Origin: Fusobacteriota bacterium | Lineage (GTDB): Bacteria; Fusobacteriota; Fusobacteriia; JAPLKR01 | Direction: 5' to 3' | NCBI GenBank assembly: GCA_026387965.1 | Contig: JAPLKR010000103.1 | Location: forward strand, 1-64,000 | DNA: 64,000 nt | Shown here: piece after piece, positions 1-64,000 of the stretch | Layout: each line of letters opens with the position of its first letter | Position numbering within the stretch: position 1 is the first letter of the stretch | The notes under the pieces: model-generated | Told to the model about the DNA's origin: nothing | What the model saw: the letters and a program-made list of their open reading frames with translations, nothing else | Databases searched by the model: none | Position numbers and translations under genes: made by a program

Positions 1-812
1 GTTAGAGAAAAAGTTGGAATCATTAATAGAAACATCACTATGCCATAAATCCCCATTTTAATCATAATCCCAGACATAATAGGCGAAGCATTCCCCGGTG
101 CAACAACATGAGCTTTGGGAAGCCAGACATAAAGTGGAAAAATTCCAGCTTTAGTACCAAAGCCCAAAAGAAAGAGCAGAAAAAGAAGTGACGATTGAAA
201 CAGTGTTGCATGTAAAAAAAAGCCCAAGTAACTTGAAAAGTCGCTGCTTCCACACCAAAAGGTAAGAAGAGAAAATGCAACCACAAGAATAAAAAAACCA
301 ATATGCATAAATATAAAATAAATTTTCCCTCCAACTTGTACTGTGACACTTTCAAAATTAAAATAAAGTAGAAAAAATGCGGTCATACTCATGCCCTCCC
401 ACACCATTAGAAAAAGTAAAACACTCCCCGTTAATGGGAGTAGAAGCATACAGACAGTAAGCCCTTGAAGTACAAAAAGATGGTATTTCACTCTCTTTAA
501 ATTAGCGTATGGTTTGAGATAGAGAGATGAAAAAAGTAGCGAAATCAGTGAGAGTGTCGCTACAAAAAGAATAAAGAAATAGCTAAGAGGCGTTTGTACA
601 AAAACAATTTTGCCTAAAAAGCCACTCAGAGTAATAATGAGGGTTGAGCTACCCCCCCTTAGATATATCAAGGTAGATGAAATGAGGGTTAAAATCAACC
701 CTATCCCGGTAGTGTAGCTTGAAAATTGTATGACAGTTCGACTTTTTGGGATAAAAAGTTGTAGACAAGAGGCACCCGTTATGAATGCTATGGAGAGAAT
801 TAGCCAAATCAT
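1..812 (-). CDS. HyfB/HycC-like proton-conducting membrane subunit (3' end outside window)
   Basis: About 270 N-terminal residues are present and the frame stays open to the window edge. The protein is almost entirely hydrophobic, with many membrane helices. It contains the antiporter-type segment FPLYVWLPKAH followed by SPIMSGIMIKMGIYG, close to the pattern of HyfB/HycC of hydrogenase-4/formate hydrogenlyase and related NuoL/M/N proteins. Such subunits couple redox chemistry to H+ or Na+ movement in the inner membrane. The start is the ATG at 812, preceded by GGAGG. It overlaps the stop of the upstream regulator in an ATGA arrangement, so the two are translationally coupled. Which complex it belongs to (hydrogenase, Mrp-type antiporter, bicarbonate uptake) cannot be decided without the downstream genes. 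Confidence 0.8.
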   Translation of the reverse strand, partial: MIWLILSIAFITGASCLQLFIPKSRTVIQFSSYTTGIGLILTLISSTLIYLRGGSSTLIITLSGFLGKIVFVQTPLSYFFILFVATLSLISLLFSSLYLKPYANLKRVKYHLFVLQGLTVCMLLLPLTGSVLLFLMVWEGMSMTAFFLLYFNFESVTVQVGGKIYFIFMHIGFFILVVAFSLLTFWCGSSDFSSYLGFFLHATLFQSSLLFLLFLLGFGTKAGIFPLYVWLPKAHVVAPGNASPIMSGIMIKMGIYGIVMFLLMIPTFSL

Positions 813-1498
813 TTCTCGCCTCCGCTTGCCCAACTCTGTTCAGTTTGCAGTATCTCTTCTTTAATTTTCACACTGTCTTTCACCTTTAAGCATTCTACAA
901 TTTTAGGATTTTGTAAAATAAGCGTGAGTTTATTAAGCGTCTCTAAATGGCGTTCATAGTTTGCGCTAAAAATAAAGAATATCGTATGAAGTGGCGTCGT
1001 ATCAAGTACATCAAATTCAAAGCTTTTCTCTAAAAGAAGAGTGATAATCTCTTCATTTTCACAATCAACAATAACAGGATATTTAGGGTTAGAAATAGCA
1101 ATTCCCTCTCCGATATCGATTAGAATAGAGTCTACACGCTCAAGTATTTCTTCAAGAAGAATCTCCTTTTGAATATATTTTGGAAATTTTACACTTTCAA
1201 CAAGATGTTTCACTATTTCAGAGATTGAATTCTTTTCAGTTCTAATGAATTTGCCCTTTTCCATCATCTCAGAAATAGAACGATTGGTATGAATACGCCC
1301 AAAATTAAGAACGGATTGGGAGATCTCCAAATGCTTTTTAAGCTTATTTTTCAGCATCCATTCATTGATTTCTAATTCGTTAAATCGGTATTGTCCGTTG
1401 ATTTTATAAGCAGGTATCTTACTATCTTTAATCCAACGGTATACAGTTTTTTCTGAAACATTAAGTAGCTCCATAATATCTTTAATTTTTAGTTTCAT
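809..1498 (-). CDS. Excisionase-type HTH fused to PtsN/EIIA-like domain, His replaced
   Basis: The 229-residue protein has two parts. Residues 1-50 form a MerR/excisionase-type helix-turn-helix (DIMELLNVSEKTVYRWI, then IPAYKINGQYRF). Residues about 75-225 resemble the nitrogen-type PTS EIIA domain (PtsN). In PtsN the phosphorylated His sits in a GxGIAIPHGK motif; here the same place reads GEGIAISNPK (around residue 137), so the His is missing. The second conserved His, in the YERHLETLNKL segment, is kept. The ATG at 1498 is chosen over the longer frame because it has an AGAGGTG ribosome site, and a consensus promoter lies inside the longer reading. The ATGA overlap with the HyfB-like gene suggests that it regulates that membrane complex. 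The function is inferred. Confidence 0.8.
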   Translation of the reverse strand: MKLKIKDIMELLNVSEKTVYRWIKDSKIPAYKINGQYRFNELEINEWMLKNKLKKHLEISQSVLNFGRIHTNRSISEMMEKGKFIRTEKNSISEIVKHLVESVKFPKYIQKEILLEEILERVDSILIDIGEGIAISNPKYPVIVDCENEEIITLLLEKSFEFDVLDTTPLHTIFFIFSANYERHLETLNKLTLILQNPKIVECLKVKDSVKIKEEILQTEQSWASGGEK

Positions 1499-1526
1499 AA
1501 AACACCTCTTATCATAATATATCTTA

Positions 1527-1555
1527 ATTTTACCCATTTTACCCACAAATGTCAA
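1527..1555 (-). promoter_or_regulatory. Sigma70-type promoter of the HTH-EIIA/hyfB-like operon
   Basis: On the minus strand, TTGACA (1555-1550) and TAAAAT (1532-1527) are separated by 17 bases, about 30 bases upstream of the ribosome site. The spacer and -10 contain a direct repeat, GGGTAAAAT twice, which could be an operator. Confidence 0.75.
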
Positions 1556-1587
1556 CAAATGTGCTTTTTTGTCCTATTATAGCTTCA

Positions 1588-1615
1588 AAAAAAAACGCCT
1601 AAGCGTTATTTTTTT
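1588..1615. terminator. Short bidirectional Rho-independent terminator
   Basis: AACGC-CTAA-GCGTT hairpin flanked by runs of A and T on both sides. It lies downstream of fhs and upstream of the HTH-EIIA promoter, so it most likely ends the fhs transcript. Confidence 0.65.
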
Positions 1616-1689
1616 GTACTTTAGTTATGTATAGAGTCGCATGCATATTCGAAGTAACTGTGCGATACTACTTGATATAAACAAAAAGT

Positions 1690-3342
1690 CTACGACAATC
1701 CACTGATGACACCGCCGTTATTTACATCCATTCCACACGCAGCGGGTGTTTTTGGTAGTCCAGGCATATCTATGATTTTTCCCATAAACACAACCACAAA
1801 GCCTGCGCCTGCTGAAAGCGAAACATCTCGAGCAGTCATCGTAAAATCTTTTGCACAGCAGTGTTCTGAGTCTACTCCCGAAAAGCTCTTTTGGCTTTTT
1901 GCAATACATATAGGAAGTTCTAAGTACCCCCACTTTTGAAAAATTTCAAGTTTTTTCAAAGCAAGTTCTGAGTACTCTACTTTTGCCGCTTTATATACAT
2001 TATGCGCTATAATTTCAATTTTTGCCTTTAAATCTGAAGATTTTGCACTGTATAGAAAACTACATCGCTTCTTCATATCAGCAAGCTTAACTACTTTTTT
2101 AGCAAGATCGATACATCCGTCCCCTCCATCCTTATATCCTGTAGAGAGTGAAAATTCTACCGAGCACTCACGTATTAATTTTTCAATAAGCATTAAATGC
2201 TCTTCAGTATCAGTCTCAAATTTGTTTAATGCAACAACAATTGGGATGTCGAACTGCTTTAAATTCTCAATGTGCCGACGTACATTTTCAAACCCTTTTA
2301 TCAAACTCTCGTGACTCATTTCACCTAAATTATCGCTTCCATGGAAATGAATGGCCCTAAGAGTGGCTACGAGTACGACAACAGAGGGAGATATGCCCAT
2401 CTGTTGACACTTAATATCAAAGAATTTCTCAGCGCCAAGATCTGAACCAAACCCAGCCTCCGTAACAGCGTAGTCACTATAAGCCATAGCCATTTTAGTG
2501 GCTAGAATAGAGTTACACCCATGGGCAATATTGGCAAATGGTCCCCCATGAATGATGGCAGGCGTATTCTCCGTAGTCTGTACAAGATTAGGTTTTATCG
2601 CCTCTTTTAGAAGCAAAGCTACCGCTCCCGAAGCATTCAAATCATCTACATAGAGTGGTTCGCCTGACAAATTAGTTGCAAAAATGATTCTCCCTACTCG
2701 AGATTTTAGTTCAAAAAGAGATTGACTTAAACAGAGAATAGCCATAATTTCTGTAGCGACGCTGATTTGAAATTTTTCCTCTCGCTCTGGCCCGTTAAGC
2801 TTCCCGCCTTTGCCAACGCTAACATCTCTTAAGGCTCTATCATTCATATCCATACATCGTTTAAAAAATATTTGCGTTGTATCAATATTTAAGGCATTTC
2901 CTTGATGAAGGTGATTGTCAATCATCGCTGCAATAAGATTGTTTGCGCTTGAAATGGCGTGGATATCCCCAGTAAAATGTAAATTAATATCTTCCATGGG
3001 AAGTACTTGAGAGTGTCCACCCCCTGTTGCTCCCCCTTTAAGACCAAATACTGGACCAAGTGAAGGTTCCCGAAGTGCCACAATGGATTTTTTCCCTAAT
3101 CTGTTAAGTCCCAAAGAGAGACCAATCGAGACTGTGGTTTTTCCCTCTCCAGTAGGGGTTGGAGTGATTGCTGTAACTAATATCAACTCCCCTATATGCG
3201 TACTCTGTTCAAGTGCAGTCAGCTCAATTTTTGCCTTATATTTACCATAGTGTTCAAGAAACTCTTTAGAAATACCTGCTTTTCTAGCAATATCCTTTAT
3301 AGTATGCATCTCGCACGCACTTGCAATTTCAATATCTGTCAT
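1690..3342 (-). CDS. fhs: Formate-tetrahydrofolate ligase
   Basis: ATP-dependent ligation of formate to tetrahydrofolate, giving 10-formyl-THF for purine synthesis and one-carbon metabolism in the cytoplasm. The 550 residues match the family's usual 555 or so. The nucleotide-binding motif TPTGEGKTT is near residue 60, followed by LREPSLGPVFGLKGGATGGG. The C-terminus ends in the family's glycine-rich GMDVNNGGVISGLS. The ATG at 3342 has a GGGGGT ribosome site and avoids an 18-residue unrelated extension. folC, another folate gene, lies 6 kb away. Identification is firm. Confidence 0.95.
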   Translation of the reverse strand: MTDIEIASACEMHTIKDIARKAGISKEFLEHYGKYKAKIELTALEQSTHIGELILVTAITPTPTGEGKTTVSIGLSLGLNRLGKKSIVALREPSLGPVFGLKGGATGGGHSQVLPMEDINLHFTGDIHAISSANNLIAAMIDNHLHQGNALNIDTTQIFFKRCMDMNDRALRDVSVGKGGKLNGPEREEKFQISVATEIMAILCLSQSLFELKSRVGRIIFATNLSGEPLYVDDLNASGAVALLLKEAIKPNLVQTTENTPAIIHGGPFANIAHGCNSILATKMAMAYSDYAVTEAGFGSDLGAEKFFDIKCQQMGISPSVVVLVATLRAIHFHGSDNLGEMSHESLIKGFENVRRHIENLKQFDIPIVVALNKFETDTEEHLMLIEKLIRECSVEFSLSTGYKDGGDGCIDLAKKVVKLADMKKRCSFLYSAKSSDLKAKIEIIAHNVYKAAKVEYSELALKKLEIFQKWGYLELPICIAKSQKSFSGVDSEHCCAKDFTMTARDVSLSAGAGFVVVFMGKIIDMPGLPKTPAACGMDVNNGGVISGLS

Positions 3343-3401
3343 GTTACCCCCAATATAATTTGAATTTATTTGAGCATATCGGCAAACACCGTGCACATCA
3401 A

Positions 3402-4661
3402 TTATTTTACTTTTATAATATCTTCTAATCGCGTCGTATAATGTGGTGACACGCTATCGCGTGTTAAATGCTCGGATAACTCACTAACTGAACTAGCAAG
3501 TTCAATAGAGTTAGCAAATTTTTGATTAACCTTATCGAGTGTTTTCATTAATTCCTGTTTTTTATGTTCAAGCACTTCATCTATAGGATCAAATAGAGAG
3601 TTTTGTATCACATATTTTTCTCGAATACCTGAAAGAATAATCCCAGCTCTTTTGTACGTTAGATCTACTCTAAAAAGTTTTCTAAGAGAGTCTAATACAG
3701 AGTGCGTTATAAACAATGTATTGTTGGTAGCGTTAAATGTGATTTCTTCAGTACCAGCAAAATACATCTCTTCAAATCTATTCGTTGAAATAAAAAGTGT
3801 CGCTGTAGTAGCAAAAGAGTTTTGATTTCTAAGCTTTTCACAGACTCTTTCACAAAACTTTGACACTGCTATCTCAAGCTTTTCAATAGTTGTAATTGGT
3901 TTAGAAAAGCTTCTTGAGACCATAATTTGTTTTTTACATCCTATATCTTCGAACTTAATCACTGGCACCCCATTAAGTTCTAAAATAATTTTTTCTAAAT
4001 TAACAGAAAATAAACTTTTTAAGTTTTTATAATCAGTATTCTTAAGCTCTTTTACTGTTAAAATATGATATTTCACTAACTTTTCAAAAGTTTTCTTTCC
4101 AACCCCCCATACATCTACCGCTGAAATTTTTTCATATATTTTATCTCGGGTTGCACTGTCAAAATCATAAATATTACATAGTCCATTAAATCTTTTCGGA
4201 AACTTCTTAGCTAGATTTGCAGCCAACTTAGCTTCCGTTTTTGTCTGTGCTATCCCAATAGAAATAGGAAGTCCTATCCACATCTGAACTCTTTTAATCG
4301 CATCTTGGCACCGTATTTCGATCTCCTCAACAGAAATACCACTAAAGTTTAAGAAACACTCATCAATAGAGTATATTTCCTGTATAGGAGCAAATTCTTT
4401 TAATATCGTCATAACTCTTTTAGACATGTCTGCGTAAAGCGCATAATTGCTCGATATCGCAATAATTTTATCGTTAAATTCAGCTTTAACTTGAAAATAT
4501 GGGGCGGCCATCTTTACCCCAAGTAGTTTAGCTTCGTTTGAACGAGAAACTACACACCCATCATTATTTGAGAGCACAACCACAGCTTTGAAATTAAGAT
4601 GTGGACTAAAAACACGTTCACAACTTACATAAAAATTATTACAATCAACCAAAGCAATCAT
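3402..4661 (-). CDS. umuC: Y-family error-prone DNA polymerase, UmuC type
   Basis: Catalytic subunit of DNA polymerase V, which copies past lesions. The 419-residue length is standard for UmuC. The first metal-binding motif DCNNFYVSCER is at the N-terminus, and SIDECFLNF (near residue 97) supplies the second acidic pair. The C-terminal little-finger/DUF4113-type region is present (RAGIILSGI). Its ATG overlaps the umuD stop (ATGA at 4658-4661), so the two subunits are made together. Confidence 0.94.
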   Translation of the reverse strand: MIALVDCNNFYVSCERVFSPHLNFKAVVVLSNNDGCVVSRSNEAKLLGVKMAAPYFQVKAEFNDKIIAISSNYALYADMSKRVMTILKEFAPIQEIYSIDECFLNFSGISVEEIEIRCQDAIKRVQMWIGLPISIGIAQTKTEAKLAANLAKKFPKRFNGLCNIYDFDSATRDKIYEKISAVDVWGVGKKTFEKLVKYHILTVKELKNTDYKNLKSLFSVNLEKIILELNGVPVIKFEDIGCKKQIMVSRSFSKPITTIEKLEIAVSKFCERVCEKLRNQNSFATTATLFISTNRFEEMYFAGTEEITFNATNNTLFITHSVLDSLRKLFRVDLTYKRAGIILSGIREKYVIQNSLFDPIDEVLEHKKQELMKTLDKVNQKFANSIELASSVSELSEHLTRDSVSPHYTTRLEDIIKVK

Positions 4662-5092
4662 AATTTATGTACCACAAAACTAACACACCCCCAGATATAA
4701 AGTTCGTTTTCTTCTTTAATAATAATCTCGCGAAACTCATTGTTTTGAGGAATAAGTTTTAGAATCCCATTTTTTTTATAAAGTGTTTTTACTGTAAACT
4801 CTCCGTCAATTACTGCAATAACAATTTTTCCATGTATCGGTTCAATGGAACGATCAACCACAATTAAATCTCCATCGTGAATATTGGCATCTTTCATTGA
4901 ATCCCCTTGAACTCTCATATAAAAAGTCGCCGTTGGATTTTTTATAACAATATTATTTAGATCTAACTTTCCTTCAATAAAATCATCAGCAGGACTTGGA
5001 AATCCAGCTGGTATTTTAACCTCTAAGATAGGGATTAATACGGATTTTTTAATACTAGCTATAAATAGTTCTTTCTCAATTTTTTCATTCAT
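4658..5092 (-). CDS. umuD: UmuD-like S24 self-cleaving subunit
   Basis: Regulatory partner of UmuC, activated by RecA-stimulated self-cleavage. In 144 residues the cleavage site Ala29-Gly30 (IPAGFPSPADD) and the catalytic Ser65 (GDSMKDANI) and Lys102 (GEFTVKTL) are all visible. The N-terminal arm before the cleavage site is of the usual UmuD length, with no LexA-type DNA-binding domain. The start has a GAGGTTAAA ribosome site. The upstream region is very AT-rich with two TATAAT-like boxes. I found no LexA operator I could defend. Confidence 0.92.
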   Translation of the reverse strand: MNEKIEKELFIASIKKSVLIPILEVKIPAGFPSPADDFIEGKLDLNNIVIKNPTATFYMRVQGDSMKDANIHDGDLIVVDRSIEPIHGKIVIAVIDGEFTVKTLYKKNGILKLIPQNNEFREIIIKEENELYIWGCVSFVVHKL

Positions 5093-5207
5093 TTTAACCT
5101 CAATCGTAAATATTATATCTATATTATATCATAATTGAATTGTTCTTGAGAAATTTTCATTGCCTTTTATGTTAGAATCCTCATATGAATTATTAGAAGA
5201 AAACATT

Positions 5208-5324
5208 ATGAAATGCGCAACAATCGTATTTGTATGTATTTTGATTACAACCTTAGTACTTGTAGCTATACATGCAGTTAATTCCTTTTCAACCCCTATT
5301 TCAATATTTAGTGAGGCAAATTAA
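5208..5324 (+). CDS. 38-residue predicted single-pass membrane peptide
   Basis: Small open frame with a basic/polar start (MKC), one hydrophobic segment (residues about 5-25) and a Ser/Thr/Asn-rich tail. An AGAAGAAAAC stretch upstream is only a moderate ribosome site. It sits alone between the divergent umuD promoter region and the nuclease promoter. It resembles in layout, but not in sequence, the 57-residue peptide at 22699. No known family recognised; it could be non-coding. Confidence 0.4.
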   Translation: MKCATIVFVCILITTLVLVAIHAVNSFSTPISIFSEAN

Positions 5325-5327
5325 TCC

Positions 5328-5356
5328 TTTACATAATTTCACAACTTGCGTATAAT
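5328..5356 (+). promoter_or_regulatory. Sigma70-type promoter of the PD-(D/E)XK nuclease gene
   Basis: TTTACA and TATAAT are separated by exactly 17 bases, 27 bases before the start codon, whose ribosome site is AAGGAG. Confidence 0.75.
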
Positions 5357-5382
5357 AGTGATATCTTACTCAAGGAGTTTAT

Positions 5383-6099
5383 ATGTTTGAAAAATTTTCA
5401 GGAATCTCTCTTAATGAGAGTGACCATAGCTACTACTACAAAGGGCATAAATTTAGAAGATCCGTTACGGAACTTATTTCTATTTATACACAAAAATTTG
5501 ACAAAGAACACTGGAGTCAATTCGTATCAAAAAGAGATAAAATTTCTCAAGAAGAGGTCCTGAAAAATTGGGAAGCCCGCGCAGCTTCTTCAAGTGAAAA
5601 AGGTAGAGAGTTTCATCTATTTATGGAGGAATTATTAAATAACTTCATTAAAAATTCTGACTTTGAATCAAAGTATTCTAATAGAGAACTCAAACAAAAA
5701 GGTGAGTTCTTTTTTCAAAAAAATATTGAAAATAAAAAAATAACCCCAATATCTCTTGAACAACCCATATTTGATTTAGAACTTGATCTTGCAGGTACGG
5801 TTGATTTTTTTGGTATCAATCATAAAAGTGAGTATATTATTTTAGATTGGAAAACCAATAGAGAGATTAAACTTAAAAATACTTATGCTAAAATGCTTGC
5901 TCCTTTTGATAGTTTTGATGATTGTAGTTTTTATCACTACTCACTACAACTAAATATTTATCGATATATTATAGAAAAACATTGCAACATCACTATTCCC
6001 TACCTTTATTTTGTATGGTTTCATGAGGATAATGAAACTTATAAAATTTTCAACTGTATTGACATGAAAACTGAACTCGATATAATTTTTAAAATTTAA
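5383..6099 (+). CDS. PD-(D/E)XK nuclease superfamily protein (RecB/Cas4-like)
   Basis: Predicted metal-dependent DNA exonuclease of 238 residues. Visible active-site pieces, in order: GREFHLFMEE (motif I His/Glu helix); LAGTVDFFG (catalytic Asp of motif II); IILDWKTN (the D-x-K motif III); and YSLQLNIYRYII (the QxxxY motif of the RecB/AddB/Cas4 branch). There is no iron-sulfur Cys cluster, so it is not a standard Cas4, and no cas genes are nearby. Stand-alone relatives are common in phages and repair loci. It has its own promoter and terminator, so it is monocistronic. The umuDC pair lies divergently upstream. Confidence 0.8.
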   Translation: MFEKFSGISLNESDHSYYYKGHKFRRSVTELISIYTQKFDKEHWSQFVSKRDKISQEEVLKNWEARAASSSEKGREFHLFMEELLNNFIKNSDFESKYSNRELKQKGEFFFQKNIENKKITPISLEQPIFDLELDLAGTVDFFGINHKSEYIILDWKTNREIKLKNTYAKMLAPFDSFDDCSFYHYSLQLNIYRYIIEKHCNITIPYLYFVWFHEDNETYKIFNCIDMKTELDIIFKI

Positions 6100-6127
6100 A
6101 AACCGTGCAACATGCACGGTTTTTTTT
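6099..6127. terminator. Rho-independent terminator after the nuclease gene
   Basis: AACCGTGCA-ACA-TGCACGGTT stem directly after the stop codon, followed by eight T. A short A run on the other side could let it work on the minus strand too. Confidence 0.85.
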
Positions 6128-6307
6128 ATAACTATGGATTTAATTCAAATATTTTAACATGCCTTCATATATATTAATTCAATTGGCGCATTAAGTTGAA
6201 CCTGTTGCGTATAAATAATAAGGCAAAATACCAATCGAATCCTCATACGCTGCATGAACTATCAATCATGTTCCAGTCAGAACAACCATATGAACAAAGT
6301 TGTCACT

Positions 6308-6532
6308 TCATGAGCCACTCATCCAAGCGCAGCTAGATGAATCTGGCGATACTAAAGTACTCCTCGCAGTATTTTCAATTGTTACTGGGGTAGCGGCAAA
6401 TTGTACAGATGACACAACAACAATCGTTACAAACTCGTTCGTATCATTAAAAATAGAGCTTATATTGTCTGAAAATACACTAGAAGTAATGAATAATAGG
6501 GTCACCCCTATTAAAGATTTTCTATTCATCAT
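6308..6532 (-). pseudogene. Possible remnant of a secreted protein (signal-peptide ORF)
   Basis: A 74-residue frame starts like a secretory signal (MMNRKSLIGVTLLFITSSVFS) and then has strand-like, Ser/Thr/Val-rich sequence before stopping. There is no convincing ribosome site. Past the stop, the same frame continues as protein-like stretches broken by further stops until about 6180 (for example DSIGILPYYLYATGS). This suggests a decayed exported or outer-membrane protein. The rest of the gap 6128-6661 shows nothing else I can name. It could also be a chance frame. Confidence 0.3.
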
Positions 6533-6661
6533 GCAATTTTAAAAATTATATTTATCAATTAAAATTATTGCATTTTGTTTAGAAATTTTCAACCATTAAA
6601 TGACCATTCTATTGACAGAAAAATATGAACGCAACGCATATAACTTTTCCTTTGAATTTAT

Positions 6662-7354
6662 TTAATAGACATCTGCAGTCAAATCATAAACAGTGACTTT
6701 AGCCCAGCCTTCATGGGCTTGAGGATATGCCCCCACCTTAAAATAATTCAAATATCCCCAGTAAGATATTTTTTTTTGAACACATAATTCACCATTAACC
6801 CAAATAGAAATTATATCCTTAAAAATGTTAATTTTACATGTAAATTGATTGTTATTTACATCATTTTCAAGTAATATCTTTTCACTATTTGAATTAGAAG
6901 TGGAAGATTTAATAAAAGCGTATAAACTTCCATTATTTACCGCGATTCTAAGTAAGGGCGGAGCATTCGCTAGCGTTTTTGTTTCCCCATGTATTTGCAT
7001 AACGGTAATTTTTGAAGGGGTCAATTTCGAATCAACTCGAAGTGTGGCTTGAATTTCTGCACTTTCTGAAACATACCAATTACTGAGATGTCGAAGCTCA
7101 CTTCTAACATAATCAGAATTGACTGTATGTCCTGTTGAACTAGCATTAATAAAAAATGTCATCGTTTTAGGTTTTAAAGAGTAGAAATACTGTGAAGTGA
7201 AGTTTGATAAATCGGTTTGCTCTGATGGCCCTGGGTATTGTAATTTATAATTTGACAAATCAAAATACTCTGATGGATAAAGTGTACTCGCAGAGCTGAA
7301 AATAACAGCTCCCCACAGTATGAAAAATATAAAAAATTTTTTCTTGCTTAACAC
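6662..7354 (-). CDS. Secreted alginate lyase, polysaccharide lyase family 7
   Basis: Cleaves alginate by beta-elimination outside the cytoplasm. Residues 1-23 are a signal peptide (KKKFFIFFILWGAVIFSSAS). The three PL7 signatures are present in order: RSELR (84-88), QIHG (120-123, catalytic His) and YFKVGAYPQ (204-212, catalytic Tyr). QIH rather than QVH is usually linked to guluronate-containing substrates, which is an inference only. At 230 residues it is a bare catalytic domain. Its start overlaps the end of the VOC gene by 7 bases, so the two are co-translated. No alginate transporter or oligoalginate lyase is in the window. Confidence 0.88.
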   Translation of the reverse strand: MLSKKKFFIFFILWGAVIFSSASTLYPSEYFDLSNYKLQYPGPSEQTDLSNFTSQYFYSLKPKTMTFFINASSTGHTVNSDYVRSELRHLSNWYVSESAEIQATLRVDSKLTPSKITVMQIHGETKTLANAPPLLRIAVNNGSLYAFIKSSTSNSNSEKILLENDVNNNQFTCKINIFKDIISIWVNGELCVQKKISYWGYLNYFKVGAYPQAHEGWAKVTVYDLTADVY

Positions 7355-7788
7355 TCATTTTCAGCTAACATTTGAAAGGTTCTAAATGAATCACCAGCAT
7401 AATTATCCCCTTCATAAATCTCAAGTGGCATATCATCGGGGTCTTTAAAAAAAGTGAACTGTTTACCAGTATAAGGGTCTAATCTAAGGGGTTCGACAAT
7501 AACGCCCTTTGCCTTAAGTGAAAAGACAGTATTATCAATGTTATCAACTTCAAAAGCAAGATGTCTAAGTCCTGTCGATTCTGGAAAGCTTGGTCTTTTT
7601 GGAGGAACGGGAAATGAAAAAAGCTCTATTATGTAGCCTTCCCCGAGCGCAAGATCAAGCTTATATGAATCTCTCTCTTTTCTGTAAATCTCACGAACAA
7701 TTCTAAAGCCCAAAATATTTACATAAAAATCTTTTGACCTTTTATAATTTGAACAAATAATTGCAATGTGATGCACTTTTTTAAACAT
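7348..7788 (-). CDS. gloA2: VOC family protein, GloA2/YaeR type
   Basis: A 146-residue glyoxalase-fold protein. It matches the E. coli YaeR pattern very closely: HHIAIICSNY at the start, IELFSFPVPPKRPSFPE, LRHLAFEVDNID, and FTFFKDPDDMPLEIYE at the end. The metal-binding His and Glu residues at the N-terminal HH, IEL, LRH and PLE positions are all kept. The physiological substrate of this subgroup is not established. GGGAGGT precedes the chosen ATG. It is followed by the alginate lyase with overlapping frames. Confidence 0.85.
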   Translation of the reverse strand: MFKKVHHIAIICSNYKRSKDFYVNILGFRIVREIYRKERDSYKLDLALGEGYIIELFSFPVPPKRPSFPESTGLRHLAFEVDNIDNTVFSLKAKGVIVEPLRLDPYTGKQFTFFKDPDDMPLEIYEGDNYAGDSFRTFQMLAENEC

Positions 7789-7805
7789 AACATGCGACCT
7801 CCCTC

Positions 7806-9047
7806 TTATAATAATGTCGTAACAATATACAAAAATCCTCCAACTAATCCACCTACAATGGCTCCATTAAGTCTAATATATTGTAAATCATCATACACTT
7901 CATCTTCAATATAACGAATAAACTCCTTTTCTGACATTGAAATGATCTCACGCTTTATGAGTTGTGTTAACGTATCAATTAGTGAATATTTTTGAGCCGT
8001 ATCTATGAGCAGTTCCGAAATTTCGTGGTTTATGATAGCTGAACACTCTTCATTTAATAAATTCGTTGAAATATGTTGGATCATTTTATCAATTATTTTT
8101 TCGGTTTGAGAAGCTCCTCGACTCTCTGTAGATAAAAACTCAAGAAGGCTTAAAATGAGCTGATCTATTCCTGAAATGATATGATCTCTTATATTTTTTT
8201 GAGAAAGTACTTTTTCAATAACAACATTAAAACTTACTGCATCAAAAGTGTCTTTTAATAAATTATTTTGATAAGAAAGAAGTTGGTTTTTGATTTCACA
8301 TATAATATCACTACTTGAATTTTCAACTTTGTCTAATTCTTCTAAAATTTCATTTACAACATCTTGACCTTTTTTGTTTGCAAAAAATTTCAATGGCCCC
8401 CATAGATGAGACTTTACTTTATTTTCAATATCATTTTCAAAACGTTTTCTATTTTGAATAATATAATTTTTAACAACCATTCCAAATTTCGGAATCATTA
8501 TATCTATAAACCCATTACTCAGAGCTCCTTCGATTATCTTCGCAACATCTTTGGCAAAATCTCTCTTCCTAAGAAAAATGACTAGCTCTCCGACACCTTT
8601 TTCTAGAGCACTCAATTTTTTAAACTCATCTAGATTCTGACTAATAAAAGTTATCAACTTTTCTTTAATATCTTTTTGAAATTTCACATCATTTATAAAT
8701 TCTTGAATATATCTATGAAAATTTATCTCACGAATTTTTTCTTCAACAACACTACTTGGCAAAAATTTTTGTACAACAATAGAAAGTCCATTGGCAATTT
8801 CATCTTTTTTCTTAGCTAGAATATTCCCGTGAGGGACTTTAATGTTAAGGGGGTATCTAAAAAGACAGGTAACTGCATACCAATCTGCAATTGCGCCAAC
8901 TAACCCCGCTTCACACACACTTATGAGTAACCTCCTCAGATCAAGACCAAATATGCCAATATTAAATCTCCAAAGTTCAAAAAAGATAAACAGTAGTAGT
9001 ACTGTAAGCAGTGAGATGTTACCCTTTCTAGATCGTTTAATTTTCAC
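7806..9047 (-). CDS. DUF445 family membrane-associated protein
   Basis: 413 residues. An N-terminal membrane segment follows a basic KIKRSRKGN start. Next comes the family hallmark GLVGAIADWYAVTCLFRYPLN and IPHGNILAKKKDEIANGL-type sequence (here VPHGNI). A long helical, coiled region follows, with a glycine-rich membrane segment at the C-terminus (NGAIVGGLVGGFLY). Family relatives include YheB/YjiN; the role is unknown. The start is the GTG at 9047, which overlaps the folC stop by one base (TAGTG) and has GGAGGTG upstream. The longer upstream reading runs through folC and is not used. Confidence 0.85.
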   Translation of the reverse strand: MKIKRSRKGNISLLTVLLLFIFFELWRFNIGIFGLDLRRLLISVCEAGLVGAIADWYAVTCLFRYPLNIKVPHGNILAKKKDEIANGLSIVVQKFLPSSVVEEKIREINFHRYIQEFINDVKFQKDIKEKLITFISQNLDEFKKLSALEKGVGELVIFLRKRDFAKDVAKIIEGALSNGFIDIMIPKFGMVVKNYIIQNRKRFENDIENKVKSHLWGPLKFFANKKGQDVVNEILEELDKVENSSSDIICEIKNQLLSYQNNLLKDTFDAVSFNVVIEKVLSQKNIRDHIISGIDQLILSLLEFLSTESRGASQTEKIIDKMIQHISTNLLNEECSAIINHEISELLIDTAQKYSLIDTLTQLIKREIISMSEKEFIRYIEDEVYDDLQYIRLNGAIVGGLVGGFLYIVTTLL

Positions 9048-10348
9048 TAGATAACACCTCCTATTTTTTTGTATTCTTGTAGAAAAATGTCCACTAAAAA
9101 GAAAGAGCCAATGACAAAATATACCTGACATTTGATACCTAAAAAATAATTGCAAGCCATTTTAGTATCATCTATTCGAATGCATTCAAAATTTATATTT
9201 TTAGCTGCCATCTCAATATTATCCAAGTTACTCTTTTTAAACTCACCAGGTTTTGTAATATAAATTTTCTGAGTAATCTCTTTTAATGATTCCATCATAG
9301 AATTAACATTTTTATGCTCTGCACATCCAAATAGCACAGAAATCTCACTCTCCTTTACAATTGTTTTTAATGTGATAAGTGATGCTTTTACAGATTCAGC
9401 TGTATGTGCACAGTCCACAATAATCCATGGTTTTTGAGAAATTATTTGGAATCTCCCCGGTAAAAATGCACTGCCTAGAGATTTTAAAATAGCACTTTCT
9501 TGGCAAATATATTTTTTCTTCAGAACGTTTTTTAATATTTGAAGTGCAAGTATAGCATTATATCCTTGATGTTTTCCAAAAAGTGCTGTTGAATACTCAA
9601 TTCTTTTTCCATTAAAGATAGTAGAGTGATCAAAACTATTTGAAACGAATTCTTTTATGCTACTTTCAATAAAAACGTTCGAAGTCTTAACTACTGAACA
9701 CTGATGTGAAATCTCCTTTTTAACTATTTTTTTTTGAAAATATGAAAAATTAGGAACTCCTTTTTTAATTATACCACATTTTTGTCTTGATATTTCTTCG
9801 AGTGTATCGCCTAAAATCTCACAATGTTCTTTTTCAATTAACGTAATTGCAGTCGCGACCGGTTTAAAAATGTTGGTAGAATCGTATTTCCCTCCAAGGC
9901 CAGTCTCAAGAACTACAAAATCACATTTTTGCTGAATAAAATAATGTATTGCAAGTACTGTTAGCCATTCAAAAAAATTATATCTATTTTCTCTCTTTTG
10001 TACTTTCACAATTTTTTGTAAGTACTTTCCAATTCTAAGAAGTTCTTTTTCGTTCATTTCACTTCCCATAATTTTGATACGCTCGTACCAATGTGTGACA
10101 TGTGGAGAGGTATATAATCCCACTTTATACCCACATGCGTGTAGACCACTTGCAACTTGAACTGCAACACTCCCCTTCCCTTTACTTCCTGCAATATGTA
10201 TAATTTTAACTCTGTTTACCTTCAACTTAGAAATTTTTGAGAATTCATTCATATAACTTAAGTTCATCATGATTCTAGGTTCTTGATTTAACCCTCTAGA
10301 AAATATATATTCAAATAATTCGGTACAACACTGGCTTAATTGTGACAT
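9047..10348 (-). CDS. folC: Dihydrofolate/folylpolyglutamate synthase
   Basis: Adds glutamate to folates, and possibly makes dihydrofolate from dihydropteroate, using ATP in the cytoplasm. The P-loop is HIAGSKGKGS (residues 51-60); the usual GTNGKGS here reads GSKGKGS. SPHVTHWYERI follows, then the Mur-ligase-type central domain with FVVLETGLGGKYD. The 433 residues are typical. It begins a three- or four-gene minus-strand run (folC, DUF445, gloA2, alginate lyase) with overlaps at each junction. Confidence 0.92.
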   Translation of the reverse strand: MSQLSQCCTELFEYIFSRGLNQEPRIMMNLSYMNEFSKISKLKVNRVKIIHIAGSKGKGSVAVQVASGLHACGYKVGLYTSPHVTHWYERIKIMGSEMNEKELLRIGKYLQKIVKVQKRENRYNFFEWLTVLAIHYFIQQKCDFVVLETGLGGKYDSTNIFKPVATAITLIEKEHCEILGDTLEEISRQKCGIIKKGVPNFSYFQKKIVKKEISHQCSVVKTSNVFIESSIKEFVSNSFDHSTIFNGKRIEYSTALFGKHQGYNAILALQILKNVLKKKYICQESAILKSLGSAFLPGRFQIISQKPWIIVDCAHTAESVKASLITLKTIVKESEISVLFGCAEHKNVNSMMESLKEITQKIYITKPGEFKKSNLDNIEMAAKNINFECIRIDDTKMACNYFLGIKCQVYFVIGSFFLVDIFLQEYKKIGGVI

Positions 10349-10523
10349 TTCAACTCCATTATCTTATGTATTTACATCACTATCTTATCATATTTGTTCA
10401 AAAAAATCTTCTGAAAATATTTATAGTTACATTAATTTTGTTATATATTAACACATTCTGCATCTAAAGTTCACACAAATGCGATATAATACGATGAGTT
10501 ATTACTTAAAAAAAGGACATAAA

Positions 10524-11528
10524 ATGAAGTATGATGTAATAATAGTTGGCGCTGGTCCCGCAGGGTTAGAACTTGCTCGAGAGTTACAATATTCACGCTT
10601 AACAGTACTAATAATAGAAAAGAATGAAGCAATTGGACCAAAAATATGTGCCGGAGGTTTAACTAGTAAAGATATAAATTTTTTAAATATTCCCCCTCAA
10701 ATTATTGAAAACTCTTACACCTCTCTGAATTTACACATCAATCGGAAAACATACCATATCAATCGGAAAAATCCTTTTATTTACACTATTGACCGTACAT
10801 GTTTTGCAAAATGGCAACTTGAACAGTTAGAGAACCATATTGCTATTTGGAAAAACTGTAAAGTATGTGTCATAAATAGTAAAAAAAATTATATTGAAAC
10901 ATCTTCGGGTGGGAAAATTCATTATTCATATCTTATTGGGGCTGATGGCTCTGCATCAATCGTTAGAAGTCATTTAGGGCTTTTAAGCAATAAAAGTATT
11001 ATTGCTTTTCAATATCTTGTTAAAACGCAGGATTCACATTCTTTAGAACTTTTCTTAGATAGTAAAAAATTTGGGTCAACATATGTTTGGTTATTCCCTC
11101 ATCACGAGTATATTTCTGTGGGGACAGGGTGTTTTCCAAAGTATTATGATTATAAACAACTTCAAAAAAACTTTTATGAATGGTTTGACTTACAAACGTT
11201 TTCAAAATATGAAAAAAAGTATGAAGTTTTTCCCATAAATTGTGACTTTCAAGGTTACCATTTTGACAATATTTATTTAGTGGGAGACGCTGCAGGGCTG
11301 GCTAGCGATATAAGTGGTGAAGGCATTTATCAGGCACTTGTATCCGGAAATGAAGTGGCAAAACTCATTTTGAACCCGGCATATGAACCTAAAAAGCTCA
11401 ACTATTTAATAAAACGAAAAAAATTCTATCGTCGACTTTTAATGCTCCCCATTCTACTTGGTCCCTTCAGAACACAGCTTTATAAATTTACAGCACATTT
11501 ATTGCAAAAAGGAAAATTAATAAAATAA
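10524..11528 (+). CDS. Geranylgeranyl-reductase-family FAD oxidoreductase
   Basis: 334 residues. The N-terminal Rossmann fold carries VIIVGAGPAGLELAREL (GAGPAG at 9-14) and the second FAD motif is YLVGDAAGLASDISGEGI near residue 255. KICAGGLTSKDI matches the Gly-rich segment of the geranylgeranyl reductase branch, whose members saturate prenyl double bonds in lipids or quinones. The actual substrate here is unknown. The ATG at 10524 is used because AAAGGAC precedes it and it begins directly with the Rossmann strand. It lies 23 bases before the LysM transglycosylase gene. Confidence 0.8.
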   Translation: MKYDVIIVGAGPAGLELARELQYSRLTVLIIEKNEAIGPKICAGGLTSKDINFLNIPPQIIENSYTSLNLHINRKTYHINRKNPFIYTIDRTCFAKWQLEQLENHIAIWKNCKVCVINSKKNYIETSSGGKIHYSYLIGADGSASIVRSHLGLLSNKSIIAFQYLVKTQDSHSLELFLDSKKFGSTYVWLFPHHEYISVGTGCFPKYYDYKQLQKNFYEWFDLQTFSKYEKKYEVFPINCDFQGYHFDNIYLVGDAAGLASDISGEGIYQALVSGNEVAKLILNPAYEPKKLNYLIKRKKFYRRLLMLPILLGPFRTQLYKFTAHLLQKGKLIK

Positions 11529-11551
11529 AAATCAATTAAGGAGATATTTAC

Positions 11552-12979
11552 ATGCCAAAGAAAGTTTTAGTAATACTTGCTTCAGCATTAGTACTCTGTT
11601 TAACCTCAACAACTTTTGCTGCTACTTCTAATATAGTACGGAGCAACATAAGTGCTATTAATTCCACACTTATGTATCAGGTGCGGCCCGGAGACACTCT
11701 TAATGATATTGCGGCGAGTGCCCATGTTACACCCTCAGATATTCAAATACTCTATCAACAAAACAGAGGTCAATTAACACCTGGAGACTTGCTCATTTTT
11801 GTGAATGAGTATCAAACAAATGATTATACATGGACTAAATATTCCAATCTTCTATCAAAATCATCTTACATTATGACTGTACAGTCCGGGCAAACACTAA
11901 ATGGTATCGCAGCTCAGTATAATGTTAGTCCTTCTGATTTAGTATTTCTTTACAGAAAAAGTTCCTCTGTTGTCTCACCAGGTGACAAATTATTACTCCC
12001 AGTTCCTAAAAATACAGATAAAGTTAAGACAACAACTGCTAGATTAGTAACAGGGCTTAGCTATCAAGTTCAACCAGGTGATTCGATTTCTAGTATTTGT
12101 ACATACTTACATATGCCACAAACACTTTTACTACAGTTAAACCCAGATGTCAGCGATCAAAATATTCGTGCTGGCCAAATGCTCTCTATAGGTAATGTGT
12201 TTGCTCAACTCTACACAGTTAAGCGTGGAGATACCCTTATGGGAATTGCTCAAAATTTTAATGCATCCCCAACAGATATTGCAGTTATATATCGTTCAAA
12301 CCCAAATTACCTTAATCCCGGAGATAAAATCCTGATTAATATACAAAAATGGGTTCCACAGCCTCAACAAGCAACACCTGCTCCTAATTCTCCTACACCT
12401 ACTTCAAGTGTGGGAAATCAAATAAATTATGTGTCAGCTACTTATTCAACGGGAAGTGATAATAGCTTCTCTTCTAACAATGCAACAACAAGTGGAAGTT
12501 CAACAAGCTCTACCCCACTTACTCAAAAACAGCTCGTAGCCCAATACTCTAATCAATATAATGTAAACCCTAATTTAATTTATGCTATCATTCGTGCTGA
12601 AAGTGGTTTTAATCCCTATGCCCTTTCACCTGCAAACTGTTATGGGTTAATGCAACTAAGCTTACCAACAGCAAGACTTTTTGATAAATCAATCAATTCT
12701 CGAAATATTTATAATCCTGAAACAAATATTCGTATTGGAATTAAATATTTCAAAGTATTGATGAATCAATTTAATAATAATTTAGTCTGTGCCATTGCAG
12801 CTTACAATGCTGGTAGTCAAAATGTAGTGAATTGGCTTCAAAATAATCCAAATTTAAGCATCTCAGATATTCCATTCTACGCAACTCGCCAATATGTGCA
12901 AGCTGTATTGACATTTTACAATCAATATCAACAAAATGGAACATTTGGTGCTACATCAACCTCTCAAACTGAAAATTAG
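11552..12979 (+). CDS. Exported lytic transglycosylase with four LysM domains
   Basis: Cuts peptidoglycan glycan strands in the periplasm. Signal peptide 1-23 (ends TTFAA). Four LysM repeats lie at about 41-84, 107-150, 170-214 and 220-264, each with a PGD or SGQ turn. A Ser/Thr/Pro-rich linker runs about 268-325. The SLT domain has its catalytic Glu350 in IIRAESGFNP, then NCYGLMQLSLPTA and AIAAYNAGSQNV. LysM-first order is the reverse of MltD-like enzymes. It is the largest of three adjacent paralogues, and its SLT domain is clearly related to the next two genes. Confidence 0.92.
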   Translation: MPKKVLVILASALVLCLTSTTFAATSNIVRSNISAINSTLMYQVRPGDTLNDIAASAHVTPSDIQILYQQNRGQLTPGDLLIFVNEYQTNDYTWTKYSNLLSKSSYIMTVQSGQTLNGIAAQYNVSPSDLVFLYRKSSSVVSPGDKLLLPVPKNTDKVKTTTARLVTGLSYQVQPGDSISSICTYLHMPQTLLLQLNPDVSDQNIRAGQMLSIGNVFAQLYTVKRGDTLMGIAQNFNASPTDIAVIYRSNPNYLNPGDKILINIQKWVPQPQQATPAPNSPTPTSSVGNQINYVSATYSTGSDNSFSSNNATTSGSSTSSTPLTQKQLVAQYSNQYNVNPNLIYAIIRAESGFNPYALSPANCYGLMQLSLPTARLFDKSINSRNIYNPETNIRIGIKYFKVLMNQFNNNLVCAIAAYNAGSQNVVNWLQNNPNLSISDIPFYATRQYVQAVLTFYNQYQQNGTFGATSTSQTEN

Positions 12980-12990
12980 CTTTAATAATC

Positions 12991-13033
12991 ATATCCTTTA
13001 TGATACACTACTATTGTGCATTATAAAGGATAT
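12991..13033 (+). terminator. Inverted repeat between transglycosylase genes, probable weak terminator
   Basis: Sixteen-base arms (ATATCCTTTATGATAC and its near complement, 14 of 16 pairing) with an 11-12 base loop, followed by TTTATTT. AT-rich, so it may only weakly separate the first and second transglycosylase genes, or may act as a processing site. Confidence 0.5.
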
Positions 13034-13051
13034 TTTATTTGAGGAGTTTAT

Positions 13052-13630
13052 ATGAAAATTAGAAATTTTATAATTATTGGAGTGCTTCTAACTCTGGTTG
13101 GCTGTACTGCGGTTCAGCCCACATCTAACACTACGTTTTCTTCAGTACCTTCATATGCTTTAGTTTCATCTGATATCGTCCCTCAAAATATACAAGAGTT
13201 TGTAATCCCTTTTTCAAAAACATCTATGATTGACCCATATATCATTTACGGTATTATTAAAATGGAAAGTGATTTTGAACCTAATGCCCGTGCCTATTCT
13301 TACTACGGTCTTATGCAGCTGAGTCTTCCAGCCGCAAGAAGTATTGATTCAAATGTATCAGAAAGAGATTTATTTATTCCTAAAATAAATGTTCATATTG
13401 GAATTCTCTATTTTCAAACACTCTTGACACAATTCAATAACAATAACATGCTCGCTATTGCTGCCTATAATGCTGGAAGTCAAAATGTTGCAACTTGGCT
13501 TCAAAATAATCCAAATCTCAACTTGTCAGGGATCCCTTATAAATCTACTCGAAACTATATTCAAGGAATCATAGATTTTTATGCGCTATGTAAGAAAAAT
13601 GAGCTCCCTCCTTCTTCCGAAACACAATAG
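13052..13630 (+). CDS. Lipoprotein lytic transglycosylase (SLT domain)
   Basis: 192 residues. A lipoprotein signal ends at Cys18 (TLVGCTAV), so it is membrane-anchored in the periplasm. There is a short linker, then an SLT domain with Glu72 in IIKMESDFEP, YYGLMQLSLPAA and AIAAYNAGSQNV. There are no LysM repeats. GGAGTTT precedes the ATG. The sequence from YGLMQLSLP onward is nearly the same as in the gene upstream, so the two arose by duplication. Confidence 0.9.
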   Translation: MKIRNFIIIGVLLTLVGCTAVQPTSNTTFSSVPSYALVSSDIVPQNIQEFVIPFSKTSMIDPYIIYGIIKMESDFEPNARAYSYYGLMQLSLPAARSIDSNVSERDLFIPKINVHIGILYFQTLLTQFNNNNMLAIAAYNAGSQNVATWLQNNPNLNLSGIPYKSTRNYIQGIIDFYALCKKNELPPSSETQ

Positions 13631-13712
13631 CATTAATTTTACTTTATTTTTTAGTATCTTTGTGTTAAACTGATTTTAACAGCCTTAATTGTCTAATCTA
13701 CAAGGAGAGTTC

Positions 13713-14336
13713 ATGAATAAACTTTATAAATTTATCATTGTCATAGGTATTTTATGTGTCGCAGGATGTACAAATCTTACTTCCAAAGATGCATATCATT
13801 CATCTAATATTCAATCAATACCGCCATCACAGCCAATTTATAGAGTACCTACATCAGTGAATATGAACTACCCTCCAAATTATGGAGTTATTTCAACAAC
13901 ACTAGTTCCCCAAAATATTCAAGATATGGTCATCCCATATGCTAAAATGTACGCCATAGATCCTCTAATTATCTATGCCATCATCAAAGCAGAGAGCAAT
14001 TTTAATCCGTCCGTCAAATCCCATGCTAACTGCTATGGACTCATGCAGCTCGGGCTTCCAACCGCTCAAGATGTTGACCCAAGTGTCTCAGTTCAAGATT
14101 TGTTTGACCCAAACACCAACATACGAATTGGAACTATCTTTATGAAATACTGTTTAATGAAATACCCCAACAATTTAGGGTATGCTGTATCTGCTTATAA
14201 TGCAGGACTCGGAAGTGTTCAACGTTGGGTTAAAGCTAATCCAAATTTCACAATTAATGATATTCCCTATAAAGAAACACGCAACTATGTCCAAGCCATT
14301 ATGAATAATTATTTGAAATATAGTAATTTAATATAA
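13713..14336 (+). CDS. Lipoprotein lytic transglycosylase (SLT domain)
   Basis: 207 residues. Lipobox CVAGC with Cys19; Pro/Ser-rich spacer; SLT domain with Glu94 in IIKAESNFNPS, NCYGLMQLGLPTA and AVSAYNAGLGSV. The start is the ATG at 13713 with AAGGAGAG upstream, in preference to an ATG eight codons earlier. Third of the tandem transglycosylases and more diverged than the second. Ten bases separate it from the following flavoprotein gene, so they share a transcript. Confidence 0.9.
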   Translation: MNKLYKFIIVIGILCVAGCTNLTSKDAYHSSNIQSIPPSQPIYRVPTSVNMNYPPNYGVISTTLVPQNIQDMVIPYAKMYAIDPLIIYAIIKAESNFNPSVKSHANCYGLMQLGLPTAQDVDPSVSVQDLFDPNTNIRIGTIFMKYCLMKYPNNLGYAVSAYNAGLGSVQRWVKANPNFTINDIPYKETRNYVQAIMNNYLKYSNLI

Positions 14337-14345
14337 AGGAGTTAT

Positions 14346-15914
14346 ATGATTCTTCGATTAAACAATGTTACTATCCCTATCACTAAAAGACAAGATGAAT
14401 CTATTCTTGAAGCTCTGCAAGAATATAAAATTATTCCTGAAGCTATTGACCATATTAATTATCTTACACGTTCTATTGATTCAAGAAGTAAACAGATGGT
14501 GTATTTTATATACTCTCTTGAAGTACATTTGAAATATCCCATTTCGATTACACATGACAAAATTGAAATCATCGAAAAAGAAACTCGAAAAAATTGGATA
14601 AAAAATCCCTATAAAGCCAATAATGTGGCTATCATTGGGTCCGGTCCTGCCGGACTTTTTGCAGCCTATAAATTGGTGCAGCTTGGATTCAAACCTCATA
14701 TATTTGAACGCGGAGAGCCTATTGAAATAAGAAAAAAAAGTGTCAATTTTTTTTGGACAAAAAATGTCTTTAATCCAGAATCAAATGTTCAATTTGGTGA
14801 GGGTGGAGCGGGTACTTTTTCTGATGGTAAGCTCACACATCGAATGAAGGGAAACCCTTATCTTAATGAAGTTTTTCAGCTTTTTGTTGAGTGTGGTGCT
14901 CAAAAAGAGATACTTTTCGACTATATGCCTCACATCGGTACCGATAGACTTCAAGTTGTTGTGCGAAATATCCGAAGAAAGCTAGAGGAACATGGCGCAG
15001 TATTTCATTTTAATTCAAAGCTTACAGATATTGTAACTATGGGAAGCCAAATAGAAAGAATCATAATAAACAACAATGAAAGTTTTGATGTATCTGCGGT
15101 AATACTTGCCACAGGTCATAGCGCAACAGATGTTTATCATCTTCTAAACAACAAAAAAGTAGGCATGGAGTCTAAGGATTTTGCCGTCGGTTTAAGAATT
15201 GAACATCCAAGAACTCTAATTGATAAAATGCAATATGGTCGTTTTGCAGGTCACCCCGCTCTTGGGGCTGCAACCTATAAATTCACCTATAACAATACGC
15301 ATGATAAGCGTGGGGTCTACTCTTTTTGCATGTGTCCTGGCGGCGAAATTGTCAATGCTGCATCTGAACGCGGACATACTTTAGTAAACGGAATGAGCCT
15401 TTCGCATCGAAACTCAAATTTTTCTAACTCTGCAATAGTGGTAGCAGTTAAGAAAAGTGACTATGGAAGAAATCTATTTGATGGTGTACATTTTCAAAGA
15501 AAACTTGAAAAGCAAATTAATTCACTGACGCAAGCTGAAGGAACACTTTTCCAAAATCTATCTGATTTTCAAAAAAATTGTGTTACCATAAATGAGATAG
15601 AGAGCAGTTTTAGAATGAAGTTAACACCGTATAATTTAAATAAACTTCTTCCAAATTTTATCACTGAAAATCTTCATCTTGCTTTTGAGAGTTGGAAACG
15701 ACATAAATATTTTATCTCAGATACAGCCAACCTATTTGCAGCTGAAACACGCACTTCAGCACCGATTAGAATCCTGAGAAATGAAGATGGAAGCTCTGTA
15801 AGCATAAAAAACCTCTTCCCTATTGGCGAAGGGGCTGGTTATGCTGGAGGTATTGTCAGTTCGGCCGTGGATGGGCTAAAGGTCGTAGAGCAAAATTTTG
15901 CAAAAGAAGTATAA
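14346..15914 (+). CDS. FAD-dependent dehydrogenase, COG2509 family
   Basis: 522 residues with an N-terminal alpha/beta domain of about 90 residues (RSIDSRSKQMVYFIYSLEV). The FAD Rossmann motif AIIGSGPAGLFAAYKL follows at about 96-111. Then come family hallmarks VQFGEGGAGTFSDGKLTHR, YSFCMCPGGEIVNAASE and, at the end, PIGEGAGYAGGIVSSAVDG. Members are widespread in anaerobes and Firmicutes; the substrate is unknown. It ends just before the truncated GntR remnant, so the breakpoint of the decayed PTS region is here. Confidence 0.88.
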   Translation: MILRLNNVTIPITKRQDESILEALQEYKIIPEAIDHINYLTRSIDSRSKQMVYFIYSLEVHLKYPISITHDKIEIIEKETRKNWIKNPYKANNVAIIGSGPAGLFAAYKLVQLGFKPHIFERGEPIEIRKKSVNFFWTKNVFNPESNVQFGEGGAGTFSDGKLTHRMKGNPYLNEVFQLFVECGAQKEILFDYMPHIGTDRLQVVVRNIRRKLEEHGAVFHFNSKLTDIVTMGSQIERIIINNNESFDVSAVILATGHSATDVYHLLNNKKVGMESKDFAVGLRIEHPRTLIDKMQYGRFAGHPALGAATYKFTYNNTHDKRGVYSFCMCPGGEIVNAASERGHTLVNGMSLSHRNSNFSNSAIVVAVKKSDYGRNLFDGVHFQRKLEKQINSLTQAEGTLFQNLSDFQKNCVTINEIESSFRMKLTPYNLNKLLPNFITENLHLAFESWKRHKYFISDTANLFAAETRTSAPIRILRNEDGSSVSIKNLFPIGEGAGYAGGIVSSAVDGLKVVEQNFAKEV

Positions 15915-15925
15915 GTAAAAATTAA

Positions 15926-16171
15926 GATAACTATAGTCCCCCTTTATTTGAACTGAATCAAATAAAATTTTTTGAAGGTTATAAGGAGCTTACTGCAGAA
16001 ATTATTTCAAAAAAAATTAAAGGATATTATAATTTTTCCGATGTTATTGCTGTAATAAAAGAAATTAGAAAAGCCTATGATAGAAGACAATTAATAGAAT
16101 ACTCAATTACCTACATCAATAGCGAGCATTTTACCTATAAAATATATTTACAACAAGGAGATATATCATGA
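15926..16171 (+). pseudogene. C-terminal remnant of a GntR-family regulator (UTRA domain)
   Basis: No start codon and no DNA-binding domain remain. The frame opens right after a stop (15923) and reads NYSPPLFELNQ, a long middle section, then DRRQLIEYSITYINSEHFTYKI, the typical end of a UTRA effector domain. Its TGA overlaps the next ATG by four bases (ATGA), so the original gene was coupled to the downstream operon. The N-terminal half was lost, probably by deletion against the flavoprotein gene. Confidence 0.65.
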
Positions 16172-17109
16172 AAAGAATGTTTGAAGTAACCTCAATTGAA
16201 ATCGAGACATGGGGGAAAAATGAGTTAATTGAATCGATTAAAACTACTGAAGCTAGAACCATAATGGCTGAAACAGTCGTAAGCGTTAAATCATTTGTAG
16301 GTGGATGTAGCAATCCTGAAACTGCTTCTGCTTTTGGCGCAGATATGATTACTCTAAATATGTTTAATCTTTTAGAACCCTATATCATGAATTTTGAAGA
16401 TCCAGAATTTGAAGATGAAACCACTTCTGGCACACTCCAGACGCTATTGGCTGACATTAAATCTAAAACAAAAGATATCAATATTATTAGAAGACTCAAA
16501 AAACGCACCGGTCGTTTTATTGGTTTAAATATGGAACCAATCCCTAATGGCATTAAATATCCAGAAGGCTATAAACTGACAAAAGATAATTTGCTACGAG
16601 TTAAAAAGCTCGGATTTGATTATATTGTAATTACTGGAAATCCTAAAACCATGATTACTATGCAAGGAATTGTTGATGGAATTCTTTTAGCAAAAGAGGT
16701 TTTAGGTGATTCATGTTTAATAATAGCTGGGAAAATGCATGGAGCAGGCTCAGGAAATTTATATAAAAAAGAAGATATGGTCAAATTTGCAGCCGCAGGA
16801 GCTGATGTGGTCATGATCGGGGCCCCATTAACACTTCCTGGAATGACCATCGATGTTGCCAAGGAAATTATCGACGCCATACATCAAAACGGCAAATTAG
16901 CATTAACTGCCATAGGAACATCTCAAGAAGGCGCCGATAGGGCTGTTATCGAGCAAATTGCCCTTGCTTCTAAGCAGGCTGGGTCAGATATTATTCATAT
17001 TGGTGACGCAGGCTTTTGTGGAATTGCCGATCCAGAAAATATCAAGTATATGTCTATCGCTATAAGAGGAAAAAGACACACCTATAGTAGAATTGTCAAT
17101 AGAAAATAG
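16168..17109 (+). CDS. DUF7916-type TIM-barrel protein of a PTS operon
   Basis: 313 residues, intact. It shows alternating strands and glycine turns of a TIM barrel: FGADMITLNMFN, FIGLNMEPIP, FDYIVITGNPKT, IIAGKMHGAGSG, GADVVMIGAPLTLPG, TAIGTSQEGAD and HIGDAGFCGIA. Such proteins, formerly called HAD-like or PEP-phosphonomutase-like, are usually found in PTS sugar operons with a SIS protein, as here. The catalytic activity is not established. AAGGAGAT precedes the ATG. Its partners on both sides are broken, so it may be on the way to loss. Confidence 0.7.
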   Translation: MKRMFEVTSIEIETWGKNELIESIKTTEARTIMAETVVSVKSFVGGCSNPETASAFGADMITLNMFNLLEPYIMNFEDPEFEDETTSGTLQTLLADIKSKTKDINIIRRLKKRTGRFIGLNMEPIPNGIKYPEGYKLTKDNLLRVKKLGFDYIVITGNPKTMITMQGIVDGILLAKEVLGDSCLIIAGKMHGAGSGNLYKKEDMVKFAAAGADVVMIGAPLTLPGMTIDVAKEIIDAIHQNGKLALTAIGTSQEGADRAVIEQIALASKQAGSDIIHIGDAGFCGIADPENIKYMSIAIRGKRHTYSRIVNRK

Positions 17110-17128
17110 TAATTACTTTGATGGAGAA

Positions 17129-18346
17129 ATGAAAGATGTATTAAATAATTATATACTACTTTCTGCCGTAAAAATGAGAAATCAAAAGTATCTGTTAGCC
17201 ATTCGTGATGAACTCATGCTTTCAATACCATTTATGATCTTTGAGCCCTTTTCCCTAATTATTGAGATTTTCCACTACCAGGAAGGTTGCCTCTTATTCA
17301 TCGTTTATTTGTTGGAAGTTTTGATATTTATATTAATATGCCTGTTAACGTTACCTATCAATTAATGAGCATTTATTCGTTGAGAGAGTTGCCTACCGAC
17401 TTGCCAAAAATTATAAAACACTTCAACCTTTAGCTGCCGGTGCAACTGCTTTTTCAATTTTTATGATGGTAATGCCCTTTTAAAATGATTCCATTCAAAA
17501 TATTGTTGGCATTGAATACCATTTTTCTGTTGAGTGAATACCTATAAATATTTTAGGTAGTGGTGAGATGCTTGTGCCCATTTTATTTGCGATGCTTTCC
17601 ACTGAACTATATCGTTTTTTGTCTATAAAAAATTACATTATAAATACCAGATAGTGTGCCTCCTGCAGTTTTTCAGTCATTTTCTGTTCTAGTTCCTGCA
17701 TTGGCAGTCATTGTCGTATCCTGGTTAATAAAAATGGTAATTATAGTAACACCATATATTAATCTTTTAAATATTATTCGAGAAATCGTTGCAAAACCAT
17801 TAGTCTGGGCAGGTGGGTCTTATCTTGGAGAATTACCCTGTGCATTTTCAAAATATGTACTGTGAGCTGTTAGTAATCACTGGACTGGACCCAATATTAA
17901 TTACATTGTCTGATTAATACAGAGTCGCCGCATTACATGAACTACCTCTTCCCAATATCGTTACCAATTCATTTGCAGATATTTTTGTAAATTTTGGTGG
18001 ATCAGGATGTCAATTTGGTTTAACAATACTACTATTATTTAGAACGATAAGTCAACAACATATACAAATCAGATTCTTAAGTTTTGGGGCTTGTTAATTT
18101 TATATCAACAAACGATTAATGTTTTGTATCCCTATCGTGTTAAATCCAATGATGATGATTCTATTTATATATTACTCCCCTGGTTATAACAACTGTAACT
18201 TATTGGGCAACTTATTTGGGATTGCTCACTCATCAAACAAGTGTTATTGTACCTTGAACAACTCCTATTTTATAGGACGTCTATATTTTTTATCTATTTT
18301 AGTGTAGCCTATCCAGTTTCCAATATTGATTATCCTTAGTCTATTT
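17129..18346 (+). pseudogene. Degraded PTS EIIC (lactose/cellobiose family)
   Basis: Recognisable pieces of an EIIC permease appear in order but in different frames with several stops. They are: KYLLAIRDELMLSIPFMIF near the start; RVAYRLAKNYKTLQPLAAG at about 17380; ILFAMLSTELYRF at about 17580; SVPPAVFQSFSVLVPAL at about 17655; VNFGGSG at about 17990; CIPIVLNPMMMILFI at about 18120; and VPWTTPIL at about 18250. The original gene had a GGAG site before the ATG at 17129. It would have imported and phosphorylated a sugar together with EIIA/EIIB proteins not present here. It cannot make a functional transporter. Confidence 0.8.
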
Positions 18347-18349
18347 TAG

Positions 18350-19014
18350 AAGCAACCATATATATTAACAGGTCTCCATGCAGTAACCTTTCAAGATATC
18401 CCTCGAAGGAAATTCAATTATTTCACTCATGCCACACTTCTTGATCAAGTTGAAATTGTACGTAATTCATATATAGGAAAGAACGTTTTGATTAAAGGCA
18501 ATATTATTGTTGGTGACAACACTCTTATTGACAATGGTGCTATGATTGGAAATAATGTCGTTATTGGAAATAATTGCAAAAACCTAATCTATTGTATCTT
18601 TGAAGAAAATTCTACTATCGGTGATTTTTCGACCATCAACCACTGCGCAGAAATTGAAGTCATCTTGTTTGAAAAAGATGCGTTAGCAAACTATATGGAA
18701 ATTCAAGGTATTGTGGTAAATACACTGATATAGGAGCAGGAATATTATTTAGTCCCCTCCGTTTTGATGATAAAAATGTAATGCACAATATACATGGCGA
18801 GAAAATTAAACCAAAAAACTATGCTAATGCCGGATTTGTTGGCGATTTTTTTAGGACTGCCGTTAATGCAGTGCTTATGCCTGGAGTTACGGTAGGTTCA
18901 CGCTCACTTGTTGGGGTCAATGTTGTATTAGAAAAGGATTTAGATCGCAATAAATCTATTTTTGTTAAACAAGAATTAGTTGAAAAAAATTGGAACGAAG
19001 AAAGATATGGGTGA
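18350..19014 (+). pseudogene. Frameshifted left-handed beta-helix acyl/nucleotidyltransferase-like gene
   Basis: Two overlapping-frame pieces make one protein. The first reads YILTGLHAVTFQDIP and then hexapeptide repeats (IGKNVLIKGNIIVGDNTLIDNG, IGNNVVIGNN) and stops at 18733. From about 18714 another frame resumes with KYTDIGAGILFSPLRFDD and ends VTVGSRSLVGVNVVL at 19014. One indel near 18710-18720 explains this. No start codon is evident. Hexapeptide repeats indicate a GlmU-like acetyltransferase or sugar-nucleotide enzyme. It lies between the dead EIIC and the intact SIS gene. Confidence 0.7.
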
Positions 19015-19018
19015 TAAT

Positions 19019-19738
19019 ATGTTTGAATATATTAATAAAATGCAAAAAAAATTCTGTGAAGTAGGAGAAAAAAACAATGAATCAATCATAGAATGTTCTA
19101 AACTCATTTATAAATCTATTATAGAAGATAAAATTATACATATATTGGGAACAGGCCACTCTCACATGGTTGGATTAGAAAGCTTTATTAGAGCAGGCGG
19201 GCTTGCTAATATTAACGTTATCCTTGACTCAACCGTATTAACTGCTGATGGTGCTATTAGAAGCAGTAAAATGGAACGTGTAAGCGGCATCGCAGAAATA
19301 CTTTTCGATTCTTATAAAATTGATCCAGAGGATTTGGTTATTGTTATTTCTAATTCAGGCAGAAATGCTCTACCTCTCGAATTTGCCATGCTTGCAAAAA
19401 AAAATGGAAACTCTCTGGTGGTGATAACATCGCTTGAACAAAGTAAACAATATCCAAGTCGACATTTTAGTGGTAAAAAACTCTACGAAATTGGTGATAT
19501 TATTCTTGATAACTGCGTTCCAAGTGGAGATGGCATTATATCTATTCAAGGTGAAAATGTAGGAGGGGTATCTACATTAACAGGTATGGTTTTATTAACG
19601 ACAGCCATTACCGAAGGAATGAAACTTGCTGAAAATGAAAATATTGACATCCCCATTTTTACCAGTCAAAATATTGATGAAAAGAATAGAAATAATGAAT
19701 TGTATCAACGTTTTGGACATCGAATAAAGCATACATAG
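19019..19738 (+). CDS. SIS domain protein, UPF0309 type sugar isomerase-like
   Basis: 239 residues with a phosphosugar-binding SIS fold: IIHILGTGHSHMVGLE, then VIVISNSGRNALPLEFA and VGGVSTLTGMVLL. Such proteins bind or isomerise phosphorylated amino sugars in the cytoplasm; the exact reaction is unknown. I chose the ATG at 19019, with GGGTGA six bases upstream (the site overlaps the preceding gene's stop), over the longer frame that starts inside the previous gene. Together with the DUF7916 gene it is one of two intact survivors of the PTS operon. Confidence 0.78.
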   Translation: MFEYINKMQKKFCEVGEKNNESIIECSKLIYKSIIEDKIIHILGTGHSHMVGLESFIRAGGLANINVILDSTVLTADGAIRSSKMERVSGIAEILFDSYKIDPEDLVIVISNSGRNALPLEFAMLAKKNGNSLVVITSLEQSKQYPSRHFSGKKLYEIGDIILDNCVPSGDGIISIQGENVGGVSTLTGMVLLTTAITEGMKLAENENIDIPIFTSQNIDEKNRNNELYQRFGHRIKHT

Positions 19739-19824
19739 TGAATTCAATAATAACGTTTAAAGGAGTTATCCCGTCCCACAAAAATGAGGCAGAATTTTAA
19801 AAAAAAATATTTCAGAGGGATAAG

Positions 19825-19858
19825 CGGCAGGAAGAGATTTTTTTCTCTTTCTGCTTTT
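19825..19858 (+). terminator. Terminator-like hairpin after the SIS gene
   Basis: GCAGGAAGAGA - six T - TCTCTTTCTGC, then TTTT. It lies 87 bases past the SIS stop codon and probably ends the PTS-remnant transcript. Confidence 0.55.
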
Positions 19859-19920
19859 AATTTTTGGTACCTCAATTGTCAAATTAAGTGCAACTAAATT
19901 ATGAATCGAGGAAATCAAAT

Positions 19921-19957
19921 AAAAAGGATTAGACAATATTTTGTCTAATCCTTTTTT
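19921..19957. terminator. Strong bidirectional terminator
   Basis: AAAAGGATTAGACAA-TATT-TTGTCTAATCCTTTT with T/A runs on both sides. On the minus strand it lies 15 bases after the 13-codon ORF; on the plus strand it is a second stop after the SIS gene. Confidence 0.85.
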
Positions 19958-19971
19958 CTATATAAATGTAT

Positions 19972-20013
19972 CTATTTTTTTTTTGAGTCATGTGAAAATG
20001 TTCTTGTATGCAT
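19972..20013 (-). CDS. Possible 13-residue peptide with a strong ribosome site
   Basis: ATG at 20013 preceded by CGGAGGT with ideal spacing. The peptide reads MHTRTFSHDSKKK, followed by TAG. It sits on its own short transcription unit: upstream are an AT-rich stretch with TTGAGT and ATAAAT-type boxes (about 20070-20095) and downstream the terminator at 19921-19957. It could be a stand-alone micropeptide, a leader, or part of a small RNA lying downstream of the purine permease. No family recognised. Confidence 0.35.
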   Translation of the reverse strand: MHTRTFSHDSKKK

Positions 20014-20142
20014 AATACCTCCGAAGGTAAATATATTTTTTATTTATATTTTACCATTTTATACTCAAAAAGACTAGTTAATTCACATAAACATAAAAAG
20101 AGATGAATATATTTTGTAGTTTAAACTAAATTAATTTAAAAA

Positions 20143-21438
20143 CTACTTACTAAACATCATAAATACTAGATTTGCAACAGATATTGCTGCCAGAATCCAC
20201 ATTACACTATTCACTTCTTTCGTATTACCTACAAATATTTTGACAACAACATAAAGAATGAATCCAAAGCTAATTCCCGTGGTTATACTATAAGTAAGTG
20301 GCATGATAATGGTCGTAAAAAATGCTGGTATAGCATCTTCTAGATTAACTAAATTAACTCTATTTATATTTTTAAACATAATAATACCTACAATCACGAG
20401 CGCTGGTGCTGTTGCAAATGCAGGAACTATCGAAATAATAGGTGAAAAGAAAAGTGCAATGAGAAAGAAAAGACCCATGAAGAGTGCTGCCAGACCTGTT
20501 TTGGCTCCTTCTGCAATTCCAGTTGCAGACTCCACAAACGTTGTTGCTGAAGAGCTTCCAATGAGTGATGCGCACGTAGTTGAAAGGGCATCTACAAAAA
20601 GAATTTTCTCAATATTTTCAATTTCACCTTTTTTATTATAAAGCTTACCTTCTATTGAACACGCCATAGCTGTACTTGCTGAGTCAAATAGATTTACAAA
20701 TACAAATGAGAATATGGCTCCAATAAATCCCCAATGAAGGGCAGCTATAATATCTAAATGTAAAAATATAGGTCCAATAGATGGTGGCATAGCTATAATA
20801 TGCGTCGGAAGTGCTGATTGTTTAAAGATAATACCAAGAGCTGTTGCTATCAAAATTCCATATAAAATAGAGCCTTTCACCCCTTTAATCATAAAAAATA
20901 TTATTACTAACAAACCAATTAATCCAATGATTAATCCCGGTGTAAATTTACCCATACTCACAATCGTTGCATCATTTCCTGTAATCAACCCCATGGATTT
21001 TAAACCAATAAAACATAAGAATAACCCTACTCCTGCAGGAATGCTTGCTTTAAATCCTTCTGGAAGAGAATATATCACCATTTCACGCACTTTGAAGAAA
21101 GTCAAAATAATAAATATTACCCCAGATATAAATACAATTCCAAGAGCAGTTTGCCAAGGTACTTTTCCACTCACAACTAACGTGTAAGCAAAGAATGCAT
21201 TCAGTCCCATCCCAGGAGCAATTAAAAATGGCACATTTGCAATAAATGCTACTAGAATACAACTAATAATAATAATCAAACATGTCGCCGTAATTAATGC
21301 ATTAAAAGGCATACCTGTTGCCGACAATACCGATGGATTAACAAAAATAATATAAGATGCTGTTAAAAATGTTGTAAGAGCACCAATTAACTCCTTTTTT
21401 ACTGTGGTATTTTTTTCTGCCAACTTAAATAGTGACAC
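20143..21438 (-). CDS. NCS2-family guanine/hypoxanthine-type permease
   Basis: Inner-membrane purine importer of 431 residues with about 12 helices. Family marks are LTTFLTASYIIFVNPSVLS near the start, IAPGMGLNAFFAYTLV, FVNLFDSASTAMAC and SATTFVESATGIAEGAKTGLA, as in the AzgA/PbuG branch. I use the GTG at 21438 with GGGGGAA upstream. The longer frame would add 32 unrelated residues across a promoter. A guanine-class riboswitch lies upstream on the same strand, which fits a guanine or hypoxanthine substrate better than adenine. Confidence 0.9.
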   Translation of the reverse strand: MSLFKLAEKNTTVKKELIGALTTFLTASYIIFVNPSVLSATGMPFNALITATCLIIIISCILVAFIANVPFLIAPGMGLNAFFAYTLVVSGKVPWQTALGIVFISGVIFIILTFFKVREMVIYSLPEGFKASIPAGVGLFLCFIGLKSMGLITGNDATIVSMGKFTPGLIIGLIGLLVIIFFMIKGVKGSILYGILIATALGIIFKQSALPTHIIAMPPSIGPIFLHLDIIAALHWGFIGAIFSFVFVNLFDSASTAMACSIEGKLYNKKGEIENIEKILFVDALSTTCASLIGSSSATTFVESATGIAEGAKTGLAALFMGLFFLIALFFSPIISIVPAFATAPALVIVGIIMFKNINRVNLVNLEDAIPAFFTTIIMPLTYSITTGISFGFILYVVVKIFVGNTKEVNSVMWILAAISVANLVFMMFSK

Positions 21439-21480
21439 ACTTCCCCCTAATTTTTTTATTTCATAATTTACGCTACTGTA

Positions 21481-21508
21481 ATAATAGCATAAATTATATT
21501 GAGAACAA
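21481..21508 (-). promoter_or_regulatory. Possible second promoter close to the purine permease
   Basis: TTGTTC (21508-21503) and TATTAT (21486-21481), 16 bases apart, lie downstream of the riboswitch terminator and about 40 bases from the start codon. If active it would give riboswitch-independent expression. Confidence 0.4.
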
Positions 21509-21695
21509 AATAAATTACCCCTATTGTAACTCATTTTCTATACTTGACCAAGAATATAGTTAAATAAATATTCCTCATAGTAGAAAAAAATAATTTGAAT
21601 GTCATGTAGCCAAATGGTAATGATACTAGTCAAATTTCTCCCCCATTAAGCTCATTTTCAACATATTTTCAACTTACTTTCTTTCTGAATTTTAA

Positions 21696-21733
21696 TAAAA
21701 AAAGAATCTGAAATAGCGAACTATTTTAGACTC
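21696..21733 (-). terminator. Riboswitch expression-platform terminator
   Basis: On the minus strand, GAGTCTAAAATAG - TTCG - CTATTTCAGATTC followed by seven T. A 13-base-pair stem with one G-T pair and a UUCG tetraloop, 31 bases after the aptamer. The segment from the P1 3' arm through this stem can form the alternative antiterminator, making this a ligand-OFF switch. Confidence 0.85.
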
Positions 21734-21763
21734 TCAATTATCAAATAATTAAAGAATTGAAAA

Positions 21764-21836
21764 TAACTCATAGTCCAGCACTTTACGGTTGCTAGGTAGA
21801 AACTTATGGACCATATCTCCAAATTTATATAAGCTA
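21764..21836 (-). promoter_or_regulatory. Purine riboswitch aptamer, guanine class
   Basis: Read on the minus strand, this has all three paired regions of the purine aptamer. P1 is TAGCTTATA with TATGAGTTA (nine pairs). P2 has loop GATATGG. P3 is CTAGCA with TGCTGG around the ACCGTAAA-type loop. The conserved junction GTTTCTACC is exact. The specificity base, the one before UAUG in the J3/1 region (GGA-C-UAUG), is C, which pairs with guanine or hypoxanthine; adenine switches have U. It starts about 11 bases after the predicted transcription start. It controls the NCS2 permease gene. Confidence 0.93.
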
Positions 21837-21853
21837 ATAATATTTATATCTTA

Positions 21854-21882
21854 AGTATAACATTAACCATTTTCGGATACAA
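21854..21882 (-). promoter_or_regulatory. Promoter of the riboswitch-permease transcript
   Basis: TTGTAT (21882-21877) and TATACT (21859-21854) separated by 17 bases. Transcription would begin near 21847, just ahead of the aptamer. Confidence 0.7.
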
Positions 21883-21937
21883 TATATTTTTTGACCAATT
21901 TATGCGAATTAATTCACCATTGTTCACTCTTTACCCA

Positions 21938-22423
21938 TCATATCAAACCACTTCCATTGTTCACTTCAGAAAAATGCTTTCTTAAACTCTTTATAATCGC
22001 TACCATAGATTCTTCCTCTATTAATTCCCTACTAAAATTCTCAACACCCTCATGATAAGGGAAATTCTCTCGCATTTTAGGATACCAATCTCCCGGACGG
22101 GGTAAATCGAGTGTTTTTCTAGGTATCATATGCAAGTGCAGATGCATAACCGTTTGACCTGCACATTCGCCATCTTGAATGGTTAAATCAAATCCCTCTG
22201 CGTTAAATAAAGATTTAAATTCCTCGACACATATTTGTGCTAAATCAATCAGTTCATGTCGAAGTTCTGAATTTAACTCTAAAAAGGATATATAGTGATG
22301 TTTTGGCACAATCAAACTATGCCCCGGTAGAATGGGGGCAATATTATAGATTACTCTAAAATTTTCACTTTCATAAAACTGATTATTCAGAATTTCTTCA
22401 CTACAAAATACGCATTTCTTCAC
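21938..22423 (-). CDS. HIT family nucleotide-binding hydrolase
   Basis: 161 residues. The histidine triad MHLHLHMIP has His94, His96 and His98. CVFC near the N-terminus suggests a structural zinc site, as in many Hint-type proteins. GHSLIVPKHH matches the family's first conserved block. Members hydrolyse nucleoside phosphoramidates or dinucleoside polyphosphates; the substrate here is unknown. The start is GTG at 22423 with GGGAGAT upstream. It ends just before the riboswitch promoter region. Confidence 0.88.
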   Translation of the reverse strand: MKKCVFCSEEILNNQFYESENFRVIYNIAPILPGHSLIVPKHHYISFLELNSELRHELIDLAQICVEEFKSLFNAEGFDLTIQDGECAGQTVMHLHLHMIPRKTLDLPRPGDWYPKMRENFPYHEGVENFSRELIEEESMVAIIKSLRKHFSEVNNGSGLI

Positions 22424-22493
22424 ATCTCCCCCTTATTTACACAATTTGCACATACTATAGCAAATCAAAAACAAAACTGGATACTTTCCAATA

Positions 22494-22565
22494 TGTCACC
22501 CTGAGCGAAGCCGAGAGATCTATCCCTGTAAATTTCGAGATGTCTCCACGTAGGTCGACATGACA
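22494..22565. repeat. Imperfect palindromic intergenic repeat (TGTCA...TGACA)
   Basis: The left half TGTCACCCTGAGCGAAGC..GAGAGATCT is imperfectly complementary to the right half AGATGTCTCCACGTAGGTCGACATGACA. The CCTGAGCGAAGCCGA core is noticeably GC-rich against the surrounding sequence. It resembles a widespread class of dispersed bacterial palindromes of the TGTCATNCTGAGCG type. Only one copy is in the window. Confidence 0.6.
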
Positions 22566-22698
22566 ACATTGTCAAGGTTTGTTTTGAAACTGCTCTAGTA
22601 AAATTTACTTCACTATTAATTATTAGAGGAGATGTTAAGGATTAACTGCACAAAACACCTGTATACTTAACTAAAGAATAACACTTCGGAGGTGTGCA

Positions 22699-22872
22699 GT
22701 GAAAAAAATTACTCTTATATTAATTCTTATCATTATTGTTTTAACAATATCCTCTACAAGTTTTAGTACTATGTTTACGCCTAGTAATGTAAACCCTAAA
22801 ATTCAGCAACAATTTCAATCGCAGCAAATGAACTTCTTCCTTACGGATAATAATCAGCAAATGTTTAATTAG
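22699..22872 (+). CDS. 57-residue predicted membrane or secreted peptide
   Basis: GTG start at 22699 with GGAGGTG six bases upstream. It has a KK start, a long Ile/Leu hydrophobic segment (residues 4-17), Ser/Thr residues that could be a cleavage region, and a Gln/Asn-rich tail (QQQFQSQQ, DNNQQMFN). No family recognised. Its ribosome site and start can pair with CTGCAC and ACCT sequences at 22646-22660. A terminator follows 29 bases after the stop, so this is a complete small transcription unit. Confidence 0.6.
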   Translation: MKKITLILILIIIVLTISSTSFSTMFTPSNVNPKIQQQFQSQQMNFFLTDNNQQMFN

Positions 22873-22900
22873 CCGTTTTATGATATATAATATATCATAA

Positions 22901-22925
22901 AAAAATCCCTCGAGAGAGGGATTTT
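22901..22925. terminator. Bidirectional terminator between the small peptide and the porin-like gene
   Basis: AAAATCCCTC-GAGA-GAGGGATTTT. Convergent genes end on both sides. A second, AT-only palindrome (TTATGATATATAATATATCATAA) directly precedes it. Confidence 0.85.
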
Positions 22926-22932
22926 AATGTTT

Positions 22933-24096
22933 CTAGAAAGCGTAGTTAAATCCTGTATAGATTTGCCCACCATAGTTAGTAGAAGAGTTTCCAGCATGAT
23001 TTTGAATCATCGAAGTGCCTAAGCTATTTGTATAGTATTTTGCATATACCTGAGCATTTGTTGTCCAAGTTAAGCAATGGGTAATATTCATTGTATAAGC
23101 GATACCTGGGTAAAAACAAAGTTTTTGAGCTCCAGGCGTCGCTTGTGTCGTTTGAATACTATCATTACTTATTGTATTGAAAATATAGTAACGTGTATCA
23201 AAGTTCAGGTTAAGTCCTGGTATAGATGCAACATTATAACTTAACATTGCAGGATGAATAATGATATCATTGTTCGTCTCGTTATTTACAGCATTTGAAA
23301 GGATAATGTAGTTGTCATTAGCCTGTTGTAATTGAACCCCTGTTCCCAATGTGAACTGAGAATTTACTTGTCTTGTATACATAGGGAAAGCTGAGAAATA
23401 CTCTCCATTTGCTCCATTCCAATTTGCTCCAGCAGTATTATAACCAGAAGATTGGTTAATTGCTGTTTGTCCATTAGCACTTCCTATTACTTGAAATGTT
23501 AACGCAAGTCCATATGTGTTTGCTCCATTAATATATGTTAAGTTTGGTGCTATTTGGTAACCAGTTACTAATACTGGAGATATATTATATGTTCCAGTTG
23601 TTGTAGTATATTGACCATTCGATTGAGATCTCCAGTTAAGGTAGCTTACGTTCAATGAAGTTGTTAGTCCATTTTGGAAGTTATATGCACCTGTCATTCC
23701 CCATGTGTTTAACATTACATTTTGGTTTCCTGCACCCGCTGTATTTGCATAAGCACTATTAATCTTACCTGTGAAATCTGTTGCACCATTTAAACTCCAA
23801 GTCCAATTTCCAGTTTTATAGTTTAAATTTAGTGCATTTGGGTTATCAAATGCAGGTGATCCACCTTGATCTGGCTTAACTCCACCCATAACTGAAACAT
23901 TTCCTGTGAAATCTGGTACAGTATTTACAGGGGATGCTGCTACTGCTGCTGCATTAATTGTATTTGCTGCTGCTGCAGTATTTGATTCTGTAACGATATT
24001 TTGTGAAATTGTGTTTGCCATTGGAGCTGTTACACCTGCTAATGACACTGCAGCTGCTATTGCAAAAATCGCTGTTACTAATAATTTTTTATTCAT
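22933..24096 (-). CDS. Outer-membrane beta-barrel (porin-like) protein
   Basis: 387 residues. A signal peptide at about 1-24 (KKLLVTAIFAIAAAVSLAGVTA) is followed by an Asn/Thr/Ala-rich spacer. The long strand-rich body has alternating aromatics (LNYKTGNWTWSLNGATDFTG, GLNLNFDTRYY) and ends TGFNYAF with the C-terminal Phe expected for barrel insertion. It lacks Cys except in the body (HCLTW, KLCFYP). AAGGAGAT precedes the ATG. A specific porin family is not recognised. A close paralogue without signal peptide lies directly upstream (24363-25463). Confidence 0.75.
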   Translation of the reverse strand: MNKKLLVTAIFAIAAAVSLAGVTAPMANTISQNIVTESNTAAAANTINAAAVAASPVNTVPDFTGNVSVMGGVKPDQGGSPAFDNPNALNLNYKTGNWTWSLNGATDFTGKINSAYANTAGAGNQNVMLNTWGMTGAYNFQNGLTTSLNVSYLNWRSQSNGQYTTTTGTYNISPVLVTGYQIAPNLTYINGANTYGLALTFQVIGSANGQTAINQSSGYNTAGANWNGANGEYFSAFPMYTRQVNSQFTLGTGVQLQQANDNYIILSNAVNNETNNDIIIHPAMLSYNVASIPGLNLNFDTRYYIFNTISNDSIQTTQATPGAQKLCFYPGIAYTMNITHCLTWTTNAQVYAKYYTNSLGTSMIQNHAGNSSTNYGGQIYTGFNYAF

Positions 24097-24121
24097 ATAT
24101 ATCTCCTTATTTTGTTTTCAA

Positions 24122-24173
24122 CTGTAATTACTTTATTCGCATTACAGTCTTTATGTTATTATGATATCATAAT
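24122..24173. promoter_or_regulatory. Two inverted repeats upstream of the porin-like gene
   Basis: CTGTAAT - 12 bases - ATTACAG (24122-24147) and the perfect palindrome ATTATGATATCATAAT (24158-24173) lie in the porin gene's leader or promoter region. The second is followed by eight T on the plus strand. They could be operators or RNA structures; no known box is recognised. The rest of the gap up to 24320 is plain AT-rich sequence. Confidence 0.4.
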
Positions 24174-24320
24174 TTTTTTTAATTTGCAATAATAAATATG
24201 TGATTTATGTGTATTTTTACGCACTTTTCTGTGTATTCTTAATTTTTATTTATACAGTTCTATTCACTGGTGTAACTAAAAATCATATATTTCATTACTT
24301 GATGGGCACGCAATTGACAG

Positions 24321-24348
24321 GAAAAACACTCTTTATTAAGAGTTCTTC
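24321..24348 (-). terminator. Weak terminator after the truncated porin copy
   Basis: On the minus strand ACTCTT-AATA-AAGAGT followed by GTTTTT. Confidence 0.5.
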
Positions 24349-24362
24349 ATATTTTAGGTAAT

Positions 24363-25463
24363 TTAAAAGCTATAATTAAATCCCGAATAAATTTGTCCTC
24401 CATAGTTTGTAGAAATATTACCCTTCCCATTTGGAGTCTGACCTATTTGACCATTCATATTATTAGTATACCATTTACCATACACTTGTGCATTTGTGAC
24501 CCATGACAGACTCGAGGTAATACTCTTCGTATAAGCTATCCCTGGGTAGACACAAACTCTTGTTGAACCTGCTATCGCTCCGATATTGGTTTGCATTGGA
24601 TCATTTTTAACCGTATTATTATAATAATAACGGGTATCTAAATTCAGATTCAATCCTGGTATAGAAGCAACATTGTAACTTAACATTATAGGATGGAGAA
24701 TAATATTGTTATTTGAATCATTATCAACTGCTTGAGTCAAAATCAAATAATTATCGTTAGCTTGCTGAATTTGAACCCCAGTTGAATATGAGAAAGCTGT
24801 ACTCACTTGGTTGGTATACATTGGAAAAATCGAAAATGACTCGCCGTTTTGACCATTCCATGTTCCTGTTATCCCATTAGGAGGGAATCCTGCAGAACTA
24901 GATACGGCTAATATTCCATTTGAGCTTCCTAGAACTTGATAATACATTGCTAATGCATAAGTGCTATTTCCATTGACATAAGTCATTGTTGGCGCCAATT
25001 GATATCCCGTTACGAGTACTGGGAAAATTCCAGCTGCTGGTGATGAAGATTGTGATCTCCAGTTAAGATAGCTTACATTCATCGATGTGGTCAATCCATT
25101 TTGAAAATTATAACCACCTGTGAATCCCCATGTATTTAACATCGTATTTTGGTTACCTGCGCCCATGGCATTTCCGTAACTGCTATTTGACATCCCTGTA
25201 AATTCTGTTGCACCATTTAAACTCCAAGTCCAGTTTCCTATTTGATAGTTTAAATTTATCGCGTTTGGATTGTCATATTGAGGTGATTTCCCTTGATCAG
25301 GCTTAATTCCACCCATAACTGAAACATTTCCTGTAAAAGGAAATGTAGATGAATTTCCTGCGGCTACAGTCGAATTAATAGTGTTGGTAGTTACAACCAC
25401 ATTGTTATTTGCCCCTGCATTTTGCGAAACTGTTGAAGCAGAGGACGAGCTTTGAGTTATCAT
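24363..25463 (-). pseudogene. Porin-like paralogue lacking its signal peptide
   Basis: 366 residues that match the neighbouring barrel protein throughout: TGNVSVMGGIKPDQG, NYQIGNWTWSLNGATEFTG, ASIPGLNLNLDTRYY, and an end in YSGFNYSF. The first ATG falls after the place where the signal peptide should be. Upstream in frame there are only nine codons before a TAG, with no ribosome site and no hydrophobic segment. The rubrerythrin terminator sits 60 bases upstream. As it stands the product could not be exported. The body shows no stop codons, so the loss is recent, or an indel in the assembly hides the start. Confidence 0.65.
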
Positions 25464-25521
25464 ATCTGAAAATGTTGCGGTTATAACCTATCCAAACTCT
25501 TTAATATCGCTGAAATAGTCA

Positions 25522-25547
25522 AAAAAATCTGCCAGAAGGCAGATTTT
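25522..25547 (-). terminator. Terminator after rubrerythrin
   Basis: AAAATCTGCC-TTCT-GGCAGATTTT followed by T on the minus strand, immediately after the rubrerythrin stop. Confidence 0.85.
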
Positions 25548-25548
25548 A

Positions 25549-26106
25549 TTATTTTGTCCCAAAGTATCTGTTAAGCAGTCCTAAAAAAGCTTTACCATGT
25601 CTTGCTTCATCTTTACACATTTCGTGAACTGAATCATGAATTGCATCAAGGTTAAGTTGTTTTGCTTTTGTAGCAATGGCTTTCTTACCAGCACAAGCTC
25701 CATTTTCAGCTAATACTCTTCTTCTTAAGTTCTCTTCAGTTGAAGTAGAGATGATATCATCTTCTCCTAAAAGTTCAGCAAATCTTGCTGCATGCTCTGC
25801 TTCTTCCCAAGCAATTGATTTATAAGCTTCTGCAATTTCAGGGTACCCTTCTCTTGAAGCTTGTCTTGCCATTGCAAGATACATTCCAACTTCAGTGCAT
25901 TCCCCCATGAAGTTTGCTTTCAGACCTTGTACGATTTCAGCATCAGCACCTTTAGCTACACCAATTACATGCTCATCAGCCCAAATTAAATCTGTTCCTA
26001 CAATTTCAGTGAATTTCTCAGGACCTGCATGACAATGTGGGCATACTTCTGGAGCTGCATCACCTTCATGAATATAGCCACATACTAAACATCTAAATTT
26101 TTTCAT
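25549..26106 (-). CDS. Reverse rubrerythrin
   Basis: Peroxide and oxygen detoxification in anaerobes, cytoplasmic. The order is reversed relative to classical rubrerythrin. The rubredoxin iron site comes first (Cys6, Cys9, Cys22, Cys25 in [12 protein letters not shown] and EVCPHCHAG). The diiron ferritin-like domain follows ([34 protein letters not shown]). 185 residues. The ATG at 26106 has AGGAGG upstream; the longer frame is not used. It has its own consensus promoter and terminator, so it is monocistronic. Confidence 0.93.
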
Positions 26107-26154
26107 TATAAAACCTCCTAAAAAATTTATAAAACATTTCTGTTTCACGCTCCA

Positions 26155-26183
26155 ATTCTAACACTCCAAGACTAAGTTGTCAA
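26155..26183 (-). promoter_or_regulatory. Consensus promoter of reverse rubrerythrin
   Basis: TTGACA (26183-26178), 17-base spacer, TAGAAT (26160-26155). Strong constitutive-looking signal; no PerR-type box could be assigned. Confidence 0.8.
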
Positions 26184-26203
26184 CTTTAATCGTTAACACT
26201 TCT

Positions 26204-26998
26204 CTACTTTTTTACAGCAATATACTTTAAATAATTTATTGAAAAGTTTTTTAAGTCTTCTTTAGTAAGCAGACTTTTTCCACCACCAACATAACGGTTA
26301 TAAAGCTTTTCAAAAGCGAGTTGTTGACTTTTCACTCCACTTTTTTTATCTTGAACAAGATTATAATACTTCGATCCATTATTATTAGTTTCTGCCGAAA
26401 GGCTTACTGAGAGAATCTCGCTCTTTTTAAAGCGAAAATGGTAAATAGAGTTTGAAATTCCGACACTTGAGATCATATTATCACTTAAATTTGCATAATG
26501 TGAACTGGCAATGCCTGTAAGTGCCATTAGTCCATACGGAGTGATATTTTGGCTGTATATAACACTTCCGTTCGTAACAAGAACAGATGTTACGCCACCT
26601 GCCGTTCTATCCCCATCGGCAATATCTCTTGAGTAATAAAGTGTGTTCCCACTCATCGTCACAGATATAATTGAGGTGAATACGCCGCTACCTCCACCAT
26701 CATAAATTATTTCAACAATATAATCTAGCCCTATTATTCCTGCACATTTATACAAGAACGTCTCTCCCTGAGGGCTGTTATATTGATAAAATCCTGCTTT
26801 TATTGTGGAAATTTGCGCAGTGGGTGATGTGAAAATTTGAGAACTTTTAGCAGCTTGTTCCATATTCATAAAAGGCAGCATCGTTTGTGCATTCACAGGC
26901 TTTCCTTGATATATAATAGCTCCTCCGCTCACTTGACTAGCTGAGAAGCTTAGAACTGCGATAAATAAAGCAAGTAATACTACAATAATTTTTTTCAT
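26204..26998 (-). CDS. Secreted or periplasmic protein of unknown function
   Basis: 264 residues with a clear signal peptide (KKIIVVLLALFIAVLSFSAS). The rest is strand-rich and polar, with GDRTAGGVTSVLVTNGS and a Lys-rich C-terminal helix (KEDLKNFSINYLKYIAVKK). No family recognised. It is the last gene of the trxB to DUF4250 run, one base after the DUF4250 gene. Confidence 0.65.
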   Translation of the reverse strand: MKKIIVVLLALFIAVLSFSASQVSGGAIIYQGKPVNAQTMLPFMNMEQAAKSSQIFTSPTAQISTIKAGFYQYNSPQGETFLYKCAGIIGLDYIVEIIYDGGGSGVFTSIISVTMSGNTLYYSRDIADGDRTAGGVTSVLVTNGSVIYSQNITPYGLMALTGIASSHYANLSDNMISSVGISNSIYHFRFKKSEILSVSLSAETNNNGSKYYNLVQDKKSGVKSQQLAFEKLYNRYVGGGKSLLTKEDLKNFSINYLKYIAVKK

Positions 26999-26999
26999 C

Positions 27000-27182
27000 T
27001 TATACCCTTTCCAATCTTCTATTTTTTAGCACGTATCCCATCTCATCTAAATAAGTATTTACTTCTAAAACATCTAAATTTAAATCAAAACATATATCCT
27101 CAAATTCTGACTTACTATCTCTAAGTTTCATATTCAAAATACTTAGAAACATCTCTAAATCCATTGTTCTAAACTCTTTCAC
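27000..27182 (-). CDS. DUF4250 family small protein
   Basis: 60 residues resembling DUF4250: a helix FLSILNMKLRDSKSEFEDICFDLNLDV, then VNTYLDEMGYVLKNRR. The layout suggests a small helix-turn-helix-like fold. Function unknown. AGGAGGTTAG precedes the start. It lies 10 bases after the transporter gene. Confidence 0.7.
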   Translation of the reverse strand: MKEFRTMDLEMFLSILNMKLRDSKSEFEDICFDLNLDVLEVNTYLDEMGYVLKNRRLERV

Positions 27183-27192
27183 TACTAACCTC

Positions 27193-28215
27193 CTATTGAA
27201 ATTTTGCAGATAACCCTTGCAAAATCACAGCTAAGACTAAAACTGAAATCGCAATACATATTAGAAACCTTGCTTTTTTACTAGCCCCATGCCACTCGCC
27301 AAATTTAAACCCCCAAAAATTAGAAGTTAATACAATAAATACCATAAATATTGGATACGCAATTATCGGCCCTACACTTCCAATGAGTCCCGCAGCAAAT
27401 CCATATAATATTAAACATTCAAAAAATAGTATTGCCATAATTATAATAAGCAGTTGTGAAATAATATGTCCTTTTAAACCACTTTTGCATACAGTCACAG
27501 CTTTCTTCCTTCTAGCAGCAATTCCAAAATAAATAACATTAGGAAATAACCCACCCAAAAAGATCCAAATCCAAGGTAGATTGCTTCTAACAAGGACAGA
27601 GACGTGTTGTAGATGCGGTGAATTTAAAAATCCACTTGTGGAATAGGCAAAGACGTATCCTTGTGTCATCGAACCAATTCCCGCTAAAATAGCGCACATT
27701 ATGCCTATTTTTGAGTGATTTTTGCCACTACTACTGTTTTTATTTGCGTCACGTTCTTTTGCTGCAAGGGCAGCAAATATTATTCCAATAATAAATATGC
27801 CCACTCCAAGAATGATAATATGTCCAAACATAGTATTTAGTTTACTTCTATGCATAAAAAGTAGGGGTAGTATTGAACCCCCGGCCGTTCCCATTCCGAT
27901 ATTAATAGCATAGGTCACAGAGAGTCCTACATATCTAAAACCAAGGAGACAAAAAATCATCCCAACACCCCATACCGCGCCACCTACAAATGCAGCCACG
28001 ATATAAGACGGGCTTACCTCAAATAGAGCATGAATAAAGTGCGGATAGAGTATCCATAGTGTCACAAAAGGAACAACTAAATAAGCCCAAATTGAAACAT
28101 AGAACCACATTCTATCCTCTCCAAGAGTTTTAATAAATTTTCCTGGAATGGCAAATGTCCCATTGAGCATGCCCCCTATAATAACCATTATAATTGCTAC
28201 GCCTAGTATCTCCAT
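27193..28215 (-). CDS. RhaT-family sugar/proton symporter
   Basis: 340 residues, ten predicted membrane helices. It opens with GGMLNGTFAIPGKFIK and contains WGVGMIFCLLGFRYVGLSVTYAI and NFWGFKFGEWHGASKKA, all matching the L-rhamnose/proton symporter family. No rhamnose isomerase, kinase or aldolase is present. The ROK kinase immediately upstream suggests that the true substrate is a different sugar, phosphorylated after entry. It starts one base after the kinase gene ends. Confidence 0.85.
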   Translation of the reverse strand: MEILGVAIIMVIIGGMLNGTFAIPGKFIKTLGEDRMWFYVSIWAYLVVPFVTLWILYPHFIHALFEVSPSYIVAAFVGGAVWGVGMIFCLLGFRYVGLSVTYAINIGMGTAGGSILPLLFMHRSKLNTMFGHIIILGVGIFIIGIIFAALAAKERDANKNSSSGKNHSKIGIMCAILAGIGSMTQGYVFAYSTSGFLNSPHLQHVSVLVRSNLPWIWIFLGGLFPNVIYFGIAARRKKAVTVCKSGLKGHIISQLLIIIMAILFFECLILYGFAAGLIGSVGPIIAYPIFMVFIVLTSNFWGFKFGEWHGASKKARFLICIAISVLVLAVILQGLSAKFQ

Positions 28216-29085
28216 TTAATTTTCCTCTCTCTGATAAAGTTTACTTCCCATCTTGGCAATATAACTTGCACCAAAGATAGCTGTATCATATCCAAATTTT
28301 GACAGAATTAGCTTTGGAGGTGTTACTAATTTTAGCCCACTTTTCATCATCTGTTCTGCTTTGTTAAGTAGCTTTTCACCACCACCTACAGAGATTCCAC
28401 CACCAAAAACTATGACACTCGGTGAAAGAATAGTCACGATATTTCTTAGGCCCATGCCAAGATTATACCCAACTTCTTCCCACTCATCTACACTAAGCAG
28501 TTCAGCATTTTTTTGATATATTCGTTTAATTCCATTACCTGAGACAAAACTTTCTAGACATCTTCCACCACCGCACTCGCACATGGCACGTTCAGGAAAT
28601 TTGCAGCTAAAATCAATACATTGGTGAGCAATTTCAGGGTGTGAAACCCCTTCATATATTTTACCATTAATTAAAAATCCACCACCCATTCCGGTACTCA
28701 AAGTAATATAGAGAAAATATTTCTGTGTGTAACCACCTAAAACATATTCTGCTATGGCAGCAACATTGGTATCAACATCTACAAAAAAAGGTACAGAGAA
28801 CTCTTGCTCCATAATTGCTTTTAACGGTACATCTCTCCATGTCTTTTGATGAAGTGGAGAAACCACCCCAGATGCCCTGTCTAATGGCCCACCAATAGCA
28901 GCACCTATCCCGAGAATTTTACTGCCCTCTGCTACTTCACGAATCATTTCAAATAACAGATTTATTCCATCTTCTTGCCCATATGGTGTAGCCTCTTTTA
29001 CTCTTTTTAACTCTCTACCCTCTTCAGATACAGAGTGCACCATGAATTTAGTGCCTCCAATATCAAGTCCAATATAAATGCCCAT
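28216..29085 (-). CDS. ROK family sugar kinase
   Basis: 289 residues. Phosphate-binding YIGLDIGGTKF at the start, IGAAIGGPLDRASG, catalytic-region PFFVDVDTNVAAIAEY, then TGMGGGFLINGKIYEG, the Zn motif CECGGGRCLESF and FGGGISVGG. The expected Cys-x-Cys-G-x-x-x-Cys pattern is present, so it belongs to the kinase branch; no HTH domain is fused, so it is not a repressor. Likely substrates are glucose, mannose or N-acetylhexosamines. Paired with the RhaT-like transporter. Confidence 0.88.
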   Translation of the reverse strand: MGIYIGLDIGGTKFMVHSVSEEGRELKRVKEATPYGQEDGINLLFEMIREVAEGSKILGIGAAIGGPLDRASGVVSPLHQKTWRDVPLKAIMEQEFSVPFFVDVDTNVAAIAEYVLGGYTQKYFLYITLSTGMGGGFLINGKIYEGVSHPEIAHQCIDFSCKFPERAMCECGGGRCLESFVSGNGIKRIYQKNAELLSVDEWEEVGYNLGMGLRNIVTILSPSVIVFGGGISVGGGEKLLNKAEQMMKSGLKLVTPPKLILSKFGYDTAIFGASYIAKMGSKLYQREEN

Positions 29086-29095
29086 TTTTCACTCC

Positions 29096-29551
29096 CTATT
29101 GATATACCAATTTTCCTTGTTCTAATGTAGCTGTTTCTAAACTTCCATTTCGATAAATTTTAAACAACACACTTAACTTATGAAACCCTGCATACTGAAC
29201 ATAATCAATACTGCCTAAGCGGGTAAACCTCTCCAGCTCTCCTTGAGTGATTCTGCCTATAATTATATCACCCTGAAAATTCCCTTCAGAATCAATATTG
29301 AGATGCTTCAAAATATGACCATAAGGGCCCACAACTTCGACATCAACTCTATTTGCGTTAGTTATTCCAGAAAATATATAGTGAACTTCTCCTGTGGGGA
29401 GATTAATACCAGGTGTATTTCCCTCTTGATAAGCTGAAGTGGTTAAATTAAATGTCAAGCCATTAGTTGGCACTGTTCTAGTTGAGCTACAGCCTATAAA
29501 AACAAGAATCATCGTAACACTTAAAGCCGCTATAATAACTTTTAGCATCAT
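29096..29551 (-). CDS. Lipoprotein of unknown function
   Basis: 151 residues with a lipobox VFIGC (Cys21). The mature part is strand-rich (GEVHYIFSGITNANRVDVEVVGPYG) and could be an Ig-like or beta-sandwich domain. It starts just after the preceding lipoprotein stop. No family recognised. Confidence 0.65.
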   Translation of the reverse strand: MMLKVIIAALSVTMILVFIGCSSTRTVPTNGLTFNLTTSAYQEGNTPGINLPTGEVHYIFSGITNANRVDVEVVGPYGHILKHLNIDSEGNFQGDIIIGRITQGELERFTRLGSIDYVQYAGFHKLSVLFKIYRNGSLETATLEQGKLVYQ

Positions 29552-29553
29552 GT

Positions 29554-30009
29554 TTAGTTGCCTATAGTTTCTGCTAAACTAAAATCTAACACAGGACTAT
29601 CAATCTTAGATAATTGAGATGTTCCATCTTTAAAATTCGAAATAACTTTCACAGAAGTGGAATAGTTTGGATTGATATTCATCATACTGAGCATAAAATA
29701 AGCTACAACAACATCTTGACTAAAACTTCCATTTACAACAATTATAGGTTTCTCAGTAATTAAGCCATTTCCTACTGTTGAAACCGCTAAGGTTGATGCC
29801 TCGGAGTTTCCAGCAATTTGAAGGTGTACTGTATAAGAATAAAGAGTGCCATTGTAGTTTTGCTTAGTAACATACCAATTTTGTTTTGTTATTATTGTAG
29901 ATGTATCGGCTATTTTGGTAGCGTTATTTCTACCTTGGTACATTGAACTACACCCTGCTAACCCAAGTATTACTAAAATTACCAAAATAATAAGTGTGAA
30001 TTTTCTCAA
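29554..30009 (-). CDS. Lipoprotein of unknown function
   Basis: 151 residues, the same length as its downstream neighbour. Lipobox GLAGC (Cys20). The mature part is strand-rich (YTVHLQIAGNSEASTLAVS, VISNFKDGTSQ). Eight bases after trxB. The two lipoproteins may be distant duplicates, since both have a hydrophilic beta-rich domain of the same size, but I cannot show this by eye. Confidence 0.65.
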   Translation of the reverse strand: MRKFTLIILVILVILGLAGCSSMYQGRNNATKIADTSTIITKQNWYVTKQNYNGTLYSYTVHLQIAGNSEASTLAVSTVGNGLITEKPIIVVNGSFSQDVVVAYFMLSMMNINPNYSTSVKVISNFKDGTSQLSKIDSPVLDFSLAETIGN

Positions 30010-30017
30010 TTAGCCTC

Positions 30018-31024
<1,007 letters not shown>

Positions 31025-31026
31025 TA

Positions 31027-31060
31027 TAAAAATAAAGAGGCAGCTGCCTCTTTATTTTTA
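31027..31060. terminator. Perfect bidirectional terminator
   Basis: Seventeen-base perfectly complementary arms centred on CAG|CTG with flanking A and T runs. It overlaps the stop codon of the iron-ADH remnant and insulates trxB. Confidence 0.85.
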
Positions 31061-32141
31061 TCGACAAAGTTCAAGAATATTTTTGATATCTACTCTTGAA
31101 ATATTTTCTTTTTCCCCAATACACTTTGGAAAGAAATCTCCATGAGAATTCATTGTTTTTATGATGTGATCAAAATTTTCAGGATTAATACCATAATCAC
31201 TTAAATGTGTTTTAACACCGAGGCTCTCAAAAAACTCTCTCGTTTTCTAACTTCTCACTTTTTTTATAATGAAGTAGACTTGGAAGTACTATAGCAAGCG
31301 TTTGACCATGATCAAGCCCATAAGCCGCAGTAAGTTCATGCCCTATCAAATGCGTAGCCCAATCTTGAGGCACGCCCACACCAATGAGTCCATTAAGTGC
31401 CATAGTAGCACTCCACATAAGATTTGCTCTTAAATCATAGTTTTCTAAATTTTCGAGAACTTTTGGGCCGTCAGATACAAGAATTGCTAAAATGCTTTCT
31501 GAAAATCTATCTTGAATTTGGGCATTTACAGGAAAAGTCAAATACTGTTCTGTCGTATGAACAAATGCATCTACGATTCCATTTTTTACTTGTTTAATAG
31601 GAAGCGAGTACGTTACTTGAGGATCTAAAATTGAAAATTGAGGAAAAAGCAAAGGATGCCCCATAGAAAGCTTTTCTCCTGTCTCTTTTTTAGAGAGCAC
31701 AAAACCAGAATTCATTTCACTACCAGTTGCTGGCAGTGTAAGAACTGTCCCAAGTTTTACAGCATCTTTAATAAATGCTTTCTTTATAATAAAATCCCAA
31801 GGATTGCCGTCATATTTTATTCCAGCAATAATAAACTTACTTCCGTCAATAACACTTCCACCACCCACAGCGAGTACAAATTCAACTTGTTCTTTTTTCC
31901 CAAGTTCAATTGCTTTCATACATGTTTCATAAGTTGGATTGGCTTCAATTCCTCCAAATTCAACAACACTACAGTGTGAAAGTGCTTCCATCACTTGTGT
32001 GTATACTCCATTTGACTTGATACTTCCTCCACCATAGGTCACCATTACTTTAGTTCCTGATTCAATTAAAGTTTTTAGTTTAGAAATCTCTCCTTTTCCA
32101 AAAACAATTCTTGTAGGGTTTTGATATTCAAAATTATACAT
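31058..32141 (-). pseudogene. Iron-containing alcohol (butanol-type) dehydrogenase, internal deletion and frameshift
   Basis: The first 300 residues read as an NAD(P)H-dependent butanol/alcohol dehydrogenase: YGGGSIKSNGVY, AVGGGSVIDGSKF, TLPATGSEMNSG, the iron-binding His residues in VDAFVHTTEQY and HELTAAYGLDHGQTLA. After KKSEKLE the frame breaks and stops at 31227. The true C-terminus resumes in another frame (REFFESLGVKTHLSDYGI, ending at 31058). Roughly 30 residues between these points appear to be missing, so this is a deletion rather than a one-base slip. Probably inactive. Confidence 0.75.
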
Positions 32142-32168
32142 TCTTTCCTCCTAAATATTTAAAAAAAT

Positions 32169-32190
32169 AAAAAGGGCATAAGCCCTTTTT
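32169..32190. terminator. Terminator after the foldase gene
   Basis: AAAAAGGGC-ATA-GCCCTTTTT-type hairpin just past the PrsA/SurA-like stop. Confidence 0.85.
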
Positions 32191-32191
32191 A

Positions 32192-33637
32192 TTAGTTACT
32201 TGAACCGCTTGCTACCCCACCACCTGTATCTCCTCCGCTTATTGGAAGTGATGCTTGAGGCATTGCTTTTTTATTGATTTTAACATACTTTGCCTCATTG
32301 GCAACAAACCATTGCTGAATTGCCTGAGCAGATTCTTGCTGCTGTAGCATTTGAACAATTTGAGCTTTTACTTGTGTAAAAGGTTGATTAATTTGAGATG
32401 AATACTGTTTATAAAAACTTTGCGCCTGAGCATCCGTTATTTGAATATTATTAACGATCTCTTTTTGTTGTGTTACCATAGCTAATGCTTGGCTTGAAAT
32501 CATAGCGTAAATTTGCTTGTAATCTTTAGAGTTCTGTAAATTATCCTTCTTAGCAGAAGCAAGTAGTAATTTATTAAGCATTACTTGGCTAAATACTTGT
32601 TGTTTTGCTTGTGAATTCATCTGAGCAATATATTGAACTGCAGCAGCTGGAGAAATAGCTTGTCCAGTTTGTTGCTGAGCCATAGTTGAAACGGCACTAA
32701 TTAAATCTTGTCCTGTAATATTTTGTCCATTAATTGTAGCAAATACAGTAGAAGACCCACTTGTAATAACAGCTGTTCCGCTAATAAATGCATTTACATT
32801 CGCTTGATTTTCACTTCCAAAGCGTTTAATACTACTTGTTTGAAATGATTGCATTTGTTGAATAAATTTTTGTTGTTGTAACTGTTGTTTTAGCATTGGC
32901 GTAGCTTGTGTAAGTGACATTGCTTGAGCCGGAATAATTTGATTTACCTTTATAACACTCCAATCACCCATAAGCTGAACTGGTTTTGAATATACTCCTG
33001 GTGAAGTCATACTAAATATTGCTGCTTTATAGGCACCTATAGCATTACTTTGCGAGTAAGTTCCAATGAGTCCACCTTTCTGTGCAGTTTGTGTATCTAA
33101 TGACTGTGTTTTTGCAATCGCTGAAAATGCATTATCTAAAACCGTTCCTGATTTGCCTTGAAGTTGAGAGATAATTGCTTGAGCTTGAGCTTTTGTTTTT
33201 ACAACAATATGTGAAACTACTGCTTGTTGCGGCACGCTAAGTTGTGACTTTTGCGCATTATAGGCACTACTAACATCTTGATCTGTAACTTTTGCAGCGT
33301 TGGTAATATATTTTTGCATAGCTACTTGTGAAAGGATTTGATTTTGCTGACTTGTCATCATTGTTTGATAATCTGATGACTTTTCATAACCTTTTTGCAT
33401 ACCAACATAATCTAATAATTTGATATAAATCAAATTATTAATTACTGCTAGTTTTTGATCTGCACTAATATTAGATGGTGCACCAATTTGTACTAAATAC
33501 TGATTCACATCTGCATCAGTCACTTTGTATTTCCCGCCAATCACTGCATAAGTCGCGCCTTGTTTTTGACATCCAGTAACAACAAATGCTATAACAATCA
33601 CTATAATTGCAATAAGTGTAATATATCTTTTTTTCAC
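32192..33637 (-). CDS. PrsA/SurA-like peptidyl-prolyl isomerase lipoprotein
   Basis: 481 residues. Lipobox VVTGC (Cys23) anchors it in the periplasm. The N-terminal SurA_N-like helical region is Gln-rich. A parvulin-type domain lies at about 140-250 (VVSHIVVKTKAQAQAII, KGGLIGTYSQS, WSVIKVNQIIPAQ). A second N-terminal-like segment follows (FATINGQNITGQDLIS), suggesting duplicated chaperone regions. It would help fold exported proteins, including the barrel proteins nearby. The tail is Gly/Ser-rich (GGDTGGGVASGSSN). Confidence 0.8.
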   Translation of the reverse strand: MKKRYITLIAIIVIVIAFVVTGCQKQGATYAVIGGKYKVTDADVNQYLVQIGAPSNISADQKLAVINNLIYIKLLDYVGMQKGYEKSSDYQTMMTSQQNQILSQVAMQKYITNAAKVTDQDVSSAYNAQKSQLSVPQQAVVSHIVVKTKAQAQAIISQLQGKSGTVLDNAFSAIAKTQSLDTQTAQKGGLIGTYSQSNAIGAYKAAIFSMTSPGVYSKPVQLMGDWSVIKVNQIIPAQAMSLTQATPMLKQQLQQQKFIQQMQSFQTSSIKRFGSENQANVNAFISGTAVITSGSSTVFATINGQNITGQDLISAVSTMAQQQTGQAISPAAAVQYIAQMNSQAKQQVFSQVMLNKLLLASAKKDNLQNSKDYKQIYAMISSQALAMVTQQKEIVNNIQITDAQAQSFYKQYSSQINQPFTQVKAQIVQMLQQQESAQAIQQWFVANEAKYVKINKKAMPQASLPISGGDTGGGVASGSSN

Positions 33638-33731
33638 TTCATTCCTCCTAGTTTATTTAATAGTTAATCTATTCGTACTAAAAATATATCAAAAATCTGT
33701 GAACGTAGCGTGATTTAGAATTGCATTGTTT

Positions 33732-36461
33732 CTATGTAAATAGATTTTCAATATCTTTAACGGTCAATTTTTTGAAAATGTTACTATTATCATCGATAAG
33801 TGACTTAAAGAGTTTGCTTTTTCTTTCTTGTATCTCTAAAATTTTTTCTTCAATTGTATCACTTGTGATCAACTTATAAACATTAAGATTTTTAGTTTGT
33901 CCCATACGATAAGCTCTATCGGTCGCTTGTTTTTCAACCATAGGATTCCACCAAGGATCAACATGAATTACGGTATCTGCAGCAGTTAAATTAAGACCTT
34001 CCCCACCCGCTTTTAAACTAATAAAAAAAATTTTAATATCTGTATTGTTATTAAATTTATCTATAATGTCTTTTCTGTTTTTGGTCTCACCCGTTAGCAT
34101 GGTATAGGGGATTTGTTTAGCAATGGCAATTTTTTCCAATACTTTGAGCATTTTTACAAATTGACTAAAAACAATTACTTTATGATCGCCTCTTACAATA
34201 TCATCTAATAGTGCTTCAAATACTTCAACTTTTCCACTTGTTGTATCCATGTGCCCAATTAATTCAGGATGATCACAAATTTCACGCAAATAAGTAATAG
34301 CAGAAAAAATAGTAAAGAAAGATCTCTTTATACCATGTTCTTTAATTCGTTCAATAACTTGCTTACGTTTCTTTGCAAGAAGTTCGTCATATATTTCTCT
34401 TTGTCTTTCGTGAAGCTCTATTTTATAAACTCTTTCAATTTTTTCTGGAAGCTCCTTAAGCACTTGCTCTTTCGTTCGTCTAAGAATAAAAGGACGCGTT
34501 TTAAATTGCAACTGCTCAACACATGTTTCTCCAGAATACTTCTCAAAATCTCCAAGATATCCTGGCATTAAGAATTCAAATATTGACCAGAGATTTTTAA
34601 TAGAATTTTCAACAGGTGTTCCTGAAAGCGCTAATCTAAATTTTGAAGGAATCTCCTTTACACCTTTCCATACCATCGTATTATCATTCTTGATATGTTG
34701 TGCTTCATCTAAAATTATCGTGTGAAATTTATAAGTTTTAAGATCTTCCAAGTCCTTTTTCATAATTCCATAGGAAGTGATAATAAATTTTTTAGAAAGT
34801 AACTTCTTAGAAAGTTCAACTCGTTTTTTCTTATTTCCATCATAAATTAAAAAATTCGTAGTTTTCAAAAATTTTTTCAACTCAATTTCCCAGTTGTATA
34901 AAACAGATTTTGGCGCAATAATTAAAAATTTAGTGTCATTTTCTTTTACTGAACTTAAGTAAACCAAAGTCTGAATGGTTTTTCCAAGACCCATGTCATC
35001 CGCTAATATTCCCGAAAATCCAAATGATTGCATGAAGTTTAGCCACTCCACCCCTTCTTTTTGATAATTCCTTAAAAGTTTCGAATATTTTACTGGAATT
35101 TCAAGAGGGTTCACATGATTTTTTAATTCAATGTTATTATATTTCCTATACTCTTCCATTTTACACAAAATATCTTCTTTAGTTCTATTTTGAAGCTCTT
35201 CAACTTCAGAAAGAATTTCTATATTTTTAATATAATAGATTTCACTGCCACGTCTCAAAATACCTGAACGCTTAATTCTTCTTACATCTTTATCATTCAA
35301 TTTGAATCTATTTATTCTATAGGTTATTTTAAGATTAGAACCTGCTTCAGCAAGCTCTGCAGCAATTTCTCCTTTAATATTATGATCTTTTATACCAATT
35401 TTTTCCCAGGTTCTTGGAATTATTGAATAATCAACGAGCCAAAAGTTACCTTTGCATAGAAAACCTAATTCTTTATACTCTAAATTTTTTGATTTTAAAA
35501 AATTAAAAAACCTTTTGTACTCTTTAATATTTATACGTGCCCATTTATGTGAATTGATTTTATTATAGCCCGTGTTAAGCATCAGAAGTTCGAATTCACT
35601 ATAAAGTTTGCCATCAATCTCCATCTGAGGGATGAGATACATTTTACGTGATATCTCTTTAAATCTCAAGATACAATGTGTTTTAATCGTCTCTAACTCA
35701 TATTTACTAAACTTATCGCTTATCTCAATTGTATCATCAAACTTATACTCCACCATACGTTCAAATAAGAACTCAGGCGTAAGTTCTTCTCCATTTTCTG
35801 AAAGTAAATGCTGATTTCTTACATAGATAACCCCTGGAGATTTATTCTTACCAATCTCTTTTACAACTAGCTTGTTTTGCTTGTCCATATCTAAAGAATA
35901 TCTGACTTTTTGAACTTCCGGACGATTTCCAATTTCAATAATGTCATCTAAAAATTTCAATATTTTTTCGTCTAACTCAAAATTGCCTTTTTCAACGATA
36001 TAATAAAAGAGTTGTCGTTCGCTACTATTCATTTTATCTAAATGCAGTGCAAAACTACTTTCATATTTTGCCCGTCCTGCAATCCATTCCAAAAGTTTTA
36101 TTTCATAATTTACAACTAAACTTTTTTCTAAAATTGAATATTCATACCCAACAGTTTTAAGTTTTTTTGTTCTATTTTTAATATCATTTCTTTCAATAAA
36201 CCTTGAAATCACTGGAAGTGTATGTCTACATAGACTATATTGGTAGCATGAACATGTCCCGTTTGAAAGATATTCTCTATCTTTATTAATAAACATTTGA
36301 ACATTATAAACTTCGCCTCTTTCCATAACTTCAGCCTCAATACAACTCACAGCATCACTTTCGGAATGCTCGCTATAATTAATAATTGACCCTTTTAACT
36401 TTTTTCCTTCTTCAATTTCTTGTTTCTGAGCTATTAAGTTTAAAAAACTCTCAATTAGCAC
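33732..36461 (-). CDS. SNF2-family helicase with N-terminal SWIM zinc finger
   Basis: 909 residues. A SWIM-type zinc motif lies near residue 75 (CSCYQYSLCRH). A long bacterial SNF2-associated region follows. The helicase core has Walker A DDMGLGKTIQTLVYL, DEAQHIKN, LALSGTPVEN, then VFSQFVKML, GGEGLNLTAADTVIHVDPWWNP and QATDRAYRMGQ. ATP-driven DNA translocase of unknown bacterial role, often linked to transcription or DNA repair. Full-length. Confidence 0.92.
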   Translation of the reverse strand: MLIESFLNLIAQKQEIEEGKKLKGSIINYSEHSESDAVSCIEAEVMERGEVYNVQMFINKDREYLSNGTCSCYQYSLCRHTLPVISRFIERNDIKNRTKKLKTVGYEYSILEKSLVVNYEIKLLEWIAGRAKYESSFALHLDKMNSSERQLFYYIVEKGNFELDEKILKFLDDIIEIGNRPEVQKVRYSLDMDKQNKLVVKEIGKNKSPGVIYVRNQHLLSENGEELTPEFLFERMVEYKFDDTIEISDKFSKYELETIKTHCILRFKEISRKMYLIPQMEIDGKLYSEFELLMLNTGYNKINSHKWARINIKEYKRFFNFLKSKNLEYKELGFLCKGNFWLVDYSIIPRTWEKIGIKDHNIKGEIAAELAEAGSNLKITYRINRFKLNDKDVRRIKRSGILRRGSEIYYIKNIEILSEVEELQNRTKEDILCKMEEYRKYNNIELKNHVNPLEIPVKYSKLLRNYQKEGVEWLNFMQSFGFSGILADDMGLGKTIQTLVYLSSVKENDTKFLIIAPKSVLYNWEIELKKFLKTTNFLIYDGNKKKRVELSKKLLSKKFIITSYGIMKKDLEDLKTYKFHTIILDEAQHIKNDNTMVWKGVKEIPSKFRLALSGTPVENSIKNLWSIFEFLMPGYLGDFEKYSGETCVEQLQFKTRPFILRRTKEQVLKELPEKIERVYKIELHERQREIYDELLAKKRKQVIERIKEHGIKRSFFTIFSAITYLREICDHPELIGHMDTTSGKVEVFEALLDDIVRGDHKVIVFSQFVKMLKVLEKIAIAKQIPYTMLTGETKNRKDIIDKFNNNTDIKIFFISLKAGGEGLNLTAADTVIHVDPWWNPMVEKQATDRAYRMGQTKNLNVYKLITSDTIEEKILEIQERKSKLFKSLIDDNSNIFKKLTVKDIENLFT

Positions 36462-36568
36462 ATTTCCCCCTAACTTATTCAGATACTAAGTATACGAATA
36501 CTATCAAATTGATTAAAAACAGTTAACCTTATTATAATTATATCATATTTACTTTTCTTTCGCAACAC

Positions 36569-36600
36569 AAAAAAAAGAGAATAAATAAAAATTATTCTCC
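36569..36600 (-). terminator. Terminator overlapping the pseudouridine synthase stop
   Basis: GAGAATAA - seven bases - TTATTCTC followed by eight T on the minus strand; the TAA stop lies in the stem. It ends the long envelope/division cluster. Confidence 0.7.
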
Positions 36601-37461
36601 CATTATGATATTTACAAATGTTTCTTTTATGCTCTCTATTTCAAATTTAAAATTCAATGGCTTGATTTCTATATAATACGAACCTAAATACATCTTCTTG
36701 CCAAATTTAATCCCATATTTATAGTCACCTATAATAGGTAACTTTTCGCTTGCTAAGTGTACTCTGATTTGGTGTTTTCTTCCTGTAAATAACTCTAACT
36801 CTACCAGATTTATATCGCTCCTACTTAACAAACATTTCACCCCTGTTTTAGACACTTTTCCCTCTTTTGAAACTATTACATTTTCGTCACATGTCAACAA
36901 TGCTTTATCAATAAAAAATTCATTTTTCTTGATACTTCCCTTACATATAGCCAAATATTTCTTTGTGATTTCCGAGTTTTTTTGATACTGTGAAAGCATA
37001 CGTATAGAACTTTTATTTTTTCCTATTAATACTAACCCCCAAGTAGGCTTATCTAACCGATTGATTGCAGTCAAATCTGGGTTATTATAATATTGTTTTA
37101 ATATTTCTACAAGACCCACTTCATGTTCACTTCCCGTGTGAATCACCTGATTCCCATTTTTATTAAAAAGCAAGAAATCATCGTTTTCAAAAACAATTTG
37201 TTTTGATAATTCAATGCAAGCTTCTTTAGATACAACTACCTCTGCATTTTTTTTCTCAACTGTTCCTACTAAATCATAAAAGACAACATTATCTCCAAGC
37301 TGTAAACGATAAGATTGATCAACTTTTTTCGAATTAACCTTTATCTTTCCCTTTCTAAAACTCGAAAAGACATAAGAGAGCGAAAAACCCTTCATTAATT
37401 GACGCGCTACCCTATCAATTCTAACATTTTCATACTCTTTACTTACCTCTAAAACAAGCAT
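36592..37461 (-). CDS. RluA-family pseudouridine synthase
   Basis: 289 residues. N-terminal S4 RNA-binding domain (RIDRVARQLMKGFS, FRKGKIKVNSKKV), then the catalytic motif INRLDKPTWGLVLIGKN with Asp137, and GRKHQIRVHLA. It modifies uridines in 23S rRNA or tRNA; RluC/RluD distinction is not possible from sequence alone. The expected RLDxxTSG reads RLDKPTWG. Its start overlaps the rodA stop by one base. Confidence 0.88.
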   Translation of the reverse strand: MLVLEVSKEYENVRIDRVARQLMKGFSLSYVFSSFRKGKIKVNSKKVDQSYRLQLGDNVVFYDLVGTVEKKNAEVVVSKEACIELSKQIVFENDDFLLFNKNGNQVIHTGSEHEVGLVEILKQYYNNPDLTAINRLDKPTWGLVLIGKNKSSIRMLSQYQKNSEITKKYLAICKGSIKKNEFFIDKALLTCDENVIVSKEGKVSKTGVKCLLSRSDINLVELELFTGRKHQIRVHLASEKLPIIGDYKYGIKFGKKMYLGSYYIEIKPLNFKFEIESIKETFVNIIMGE

Positions 37462-38582
37462 TATTTACCTGCATTTCTAGAAATAATATTTTGTGAAATC
37501 CCTATAAGCATGAAAAAAAGTATAAAGGAAGTTCCACCGTAGCTCATCAATATTAAGGGTACCCCTACAGCAGGTATAATTCCTATAACCATGCCAATAT
37601 TAATAAACGTATGACAAAATATTATCACAGCTGCACCGTAGATAAAAAGTCTTCCAAAAACATCATCAACCTGTCTAGCATAGCTTAAAAGACGCACTAT
37701 AATATAAAGATAAACTAAAATCAGAACCGTAGAACCAATAAAACCAATTTCTTCTGCTATAACACCAAAAATGAAATCCGTATGAGATTCCGGTAGAAAA
37801 TTCAGTTGATTTTGTGTTCCATGAAAAATTCCTTGTCCAAAAAGCCCTCCAGAACCTACAGCAATTTTAGCTTGAATAACATTCCATCCTGCACCCTGAG
37901 AATACTTATCTGGATCAAGAAATACCAATAACCTTGCTTTTTGAAAAGGTTTTAAAAAATGAAAAAAACCCGGAACCATTGCAAGTATGACAACAAAAAG
38001 GCATAATAATTTTTTTATATTCACTTCATATGCAAAAATTATAAAACAATACAAAAATAGAACAATAAGGGCTGTCCCTAGATCCGGTTGTTTTAAAATA
38101 AGTATAAATGCAGGAAATACATGCAAAAATGTTCTTCCTATATCTCTAAACCCTTTTATTCCTTTTGGATAATTCTTAGCAATTAAAGTAATTAAGGTAA
38201 TTAATATTAGAATTTTAGCGAATTCCGACGGTTGAATTTGTATTCCTCCAACAGAAATCCATCTTTGGGCACCTTTCGCACTCTTTCCAATGGCGTAAAC
38301 ACTTCCAAGCATCAATATATTAAAAATATAGAGTGGCCACGCAATTCGAGCATACCATCGATAGTCTAGTGTAGAAAAAATAAAAAATGTAATGTACCCA
38401 ACTATAAGCCAAAAAATTTCTTTTTTTAGATAATAAAATCCATCCGCTTTATATGTTGCACTGTATACAAATAACAAACTAAATATTGAGAGGATGATGA
38501 CTGCCCTCATCATCCCCTTGTCAAAAAATCTTTTTCTGTAAAAAAATTCTATTTTAAACCATTTTAAATATGAACTAATCAT
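37461..38582 (-). CDS. rodA: Rod-shape peptidoglycan polymerase RodA
   Basis: SEDS-family glycosyltransferase, inner membrane, 373 residues with about ten helices. Family marks are AKGAQRWISVGGIQIQPSEFAKI, KQPDLGTALIV, QAKIAVGSGGLFGQGIF and PESHTDFIFGVIAEEIGF, ending with PAVGVPLILMSYGGTS. The conserved catalytic Asp in the ESHTDFIF segment is present. It overlaps minE by 8 bases. No PBP2 partner gene is in the window. Confidence 0.9.
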   Translation of the reverse strand: MISSYLKWFKIEFFYRKRFFDKGMMRAVIILSIFSLLFVYSATYKADGFYYLKKEIFWLIVGYITFFIFSTLDYRWYARIAWPLYIFNILMLGSVYAIGKSAKGAQRWISVGGIQIQPSEFAKILILITLITLIAKNYPKGIKGFRDIGRTFLHVFPAFILILKQPDLGTALIVLFLYCFIIFAYEVNIKKLLCLFVVILAMVPGFFHFLKPFQKARLLVFLDPDKYSQGAGWNVIQAKIAVGSGGLFGQGIFHGTQNQLNFLPESHTDFIFGVIAEEIGFIGSTVLILVYLYIIVRLLSYARQVDDVFGRLFIYGAAVIIFCHTFINIGMVIGIIPAVGVPLILMSYGGTSFILFFMLIGISQNIISRNAGK

Positions 38583-38847
38583 TACATCCTCTTTTTTTCA
38601 CTTCTTTAACTGGTATACTTACTGAAATTCCCATTGTGTTATTTTCTTGACCCACATTAATCTCCATGCCGCCTTCATCAATTTCAAGATATTTTTTAAA
38701 TACAGAAATAATATCTTTCTTTAGCTCTTCTAAAACTTGTGGCGAGATATTGGATTTTTGCTGCATTATTACAATTTTCAGCCTATTTTTAGCAATATCT
38801 TTACTTTTTGCTTCATTTCTAAAAAGACTTTTGATTAAATCTAACAT
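38575..38847 (-). CDS. minE: Cell division topological specificity factor MinE
   Basis: 90 residues. The N-terminal membrane-binding helix is LDLIKSLF, then AKNRLKIVIMQQKS (the MinD-contact strand), a Pro-Gln-Val helix and GISVSIPVKE. It drives MinD off the membrane and so positions division at midcell. It is 13 bases after minD. Confidence 0.9.
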   Translation of the reverse strand: MLDLIKSLFRNEAKSKDIAKNRLKIVIMQQKSNISPQVLEELKKDIISVFKKYLEIDEGGMEINVGQENNTMGISVSIPVKEVKKRGCND

Positions 38848-38860
38848 AGCTCCCCCTCGC

Positions 38861-39670
38861 CTATTTTCTTACTTTCTTTTTAAAGAGTTTTGTGAAAAAT
38901 CCCGCTTGTTTTGAAATATCTAGAAGTGGTAATTTTTCACCAAGAATTCGTTTAGTAATATTACGGTACGCTTGACCTGCTAAACAATGTGAATCACGAA
39001 CAAGTGGCTCACCTTTATTGGCAGATACAACAATCTCTTGATCTTCAGGAACAATTCCAATTAGTTCTATTTTCAAAAGATCTAGAACATCTTCTATATC
39101 AAGCATGTCACCGCGTTTTACCATTTCAGGTCGAATTCTATTTATGATAAGTTTAATATCCTTTTTGCCTTGAGATTCAAGTAGCCCAATAATTCTATCC
39201 GCGTCTCTTACTGCTGATACTTCAGGATTGGTAACAATAAGCACATGATCTGCGCCCATCGTAGCTATTTTAAACCCTTGCTCAATTCCAGCTGGACAAT
39301 CTACAATTATAAAATCAAATGTTTTTCTAAGTTCAGTTAGAATTTTATCCATTCCATCTTTTGTTAGCGCTTCTTTATCGCGTGTTTGTGCTGCAGGTAA
39401 CAGCTGAAGATTCTCTCTAAAATGCCTATCTTTAATTAATGCATTTTCAAGCTTTGCTCTTCCTTCTACTACATCAATAATATCATATACTATTCTATTT
39501 TCGAGTCCCATAATAACATCTAAATTTCTCAGACCGATATCTGCATCGATAACTGCAACTTTTTTACCAAGCATTGCAAGGCCTGTACTAATATTTGCCG
39601 TTGTAGTTGTTTTTCCTACGCCTCCTTTACCTGATGTAATGACATAAACTTTCCCATTTTCGTGTGACAT
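38861..39670 (-). CDS. minD: Septum-site determining ATPase MinD
   Basis: 269 residues. Deviant Walker A GKGGVGKTTTTAN, VAVIDADIGLRNLD and IVDCPAGIEQGF. The C-terminal amphipathic helix (SKQAGFFTKLFKKK) is the membrane anchor. The ATG at 39670 has AGGAGG upstream; the longer frame runs into dut. No minC lies beside it, which is unusual. Confidence 0.95.
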   Translation of the reverse strand: MSHENGKVYVITSGKGGVGKTTTTANISTGLAMLGKKVAVIDADIGLRNLDVIMGLENRIVYDIIDVVEGRAKLENALIKDRHFRENLQLLPAAQTRDKEALTKDGMDKILTELRKTFDFIIVDCPAGIEQGFKIATMGADHVLIVTNPEVSAVRDADRIIGLLESQGKKDIKLIINRIRPEMVKRGDMLDIEDVLDLLKIELIGIVPEDQEIVVSANKGEPLVRDSHCLAGQAYRNITKRILGEKLPLLDISKQAGFFTKLFKKKVRK

Positions 39671-40091
39671 TATTCCTCCTAATTTTTCCCTGTATGGCGA
39701 CAACGTGTACCTGTTGCCACTCAATATTTTCAATTTTAACGAGTACAAATTGTGCAATTCTTTCCAAAGGCATAATTGTATAACTATCACAACTTAAGTT
39801 TGCTACAATGACTTTAATTTCACCTCTATAATCACTATCAATCGTGCCTGGGGTATTTAAAAGAGAAATCCCATATTTAATGGCGAGACCACTTCTTGGT
39901 CTTACTTGAATTTCATACCCTAGAGGAATTTCAACTCTAATTCCCGTTCTGACTAATGTTCTTTCTAATGAATTAAGCACTATCGGTTCAGAAATAAATG
40001 CATACACATCCATACCTGAAGATCCAATAGTCATCTGTTCTGGAAGCTTTACACCATCTTCACAAATAATTTTAACACACACTTTTTTCAT
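39627..40091 (-). CDS. dut: dUTPase with disrupted C-terminal arm
   Basis: Hydrolyses dUTP to dUMP. Trimeric fold motifs are present: TIGSSGMDVYAFI, VRPRSGLAIKYGISLLNTPGTIDSDYRGEI and MPLERIAQFVLVKI. The frame given ends 44 bases inside minD with no P-loop arm (RGxGGFG). In another frame the sequence just before the minD ribosome site reads GTRCRHTGKN and stops at 39679-39681, which looks like the true last residues. A short deletion or indel near 39720-39730 is likely. Activity is doubtful unless it is a sequencing error. Confidence 0.8.
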   Translation of the reverse strand: MKKVCVKIICEDGVKLPEQMTIGSSGMDVYAFISEPIVLNSLERTLVRTGIRVEIPLGYEIQVRPRSGLAIKYGISLLNTPGTIDSDYRGEIKVIVANLSCDSYTIMPLERIAQFVLVKIENIEWQQVHVVAIQGKIRRNNVTRKWESLCHYIR

Positions 40092-41310
40092 TAAACTCTC
40101 CTAATAAAACAGTTGAATAGTTACTTGTTACAAAAATTTTCTTGGCAAGATCTTCAATCTCGCGTCTTGTAACCTCATTTACTTTTTGAACAATTTCAGA
40201 AATATCAATAATTTTTCCATATTGTAAATAGGATATTGCATTTCTTGACATCTTGTTTTTGTTTGATTCAAGAGCAATAAGACGTTCACTTAAAAATTGA
40301 TTTTTTGCCTTTTGAAGTTCAAAATCCGTTATACCTAAAAGAGAAATTTTCTCCATTTCACTTTTAATTAGATCCACAGCTTTTTGGTAATTTTCCGTGG
40401 AAGTAGCAGCATAAATTGTAAATACGCCTCCCTCTTGATAATGCGTTAAATAGGTGTAAATCGTATACGCAAGCCCATGCTCTTCACGAACAGTTTGAAA
40501 AAGTCTTGAACTCATATTACCTCCCAATATCGCTGAGATCAAGTGATAATGATAAATCCACTCATCAGAAAGAGATATACCAGAAAGATTAATGCATAAA
40601 TGTACCTGGCTGCTATTTTGAATAATTTTTTTATCTATTATATTATACACAAATGGGCTGTTTTGTTCAACTTTTTTACTAATAATAATATTCTTAAAAT
40701 TTTCCTCTAAGTTTTCAATAATGTCTTTCTCAGTAAAATTACCACTCACTGATATAACCATGTTATTCACTGTGTAATTATCTTTAATAAAATCAATAAT
40801 TTGATTTCTTTTAATTTTTTTAACACTCTCTATGGTCCCTAAAATATTATGAGCAACGGCACTTCCTTTTAGAACTAGTTCACAGTTCAAATCATGCAAA
40901 TGCTCTTCTGGAATATCCTCATACATTTTAATCTCTTCTAAAATAACAAGTTTTTCTTTTTCTAACTCTTCTTCATCAAATTTTGATTGCAATATCATAT
41001 CGGTAAGAATATCAAGGCCCTTAATAGCGTGTTCAGGAAGTAACGTCATATAATAGGACGTTATTTCTTTATCTGTATAGGCATTCATATTTGCGCCAAT
41101 AAAATCTGCTCCTTCTGATATCTCTCTCGCACTACGTTTATGAGTTCCTTTAAACCTCATATGTTCAATAAGATGAGCCATTCCCTCAATTTCAGTTGGT
41201 TCATCTTTAGATCCACAGCGAATATAATACCCAATGGAGAGCGAAGTACTTAGTGGGTTATAATCTAAAACAACTGGTATATTGCACGTTAACATCTCAA
41301 TTTTTTTCAT
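40072..41310 (-). CDS. M16 family zinc peptidase
   Basis: 412 residues. Inverted zinc motif HLIEH at 46-50 (GMAHLIEHMRFKGTHKR), followed by NAYTDKEITSYY. The C-terminal half has the substrate-cradle segment GGNMSSRLFQTVREEHGLAYTIYTY. Resembles the bacterial pitrilysin/processing-peptidase-like group; cytoplasmic, since it has no signal peptide. Substrate unknown. The end overlaps the dut start by 20 bases. Confidence 0.88.
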   Translation of the reverse strand: MKKIEMLTCNIPVVLDYNPLSTSLSIGYYIRCGSKDEPTEIEGMAHLIEHMRFKGTHKRSAREISEGADFIGANMNAYTDKEITSYYMTLLPEHAIKGLDILTDMILQSKFDEEELEKEKLVILEEIKMYEDIPEEHLHDLNCELVLKGSAVAHNILGTIESVKKIKRNQIIDFIKDNYTVNNMVISVSGNFTEKDIIENLEENFKNIIISKKVEQNSPFVYNIIDKKIIQNSSQVHLCINLSGISLSDEWIYHYHLISAILGGNMSSRLFQTVREEHGLAYTIYTYLTHYQEGGVFTIYAATSTENYQKAVDLIKSEMEKISLLGITDFELQKAKNQFLSERLIALESNKNKMSRNAISYLQYGKIIDISEIVQKVNEVTRREIEDLAKKIFVTSNYSTVLLGEFNEKSVC

Positions 41311-41319
41311 AAATTCTCC

Positions 41320-42387
41320 TTAATGTTCAGCTTTTGCCATAAAGTATATTCCAATAATCAACGCTATAATTTTAGGACATAACACCAAAATTATTGTTGG
41401 TAAGCGAGGGTTTCCTGCAAGTGTAATAAAAATTGAATTTATAATAAAAAATCCATATCCAATAACCACCGCAAGTGCAATACTTACTGCTGCACCTCCT
41501 CTTACATAACGACTTCCTAAGGCAAATCCTAAAAAGCATGTAAAAAAGCTCATAAAAGGAAAAGCGAATACTTCATAAAAAGTGGCTAAAAGTTCGGTCT
41601 TTTGTTTTAACGTAAAGTTATAACTTCCAATGATTTTATAAAGTTCCCATGGTGTAGTACTCTCAGGGGTAACAGTTCTCTGTATGTCCTCTTTAAATTG
41701 AATATTTATAAAATCCGCAGAATATAAGGAAATTGTTTTAATGGTTCCCTTTTGTATATCATTTACGGTCACGTCATGAAGTGTCCATACACCACTTCTT
41801 TGCTCTCCACTTCGAGCAGTAAAGATCATCATAACTTTCGAAAAATCAGGGGAAACCTCGACAACTTCCATATTTGTAAACGTTTTTAAAATAACATTAG
41901 CCTGCTGGAAATAATAATAGAAATTTCCTGACTTCATATATGAATTATTTAAAATTGGACTTTCTTTAATCTCGCCATTAGATCGGTGCTGTAAATTATT
42001 TGAAAAATACGTCAATTTAGGTGCCCATTCTGTATTCACATAAAGTAAAAAACAAGACAAAATAAACGTGACGATTATGGGGTATATCATAATTCTTTTT
42101 AAACTTATTCCACTCGTTTTGAGAGCAATTATTTCCAAACTGCTAGCCATTTTATTGGTAAACATCAAACACCCAATGAGAACGCCTACTGGCGCAACCA
42201 TAACAATATGAGAGGGTAAAAGTTCTAAAATAGAGATCATACCAGCATTTATAGAATAATCGCCTTGTAAAACAGGACTTATCACTCTAAAAAAATCTGA
42301 AAGAAAATAAAATAGAGTAAATGCAGCTATTCCAATTGTAATGGATTTGATATAATTTATGGTTACGTAGCGATCTAACTTTTTCAT
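41320..42387 (-). CDS. lptG: LPS export permease LptG
   Basis: 355 residues, YjgQ/LptG fold: three N-terminal helices (DRYVTINYIKSITIGIAAFTLFY), a periplasmic jellyroll domain (SGNFYYYFQQANVILKTF, WTLHDVTVND) and three C-terminal helices ending IALIIGIYFMAKAEH. With LptF and the ATPase LptB it lifts LPS from the inner membrane. It starts 8 bases after lptF. It is less hydrophobic in the jellyroll than LptF, in keeping with the family. Confidence 0.85.
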   Translation of the reverse strand: MKKLDRYVTINYIKSITIGIAAFTLFYFLSDFFRVISPVLQGDYSINAGMISILELLPSHIVMVAPVGVLIGCLMFTNKMASSLEIIALKTSGISLKRIMIYPIIVTFILSCFLLYVNTEWAPKLTYFSNNLQHRSNGEIKESPILNNSYMKSGNFYYYFQQANVILKTFTNMEVVEVSPDFSKVMMIFTARSGEQRSGVWTLHDVTVNDIQKGTIKTISLYSADFINIQFKEDIQRTVTPESTTPWELYKIIGSYNFTLKQKTELLATFYEVFAFPFMSFFTCFLGFALGSRYVRGGAAVSIALAVVIGYGFFIINSIFITLAGNPRLPTIILVLCPKIIALIIGIYFMAKAEH

Positions 42388-42395
42388 ATATATTC

Positions 42396-43493
42396 CTATC
42401 GTGTTTTTTTCTGTTTAATAAATAAAAATATTGAAAATATGATGAGAACAATATTAGGATACCACATCCCAAAAAATGGTGTAACCGCACGATTGAGTGC
42501 TAACATTGTGCCAACTTGCATCATGGCAAGATATATAAATATTAAAATCAAACTAAATCCAAAACTAATGCCTTTACCAGAACGTCTATTTTTTATAGAC
42601 AAAAGGGTCCCTAAAAAAATTAAGATTATTGGCGAAAAGGACATAGCTAAATACTGTTGCAACATAATCTGATCAGGAATAGAATCCCCATGTCCCTCTC
42701 GTGTTGTTTTAATTCTTTCAAGTAGCTCACCTAAAGAATAATAGGCATTATTATCGACACTTGAAGAATTTAAATTAGCTGTAAAACTTCCCAGTGGAAT
42801 AACTTGTGAAGAAAAGGTTCCAGTAATATTGGCTTTCCCCGTATTATCCATACTATAAATCATCCCATTACTCAGGGCAATTTCACCACTGCTCATTTTC
42901 ATATTTTGAGCTACAGTAACCATAGGAAACACACCGTTAATATTTTGAAAATAGATCACATTTGTCGCAGTATTAGTCGATTTGTTCAGATTCTCAACAT
43001 ATAGACTAAAGCCCGGAATATCTTGCAAAAATTGGCCTGGAATTATTAACATTGTGGGCCTGGAAAATAGCATTTGCTTAACAACATTTTCCATTTTTGT
43101 TCTCGTGTCAGGCACAACATACTGCAAAATAAATAGAACAAAAAAACATATAAGTACGCCAATAATAATGGCGGTACGTGTAAGTCTTCTCACGCTCACT
43201 CCAGCAGCTTCAAAAGCTGTAATTTCGCTATTTGCCGATAGACTTCCAAAAGCAATCATAGTCCCCATTAATACACCCATTGGAATAGTAAAAATAAGTG
43301 TTGAAGGAAGCATGTATGCAAGAAGTTTTATAATAAGAATTGGATTAATTTGTTTTTGTACCAAATTATTCATTTCATTGACTAACTGTTCAATAAGAAA
43401 AAGACATGCAAAAATTCCTACTCCAAAGATAAGTGGAGGCATCATAGTCTGAATAATGTATCTATCTAATATTTTAAGCTTAATACTTCGCAC
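42396..43493 (-). CDS. lptF: LPS export permease LptF
   Basis: 365 residues, YjgP/YjgQ family: DRYIIQTMMPPLIFGVGIF at the start, TIPMGVLMGTMIAFGSLSANSEITAFEAAGVS (the coupling-helix region), a periplasmic domain, then a C-terminal membrane part FSPIILIFLGTLLSI. Assigned as LptF from its position before LptG and from the EITAFEAAGVS segment. LptB is encoded 7 kb upstream in the same cluster. Confidence 0.85.
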   Translation of the reverse strand: MRSIKLKILDRYIIQTMMPPLIFGVGIFACLFLIEQLVNEMNNLVQKQINPILIIKLLAYMLPSTLIFTIPMGVLMGTMIAFGSLSANSEITAFEAAGVSVRRLTRTAIIIGVLICFFVLFILQYVVPDTRTKMENVVKQMLFSRPTMLIIPGQFLQDIPGFSLYVENLNKSTNTATNVIYFQNINGVFPMVTVAQNMKMSSGEIALSNGMIYSMDNTGKANITGTFSSQVIPLGSFTANLNSSSVDNNAYYSLGELLERIKTTREGHGDSIPDQIMLQQYLAMSFSPIILIFLGTLLSIKNRRSGKGISFGFSLILIFIYLAMMQVGTMLALNRAVTPFFGMWYPNIVLIIFSIFLFIKQKKTR

Positions 43494-43501
43494 ATCTCCC
43501 C

Positions 43502-44071
43502 CTACTCATTTGTTGTTGTGATATTATTATACATCTTTTCAAGTCCATTAATCAAACCATTCAAAGCAATCTGATTTCTATATTGACTTACATTTGCTGC
43601 TATAGATTTTGGCAAAAATTTACTTGTGATTACAACTCTTGGAAGTAATACTTTTACATAGAAACTATTTTGAGTAAGTTTTTGACAAGAATTATTTGAT
43701 GTGGATAGCGCCATTAATACAAGTATGATAAATACAACTAGTAGTGCCCCTTTTATTAGTCCTAGAACACCTCCTAAGACCCTATCTAACCAACCAAGCA
43801 AAGCAATTTTAATAATTACTCTCAAAAACTTCGCACAGAGTGCGAGTAAAAAATATAAAATTAAAAAAATAACCACATACAACAGTACTGTTAATGTTGT
43901 GTGTGAACTCTCAATATGAACAAATTTTATCACATGAGGTGTTAAATACTTTGAAAGTAGTACCGCAATTAAAAAACCAAAAATGGAGAAAAATTCAGCA
44001 ATAAAGCCACGAAAAAATCCTATTGCTGCAAAGAGTATGATAATCAGTGTTAATATTAAATCTAAACTCAT
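43502..44071 (-). CDS. cvpA: CvpA family membrane protein
   Basis: 189 residues, four membrane helices: LDLILTLIIILFAAIGFFRGF, FLIAVLLSKYLTP, LLYVVIFLILYFLLALCAK and LDRVLGGVLGLIKGALLVVF. The RGF and DRVLGGVLGLIKG motifs define the family. Its role is in envelope maintenance in several bacteria; the mechanism is unknown. It sits between alr and lptF. Confidence 0.88.
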   Translation of the reverse strand: MSLDLILTLIIILFAAIGFFRGFIAEFFSIFGFLIAVLLSKYLTPHVIKFVHIESSHTTLTVLLYVVIFLILYFLLALCAKFLRVIIKIALLGWLDRVLGGVLGLIKGALLVVFIILVLMALSTSNNSCQKLTQNSFYVKVLLPRVVITSKFLPKSIAANVSQYRNQIALNGLINGLEKMYNNITTTNE

Positions 44072-44083
44072 TTTCCCTCCATT

Positions 44084-45241
44084 TTAAAAATTATTGTAAA
44101 CTGAATTTTGAAGAAGTGTCACTTTACACACAAGTTCTTCGTCTTTAAAATATAATTTTGTTATTCTTGGATTAATACTCGTTAGTATTTCCCAAGGTAT
44201 TGTACCACAGACATCGGCCATTTTATAAATAGAAATATTTTCGCCAAGCAATATAACGTCTTTGTGAAGCGGTTTTCGAATATTTGAAGCATTTATCATC
44301 AAATTATCCATACATATTCTTCCAACGATAGAACACTTCTGCCCCGTCACTTCTACATCCCAATTATTACTCAGGTTTCGAAAAAGTCCATCTGCATACC
44401 CTATTGGAACCGTTGCAATAATTTCGCCACTTTTTGCTGTATAACTACGTCCATAGCTTATATCTAGAGATGCCTCAATCTTTTTCACAAAAAGTATTTT
44501 ACTTTTAAAAGTCATAATTTGCTTTAGCTTTATCGTATCAAAGTTACATGGATACACACCGTAGAGAATCAAACCAGGTCTTACCATATTCTCATATTTG
44601 CTTAACTTAGGAAATCTGAGTATTCCGGCACTATTTAAAATATGAATATATTCTATAGAATATTTTTCTAAAACTTTTTGTACTATTAAATCAAAATCTG
44701 AGATTTGTTTTTGAGTGTACTCGTGGCTCTGCAATGAGTCCCCATCTGCATCAGAAAGATGTGTATACAGGCCACAAATTTCTGCAACTTTCAACCTTTT
44801 TATAATACGAATCGCCCTTATCGTTTCCAAGGGTTTAAAACCAATTCTACCCATTCCTGTATCAACTTTAATATGTATTTTCAAAGGATTTTTTCTAAAA
44901 AAAAATCTCTTTTCATACAAAAACTTAATTTCTTCTGGGCTTGATATGGTAATTTGAATGTTTTTTAGTGCAATCTCTTCAAATTCTTCAAGTGGTACAC
45001 TTGATAAAATTAAAATGGTTGACTTTATACCCTCTTCACGCAGTAAAAATGCCTCTTCACTCGTTGCAACTCCAAAATACTCTATCCCTAAATTAGATAA
45101 ATGTTTAGCTATAGCAAATGCTCCATGTCCATAAGCATTTGCCTTAATAATTGCCATTATTTTTTTATTTAACACTTGATTTTGAATTTGTATAACATTA
45201 TGTGTTAACCTATCAAGATTGACATCAATCCAAGCGCGCAT
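44084..45241 (-). CDS. alr: Alanine racemase
   Basis: PLP enzyme that makes D-alanine for peptidoglycan, cytoplasm. 385 residues. The PLP-binding Lys33 is in AIIKANAYGHGA; KVDTGMGRIGF and VRPGLILYGVYP follow, and the second catalytic region is CSIVGRICMDNLMIN. The ATG at 45241 has GGAG six bases upstream; an in-frame TTG two codons earlier is a weaker choice. It follows a DUF2582 gene by nine bases. Confidence 0.93.
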   Translation of the reverse strand: MRAWIDVNLDRLTHNVIQIQNQVLNKKIMAIIKANAYGHGAFAIAKHLSNLGIEYFGVATSEEAFLLREEGIKSTILILSSVPLEEFEEIALKNIQITISSPEEIKFLYEKRFFFRKNPLKIHIKVDTGMGRIGFKPLETIRAIRIIKRLKVAEICGLYTHLSDADGDSLQSHEYTQKQISDFDLIVQKVLEKYSIEYIHILNSAGILRFPKLSKYENMVRPGLILYGVYPCNFDTIKLKQIMTFKSKILFVKKIEASLDISYGRSYTAKSGEIIATVPIGYADGLFRNLSNNWDVEVTGQKCSIVGRICMDNLMINASNIRKPLHKDVILLGENISIYKMADVCGTIPWEILTSINPRITKLYFKDEELVCKVTLLQNSVYNNF

Positions 45242-45250
45242 ACACAACTC

Positions 45251-45457
45251 CTATTTTAAATTAAACATTACTGAGCTTTTTACTTCCCAAGTTTTAAGCT
45301 GCCCTTCTCTAAAAAGCCATCCTAAACCCAATAAAAACTCATCTCTCGTTAGTCCGCTCTCTTTTAATAAATTTGAAAAACTAATTTCTCCTTTATCATT
45401 TAAAATATTCCAAATAATTCCTGCCGTTTTTCCTATTGCATCCGTTGAATATTTCAT
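45251..45457 (-). CDS. DUF2582-type winged-helix protein
   Basis: 68 residues: IGKTAGIIWNILNDKGEISFSNLLKESGLTRDEFLLGLGWLFREGQLK, a compact winged-helix pattern found in DUF2582 proteins. A small DNA- or nucleic-acid-binding role is possible but not shown. Its ATG overlaps the secF stop by one base (TAATG), so it is translationally coupled. Confidence 0.75.
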   Translation of the reverse strand: MKYSTDAIGKTAGIIWNILNDKGEISFSNLLKESGLTRDEFLLGLGWLFREGQLKTWEVKSSVMFNLK

Positions 45458-46386
45458 TATACTATTCCCCCCTCAGAAACCTCTATTTTAATTTTTTGTT
45501 TTTTTGTTTTTCCTTTTTTTCTTTTTCTCTCTTCAATTAAGAATACGATCGGACTTGCTACAAATATTGATGAGTAGGTTCCAGAAATAATTCCTATAAG
45601 TAGAGTAAGTAAGAATGTGTGAAGTGTAAGTCCTCCAAAAACAAGCATTGCTAGAATTGCTAGGCACGTTGTAACTGAAGAATTGATAGAACGTGTAAAC
45701 GTTTGAGAAATACTACTATCAATAATATTTTCCAATGTATCTTTATTGAACAGTTTGCGTCTATTTTCTCTAATTCTATCAAATATTACAATGGTATCGT
45801 TAATGGAATACCCTAAAATAGTTAATATAGCGGCAATAAATGTCGAATCAATTTGCCAACCAATCAAAGATATAATCCCAGCGGCCATCACAATATCGTG
45901 AATAAGAGAAATAATTGCCCCCATCGCAAAACTAAATTCAAAACGAATGGTAATATATAGCACTATTGCGATACATCCAACAATAACTGCAAGTATTCCA
46001 CTTTTGACAAGCTGAGAGCTAATAGAAGGTCCGATAAGCTCATATGACTGTAGTTGTGCATTAGGAAATTGCTCTGAAATTGCAGTCACAACACTCTCTT
46101 TTTCACTTTCAGCAAGTGGAGCTGTTCGAATATTCATAGTATTATTACCACTTGATTGAACAATACCCTCTTTTAAATTTGGAAATTGGGATGCTAACGT
46201 TGACATTTCTGACTGAACTGCTGTTACTGTTGTTCCTTGTTGAAATTGAAACTGAAATAAACTACCCCCTGTAAAATCAATTCCAAGGTTAAATCCTTTG
46301 AAAACAATAATACAAAGAAAGAAAATAAATGTTATTGCTTCAATTGAAAGAAATATTTTACTATTTTTAATATATCTCAGTTGCAT
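45457..46386 (-). CDS. secF: Protein translocase subunit SecF
   Basis: 309 residues, six helices. FKGFNLGIDFTGGSLFQ near the N-terminus, IGPSISSQLVKSGILA, GYSINDTIVIFDRIREN and SINSSVTTCLAILAMLVFGG are SecF hallmarks. The C-terminal tail is Lys-rich. It uses the proton motive force to help complete protein export. It directly abuts secD. Confidence 0.95.
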   Translation of the reverse strand: MQLRYIKNSKIFLSIEAITFIFFLCIIVFKGFNLGIDFTGGSLFQFQFQQGTTVTAVQSEMSTLASQFPNLKEGIVQSSGNNTMNIRTAPLAESEKESVVTAISEQFPNAQLQSYELIGPSISSQLVKSGILAVIVGCIAIVLYITIRFEFSFAMGAIISLIHDIVMAAGIISLIGWQIDSTFIAAILTILGYSINDTIVIFDRIRENRRKLFNKDTLENIIDSSISQTFTRSINSSVTTCLAILAMLVFGGLTLHTFLLTLLIGIISGTYSSIFVASPIVFLIEERKRKKGKTKKQKIKIEVSEGGIV

Positions 46387-47616
46387 CTATTTTACCTCCT
46401 TTGGTTTGACACCAAATAGTTTTGTCGATTTTATTTTAAAGAAAATTACAAACTCACTTAAAATAATATTTGAAGCCCAAACATTTGTAAACAGACTTGC
46501 AATAAGTCCGATAAGTAGTGTTACTGCAAATCCTTTGATCTCACCTGTTCCAAGCCAAATTAGAATCAAAGAAATTATTATACCTGTCATGTGCGCATCA
46601 ATAATTGTAACCATTGTTTTGCTAGTTCCTTGCTCTACAGATTTTAACACACTATTGCCATTTCGCATCTCTTCTTTAATTCTTTCAAAAATAATAACAT
46701 TCGCATCTACTGCTATACCAAGTGTTAGAATAAATGCTGCAATTCCTGGAAGTGTAAAAGTTACTCCAAAAAATTGCATTCCTGCAAATGTAATAAATCC
46801 AAAAATAATGAGTGAAACAATTGCCATCAACCCTGGAACTCTATACCAAATAAACATGAAAATACCGATTAGTACAAGTGCAAGTATTCCAGCATGGAAA
46901 CTTTTTAGTATGGATATCGCTCCAAGTGTTGGCCCAACCTGACTCATGCTAAGTACTGTAACATTTAATGGAAGTGCCCCTGCATTAATCATATTAGCCA
47001 CTTCAACAGTTTGTTTTGTCGTAAACTGGCCTTGAATAATAGCTTGACCATTTAATATTGGAGTTTCTAAAACAGGACTTGATTCAACTTGACCATTTAG
47101 AAGTATTGCAAGTTGTTTCCCTACATTTTGACTAGTGATTTGGGCAAATTTTTGTGTTCCAGTTGATGTAAATGTAATATTTACTCCTGGCAGACCTTTC
47201 GAATCATATCCCGGAGCTGCAACTTTTACATCGCTTCCTGTCATAAGTGTTGGCCCTAGTGCCCCATCACTTTGAACTATTTTAAATTCTAAAACGTTCA
47301 TTGAACCTAAAATTTTCATGGCTTCATTCGCATCGGTTGCACCTGGAAGTTGAACGATAATTTTGTCATTCCCACTCTTTTCAATGGTAGACTCGGATAC
47401 CCCAAGTCCATTAATTCGTTTATTTAATCCATCAATAAGTGCCGACATAGATTGTGGATTGACCTGTGCTTGAGCCGTTGGCTGAGCTTGCAATGTCGCA
47501 GAAACTCCCCCTTTCAAATCTAACCCCAACTTAACTGGTATCATGAAAGTGCAGTATAATGCCGCTAAAAGCACTACTATAATAATGCCAAGTTTGATGA
47601 GTAATTCTTTTTTCAT
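46387..47616 (-). CDS. secD: Protein translocase subunit SecD
   Basis: 409 residues. GLDLKGGVSATLQAQP near the start, the P1 periplasmic domain (RINGLGVSESTIEKSG), VGPTLGAISILKSFHAG and the membrane part GIAVDANVIIFERIKEE. It forms the SecDF complex with the next gene. The periplasmic P1 head is shorter than in E. coli SecD, typical of Gram-positive-like and other short forms. Confidence 0.95.
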   Translation of the reverse strand: MKKELLIKLGIIIVVLLAALYCTFMIPVKLGLDLKGGVSATLQAQPTAQAQVNPQSMSALIDGLNKRINGLGVSESTIEKSGNDKIIVQLPGATDANEAMKILGSMNVLEFKIVQSDGALGPTLMTGSDVKVAAPGYDSKGLPGVNITFTSTGTQKFAQITSQNVGKQLAILLNGQVESSPVLETPILNGQAIIQGQFTTKQTVEVANMINAGALPLNVTVLSMSQVGPTLGAISILKSFHAGILALVLIGIFMFIWYRVPGLMAIVSLIIFGFITFAGMQFFGVTFTLPGIAAFILTLGIAVDANVIIFERIKEEMRNGNSVLKSVEQGTSKTMVTIIDAHMTGIIISLILIWLGTGEIKGFAVTLLIGLIASLFTNVWASNIILSEFVIFFKIKSTKLFGVKPKEVK

Positions 47617-48048
47617 TTATTTTTTCCCCTCCATTAATTTATTTTTTAAGTGCGTTTCAAGAATAATGGCAGCAGCCACTTTATCAACGACATTCTTATG
47701 ATTTTTACGTCTTTCATTTCCAATCGTATATAAAAGTTCATGGGCTTCTACCGTTGAAAGGCGCTCATCAACAAAAATAATTTTAACTCTGTGTTCTAGT
47801 TTATTATAAAGTTTTTTAGCAAAAAGCTCGACTTTTTCAGTTTGAAGTGTTTTCTCACCGTCCATGCCATAGGGAATTCCAACAATAATTTCTTTAATTT
47901 CATATTCGCCCACTAACTCTCTAATCCTATCTAGAGCTTTAATTTTCTTTCTGTCAATTACTTCTAAAGGCTTTGAAATGATTTGCATCGGGTCGCTAAT
48001 TGCCACACCAATTCTCACATCTCCAACATCTAAGGATAAAAGTCTCAT
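47617..48048 (-). CDS. ruvX: RuvX/YqgF family RNase H-fold nuclease
   Basis: 143 residues. MRLLSLDVGDVRIGVAISDP holds the first catalytic Asp, IIVGIPYGMDGEKT and FVDERLSTVEAHELL the next acidic residues. YqgF proteins act in 16S rRNA 5' maturation or as putative Holliday-junction resolvases. Its ATG overlaps the alaS stop (ATGA), and secD follows immediately. Confidence 0.92.
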   Translation of the reverse strand: MRLLSLDVGDVRIGVAISDPMQIISKPLEVIDRKKIKALDRIRELVGEYEIKEIIVGIPYGMDGEKTLQTEKVELFAKKLYNKLEHRVKIIFVDERLSTVEAHELLYTIGNERRKNHKNVVDKVAAAIILETHLKNKLMEGKK

Positions 48049-50642
48049 ATTTTTCCTTTAATGAACTCTTTTAAGCTACCCTCTAACTCTTTAAACGATA
48101 AAGTTAATTCACTTTTAGAAATTCCTGCTTGAACAATGTCTGGTCTTCCGCCACCTTTAAATCCAAGTACCTTTAGGTGTTCCATAATATCTCTAGCATC
48201 AAGTTGAATTCTACCTGACAACTCTTTTGATAGTGAAATGAGAAGCGTCAAATTATCTTCTATTTTAACACCATATACAAATATTGATAAAGGGAACTTT
48301 TGTTTCAAACTATCTAACAATAGCTTAGCATCTTTTATATCTACATCATCTTCAATCATAAAGAAAAAACGCGCAGCTCCAAGATCTTGAAACTTTTGAG
48401 CAATAGCAGTAACAGAGTGATTTCTTATCTCCTCTTTAAGTTTTTCAATTGTTTGATCTTTTTCCTTCATTTCATCAACCAATTTGTCCAATTTTTCAAT
48501 TAATTTATAACGGTTTGCTTTAAGTTTATCAGAAATTTTATCAAGCTCTGATTCCATAAAATTATAGCGTCTGTAAACTTCATATCCTGTAATAGCTTCA
48601 ATTCGTCTCACACCTGCAGAGATACCTGCTTCAGAAAGAATTTTCAGCATTCCTAGATCACCTGTTCGATCAACGTGAGTTCCGCCACACAGTTCTATGG
48701 ATTCACCCTCAATCTCAATTACACGAACAAAATCTTGATATTTATCATCAAAAAAAGCTAATGCACCTCGACTCTCAGCTTGTGTGAAACTCATTTCTTC
48801 CTTTGAAACTCCACTATTTTTCCAAATTATTTCATTCACTTCTTTTTCAATTTTTTGAATTAAATCACGATCTACCGCTTGAAAATAGCTGAAATCAAAA
48901 CGCATTCTCTTATCATCAATATGCGAACCCGCTTGATGAACATTTTTACCTAAATGTTCACGTAGTTTAGCATGAACCAAATGTGCCGCTGTATGATTGG
49001 CCGTAATTTTTTTTCGTCGAACTGCTGAAACTTCTAAATCATAAACAGAGTGTAGATCTAGACTTCCACCAACTACTTTGATTTTATGAATATAAATATC
49101 TTGTTTTTTTGAAACATCAATGACTTCACCCTCAAAATTTTCCGAGATAATTTTGCCATGATCAGCTACTTGACCACCCGACTCTGCATAAAATGGTGTT
49201 TTGTCAAATATCACATCATAGATATTTTTATCACTATTTTTTAGATGAATAATTTTCCCTTTACACGAAAGCTCTTTATACCCAACAAAATCAGTTTTCC
49301 CATATTTTATAGCTAACTCTTCAATAAATTTCTCTTCTACCTGTTCCATTACAACATCACGAGTACTACGAGAATTTTCTCTTTGAGCATTTAATGACTT
49401 TTCAAAATCAGCTTTATTAATATCATGACCTGATTCTCTCGCAATTTCTTGAGTTAGCTCATATGGAAACCCATATGTATCATACAACTTAAATGCCGTC
49501 TCTCCTGAAAGTTTTTCATCTAATTTAAGGGTAGATAATGCCTGCGTTAACATATCAAGACCTTGATCTAATGTCTTTTGGAAACGTTCTTCTTCTTTAT
49601 CTATCATAAGCTTAATATAATCGGTATTTGATTGTAAATCTCTATAGTGTTCCCCCATTACTTGAACAACGACATCTACAAGTCTTGAAAGAAAAGCTTC
49701 ATGAAAATTCATTCTTCTTGCGTATGTTGAAGCTCTTCGAAGCAACTTTCTTAAAATATAACCACGCCCCTCATTAGAAGGAAGTATTCCATCAGAAATC
49801 ATAAATGTAGCGGCTCTTACATGGTCAGCAATAACTTTCTTCTCATAACTATGTTCTTTTGAGTTGGGAATAATATTTTCAATAGTATTAATAATTGGAA
49901 CAAATAAATCTGTATCAAAATTTGTATCAACATTTTGCATAACGGAGCAAATTCGCTCAAGCCCCATTCCAGTATCAATATTTTTCTTAGGTAGTGGTTC
50001 AAAAGAACCATCTTCTAATTTGTTAAATTCAGTGAACACAAGATTCCAAATCTCAAGAAAACGATCACACTCGCACCCAATATTACACTCGGGGCCACAT
50101 TTGTGTTCTTCGCCTCTATCAATATGGATTTCACTACATGGACCACATGAACCCGTAGGTCCTACTTCCCAAAAATTATCCTTTGCACCCATTTTTACAA
50201 TTCGATCACGAGAAACACCGGCTTTATTTTCCCATAGTTCAATGCTCTCATCATCTTGTTCATAAACCGTTATCCATAATCTATCTCTTTCAATTCCAAG
50301 CTCTTTTGTAATAAATTCCCATGCCATTACAATAGCTTCTTCTTTAAAATAATCTCCAAATGCAAAATTCCCCAACATTTCAAAAAAAGTTTGATGTCTT
50401 GCCGTTTTACCTACATTATCTAGATCATTGGTTCTAATACATTTTTGACATGATGCTATTCTAGGGGTTGGTGCTAACTTTTTACCTAAAAAGAAGGGCT
50501 TAAAAGGAACCATTCCAGCAATAGTGAGCAGCATCGTCGGATCATCTGGAATAAGAGACGCACTATCATATATTTTATGTTGATAATTCTCAAAGAATTT
50601 CAAATATTTTGTACGTAGTTCCTTACTTGTTAAATATTTCAT
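48045..50642 (-). CDS. alaS: Alanyl-tRNA synthetase
   Basis: 865 residues, full length. Class II catalytic core with FFEMLGNFAFGDYFKEEA, NFWEVGPTGSCGPCSEIH and DTGMGLERI. The editing domain has the zinc ligands HTAAH and CGGTHVDRTG. The C-terminal C-Ala region ends with GFKGGGRPDIVQAG. It charges tRNA-Ala with alanine. It is 10 bases downstream of lptB. There is no room for a T-box or other long leader, so any control comes from the cluster promoter. Confidence 0.97.
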   Translation of the reverse strand: MKYLTSKELRTKYLKFFENYQHKIYDSASLIPDDPTMLLTIAGMVPFKPFFLGKKLAPTPRIASCQKCIRTNDLDNVGKTARHQTFFEMLGNFAFGDYFKEEAIVMAWEFITKELGIERDRLWITVYEQDDESIELWENKAGVSRDRIVKMGAKDNFWEVGPTGSCGPCSEIHIDRGEEHKCGPECNIGCECDRFLEIWNLVFTEFNKLEDGSFEPLPKKNIDTGMGLERICSVMQNVDTNFDTDLFVPIINTIENIIPNSKEHSYEKKVIADHVRAATFMISDGILPSNEGRGYILRKLLRRASTYARRMNFHEAFLSRLVDVVVQVMGEHYRDLQSNTDYIKLMIDKEEERFQKTLDQGLDMLTQALSTLKLDEKLSGETAFKLYDTYGFPYELTQEIARESGHDINKADFEKSLNAQRENSRSTRDVVMEQVEEKFIEELAIKYGKTDFVGYKELSCKGKIIHLKNSDKNIYDVIFDKTPFYAESGGQVADHGKIISENFEGEVIDVSKKQDIYIHKIKVVGGSLDLHSVYDLEVSAVRRKKITANHTAAHLVHAKLREHLGKNVHQAGSHIDDKRMRFDFSYFQAVDRDLIQKIEKEVNEIIWKNSGVSKEEMSFTQAESRGALAFFDDKYQDFVRVIEIEGESIELCGGTHVDRTGDLGMLKILSEAGISAGVRRIEAITGYEVYRRYNFMESELDKISDKLKANRYKLIEKLDKLVDEMKEKDQTIEKLKEEIRNHSVTAIAQKFQDLGAARFFFMIEDDVDIKDAKLLLDSLKQKFPLSIFVYGVKIEDNLTLLISLSKELSGRIQLDARDIMEHLKVLGFKGGGRPDIVQAGISKSELTLSFKELEGSLKEFIKGKI

Positions 50643-50652
50643 TCATAACTCC

Positions 50653-51390
50653 TTATAATAATTTACTTTTGAATTCAAATTCATTTCCTAGATAATGTTT
50701 AATAGCAAGCGGGTCAACTGCCACTTCTGAACTTGTTCCACTTACTAAAATTTTTCCCTCAGACATAATATAAGCACGTTCTGTAATAGAAAGCGTCTCC
50801 CTTACATTATGGTCCGTTATAAGTATCCCCAATCCACGATTTTTTAGATATAATATGATGTTTTGAATATCTGCAACGGCAATTGGATCAACCCCCGCAA
50901 AAGGTTCGTCAAGCAAAATAAAGTCTGGCTCATTCGCAAGTGTGCGCGCAATTTCCACACGTCGTCGCTCTCCTCCAGAAAGAGAATATCCAAAACTTTT
51001 AGCAATATGACTAATTTTAAACTCTTCAAGAAGCCCATCCTTAATTCTAATACGCTCTTTTTTGGCAATATTTTTTAGCTCAAGTATCGTCAGAATATTT
51101 TCTTCAACAGTAAGATTTCTAAATACCGAAGCTTCTTGAGCAAGATAACCTAGTCCAAGCCTAGCTCTTTTAAACATTGGAAAATTCGTAATCTCTTCTT
51201 CATTATAATATACTTGCCCACCATCAGGTTTTACTATTCCGGTAATCATATAAAATGTCGTTGTTTTCCCGGCACCATTTGGACCTAAAAGCCCTACAAT
51301 TTCACCTTTATTAATTTGCAAGCTCACATCACTTACAACTACTCTTTTTTTATATATCTTTTTCAAATTCGTAGCTATAATATCTTTCAT
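50653..51390 (-). CDS. lptB: LPS export ABC transporter ATP-binding protein LptB
   Basis: 245 residues. Walker [20 protein letters not shown]-loop [13 protein letters not shown], signature [18 protein letters not shown], Walker [14 protein letters not shown] and the H-loop [10 protein letters not shown]. The [12 protein letters not shown] and FAGVDPIAV segments are characteristic of LptB. It powers LptF/LptG, which lie about 7 kb downstream. It is directly preceded by two OstA-type genes, as expected of an Lpt locus. Confidence 0.95.
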
Positions 51391-51398
51391 ATATTCTC

Positions 51399-53623
51399 CT
51401 ATTTATAATTATAGCGTATATTGTAGCCATAAATTTTTAAATTTTGACTCGCAATATCATACACTCCCTCATCAACATTTGTAATGTTGAGATTTTTTTC
51501 AGTTGCTGAGACATTTTTGCTAAAATATATCTTTTGAGCGACATTATCAAACATTGCATTTTGGCCTGTTACTGTAACTTCGTTTCCATCACTGATTAAA
51601 TTTGAAACAACATTTTTAATCACATAAATTTTATTTTGCGATACAATGTAATTAAGAATTTCGCCCGTAACTGTCACCACATACGGATGCCCATTTGTAT
51701 TTACTGCAGAATAATTTACCGTAACATTTTCTTTTCCTGTAATAACATCATTAAGTTTATCGTAATTGATCGTGTTACTTCTAAGCGTTCCATTCACAGT
51801 TTTTAAAAAAGCATCACCTTGCATCACGGCTCCACACACTTCTTCTTGCGAGGGGCCATTAATATTTTGTTTTGTGTATTGTACAACAATTTGCTGTGCA
51901 CCAAAAGTTATATTTTTTGTTTGTGGATTACCTTGAGTATTCACCCAATTTCCTGTCACATTACCATTCGCCGTTAATGTTTGGGTAATATTATCAAGCA
52001 CAATGGTTGAAGCATTGGTATTATCACCAATTGTTGAGCTAAACTGAGCATTCCCGCTCGCATCCATCTTATTTACACCCTCATTGTCACCTTGCAATAG
52101 GGTATTAATTCGGTTTGCCACTAAATTATAAGTTACGAGTCCCACCCCTGGTCTTTCACTCAGTGTAATAATTTTGGCATTACCGACTGATTCAGCTGTA
52201 TGTCCTACCAAATCACATGCTATATGATTTCCATAGACTTGATATTTATTATCTATATTAACATACCCTTTACCATCAAACGTTCCAGACATTAACACAT
52301 TGTTATTTCCAAGTACTAAAGACATTTCATTCGCAGAATACGTTACTGCATTGGCTCCAATAATTTTACCTGATACATTTCCCGAAGCATCCAAACTCTT
52401 ATCACTCACAAGTGCGATTTTACTACCTGTTAAAAAATCGCCTAAAGAATCGCTAAATCTAGAGCCTACTCCTGTTAGATTAACACTACTCAGCTCAGCT
52501 GCGCTTCCATTTTTTAAAAAATTGGTCAAAATGATATTCGAAATTACATTGTATGTTACTATTACCCCATTTTTCATATTATCTAATTGCATTTTACCAT
52601 TACCATTAACATTAAAATAAGTCGTGGTATCCGTTATAATTTGATTACCATAAATATATTGCCCATTATCGGCAAGTATTTTAGCATTTCCTGAAATATT
52701 TAATAGCGTAATCTTCCTCGTTGCTTTCGAAAAATTTGTTTGTAAACTATCGCAGTAAATTGTTATCTGTTTAGAATTAATAGCCCCTTGATTTTTAGAG
52801 TTATTAATAATACTTTTTACTGAGCCTTTAGCTATAACTATTCCATTTGTGTACTGCACTTGGTTAGCTTGAAGCTCTCCAAATGACTGACTATTTATAT
52901 TTACAACACCATTCATTAAAAGTGATGACACATTATCTTTTGAAAACGTTATCACCGCTACATCACTTTGAATCGCTGTACTATCACCGTTTTGAGCGAT
53001 TACCCCATGAACATTCCCTGTTAAATTAGCAATTGAGCTTTTTTGAGAATACACGAGTCTATTACATTCAATATGACTATTGCCTTTATCTAGAACTGAA
53101 TTATTTCCTGAAAAATTCTGGTTTTTCAAGTCAATGACAGGGTTATTATTCAAAATAATCTGACCGCCACTACTTTTAATTGTCATAGATTTACTTGATG
53201 TCAATAGTTGTGTCGAACGATTATACGTAACATCTGTTCCATCAACTTCAATACTACTTGTTTTAATGACGACGCTACCTTCCAACTGTATCGTCGGAGA
53301 GTTTTGGTATGTTGAGACACCGCCACTCGCATTAAATTAATAGAACTATCCGTTTTACTGTAAATACCATTATTTGATTGCAGGGTATAATTTTGTGAAA
53401 CCAGTTTAGGGTTAATAAAAGTCACCTGAGTTCGCTCTGAATTCACTGACTGCTTATCTGCTGTTAGTGTATAATTTTGATCTAAAACAAACTTTGCGTT
53501 ACTCATGGTAATTTCACTAGATGATGAAAAATTTGCAGTTGATGGCGAATCTTTTTTTACATACAAATAATAACATAAAATTATCACTGCAATGGTTATG
53601 ATTATTTTAACCCTTTTTTTCAC
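51399..53623 (-). CDS. Membrane-anchored OstA/LptA-repeat protein 2 (single-base frameshift)
   Basis: Reading the frames together gives about 741 residues. A basic start and one membrane helix ([17 protein letters not shown]) lead into an LptC-like segment ([16 protein letters not shown]). Many OstA-type beta repeats follow (for example [48 protein letters not shown]). The frame changes near 53335. Adding one A in the AAT-TTA-ATG stretch restores [21 protein letters not shown], so a one-base deletion or sequencing error is very likely. GGAGG precedes the GTG at 53623. Paralogue of the next gene. Probable periplasmic LPS carrier. Confidence 0.75.
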
Positions 53624-53743
53624 ATCAGCCTCCAAATTATTCACACTTAACTCTTTTACATTTTATGCTATATCAAATATAACCACTAACTATTATATCA
53701 TAATTTTTTATATATTTTAAGTAGCGATTATCATAATTTTATC

Positions 53744-53778
53744 ACAAAAAGAGAGTGATATAGGCTATCACTCTCTTT
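53744..53778 (-). terminator. Terminator between the two OstA-type genes
   Basis: AAAGAGAGTGATA - short loop - TATCACTCTCTTT with T run on the minus strand. It would reduce transcription from the mutS/OstA1 side into OstA2 and lptB, so a separate promoter in 53640-53745 is expected (an AT-rich TATAAT box is present near 53690). Confidence 0.8.
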
Positions 53779-53784
53779 AAAAAA

Positions 53785-56583
53785 TTATTTTTGTAAATTG
53801 ACTAATTTCATAGCAATGTGGTCACTTCCAATAAGTGTATTTGTTATCAAATTGTATGTTGCTTTATTTGAACTGATTGTATTGCCATTTTTATAAACTG
53901 TAGCACTTCCATTCATCACTATTAAGTTGTTCTTCATATCAATTTTGGCTTCTTGAGTTGTAATATTTGCATTTCCAGAGATTTTTGTTTTATTTAGAAT
54001 TTTCACATTATACATCAATGTCGTTACTAAATTAGTGATATCACTTTTTATGTATTGCGCAGTAGCCTCAATATGCATAATATCCACTTGAGGTGTTTCT
54101 ACTCCAACTTCTTTTGAGGTCTTAAATGACGCCTGCCCTTTGGCTAAAATATAACTACTAAAATTATCAAATTCCATAAAGTTTGCTTTGAGTTCGCTTG
54201 TGTCATATTTTACTTTCCCATTTCCTTGCAACTCGACTCGTGATACTACATACTTCTTTGTTCTCTGAAGTGTTGCCTGCGAAAAATAGACTTTCGCTGT
54301 TGAACCCGAAAAATTTATTGGAACCAAAAGATTTGATTTAGTCGCATTAAATCCTTTTGAGTTTTTCTGAACCGTTAGAGGAATCACTGTCCCCACAACA
54401 TTTCCTGTAAAATTAAATTGCATCAGATTCAAATCTCCCGTTGCTTTACTTGCTGAAATTTTATCACCAAGTGTAGAGGTGACTATGGGGAAATTTGCAG
54501 AGAGGGTTTTAGTTTCAAAATTCACCTGTCCACTACTGCTTACCATTTGCATCGAATTATAATTTAGGGCCGACATAGTCGAATAGCTTATATCTCCTGA
54601 CACAGTATTATATGTCAATTTATCACTCTTAATGGATGAGTTTTCTTGAGTTAACATAACATTTCCAGACAATACTAAAATCTTTGTTAATGTGTTATAT
54701 TTAGCAAATTGTGCACTATAATCCATGTCTTGGTTACTCCCAGTAACGCCATTAAGTGTTACGTTTTGAGTGACAGCGTCTAAAACACCTGATGAAAAAT
54801 CCACTGAATAATTTTCACTACTATTAACAATCGAACCACTATTCGGCATATTTCCTTTCTTTTTTACAAGATCATATGTCGCATTTTTAGTGTTCAGTAT
54901 CGAGCCATTGTCGTTTACTTCAACATTTCCAATAACTTGTAGCAAACTATTTCCAGAAATATTTATCTGACCGTCTGTTTTGCCCGTAATATTTTGAGTA
55001 CTGTTAGTAAAATAAACGTTTCCACCTAAAGTTCCATTACCACTCTTAGCGTTATATGTTAAGGTGGTTCCATAAATCAAATACCCCTTATAGCCAATAG
55101 TAATTAGTGATTGTATGGTGGCCAAATTGGTATTTCCATTATAGTTCAAGTGAGTCGCGGTTAATGTGTAGCTGTTTTTTATATCTGAAACTGTAAATTG
55201 AGATACTACATTGATTTTATTTGAAGCGAGATTAAATTTAATGTCTGAAGCTGCCAAAACATAATTCTTTTGTTTTAAAATAACATTACCTATAGCTTCA
55301 ACAGTGCCATTTTTAAAATTAAACACCACTCTGTCAGCTCGTGACTCTTGACCATTATACAATGTGGTCACATTTGAAGCCACACCTGTCTCACTGTTTT
55401 GGTTATATTGTAAATTGCTCCCTACACCTGTCACAAGTGTTTTATACTGAGCAGAATACGTGAAAACACCTGGAATTAAAACGTCTCCACTATTAGAGTT
55501 AACACTCATTTTATCACTAATAAGCGTTTCTCTCGAATTCTTTGCGATAACTTTAGATGAATCTTCACCTACAAATGTTGTGATTTTGGATTTTTCATCA
55601 CAGATAACAGAGGGTGCACGCACAGATAACCCGTTTGAACTTCTAATCACTTCATCACTACCTGAAACAAGTGAATTTACAGCATCAATCGTCATCGTTG
55701 TTGCTATGAAGTTACCAATACTGTCACTGCCGCTAACAGGGCCATCTAACGTAGCTTTTTGTGATATCATATCAAATGCATAACCTTTTGAAGAAACATT
55801 CACATCTAAATACTTTAGGTTAGATGTTCCAAGCGCTCTACCGGTATTGTTTTTTAAATTATAACTTAGTAAATTTCCTTTTAGCGTGATAGCGTCAGCC
55901 ACTACCGCATACCCACCAAACAAATCCATATCTTGGGTGATTGTGTTGATTTTTACCCCATTTGCCCCACCTATAAGTGCAGCAATATCACCCTTATCCG
56001 TTGTGATATTTTGACCATCAATACGAATATTCCCCGAAAGCGTTACAGTTGAGTCACTGTTTGAATACGATGCACTATCGCAAGTAATCGTATAATTTTT
56101 AAAGTCAAGCACAACATTGCCTTTCAGTGTTACTTGTGAATAATCTTGAATAGCTTTGAATGTATCACCAGTAATTTTAGTTCCAGTAGTTTTATTTTCG
56201 AATACTGTTTCACCATTTGCAAGAATCATTCCAGTATTTTTTGTATACTCAATTGCCGATGTAGTGACTGACCATCCTTGGGTATTCTCCCCATACACAC
56301 TACCTGTAAGCGATAGGTTGTCTGAGCTATCTAAAACCCCATTATTTCCTTGTAAAAACCCATTATTAATAGAGGCTTTTACGTGATTTAGCTCGATTTT
56401 TCCACTTTGAGTAGTTTGAGAGTCGGCCACAACCGTATAATTACTATCTATAACATACTTTACTTTATTCATTGAAACCTTATACGTTGAGTCAGGTATT
56501 TTTTCTTCTTTTTTAACATAAACTAATACGATAAATACCGCTATAACGACCACAATAACAGCAATCACAATTTTCTTAAGCAA
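53785..56583 (-). CDS. Membrane-anchored giant OstA/LptA-repeat protein 1
   Basis: 932 residues, several times the length of LptA (about 185) or LptC (about 190). One N-terminal membrane helix (KIVIAVIVVVIAVFIVLVYV) is followed by LptC-like NKVKYVIDSNYTVVAD. The rest is strand after strand of OstA-type sequence (SLTGSVYG, VTLKGNVVLDF, VEAIGNVILKQKNYVLAASDIKFN, LVLSGNVMLTQENSSIKSDKLTYN). No Cys-rich or enzymatic motif is seen. The start is TTG at 56583 after AAAGGAT. By fold it is a long periplasmic beta-groove attached to the inner membrane; the bridge role is inferred. Confidence 0.8.
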   Translation of the reverse strand: MLKKIVIAVIVVVIAVFIVLVYVKKEEKIPDSTYKVSMNKVKYVIDSNYTVVADSQTTQSGKIELNHVKASINNGFLQGNNGVLDSSDNLSLTGSVYGENTQGWSVTTSAIEYTKNTGMILANGETVFENKTTGTKITGDTFKAIQDYSQVTLKGNVVLDFKNYTITCDSASYSNSDSTVTLSGNIRIDGQNITTDKGDIAALIGGANGVKINTITQDMDLFGGYAVVADAITLKGNLLSYNLKNNTGRALGTSNLKYLDVNVSSKGYAFDMISQKATLDGPVSGSDSIGNFIATTMTIDAVNSLVSGSDEVIRSSNGLSVRAPSVICDEKSKITTFVGEDSSKVIAKNSRETLISDKMSVNSNSGDVLIPGVFTYSAQYKTLVTGVGSNLQYNQNSETGVASNVTTLYNGQESRADRVVFNFKNGTVEAIGNVILKQKNYVLAASDIKFNLASNKINVVSQFTVSDIKNSYTLTATHLNYNGNTNLATIQSLITIGYKGYLIYGTTLTYNAKSGNGTLGGNVYFTNSTQNITGKTDGQINISGNSLLQVIGNVEVNDNGSILNTKNATYDLVKKKGNMPNSGSIVNSSENYSVDFSSGVLDAVTQNVTLNGVTGSNQDMDYSAQFAKYNTLTKILVLSGNVMLTQENSSIKSDKLTYNTVSGDISYSTMSALNYNSMQMVSSSGQVNFETKTLSANFPIVTSTLGDKISASKATGDLNLMQFNFTGNVVGTVIPLTVQKNSKGFNATKSNLLVPINFSGSTAKVYFSQATLQRTKKYVVSRVELQGNGKVKYDTSELKANFMEFDNFSSYILAKGQASFKTSKEVGVETPQVDIMHIEATAQYIKSDITNLVTTLMYNVKILNKTKISGNANITTQEAKIDMKNNLIVMNGSATVYKNGNTISSNKATYNLITNTLIGSDHIAMKLVNLQK

Positions 56584-56603
56584 TTGTTTTACATCCTTTC
56601 CTA

Positions 56604-59192
56604 TTAACTCATCTCATTTTTTAATTCATATAAAAAATTGAGCGCCTCAATCGGCGACAATCTATCAAGTTCTAACATAAGAATTTTAGATTCTAACTCT
56701 TTTAACTGCGATATTTGCTCGAAATCCTTTAACGTATCATCTTGATTTTCATAAGTTTTATCTGAGTCAAATAATGAAAGTTGACACACATTTAACTGCG
56801 ATGATACTAGCTTTTTTCTGCTTTCAAGCTCCCGCAGTAAATGTCTTCCGCGTTTTATCACCTCTAAAGGAAGGCCTGCAAGCTTCGCAACTTCAAGTCC
56901 ATAACTTTTATCTGCGCCACCACTTATAACTTTTCTTAAAAAATGCACTTTGCCTTTTTCTTCCAAAACTTCAAAACGATAGTTTTTAACATTTGGGAAG
57001 GCTCTTTCAAGTTCAGTGAGTTCATGATAGTGCGTCGCAAAAAGTGTCATTGCATTAATGTTTTTAGCAATATATTCGGAAACAGCCCATGCTATCGAAA
57101 TTCCATCAAACGTACTTGTACCTCGTCCTACTTCATCAAGAATAATAAAACTTTTATTTGTAGCATGTCTTAAAATATTGGAAACTTCAGCCATTTCAAC
57201 CATAAAAGTACTTTCGCCAAGCAAGATATTATCACTTGCGCCTATACGTGTGAATATCTTATCTACCACTCCTATTTTCGCATGATCTGCAGGTACAAAA
57301 CTCCCCATTTGTGCCATAATGATACACAAGGCAACTTGCTTCATATAGGTAGATTTCCCCGCCATATTAGGTCCAGTTAAAATTAAAAAACGTTTTTCTA
57401 AATCTATTGTGCTATCATTTTTTATGAATTTATCACTACCCACTAATTTTTCAACAATAGGATGTCTTGAATTTGCAAGCTCAATACTCGAATCTTCAAC
57501 TAGAATAGGCTTCACATAGCCATTTTCCTTAGCTACTTGAGCAAGCGTTACGAAAAAATCAAGCTCGGCTATCTCTTTTGCTAATTGATAGATCGGTTTT
57601 GTTTGGATCAGTAAAGTTGCGCAAACTTCTTTGAATTTTTCATACTCTAATTCACTTAATTTTTCTTGTGCCGAAAGTATTTTAGTTTCATATTCTTTTA
57701 ATTCCGGCGTGATATACCTCTCAGCATTGCTAAGTGTTTGCTTTCTTATATAATCCGAAGGCACTTTTTCAAGGTGCATTTGAGTTATTTCGATATAGTA
57801 TCCAAATACTTTATTGAAACGAATTTTTAAACTTTTAATACCAGTTCGTTCTCGCTCTCTCTCTTGAATTGATTCTAAAATCTCTTCTGCATTATCCTTT
57901 AACTGGCGATATTCATCAATTTTGCTATCATAACCTGTTTTTATCATCCCACCTTCTCGTACAGAAAAAGGAGGAACATCATGAATTGATATCTCTAGAA
58001 GTGTAAGTAGAACTTCACATAAGTTAAAACTATTCAAAAACTCTCTCTTTGTTCCTAATATATTAGAAATCGTTTTTGAAACCATGAGAATATTTTTAAT
58101 CGCAATTAAGTCTTTTCCATTTGCCGTCTTGTAAATTACTTTTGAAAACAGTCGTTCTAAGTCTAGAACATCTGCAAGTTCACGCTGAATTTCTTCTCTT
58201 GTTTCAAAATTATCGTAAAAATACTGTACATATTTTTGTCTTATATGAATTTTTTCTATTGAACTTAGCGGACTTAAAATATTCGATTTTAAATACCTTG
58301 AACCCATGGCTGTTTTACATTTATTAAGTACCCAAAAAAGCGATCCTATGTAATTTGGTGTTACCAATTCAAGCTTTTTTTGGGCTGAACTATTGAGTTC
58401 TAACCCTTGCTCTTTTCCAACATAAAGAATGGCTGTAATCGGAATCTTTTCAAAATTGTTTTTCTCTAAAACATAGTCTAATACTTGTGATGCTGAAGCT
58501 ATTGCAGCATTTTTCCCTTCAAGACCTAAGCTTGTTACTTGATACACTTGAAAATAATTAAGTAAAAATGCCTCTTCATAACTCTTTTTTTCAATAATTT
58601 TGATATACACTCTATTAAGTTTTTGAAAATTATCTAAAATTTCAAAAAAATCTTTATATTCTTTCTCGTCAACAATAATTTCAACCGGCATAACTCTTTC
58701 AAGAATTGATTTAAGTCTTTCCGTTTCACTTGCTAGAAACTCTGTTGTATAATAACTTCCAGTTGTCACATCGATATATGAAACGCCAAGAGTAGTTTTT
58801 ATATTCTTAATAGTCAGAATATAATTGTTACTATTTTGGTCAATATACTCCATTTCCATAAAAGTTCCTGGCGTAATGGTTCGAATGACTTCTCTTTTAA
58901 CAAGGCCTTTTGCAAGTCGTGGATCTTCAACTTGCTCACAAATAGCTACACTATATCCACGGCTTACGAGTTTAGCTATGTACCCACTGGCGGCATGATA
59001 GGGAATTCCTGCAAGTGGAATCTCTACACCTTTTTCTTTATTTCGAGCGGTGAGTGTCAAATCAAGCTCTTTTGCTGCAATTTTCGCATCGTCAAAAAAC
59101 ATCTCATAAAAATCTCCGAGGCGAAAAAAAAGAATTTCACTACTGTACTTCGCTTTAATCTCTTTATATTGTTTCATGAGTGGCGTATCCAT
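56604..59192 (-). CDS. mutS: DNA mismatch repair ATPase MutS
   Basis: 862 residues. The mismatch-recognition motif FFRLGDFYEMFF comes early, ILTGPNMAGKSTYMKQ is the Walker A, and IILDEVGRGTSTFDG the Walker B region, with the HTH-like end. AGAGGAGC precedes the ATG at 59192, which overlaps the dus stop by 29 bases. No mutL is in the window. N-terminal sequence resembles Fusobacterium MutS, from memory. Confidence 0.97.
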   Translation of the reverse strand: MDTPLMKQYKEIKAKYSSEILFFRLGDFYEMFFDDAKIAAKELDLTLTARNKEKGVEIPLAGIPYHAASGYIAKLVSRGYSVAICEQVEDPRLAKGLVKREVIRTITPGTFMEMEYIDQNSNNYILTIKNIKTTLGVSYIDVTTGSYYTTEFLASETERLKSILERVMPVEIIVDEKEYKDFFEILDNFQKLNRVYIKIIEKKSYEEAFLLNYFQVYQVTSLGLEGKNAAIASASQVLDYVLEKNNFEKIPITAILYVGKEQGLELNSSAQKKLELVTPNYIGSLFWVLNKCKTAMGSRYLKSNILSPLSSIEKIHIRQKYVQYFYDNFETREEIQRELADVLDLERLFSKVIYKTANGKDLIAIKNILMVSKTISNILGTKREFLNSFNLCEVLLTLLEISIHDVPPFSVREGGMIKTGYDSKIDEYRQLKDNAEEILESIQERERERTGIKSLKIRFNKVFGYYIEITQMHLEKVPSDYIRKQTLSNAERYITPELKEYETKILSAQEKLSELEYEKFKEVCATLLIQTKPIYQLAKEIAELDFFVTLAQVAKENGYVKPILVEDSSIELANSRHPIVEKLVGSDKFIKNDSTIDLEKRFLILTGPNMAGKSTYMKQVALCIIMAQMGSFVPADHAKIGVVDKIFTRIGASDNILLGESTFMVEMAEVSNILRHATNKSFIILDEVGRGTSTFDGISIAWAVSEYIAKNINAMTLFATHYHELTELERAFPNVKNYRFEVLEEKGKVHFLRKVISGGADKSYGLEVAKLAGLPLEVIKRGRHLLRELESRKKLVSSQLNVCQLSLFDSDKTYENQDDTLKDFEQISQLKELESKILMLELDRLSPIEALNFLYELKNEMS

Positions 59193-60117
59193 TACAAAGC
59201 TCCTCTTTAAAACTATTTAGTAAGTCATATACTTCTTCTAAACTTCGCGCAACATTAACGGCTTGTTTTACAGTCGTAGCACCAGAAATACCCTTTAAAT
59301 ACCAACATATATGTTTACGCCCTTCTAACAGAGCTTTCATATCCCCTTTATACTCGGATATAAGCTCTACATGACGTTTAGCCATGTCTATTCTTTCTGT
59401 CTTTAATACATCAGTAAATTTACCCGTTTCTTCAAACTCACGAATTTGAGAAATCAACCAAGGGTTACCAAAAATACCACGAGCTAGCATAATTCCATCC
59501 ACTCCGCTCATCTCACTCTTCAAAATGGCGTGTTCAGGCATAAATATATCCCCATTTCCGATAATTGGTATATCCACTTGCTGTTTAATATTTTTGATAA
59601 TCTCCCAATCGGCTATACCTGAATAGAGCTGCTCTCTAGTCCTTCCGTGTACAGTTACAAAAGAGAGATTATAATCCTGAGCCATTTGCACAAACGAAAG
59701 AGGTTCTTTGTGCTCTTTATACCCTATTCTAATTTTAATAGACAAATCCATTTTAGTGCCACTTCTAAGCGTAGAGACAATCTTCTCCGCTTGCTTAATA
59801 TCTGAAAGTAGCGCTGATCCGTACCCATTTTGAATGATTTTTTTCATAGGGCATCCCATGTTGATATCAAGATGTTTTACCCCACGTGACTCTATATATT
59901 GCGCAGCATCAAGCATAATTTTTTCATCTGAGCCAAAAATTTGAACACTCGGAGTATCGTCAAGGTTAAGAAGTTCCTCACACGTTTTTACGTTTCCCAT
60001 AACAATCGCATTAGCGCTAACCATCTCTGTAAATATTCTATCTGGTAGAAACTCACCCAATATTTTTCTAAATGGATAATCTGTAACACCCGCAATAGGG
60101 GCTATCAATATTTTCAA
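59164..60117 (-). CDS. dus: tRNA-dihydrouridine synthase
   Basis: FMN enzyme reducing uridines in tRNA, 317 residues. IAPIAGVTDYPFRKI at the start, LDINMGCPMKKIIQNGYGSALL with the catalytic Cys, SIKIRIGYKE, VHGRTREQLYSG and IPIIGNGDIFMPEHA. Start is TTG at 60117 with GGAGAT upstream. DusB-type by length. It heads the long cluster and its leader holds a large hairpin. Confidence 0.92.
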   Translation of the reverse strand: MKILIAPIAGVTDYPFRKILGEFLPDRIFTEMVSANAIVMGNVKTCEELLNLDDTPSVQIFGSDEKIMLDAAQYIESRGVKHLDINMGCPMKKIIQNGYGSALLSDIKQAEKIVSTLRSGTKMDLSIKIRIGYKEHKEPLSFVQMAQDYNLSFVTVHGRTREQLYSGIADWEIIKNIKQQVDIPIIGNGDIFMPEHAILKSEMSGVDGIMLARGIFGNPWLISQIREFEETGKFTDVLKTERIDMAKRHVELISEYKGDMKALLEGRKHICWYLKGISGATTVKQAVNVARSLEEVYDLLNSFKEELCNGYATHETI

Positions 60118-60139
60118 TTTATCTCCAAATTTAAGACAA

Positions 60140-60190
60140 ATTTCCCCAAGTTAATCACTTTCTGAAGTGCAAGTGATTATGTGGGGATTT
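60140..60190. other. Large conserved-looking hairpin in the dus leader
   Basis: TCCCCAAGTTAATCACTT and AAGTGATTATGTGGGGA are complementary apart from a small internal loop, around a ten-base loop. On the minus strand it lies in the dus 5' leader, some 20 bases before the ribosome site. No T run follows on the minus strand, so it is more likely a regulatory or RNA-stability structure than a terminator. Confidence 0.5.
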
Positions 60191-60272
60191 TCTCTCACAT
60201 AATTAATTAGTCAATTCTATAATTATATTGTATCACAAAGCTTTTTAAAAGTTCAACTTAAAAACAATTGAA

Positions 60273-60301
60273 TTGACAATTTTTATACTTTTTTGTATAA
60301 T
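60273..60301 (+). promoter_or_regulatory. Consensus promoter of the Bax-inhibitor-type gene
   Basis: TTGACA, 17 bases, TATAAT: full sigma70 consensus. The leader is about 22 bases to the GAGGAGGTG ribosome site region. Confidence 0.9.
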
Positions 60302-60329
60302 TGAGAGTGAAATATGAGGAGGTGATATA

Positions 60330-61046
60330 ATGTTTCGTTCAAGACAAAAATTTGGAATATCCATGATGAGCCAATATGCAAACGTAACTAATCCAGCAAT
60401 AATGAAATTTATGGCAGCTACTTTTGGTTGGATGTTTATGGGTCTATTGTGTACAGCTCTATCAGCTTATATAGTCCTTTCTTCTTCTGAGCTTACCAAT
60501 ATGGTTGTAAAATCTTTTACACTCGTAATCATTTTGCAATTTGCCATTGTAATTATTCTAGGATTTGCTTTTAATAAGCTCTCTGTCACTGCAGCACGTG
60601 GGCTATTTATTTTCTACTCACTTTTAACAGGAGTTACACTTTCAATATTTGCGTTGATATTTACACCGTATTCAATCATTACTGCTTTGATTATCACTGC
60701 GGTTATATTTGGTGTAATGAGCTTATATGGATATACGACTAAAGAAGATTTGTCGAAATTTAGGTCTCTTCTCATGATGGGCTTAATATTTATTGTTGTT
60801 GCATCACTTGTGAATATATTTCTTCACTCGCCGATGCTTTACTATGTTGTTAGTTATCTTGGTGTAATCGTATTCACTGCACTTATTGGATACGATGTTA
60901 ATAGAATCAAATATATGGCCATTCAGTCACAGTATAGTGACGCAGTGTCTCTGAAAAAATTGGCAATATTTGGTGCATTACAATTATACCTGGATTTTAT
61001 TAACTTATTTATCTTCCTTCTCCAAATATTTGGAAGAAGAAATTAG
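60330..61046 (+). CDS. Bax inhibitor-1/YccA family membrane protein
   Basis: 238 residues, seven predicted helices. FMAATFGWMFMGLLCTALSAYIV, VFGVMSLYGYTTKEDLSKFRSLLMMGLI and VFTALIGYDVNRIK are family hallmarks, ending in ALQLYLDFINLFIFLLQIFGRRN. Such proteins act as pH-sensitive calcium leak channels or modulate FtsH. GAGGAGGTG precedes the ATG. Monocistronic, with rpsT transcribed from its own promoter downstream. Confidence 0.92.
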   Translation: MFRSRQKFGISMMSQYANVTNPAIMKFMAATFGWMFMGLLCTALSAYIVLSSSELTNMVVKSFTLVIILQFAIVIILGFAFNKLSVTAARGLFIFYSLLTGVTLSIFALIFTPYSIITALIITAVIFGVMSLYGYTTKEDLSKFRSLLMMGLIFIVVASLVNIFLHSPMLYYVVSYLGVIVFTALIGYDVNRIKYMAIQSQYSDAVSLKKLAIFGALQLYLDFINLFIFLLQIFGRRN

Positions 61047-61059
61047 TATTTCAAAAACA

Positions 61060-61088
61060 TTGAAATTCTGATTTATTTATGGTACAAT
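61060..61088 (+). promoter_or_regulatory. Promoter of rpsT
   Basis: TTGAAA, 17 bases, TACAAT; the leader to the UUG start is about 45 bases and includes GGGAGGC. Confidence 0.75.
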
Positions 61089-61135
61089 ATACTATAAAAA
61101 CTATTTTATGAATTAACTTAAGGGAGGCTATTCAA

Positions 61136-61402
61136 TTGGCACATTCAAAATCAGCAAAAAAAAGAATAAGAACTAACGAGAAAAGTAAAGACAGAAACAA
61201 AAGTATTAAGAGCAGAGTTAAAACATTTATCAAATCTTACGAAGCTAAACTAATCGCAGGAAATGCAGAAGAGGCTAAAGCATCTTTAGAAGCAGCTTGT
61301 AGAGAGATTGATAAATCAGTTTCTAAAGGGATTACTCATAGAAATACAGCAGCTAGAAAGAAATCTAGACTTACTGTTTCTTTCAACAAAGCTCAAGCTT
61401 AA
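61136..61402 (+). CDS. rpsT: 30S ribosomal protein S20
   Basis: 88 residues, highly basic: AHSKSAKKRIRTNEKSKDRN at the start and THRNTAARKKSRLTV near the end, typical of S20. It binds 16S rRNA early in 30S assembly. The start codon is TTG (UUG) with GGGAGGC upstream, the same unusual start known for E. coli rpsT, where S20 limits its own translation. A strong terminator follows. Confidence 0.96.
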   Translation: MAHSKSAKKRIRTNEKSKDRNKSIKSRVKTFIKSYEAKLIAGNAEEAKASLEAACREIDKSVSKGITHRNTAARKKSRLTVSFNKAQA

Positions 61403-61409
61403 GTAATAG

Positions 61410-61450
61410 AAAAAAAGCGTTACCATCACAGTGATGGTAACGCTTTTTTT
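61410..61450. terminator. Strong bidirectional terminator after rpsT
   Basis: GCGTTACCATCAC and its complement form a long stem flanked by seven A and eight T. It ends rpsT and the convergent VOC gene. Confidence 0.92.
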
Positions 61451-61451
61451 T

Positions 61452-61826
61452 CTATGCTCTCGAATGAATTCCGAAAGTGTTTCCTTCCGTGTCTTGGCAA
61501 ATGGATACAAAACCATTATCACCAATTTCAAATTTTGTATGAATCACTTTTCCCCCAGCATTAACAACTCTTCCCTCTTCTGACTTACAATTTTCTGAGT
61601 CAAAATATACAATCGTTCCAGTTGCCGAAGGAGCCATGCATTTATGCTTAACTAAAGCACCTGCAGCACCATACTCCTTGCTATTTATCTCATGAGGAAA
61701 AATAGCCATCTCAACTTCATTTGCTGTATACGGTATAAATTTAACATTTAATATCATCTCGTAAAACTTTATTGCTCTTTTCATATCACATACAGGAATT
61801 TCAAACCAACATACCATGTTTTTCAT
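61452..61826 (-). CDS. VOC family protein (glyoxalase fold)
   Basis: 124 residues: VCWFEIPVCDMKRAIKFYEMIL, GGKVIHTKFEIGDNGFVSICQDTEGNTFGIHS. Of the PhnB/glyoxalase-like small single-domain type; the substrate is unknown. The second-repeat metal His/Glu are not in canonical places, so catalysis is uncertain. GGAGGCC precedes the start. Confidence 0.85.
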   Translation of the reverse strand: MKNMVCWFEIPVCDMKRAIKFYEMILNVKFIPYTANEVEMAIFPHEINSKEYGAAGALVKHKCMAPSATGTIVYFDSENCKSEEGRVVNAGGKVIHTKFEIGDNGFVSICQDTEGNTFGIHSRA

Positions 61827-61890
61827 ATTAGGCCTCCTACAGTCTCAATATATTATTATAACATATATTTACATTTCTTTTCCTCAAAAA

Positions 61891-63432
61891 CTACTCACCT
61901 AGTGAAATTTTTCCACCTTTTTTATCTTTTACTAAGAAAAACACAATTGGAATCAAAACTACTGTCATGATAAAACACCACTGAAAACCATTTGCATAGG
62001 CTAAAGCATACGCTTGTTGTAATATTAATTTTGATATTACATCCATAGATTGAACATAAGTAAGTCCTTTCGCTTGAAGTCCATGTAGTAGCTGCTGAAA
62101 GTTAGGATTGAAAGGATTAATGTGCTCTGTGAGGTAAAATTGGTGCTTTTGTGCCATTCTGGCTATAACCGTCTCAATGATAGCGATACCTAAGCTACCT
62201 CCCATACTTCTTGAAAGGTTAAGCATTCCTGACACATTATCATAATCCTCTTTGACAGTAATAAAAGCCATTGCCGCCATATTACATGGCATCATTATAA
62301 ATCCAAATCCCATGGAGAGAATTACACGTGCATCAAAAGCGGTTGACGCCGACATGGTAGGGGAAAATTTTGTCATCATAAATACTGAAATTCCCGCCAA
62401 AACTATGCCAAATATCATGGTTTTTTTAAACCCAAATCGAATCACACCAAAAGCGACAAATGGCATAGAAAAAATCGAAAACAACCCCGCTTCAGAAAGG
62501 ACTGTCCCCGCATCTTGAGCAGAAAATCCTAAAATAGACTGCAAATATTGTGGGATAATTAAGTTCACACCATAAATAAGTAGCCCCGCTACAAATATAA
62601 CAATAACAGATGGCATAACATTTCTAATTTTAAAAATAGAGAGTTTGAGTAGTGGTTTTGGACATTTAAGCTCCCACCATACTAATGCAATTAGTGATAC
62701 TATCGAAGTCACACACAGCACTCTAATCTCTGTTGATTGAAACCAGTTATCCTCTTGACCGTTAGAGAGAAATATTTGCAGTGTCCCAAGTCCGATAATA
62801 AGAAGTGCTAACCCAATATAATCAATGGGAATTTTTTTACCTGATTTAATGGCACTTTCTCGATTATCTTGAAGAAAAAAGTAAACTAGTATTGCTCCGA
62901 CTATGATAATTGGAAAATAAATAATGTATATATCATGCCACTGATAGTTCGACGCAATATAACCCCCTAGCATTGGCCCTAATGCTGGCGCTGTAATGAG
63001 ACCCATTGCAAATACTGCTTGTCCAATACTTTTTAACTTCTCATTTCCTTCAAATGCCTCATAAATAATGGCTTGAGCTGGAGGCAGTAGTCCTGCACCT
63101 GAGAACCCTTGAATAATTCTACACAGTAAGAATATAAGGAAATTTGGCGCAAAGAAACACCCTACTGTTCCAATTCCAAATATAATAATATTGGCAAAAA
63201 AATAGTTTTTTCTACCAAAGATTTCAGAAAACCATCCCGATATTGGAAGTACAATGGCACTAGCAACAAGGTATGCTGTCAGCGTCCATGTACTATTTTG
63301 TGTAGTTACTCCATAAGAAGCCGCAATATTGGGAAGAACAACATTTAATATCCCTGTATCAAGAAGTTCAAGACATGAGGGGAGCATAACAACAAGTACG
63401 ACAACCCAAGGATTGATTTTTTTTCCAACCAT
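61891..63432 (-). CDS. emrB: EmrB/DHA2-type multidrug exporter
   Basis: 513 residues, 14 helices. Motif A region WFSEIFGRKNYFF, then RIIQGFSGAGLLPPAQAIIYE (motif of DHA2), ALGPMLGGYIA and, in the C-terminal half, LLNLSRSMGGSLGIAI. It pumps drugs or toxic compounds out by proton antiport, with the adjacent EmrA adaptor spanning to an outer-membrane channel. It begins 8 bases after emrA. Confidence 0.93.
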   Translation of the reverse strand: MVGKKINPWVVVLVVMLPSCLELLDTGILNVVLPNIAASYGVTTQNSTWTLTAYLVASAIVLPISGWFSEIFGRKNYFFANIIIFGIGTVGCFFAPNFLIFLLCRIIQGFSGAGLLPPAQAIIYEAFEGNEKLKSIGQAVFAMGLITAPALGPMLGGYIASNYQWHDIYIIYFPIIIVGAILVYFFLQDNRESAIKSGKKIPIDYIGLALLIIGLGTLQIFLSNGQEDNWFQSTEIRVLCVTSIVSLIALVWWELKCPKPLLKLSIFKIRNVMPSVIVIFVAGLLIYGVNLIIPQYLQSILGFSAQDAGTVLSEAGLFSIFSMPFVAFGVIRFGFKKTMIFGIVLAGISVFMMTKFSPTMSASTAFDARVILSMGFGFIMMPCNMAAMAFITVKEDYDNVSGMLNLSRSMGGSLGIAIIETVIARMAQKHQFYLTEHINPFNPNFQQLLHGLQAKGLTYVQSMDVISKLILQQAYALAYANGFQWCFIMTVVLIPIVFFLVKDKKGGKISLGE

Positions 63433-63440
63433 TTACGCTC

Positions 63441-64000
63441 CTAATTACTTGCTCCACTTACTGAAAAAGTCGATGCTTGATTTTGTGTCTCTGCTGAAAT
63501 GACAGAAAACTGCTGATTAGCCGAAGTTATCCCTGATTGATTTTGAGAACTTGTATTAACGTATACTTTAGCAACGACCGAAAGTCCAAGACCAATATGG
63601 TATTTTTGAATCAAACTCGGATCATCAAATGTGATGTTAACAGGAACTCTTTGCACTACTTTAACAAAGTTCCCCGTGGCATTTTCTGGAGGAAGAAGGC
63701 TAAACACTGATCCTGTCCCCGCTTGTGTACTTTGTACCGTGCCTTTAAATATAACTCCAGGTACAGCATCAAGAGTGATATCTACTTTATCACCTACTTT
63801 AATTTTCCCCATTTGAGTCTCTTTAAAGTTAGCACTAATCCACATCTGCGTTGTTACAAGCGCAAATATGGGAGACCCCGATTGTACAAAATCCCCGACT
63901 TGCACACTGCTCATAGTAATGTATCCTGAAAAAGGTGCGTATATATTAGTATACGATACATTTAAGTTTGCATTACTTAGCTGTGCTTGAAGGACTTTCA
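63441..64000 (-). CDS. emrA: EmrA/HlyD-type efflux adaptor (5' end outside window)
   Basis: C-terminal part of a membrane fusion protein; the frame is open to the window edge. The lipoyl-like half-motif TNIYAPFSGYITMSSVQVGDFVQSG is followed by the beta-barrel segment WISANFKETQMGKIKVGDKVDI and the HlyD end VQRVPVNITFD. A Gln/Ser-rich tail of about 40 residues follows. The internal ATG at 63914 is not the start; upstream sequence continues the coiled-coil side. Confidence 0.9.
   Translation of the reverse strand, partial: KVLQAQLSNANLNVSYTNIYAPFSGYITMSSVQVGDFVQSGSPIFALVTTQMWISANFKETQMGKIKVGDKVDITLDAVPGVIFKGTVQSTQAGTGSVFSLLPPENATGNFVKVVQRVPVNITFDDPSLIQKYHIGLGLSVVAKVYVNTSSQNQSGITSANQQFSVISAETQNQASTFSVSGASN

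Follow-up and report, generated by a model that had tools for sequence, protein, structure and literature searches.

The window (the whole stretch of DNA analyzed, 64,000 nucleotides) contains lptB, two upstream genes for very long OstA-type proteins, here termed giants, and two permease genes. The features of the locus, all on the minus strand, are as follows.

53785..56583, minus strand: predicted single-chain LptC-LptA protein of 932 aa, anchored in the membrane (helix 2-23, strands 36-926; LptC-like 33-216, LptA-like 793-932)
53748..53778, minus strand: strong hairpin resembling an intrinsic terminator, with a T run after it, in the gap between the giant genes (-17.9 kcal/mol, z -6.0)
53692..53720, minus strand: promoter-like sequence ahead of the second giant gene and lptB, with an extended -10 (by consensus only; the region holds no more of these than chance predicts)
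53201..53623, minus strand: 5' portion of the broken second giant gene (N-terminal helix and LptC-like start; likely start GTG at 53621-53623 behind GGAGG)
53297..53338, minus strand: interval of the reading-frame change, by codon-usage likelihood
51399..53285, minus strand: 3' portion of the broken second giant gene (other frame, 628 codons, open from ~53336)
50653..51390, minus strand: lptB, ATPase of the LPS exporter (TIGR04406, 359 bits, E 7e-108)
42396..43493, minus strand: LptF/LptG-family permease (243.8 bits)
41320..42387, minus strand: LptF/LptG-family permease (189.9 bits)

Sequence and predicted fold of the 932-residue protein

The ORF at 53785-56583 is intact and comprises 932 codons. 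Its product has a single strongly hydrophobic N-terminal helix, with a 19-residue hydropathy maximum of 3.64 near residue 5; past residue 40, hydropathy never exceeds 1.2. Using Pfam, we found matches over cut-off to LptA (PF03968; E 9.5e-19) in five stretches and to LptC (PF06835; E 2.6e-7), together with a match to OstA_2 (E 3.3e-9), while no TamB or AsmA family was among the Pfam matches up to an E value of 1. The LptC model TIGR04409 scored 53.9 bits, which is over its cut-off of 38 bits, and the LptA model TIGR03002 scored 56.0 bits, which is under its cut-off of 71.7 bits. In a profile search against PDB chains, LptA ranked first (E 1.4e-9), followed by LptH, LptD, and LptC. Both the LptC and the LptA families were matched by all 31 aligned homologues of the giant. 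Conservation is maximal at the ends (residues 1-120 and ~690-930) and minimal between them, a pattern that fits docking by the ends and spanning by the middle.

The AlphaFold model has a mean pLDDT of 87.9 and consists of one helix (residues 2-23) followed by strands (residues 36-926). The preliminary description of the locus had named unconnected domains as an argument against a bridge; in the model, at a pTM of 0.53, the strands are continuous, with a longest non-strand gap of ≤6 residues and no linker. Residues 33-216 resemble LptC of LptB2FGC (6mit_C, Z 13.5, rmsd 2.1, 134 aligned) and also match 6mjp_C (Z 12.1). Residues 793-932 resemble LptH/LptA (4uu4, Z 13.1, rmsd 1.8; 2r1a, Z 12.8). 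In the middle (residues ~464-751), single-layer MORN-type sheets match about as well as LptA does, and the modeled groove may be flattened there. In-out alternation along the strands exceeds that of shuffled sequences (z 4.0) and is alike in all four quarters, in a model whose pTM of 0.53 leaves the whole-chain geometry uncertain. Hydropathy, Pfam, and AlphaFold all support the earlier account of this protein as having one N-terminal helix, an LptC-like opening, and OstA-type strands.

The second giant gene

Two giant genes had been proposed to precede lptB. The 932-residue ORF is intact, but the other protein, of ~741 residues, corresponds to two ORFs in different frames, and its length is reached only by joining ORFs of 147 codons (listed as 53201-53644; TIGR04409 E 3.1e-4) and 628 codons across a frameshift. 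Because the giant-family profile matches both pieces, we regard the second gene as a genuine though divergent relative whose frame is broken in this sequence. Fold prediction covered the 628-codon part (mean pLDDT 69, with an unreliable middle), of which residues 497-628 were modeled with an LptA-like fold (2r1a, Z 14.7). The frame break reflects either an assembly error or decay; thrS in the same assembly is likewise split, which makes indel errors plausible. Programmed frameshifting is not supported, as codon usage resolves the change point no more finely than 53297-53338 and the only nearby candidate, T AAT TTA, does not have the form of a canonical slippery heptamer. We note that the shift runs opposite to that mended by one four-letter codon.

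Lpt genes in the genome and in class Fusobacteria

In the genome assembly, we found one LptF/LptG pair, lpxC, lpxA, and a gene for a lipid IVA Kdo transferase, as well as three LptD-like proteins, encoded on three other contigs. PF04453, the model of the LptD barrel, had no match in this genome, and the LptD assignment therefore relies on length, homology, and the OstA match at the N-terminal end. A search for separate short LptA or LptC proteins, whose presence would have spoken against the preliminary description, gave none in this genome at E≤10; the matches were confined to giants and LptD-like proteins, and the canonical arrangement of two separate short proteins was not found.

Within the class, a giant and LptF/LptG occur together in 38 of 41 genomes, and the giant, LptF/LptG, and LpxC are all missing from the same remaining three. 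The gene order mutS-giant-lptB is kept across the class with one giant per such locus. Thus, of the pair beside lptB for which a survey of Fusobacteriota had been suggested, one giant between mutS and lptB recurs throughout, while the second gene has no counterpart in any relative examined. The giant is not special to this locus, as nearly the whole class carries one. Separate short LptA or LptC proteins were absent among the matches listed for 40 relatives, in which LptA-family matches over cut-off fell in frames of ~740-940 aa or in LptD-sized frames, with the exceptions of an intact 430-aa giant in genome G037 and a single 454-aa frame occupying the position of an LptD-like protein. In genome G001 (91% complete), the giant and LptF/LptG are kept with no LpxC match; in the other 40 genomes, the giant and LpxC are either both present or both absent. 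Based on the 430-aa giant and on the genome without detectable LpxC, length and cargo are not uniform.

We also inspected several candidates for deviating arrangements. A 151-aa ORF in G037 was below cut-off and, by eye, unlike LptA, and a short candidate in G040 was below cut-off and, by eye, a nucleosidase-like protein. Frames of 727-728 aa in G002 and G004 had the appearance of fused LptF-LptG, but in the ORF lists these are distinct genes lying side by side.

A probable single-chain LPS bridge and its relation to known systems

The LptC fold at the N-terminal end and the LptA fold at the C-terminal end, the failure to find a short LptA or LptC, the partner genes, and the class-wide conservation beside lptB give good support to the proposal that the 932-residue protein is a fused LptC-LptA. 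We consider it likely that this one chain forms the entire LPS bridge across the periplasm, based on the observed gene content, the order of its domains, its predicted fold, its conservation across the class, and its loss together with LptF/LptG and LpxC. Its docking partners, a single uninterrupted groove, and LPS as cargo are what we infer beyond these observations. The N-terminal helix and LptC-like domain would engage LptB2FG at the inner membrane, ~60 beta passes would prolong the OstA-type groove, and the C-terminal LptA-like domain would contact LptD at its N-terminal OstA domain. As in the Lpt machine already described, ATPase cycles of LptB would push lipid A along this groove, and the length of the bridge would be genetically fixed, as opposed to that of a chain of separate LptA copies.

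Among the alternatives, the giant could be an elongated LptC only, serving as a scaffold or tether, with the bridge completed by a short LptA too divergent to be recognized. LptA is hard to detect by sequence, with PF03968 scoring ≤36 bits per repeat here, so that a divergent short protein could escape, and the assembly is 95.5% complete in 141 contigs. Nevertheless, we find this alternative very unlikely, given that the C-terminal end of the giant itself has the LptA fold and that no short candidate emerged in this genome at E≤10 or among the matches listed for 38 relatives with an Lpt system; the short frames seen in G037 and G040 looked unrelated when read. It is highly improbable that giants carry phospholipid or another lipid instead of LPS, like bridges of the TamB/YhdP type. 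There are lipid-bridge proteins of comparable length, and another lipid may move in G001, but that genome is incomplete and is the single departure from the co-occurrence with LpxC; moreover, sequence and fold match LptA/LptC with TamB/AsmA families absent, and the giant gene adjoins lptB.

The preliminary description also raised the option of two parallel bridges at this locus, which is not upheld for a second gene that is frameshifted and lineage-specific. In a broader form, this gene and a paralogue elsewhere in the genome could serve separate export lines, giving two or three bridges in parallel, possibly with separate LptD copies and for a different glycolipid. This paralogue is another intact giant, of 906 aa, encoded on contig C60 directly downstream of an LptD-like gene; it is 29% identical to the 932-aa protein and pairs with it at 100/100 support. 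The three LptD-like proteins, the LptA-like end of the 628-codon frame, and the indel errors suggested by the split thrS are in agreement with parallel lines, whereas the frameshift, the restriction of the second gene to this genome among the relatives examined, and the single LptF/LptG pair found are not, and we regard such lines as doubtful. An extension in which the lineage runs several fixed-length single-chain Lpt bridges (932 aa; ~740 aa, with the frame break a sequencing error; 906 aa, with its own LptD-like protein), each with a different glycolipid or LptD, is unlikely.

We favor the single-chain bridge, in which the short linking proteins appear to be replaced, here and almost everywhere in Fusobacteria, by one very long membrane-anchored protein. 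The number of LptA copies in the LPS bridge, and whether the bridge has one fixed length or adapts to the periplasm, have been described as uncertain (PMC6164715). With the whole bridge as one polypeptide, conserved at its ends and variable in length in its middle, bridge length would be fixed and testable. By implication, compounds against LptA-LptC or LptA-LptA contacts would lack a target of that kind in Fusobacteria, and surveys that rely on short lptA and lptC genes can give a wrong picture of these bacteria. In the open-licence literature, we found no account of a single-chain LptC-LptA bridge for this group.

In E. coli and other Proteobacteria, LptC and LptA share with the giant the OstA/beta-taco fold, the N-terminal membrane helix on the LptC side, a gene next to lptB, and the partners LptB, LptF, LptG, and LptD. 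There, however, they are separate, short, and arranged head to tail, possibly with several copies of LptA, whereas the giant is one chain of ~5 times the length of either. E. coli LptF suppressors give an LptC-independent six-protein bridge, such that the seven-protein bridge works minus one (PMC9972910); this is a laboratory variant without LptC, while the giant retains the LptC part in fused form. Diderm Firmicutes have two OstA-domain proteins of ~200 aa beside lptB and lptF/G that were taken as LptA and LptC (PMC5007114), i.e., two short proteins without fusion, and LptD was not found there (PMC5007114). Outside Proteobacteria, the Lpt-like system of Borrelia burgdorferi has the order lptC-lptA-lptB (PMC10353723), but LptC, a predicted lipoprotein, and LptA are two distinct proteins there, and the organism lacks LPS (PMC10353723).

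The single-chain architecture is not unique to Fusobacteria. A contig scan with LptB, whose peptide patterns were too narrow to recover Fusobacteria, supplied Acidobacteriota and other genomes for comparison. Acidobacteriota (L049, 815 aa; L052, 785 aa) and Aminicenantes (L110, 617 aa) were found to carry a comparable LptC-LptA fusion immediately upstream of lptB, likewise with the LptC domain near the N-terminal end and LptA repeats to the C-terminal end. These fusions (~620-815 residues) are shorter than the giant; those of Acidobacteriota have an LptC domain that, unlike that of the giant, is recognizable at full length by Pfam, and their lptB is followed by an ORF of ~530 codons in place of alaS.

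The 932-residue giant and its predicted fold

The preliminary description had placed two giant OstA-repeat proteins, of 932 and about 741 residues, beside lptB; the first is encoded by a 932-codon open reading frame (ORF), whereas the "741-residue" protein proved to be two ORFs in different frames.

53785-56583, minus strand: giant gene, 932-codon ORF
53748-53778: strong hairpin with a T run behind it (z -6.0), between the two giant genes
53201-53644: 5' piece of the second gene, 147-codon ORF
51399-53285: 3' piece of the second gene, 628-codon ORF in another frame than the 5' piece
50653-51390: lptB (TIGR04406, 359 bits)

The intact giant gene starts with a TTG codon 20 bases past the mutS stop codon, with a GGAAAGG motif ahead of it, and its product has a single hydrophobic helix at the N-terminus. 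In Pfam, the protein matched LptD_N/LptA (E 9.5e-19), OstA_2 (3.3e-9), and LptC (2.6e-7); the NCBIfam models for LptC (53.9 bits) and LptA (56.0 bits) scored above and below their cut-offs, respectively. An AlphaFold2 model based on an alignment of 31 homologues (mean pLDDT 87.9, pTM 0.53) comprises a helix at residues 2-23 and strands from residue 36 to 926, in which non-strand gaps never exceed 6 residues.

In structural comparisons of this model, residues 33-216 resembled LptC of LptB2FGC complexes (6mit_C, Z 13.5, rmsd 2.1; 6mjp_C over residues 32-154, Z 12.1), and residues 793-932 resembled LptA/LptH (4uu4, Z 13.1, rmsd 1.8; 2r1a and 2r19, Z 12.8). Foldseek returned the same families. Isolated LptC structures also fitted the C-terminal end (Z 11), as expected from the one fold that LptC and LptA share, so the assignment of the two ends depends on the best-scoring matches. 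LptD entries gave the top overall scores, although their rmsd was very large, a pattern expected when a match spreads several repeats over different domains. The strand period is 14-15 residues, and hydrophobic in-out alternation exceeded that in shuffles (z 4.0) and was similar in all four quarters. By arithmetic, 890 residues correspond to about 61 passes and, at 0.48 nm per pass, to a length of about 29 nm, which is an upper bound. The middle (about 464-751) also resembled single-layer MORN sheets (Z 10-11), and the groove may therefore open there.

The second gene, broken as sequenced

Both pieces of the second gene matched the giant-family profile, the 147-codon ORF at the N-terminal end and the 628-codon ORF in the C-terminal part. 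The probable start is GTG at 53621-53623, with GGAGG ahead of it, and codon usage places the frame change at about 53297 to 53338. The 628-residue part was predicted with modest confidence (mean pLDDT 69); its last 130 residues fit LptA well (2r1a, Z 14.7, rmsd 1.4). The threonyl-tRNA synthetase gene thrS on contig C24 (L009:5862-7632) is likewise split by a frameshift, with two overlapping frames that cover TIGR00418 positions 1-288 and 334-564. This makes indel errors in the assembly plausible, and such errors may also account for the break in the second gene. No relative was seen to have this second gene. Based on the hairpin and T run, the first giant gene probably closes one transcript, while the second gene opens another with lptB; a promoter-like site upstream of these two genes was statistically unremarkable.

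Lpt genes in the same genome

The source genome (1.79 Mb in 141 contigs, 95.5% completeness) encodes LpxA and LpxC as well as a lipid IVA Kdo transferase, and the genes for both LptF and LptG lie inside the window. No short LptA or LptC was found in this genome; at E<=10, the models matched only giants and LptD-like proteins. The LptD-like family has three members: two, with 1098 and 1149 residues, are 50% identical, and the other has 1123 residues.

L009:7833-11129, L010:3016-6465, and L116:9153-12524: the three LptD-like genes of this 1.8-Mb genome

The 1098-residue protein matched Pfam LptA/LptD_N at its N-terminus; the LptD barrel model PF04453 had no match in the genome and recognised none of the three. 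Contig C60 (L010:265-7999) carries an intact 906-residue giant directly 3' of genes for an LptD-like protein and a 308-residue probable lipoprotein, judged by its N-terminal LFMGCS. This giant groups with the 932-residue protein (support 100/100), with long branches. The arrangement suggests that the C60 giant and LptD-like protein form a second outer-membrane export pair. The two genes have no lptB, lptF, or lptG of their own nearby.

Distribution of the giant and relation to known bridges

The 41 genomes surveyed are all of the same class as the source. The FadA adhesin family, which we take to mark Fusobacteriia, was present in 21 of them vs. 0 of 14 control genomes, a distribution that supports Fusobacteriia. 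The giant and LptF/LptG were each present in 38 genomes and LpxC in 37; G018, G029, and G039 are without all of these. The reduced 0.8-Mb genome G001 (L100) keeps the giant and LptF/LptG, but LpxC gave no match there. This genome may be incomplete, or its Lpt machine may move a different lipid from LPS. Most neighbourhoods read have one giant in the order mutS-giant-lptB-alaS-ruvX-secD-secF. The giant and lptB are not direct neighbours in G012, and ORFs of 1070 and 569 codons separate them in G003 (L098:8284-13749). Lengths are mostly 724-918 residues; in G037 (L094:7237-8529), the giant between mutS and lptB has only 430, approximately half the usual length. All 31 aligned giants matched both the LptC and LptA families, and conservation peaks at residues 1-120 and about 690-930.

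In a search of 16 genomes reached via other loci, large OstA frames also turned up in other phyla. Two Acidobacteriota MAGs encode proteins of 815 and 785 residues immediately 5' of lptB, with an LptC domain near the N-terminal end (34-204 and 40-209, respectively) and LptA repeats through the C-terminal end, and an Aminicenantes genome encodes a similar protein of 617 residues. Thus, the LptC-LptA fusion is wider than Fusobacteria. No description of a single-chain LptC-LptA bridge was found in the open-licence literature, the scope of our search. The architecture of the giant is solid, and bridging by a single chain is its best explanation; we infer a continuous groove and LPS as the cargo. 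We regard the giant as a new form of the established Lpt bridge.
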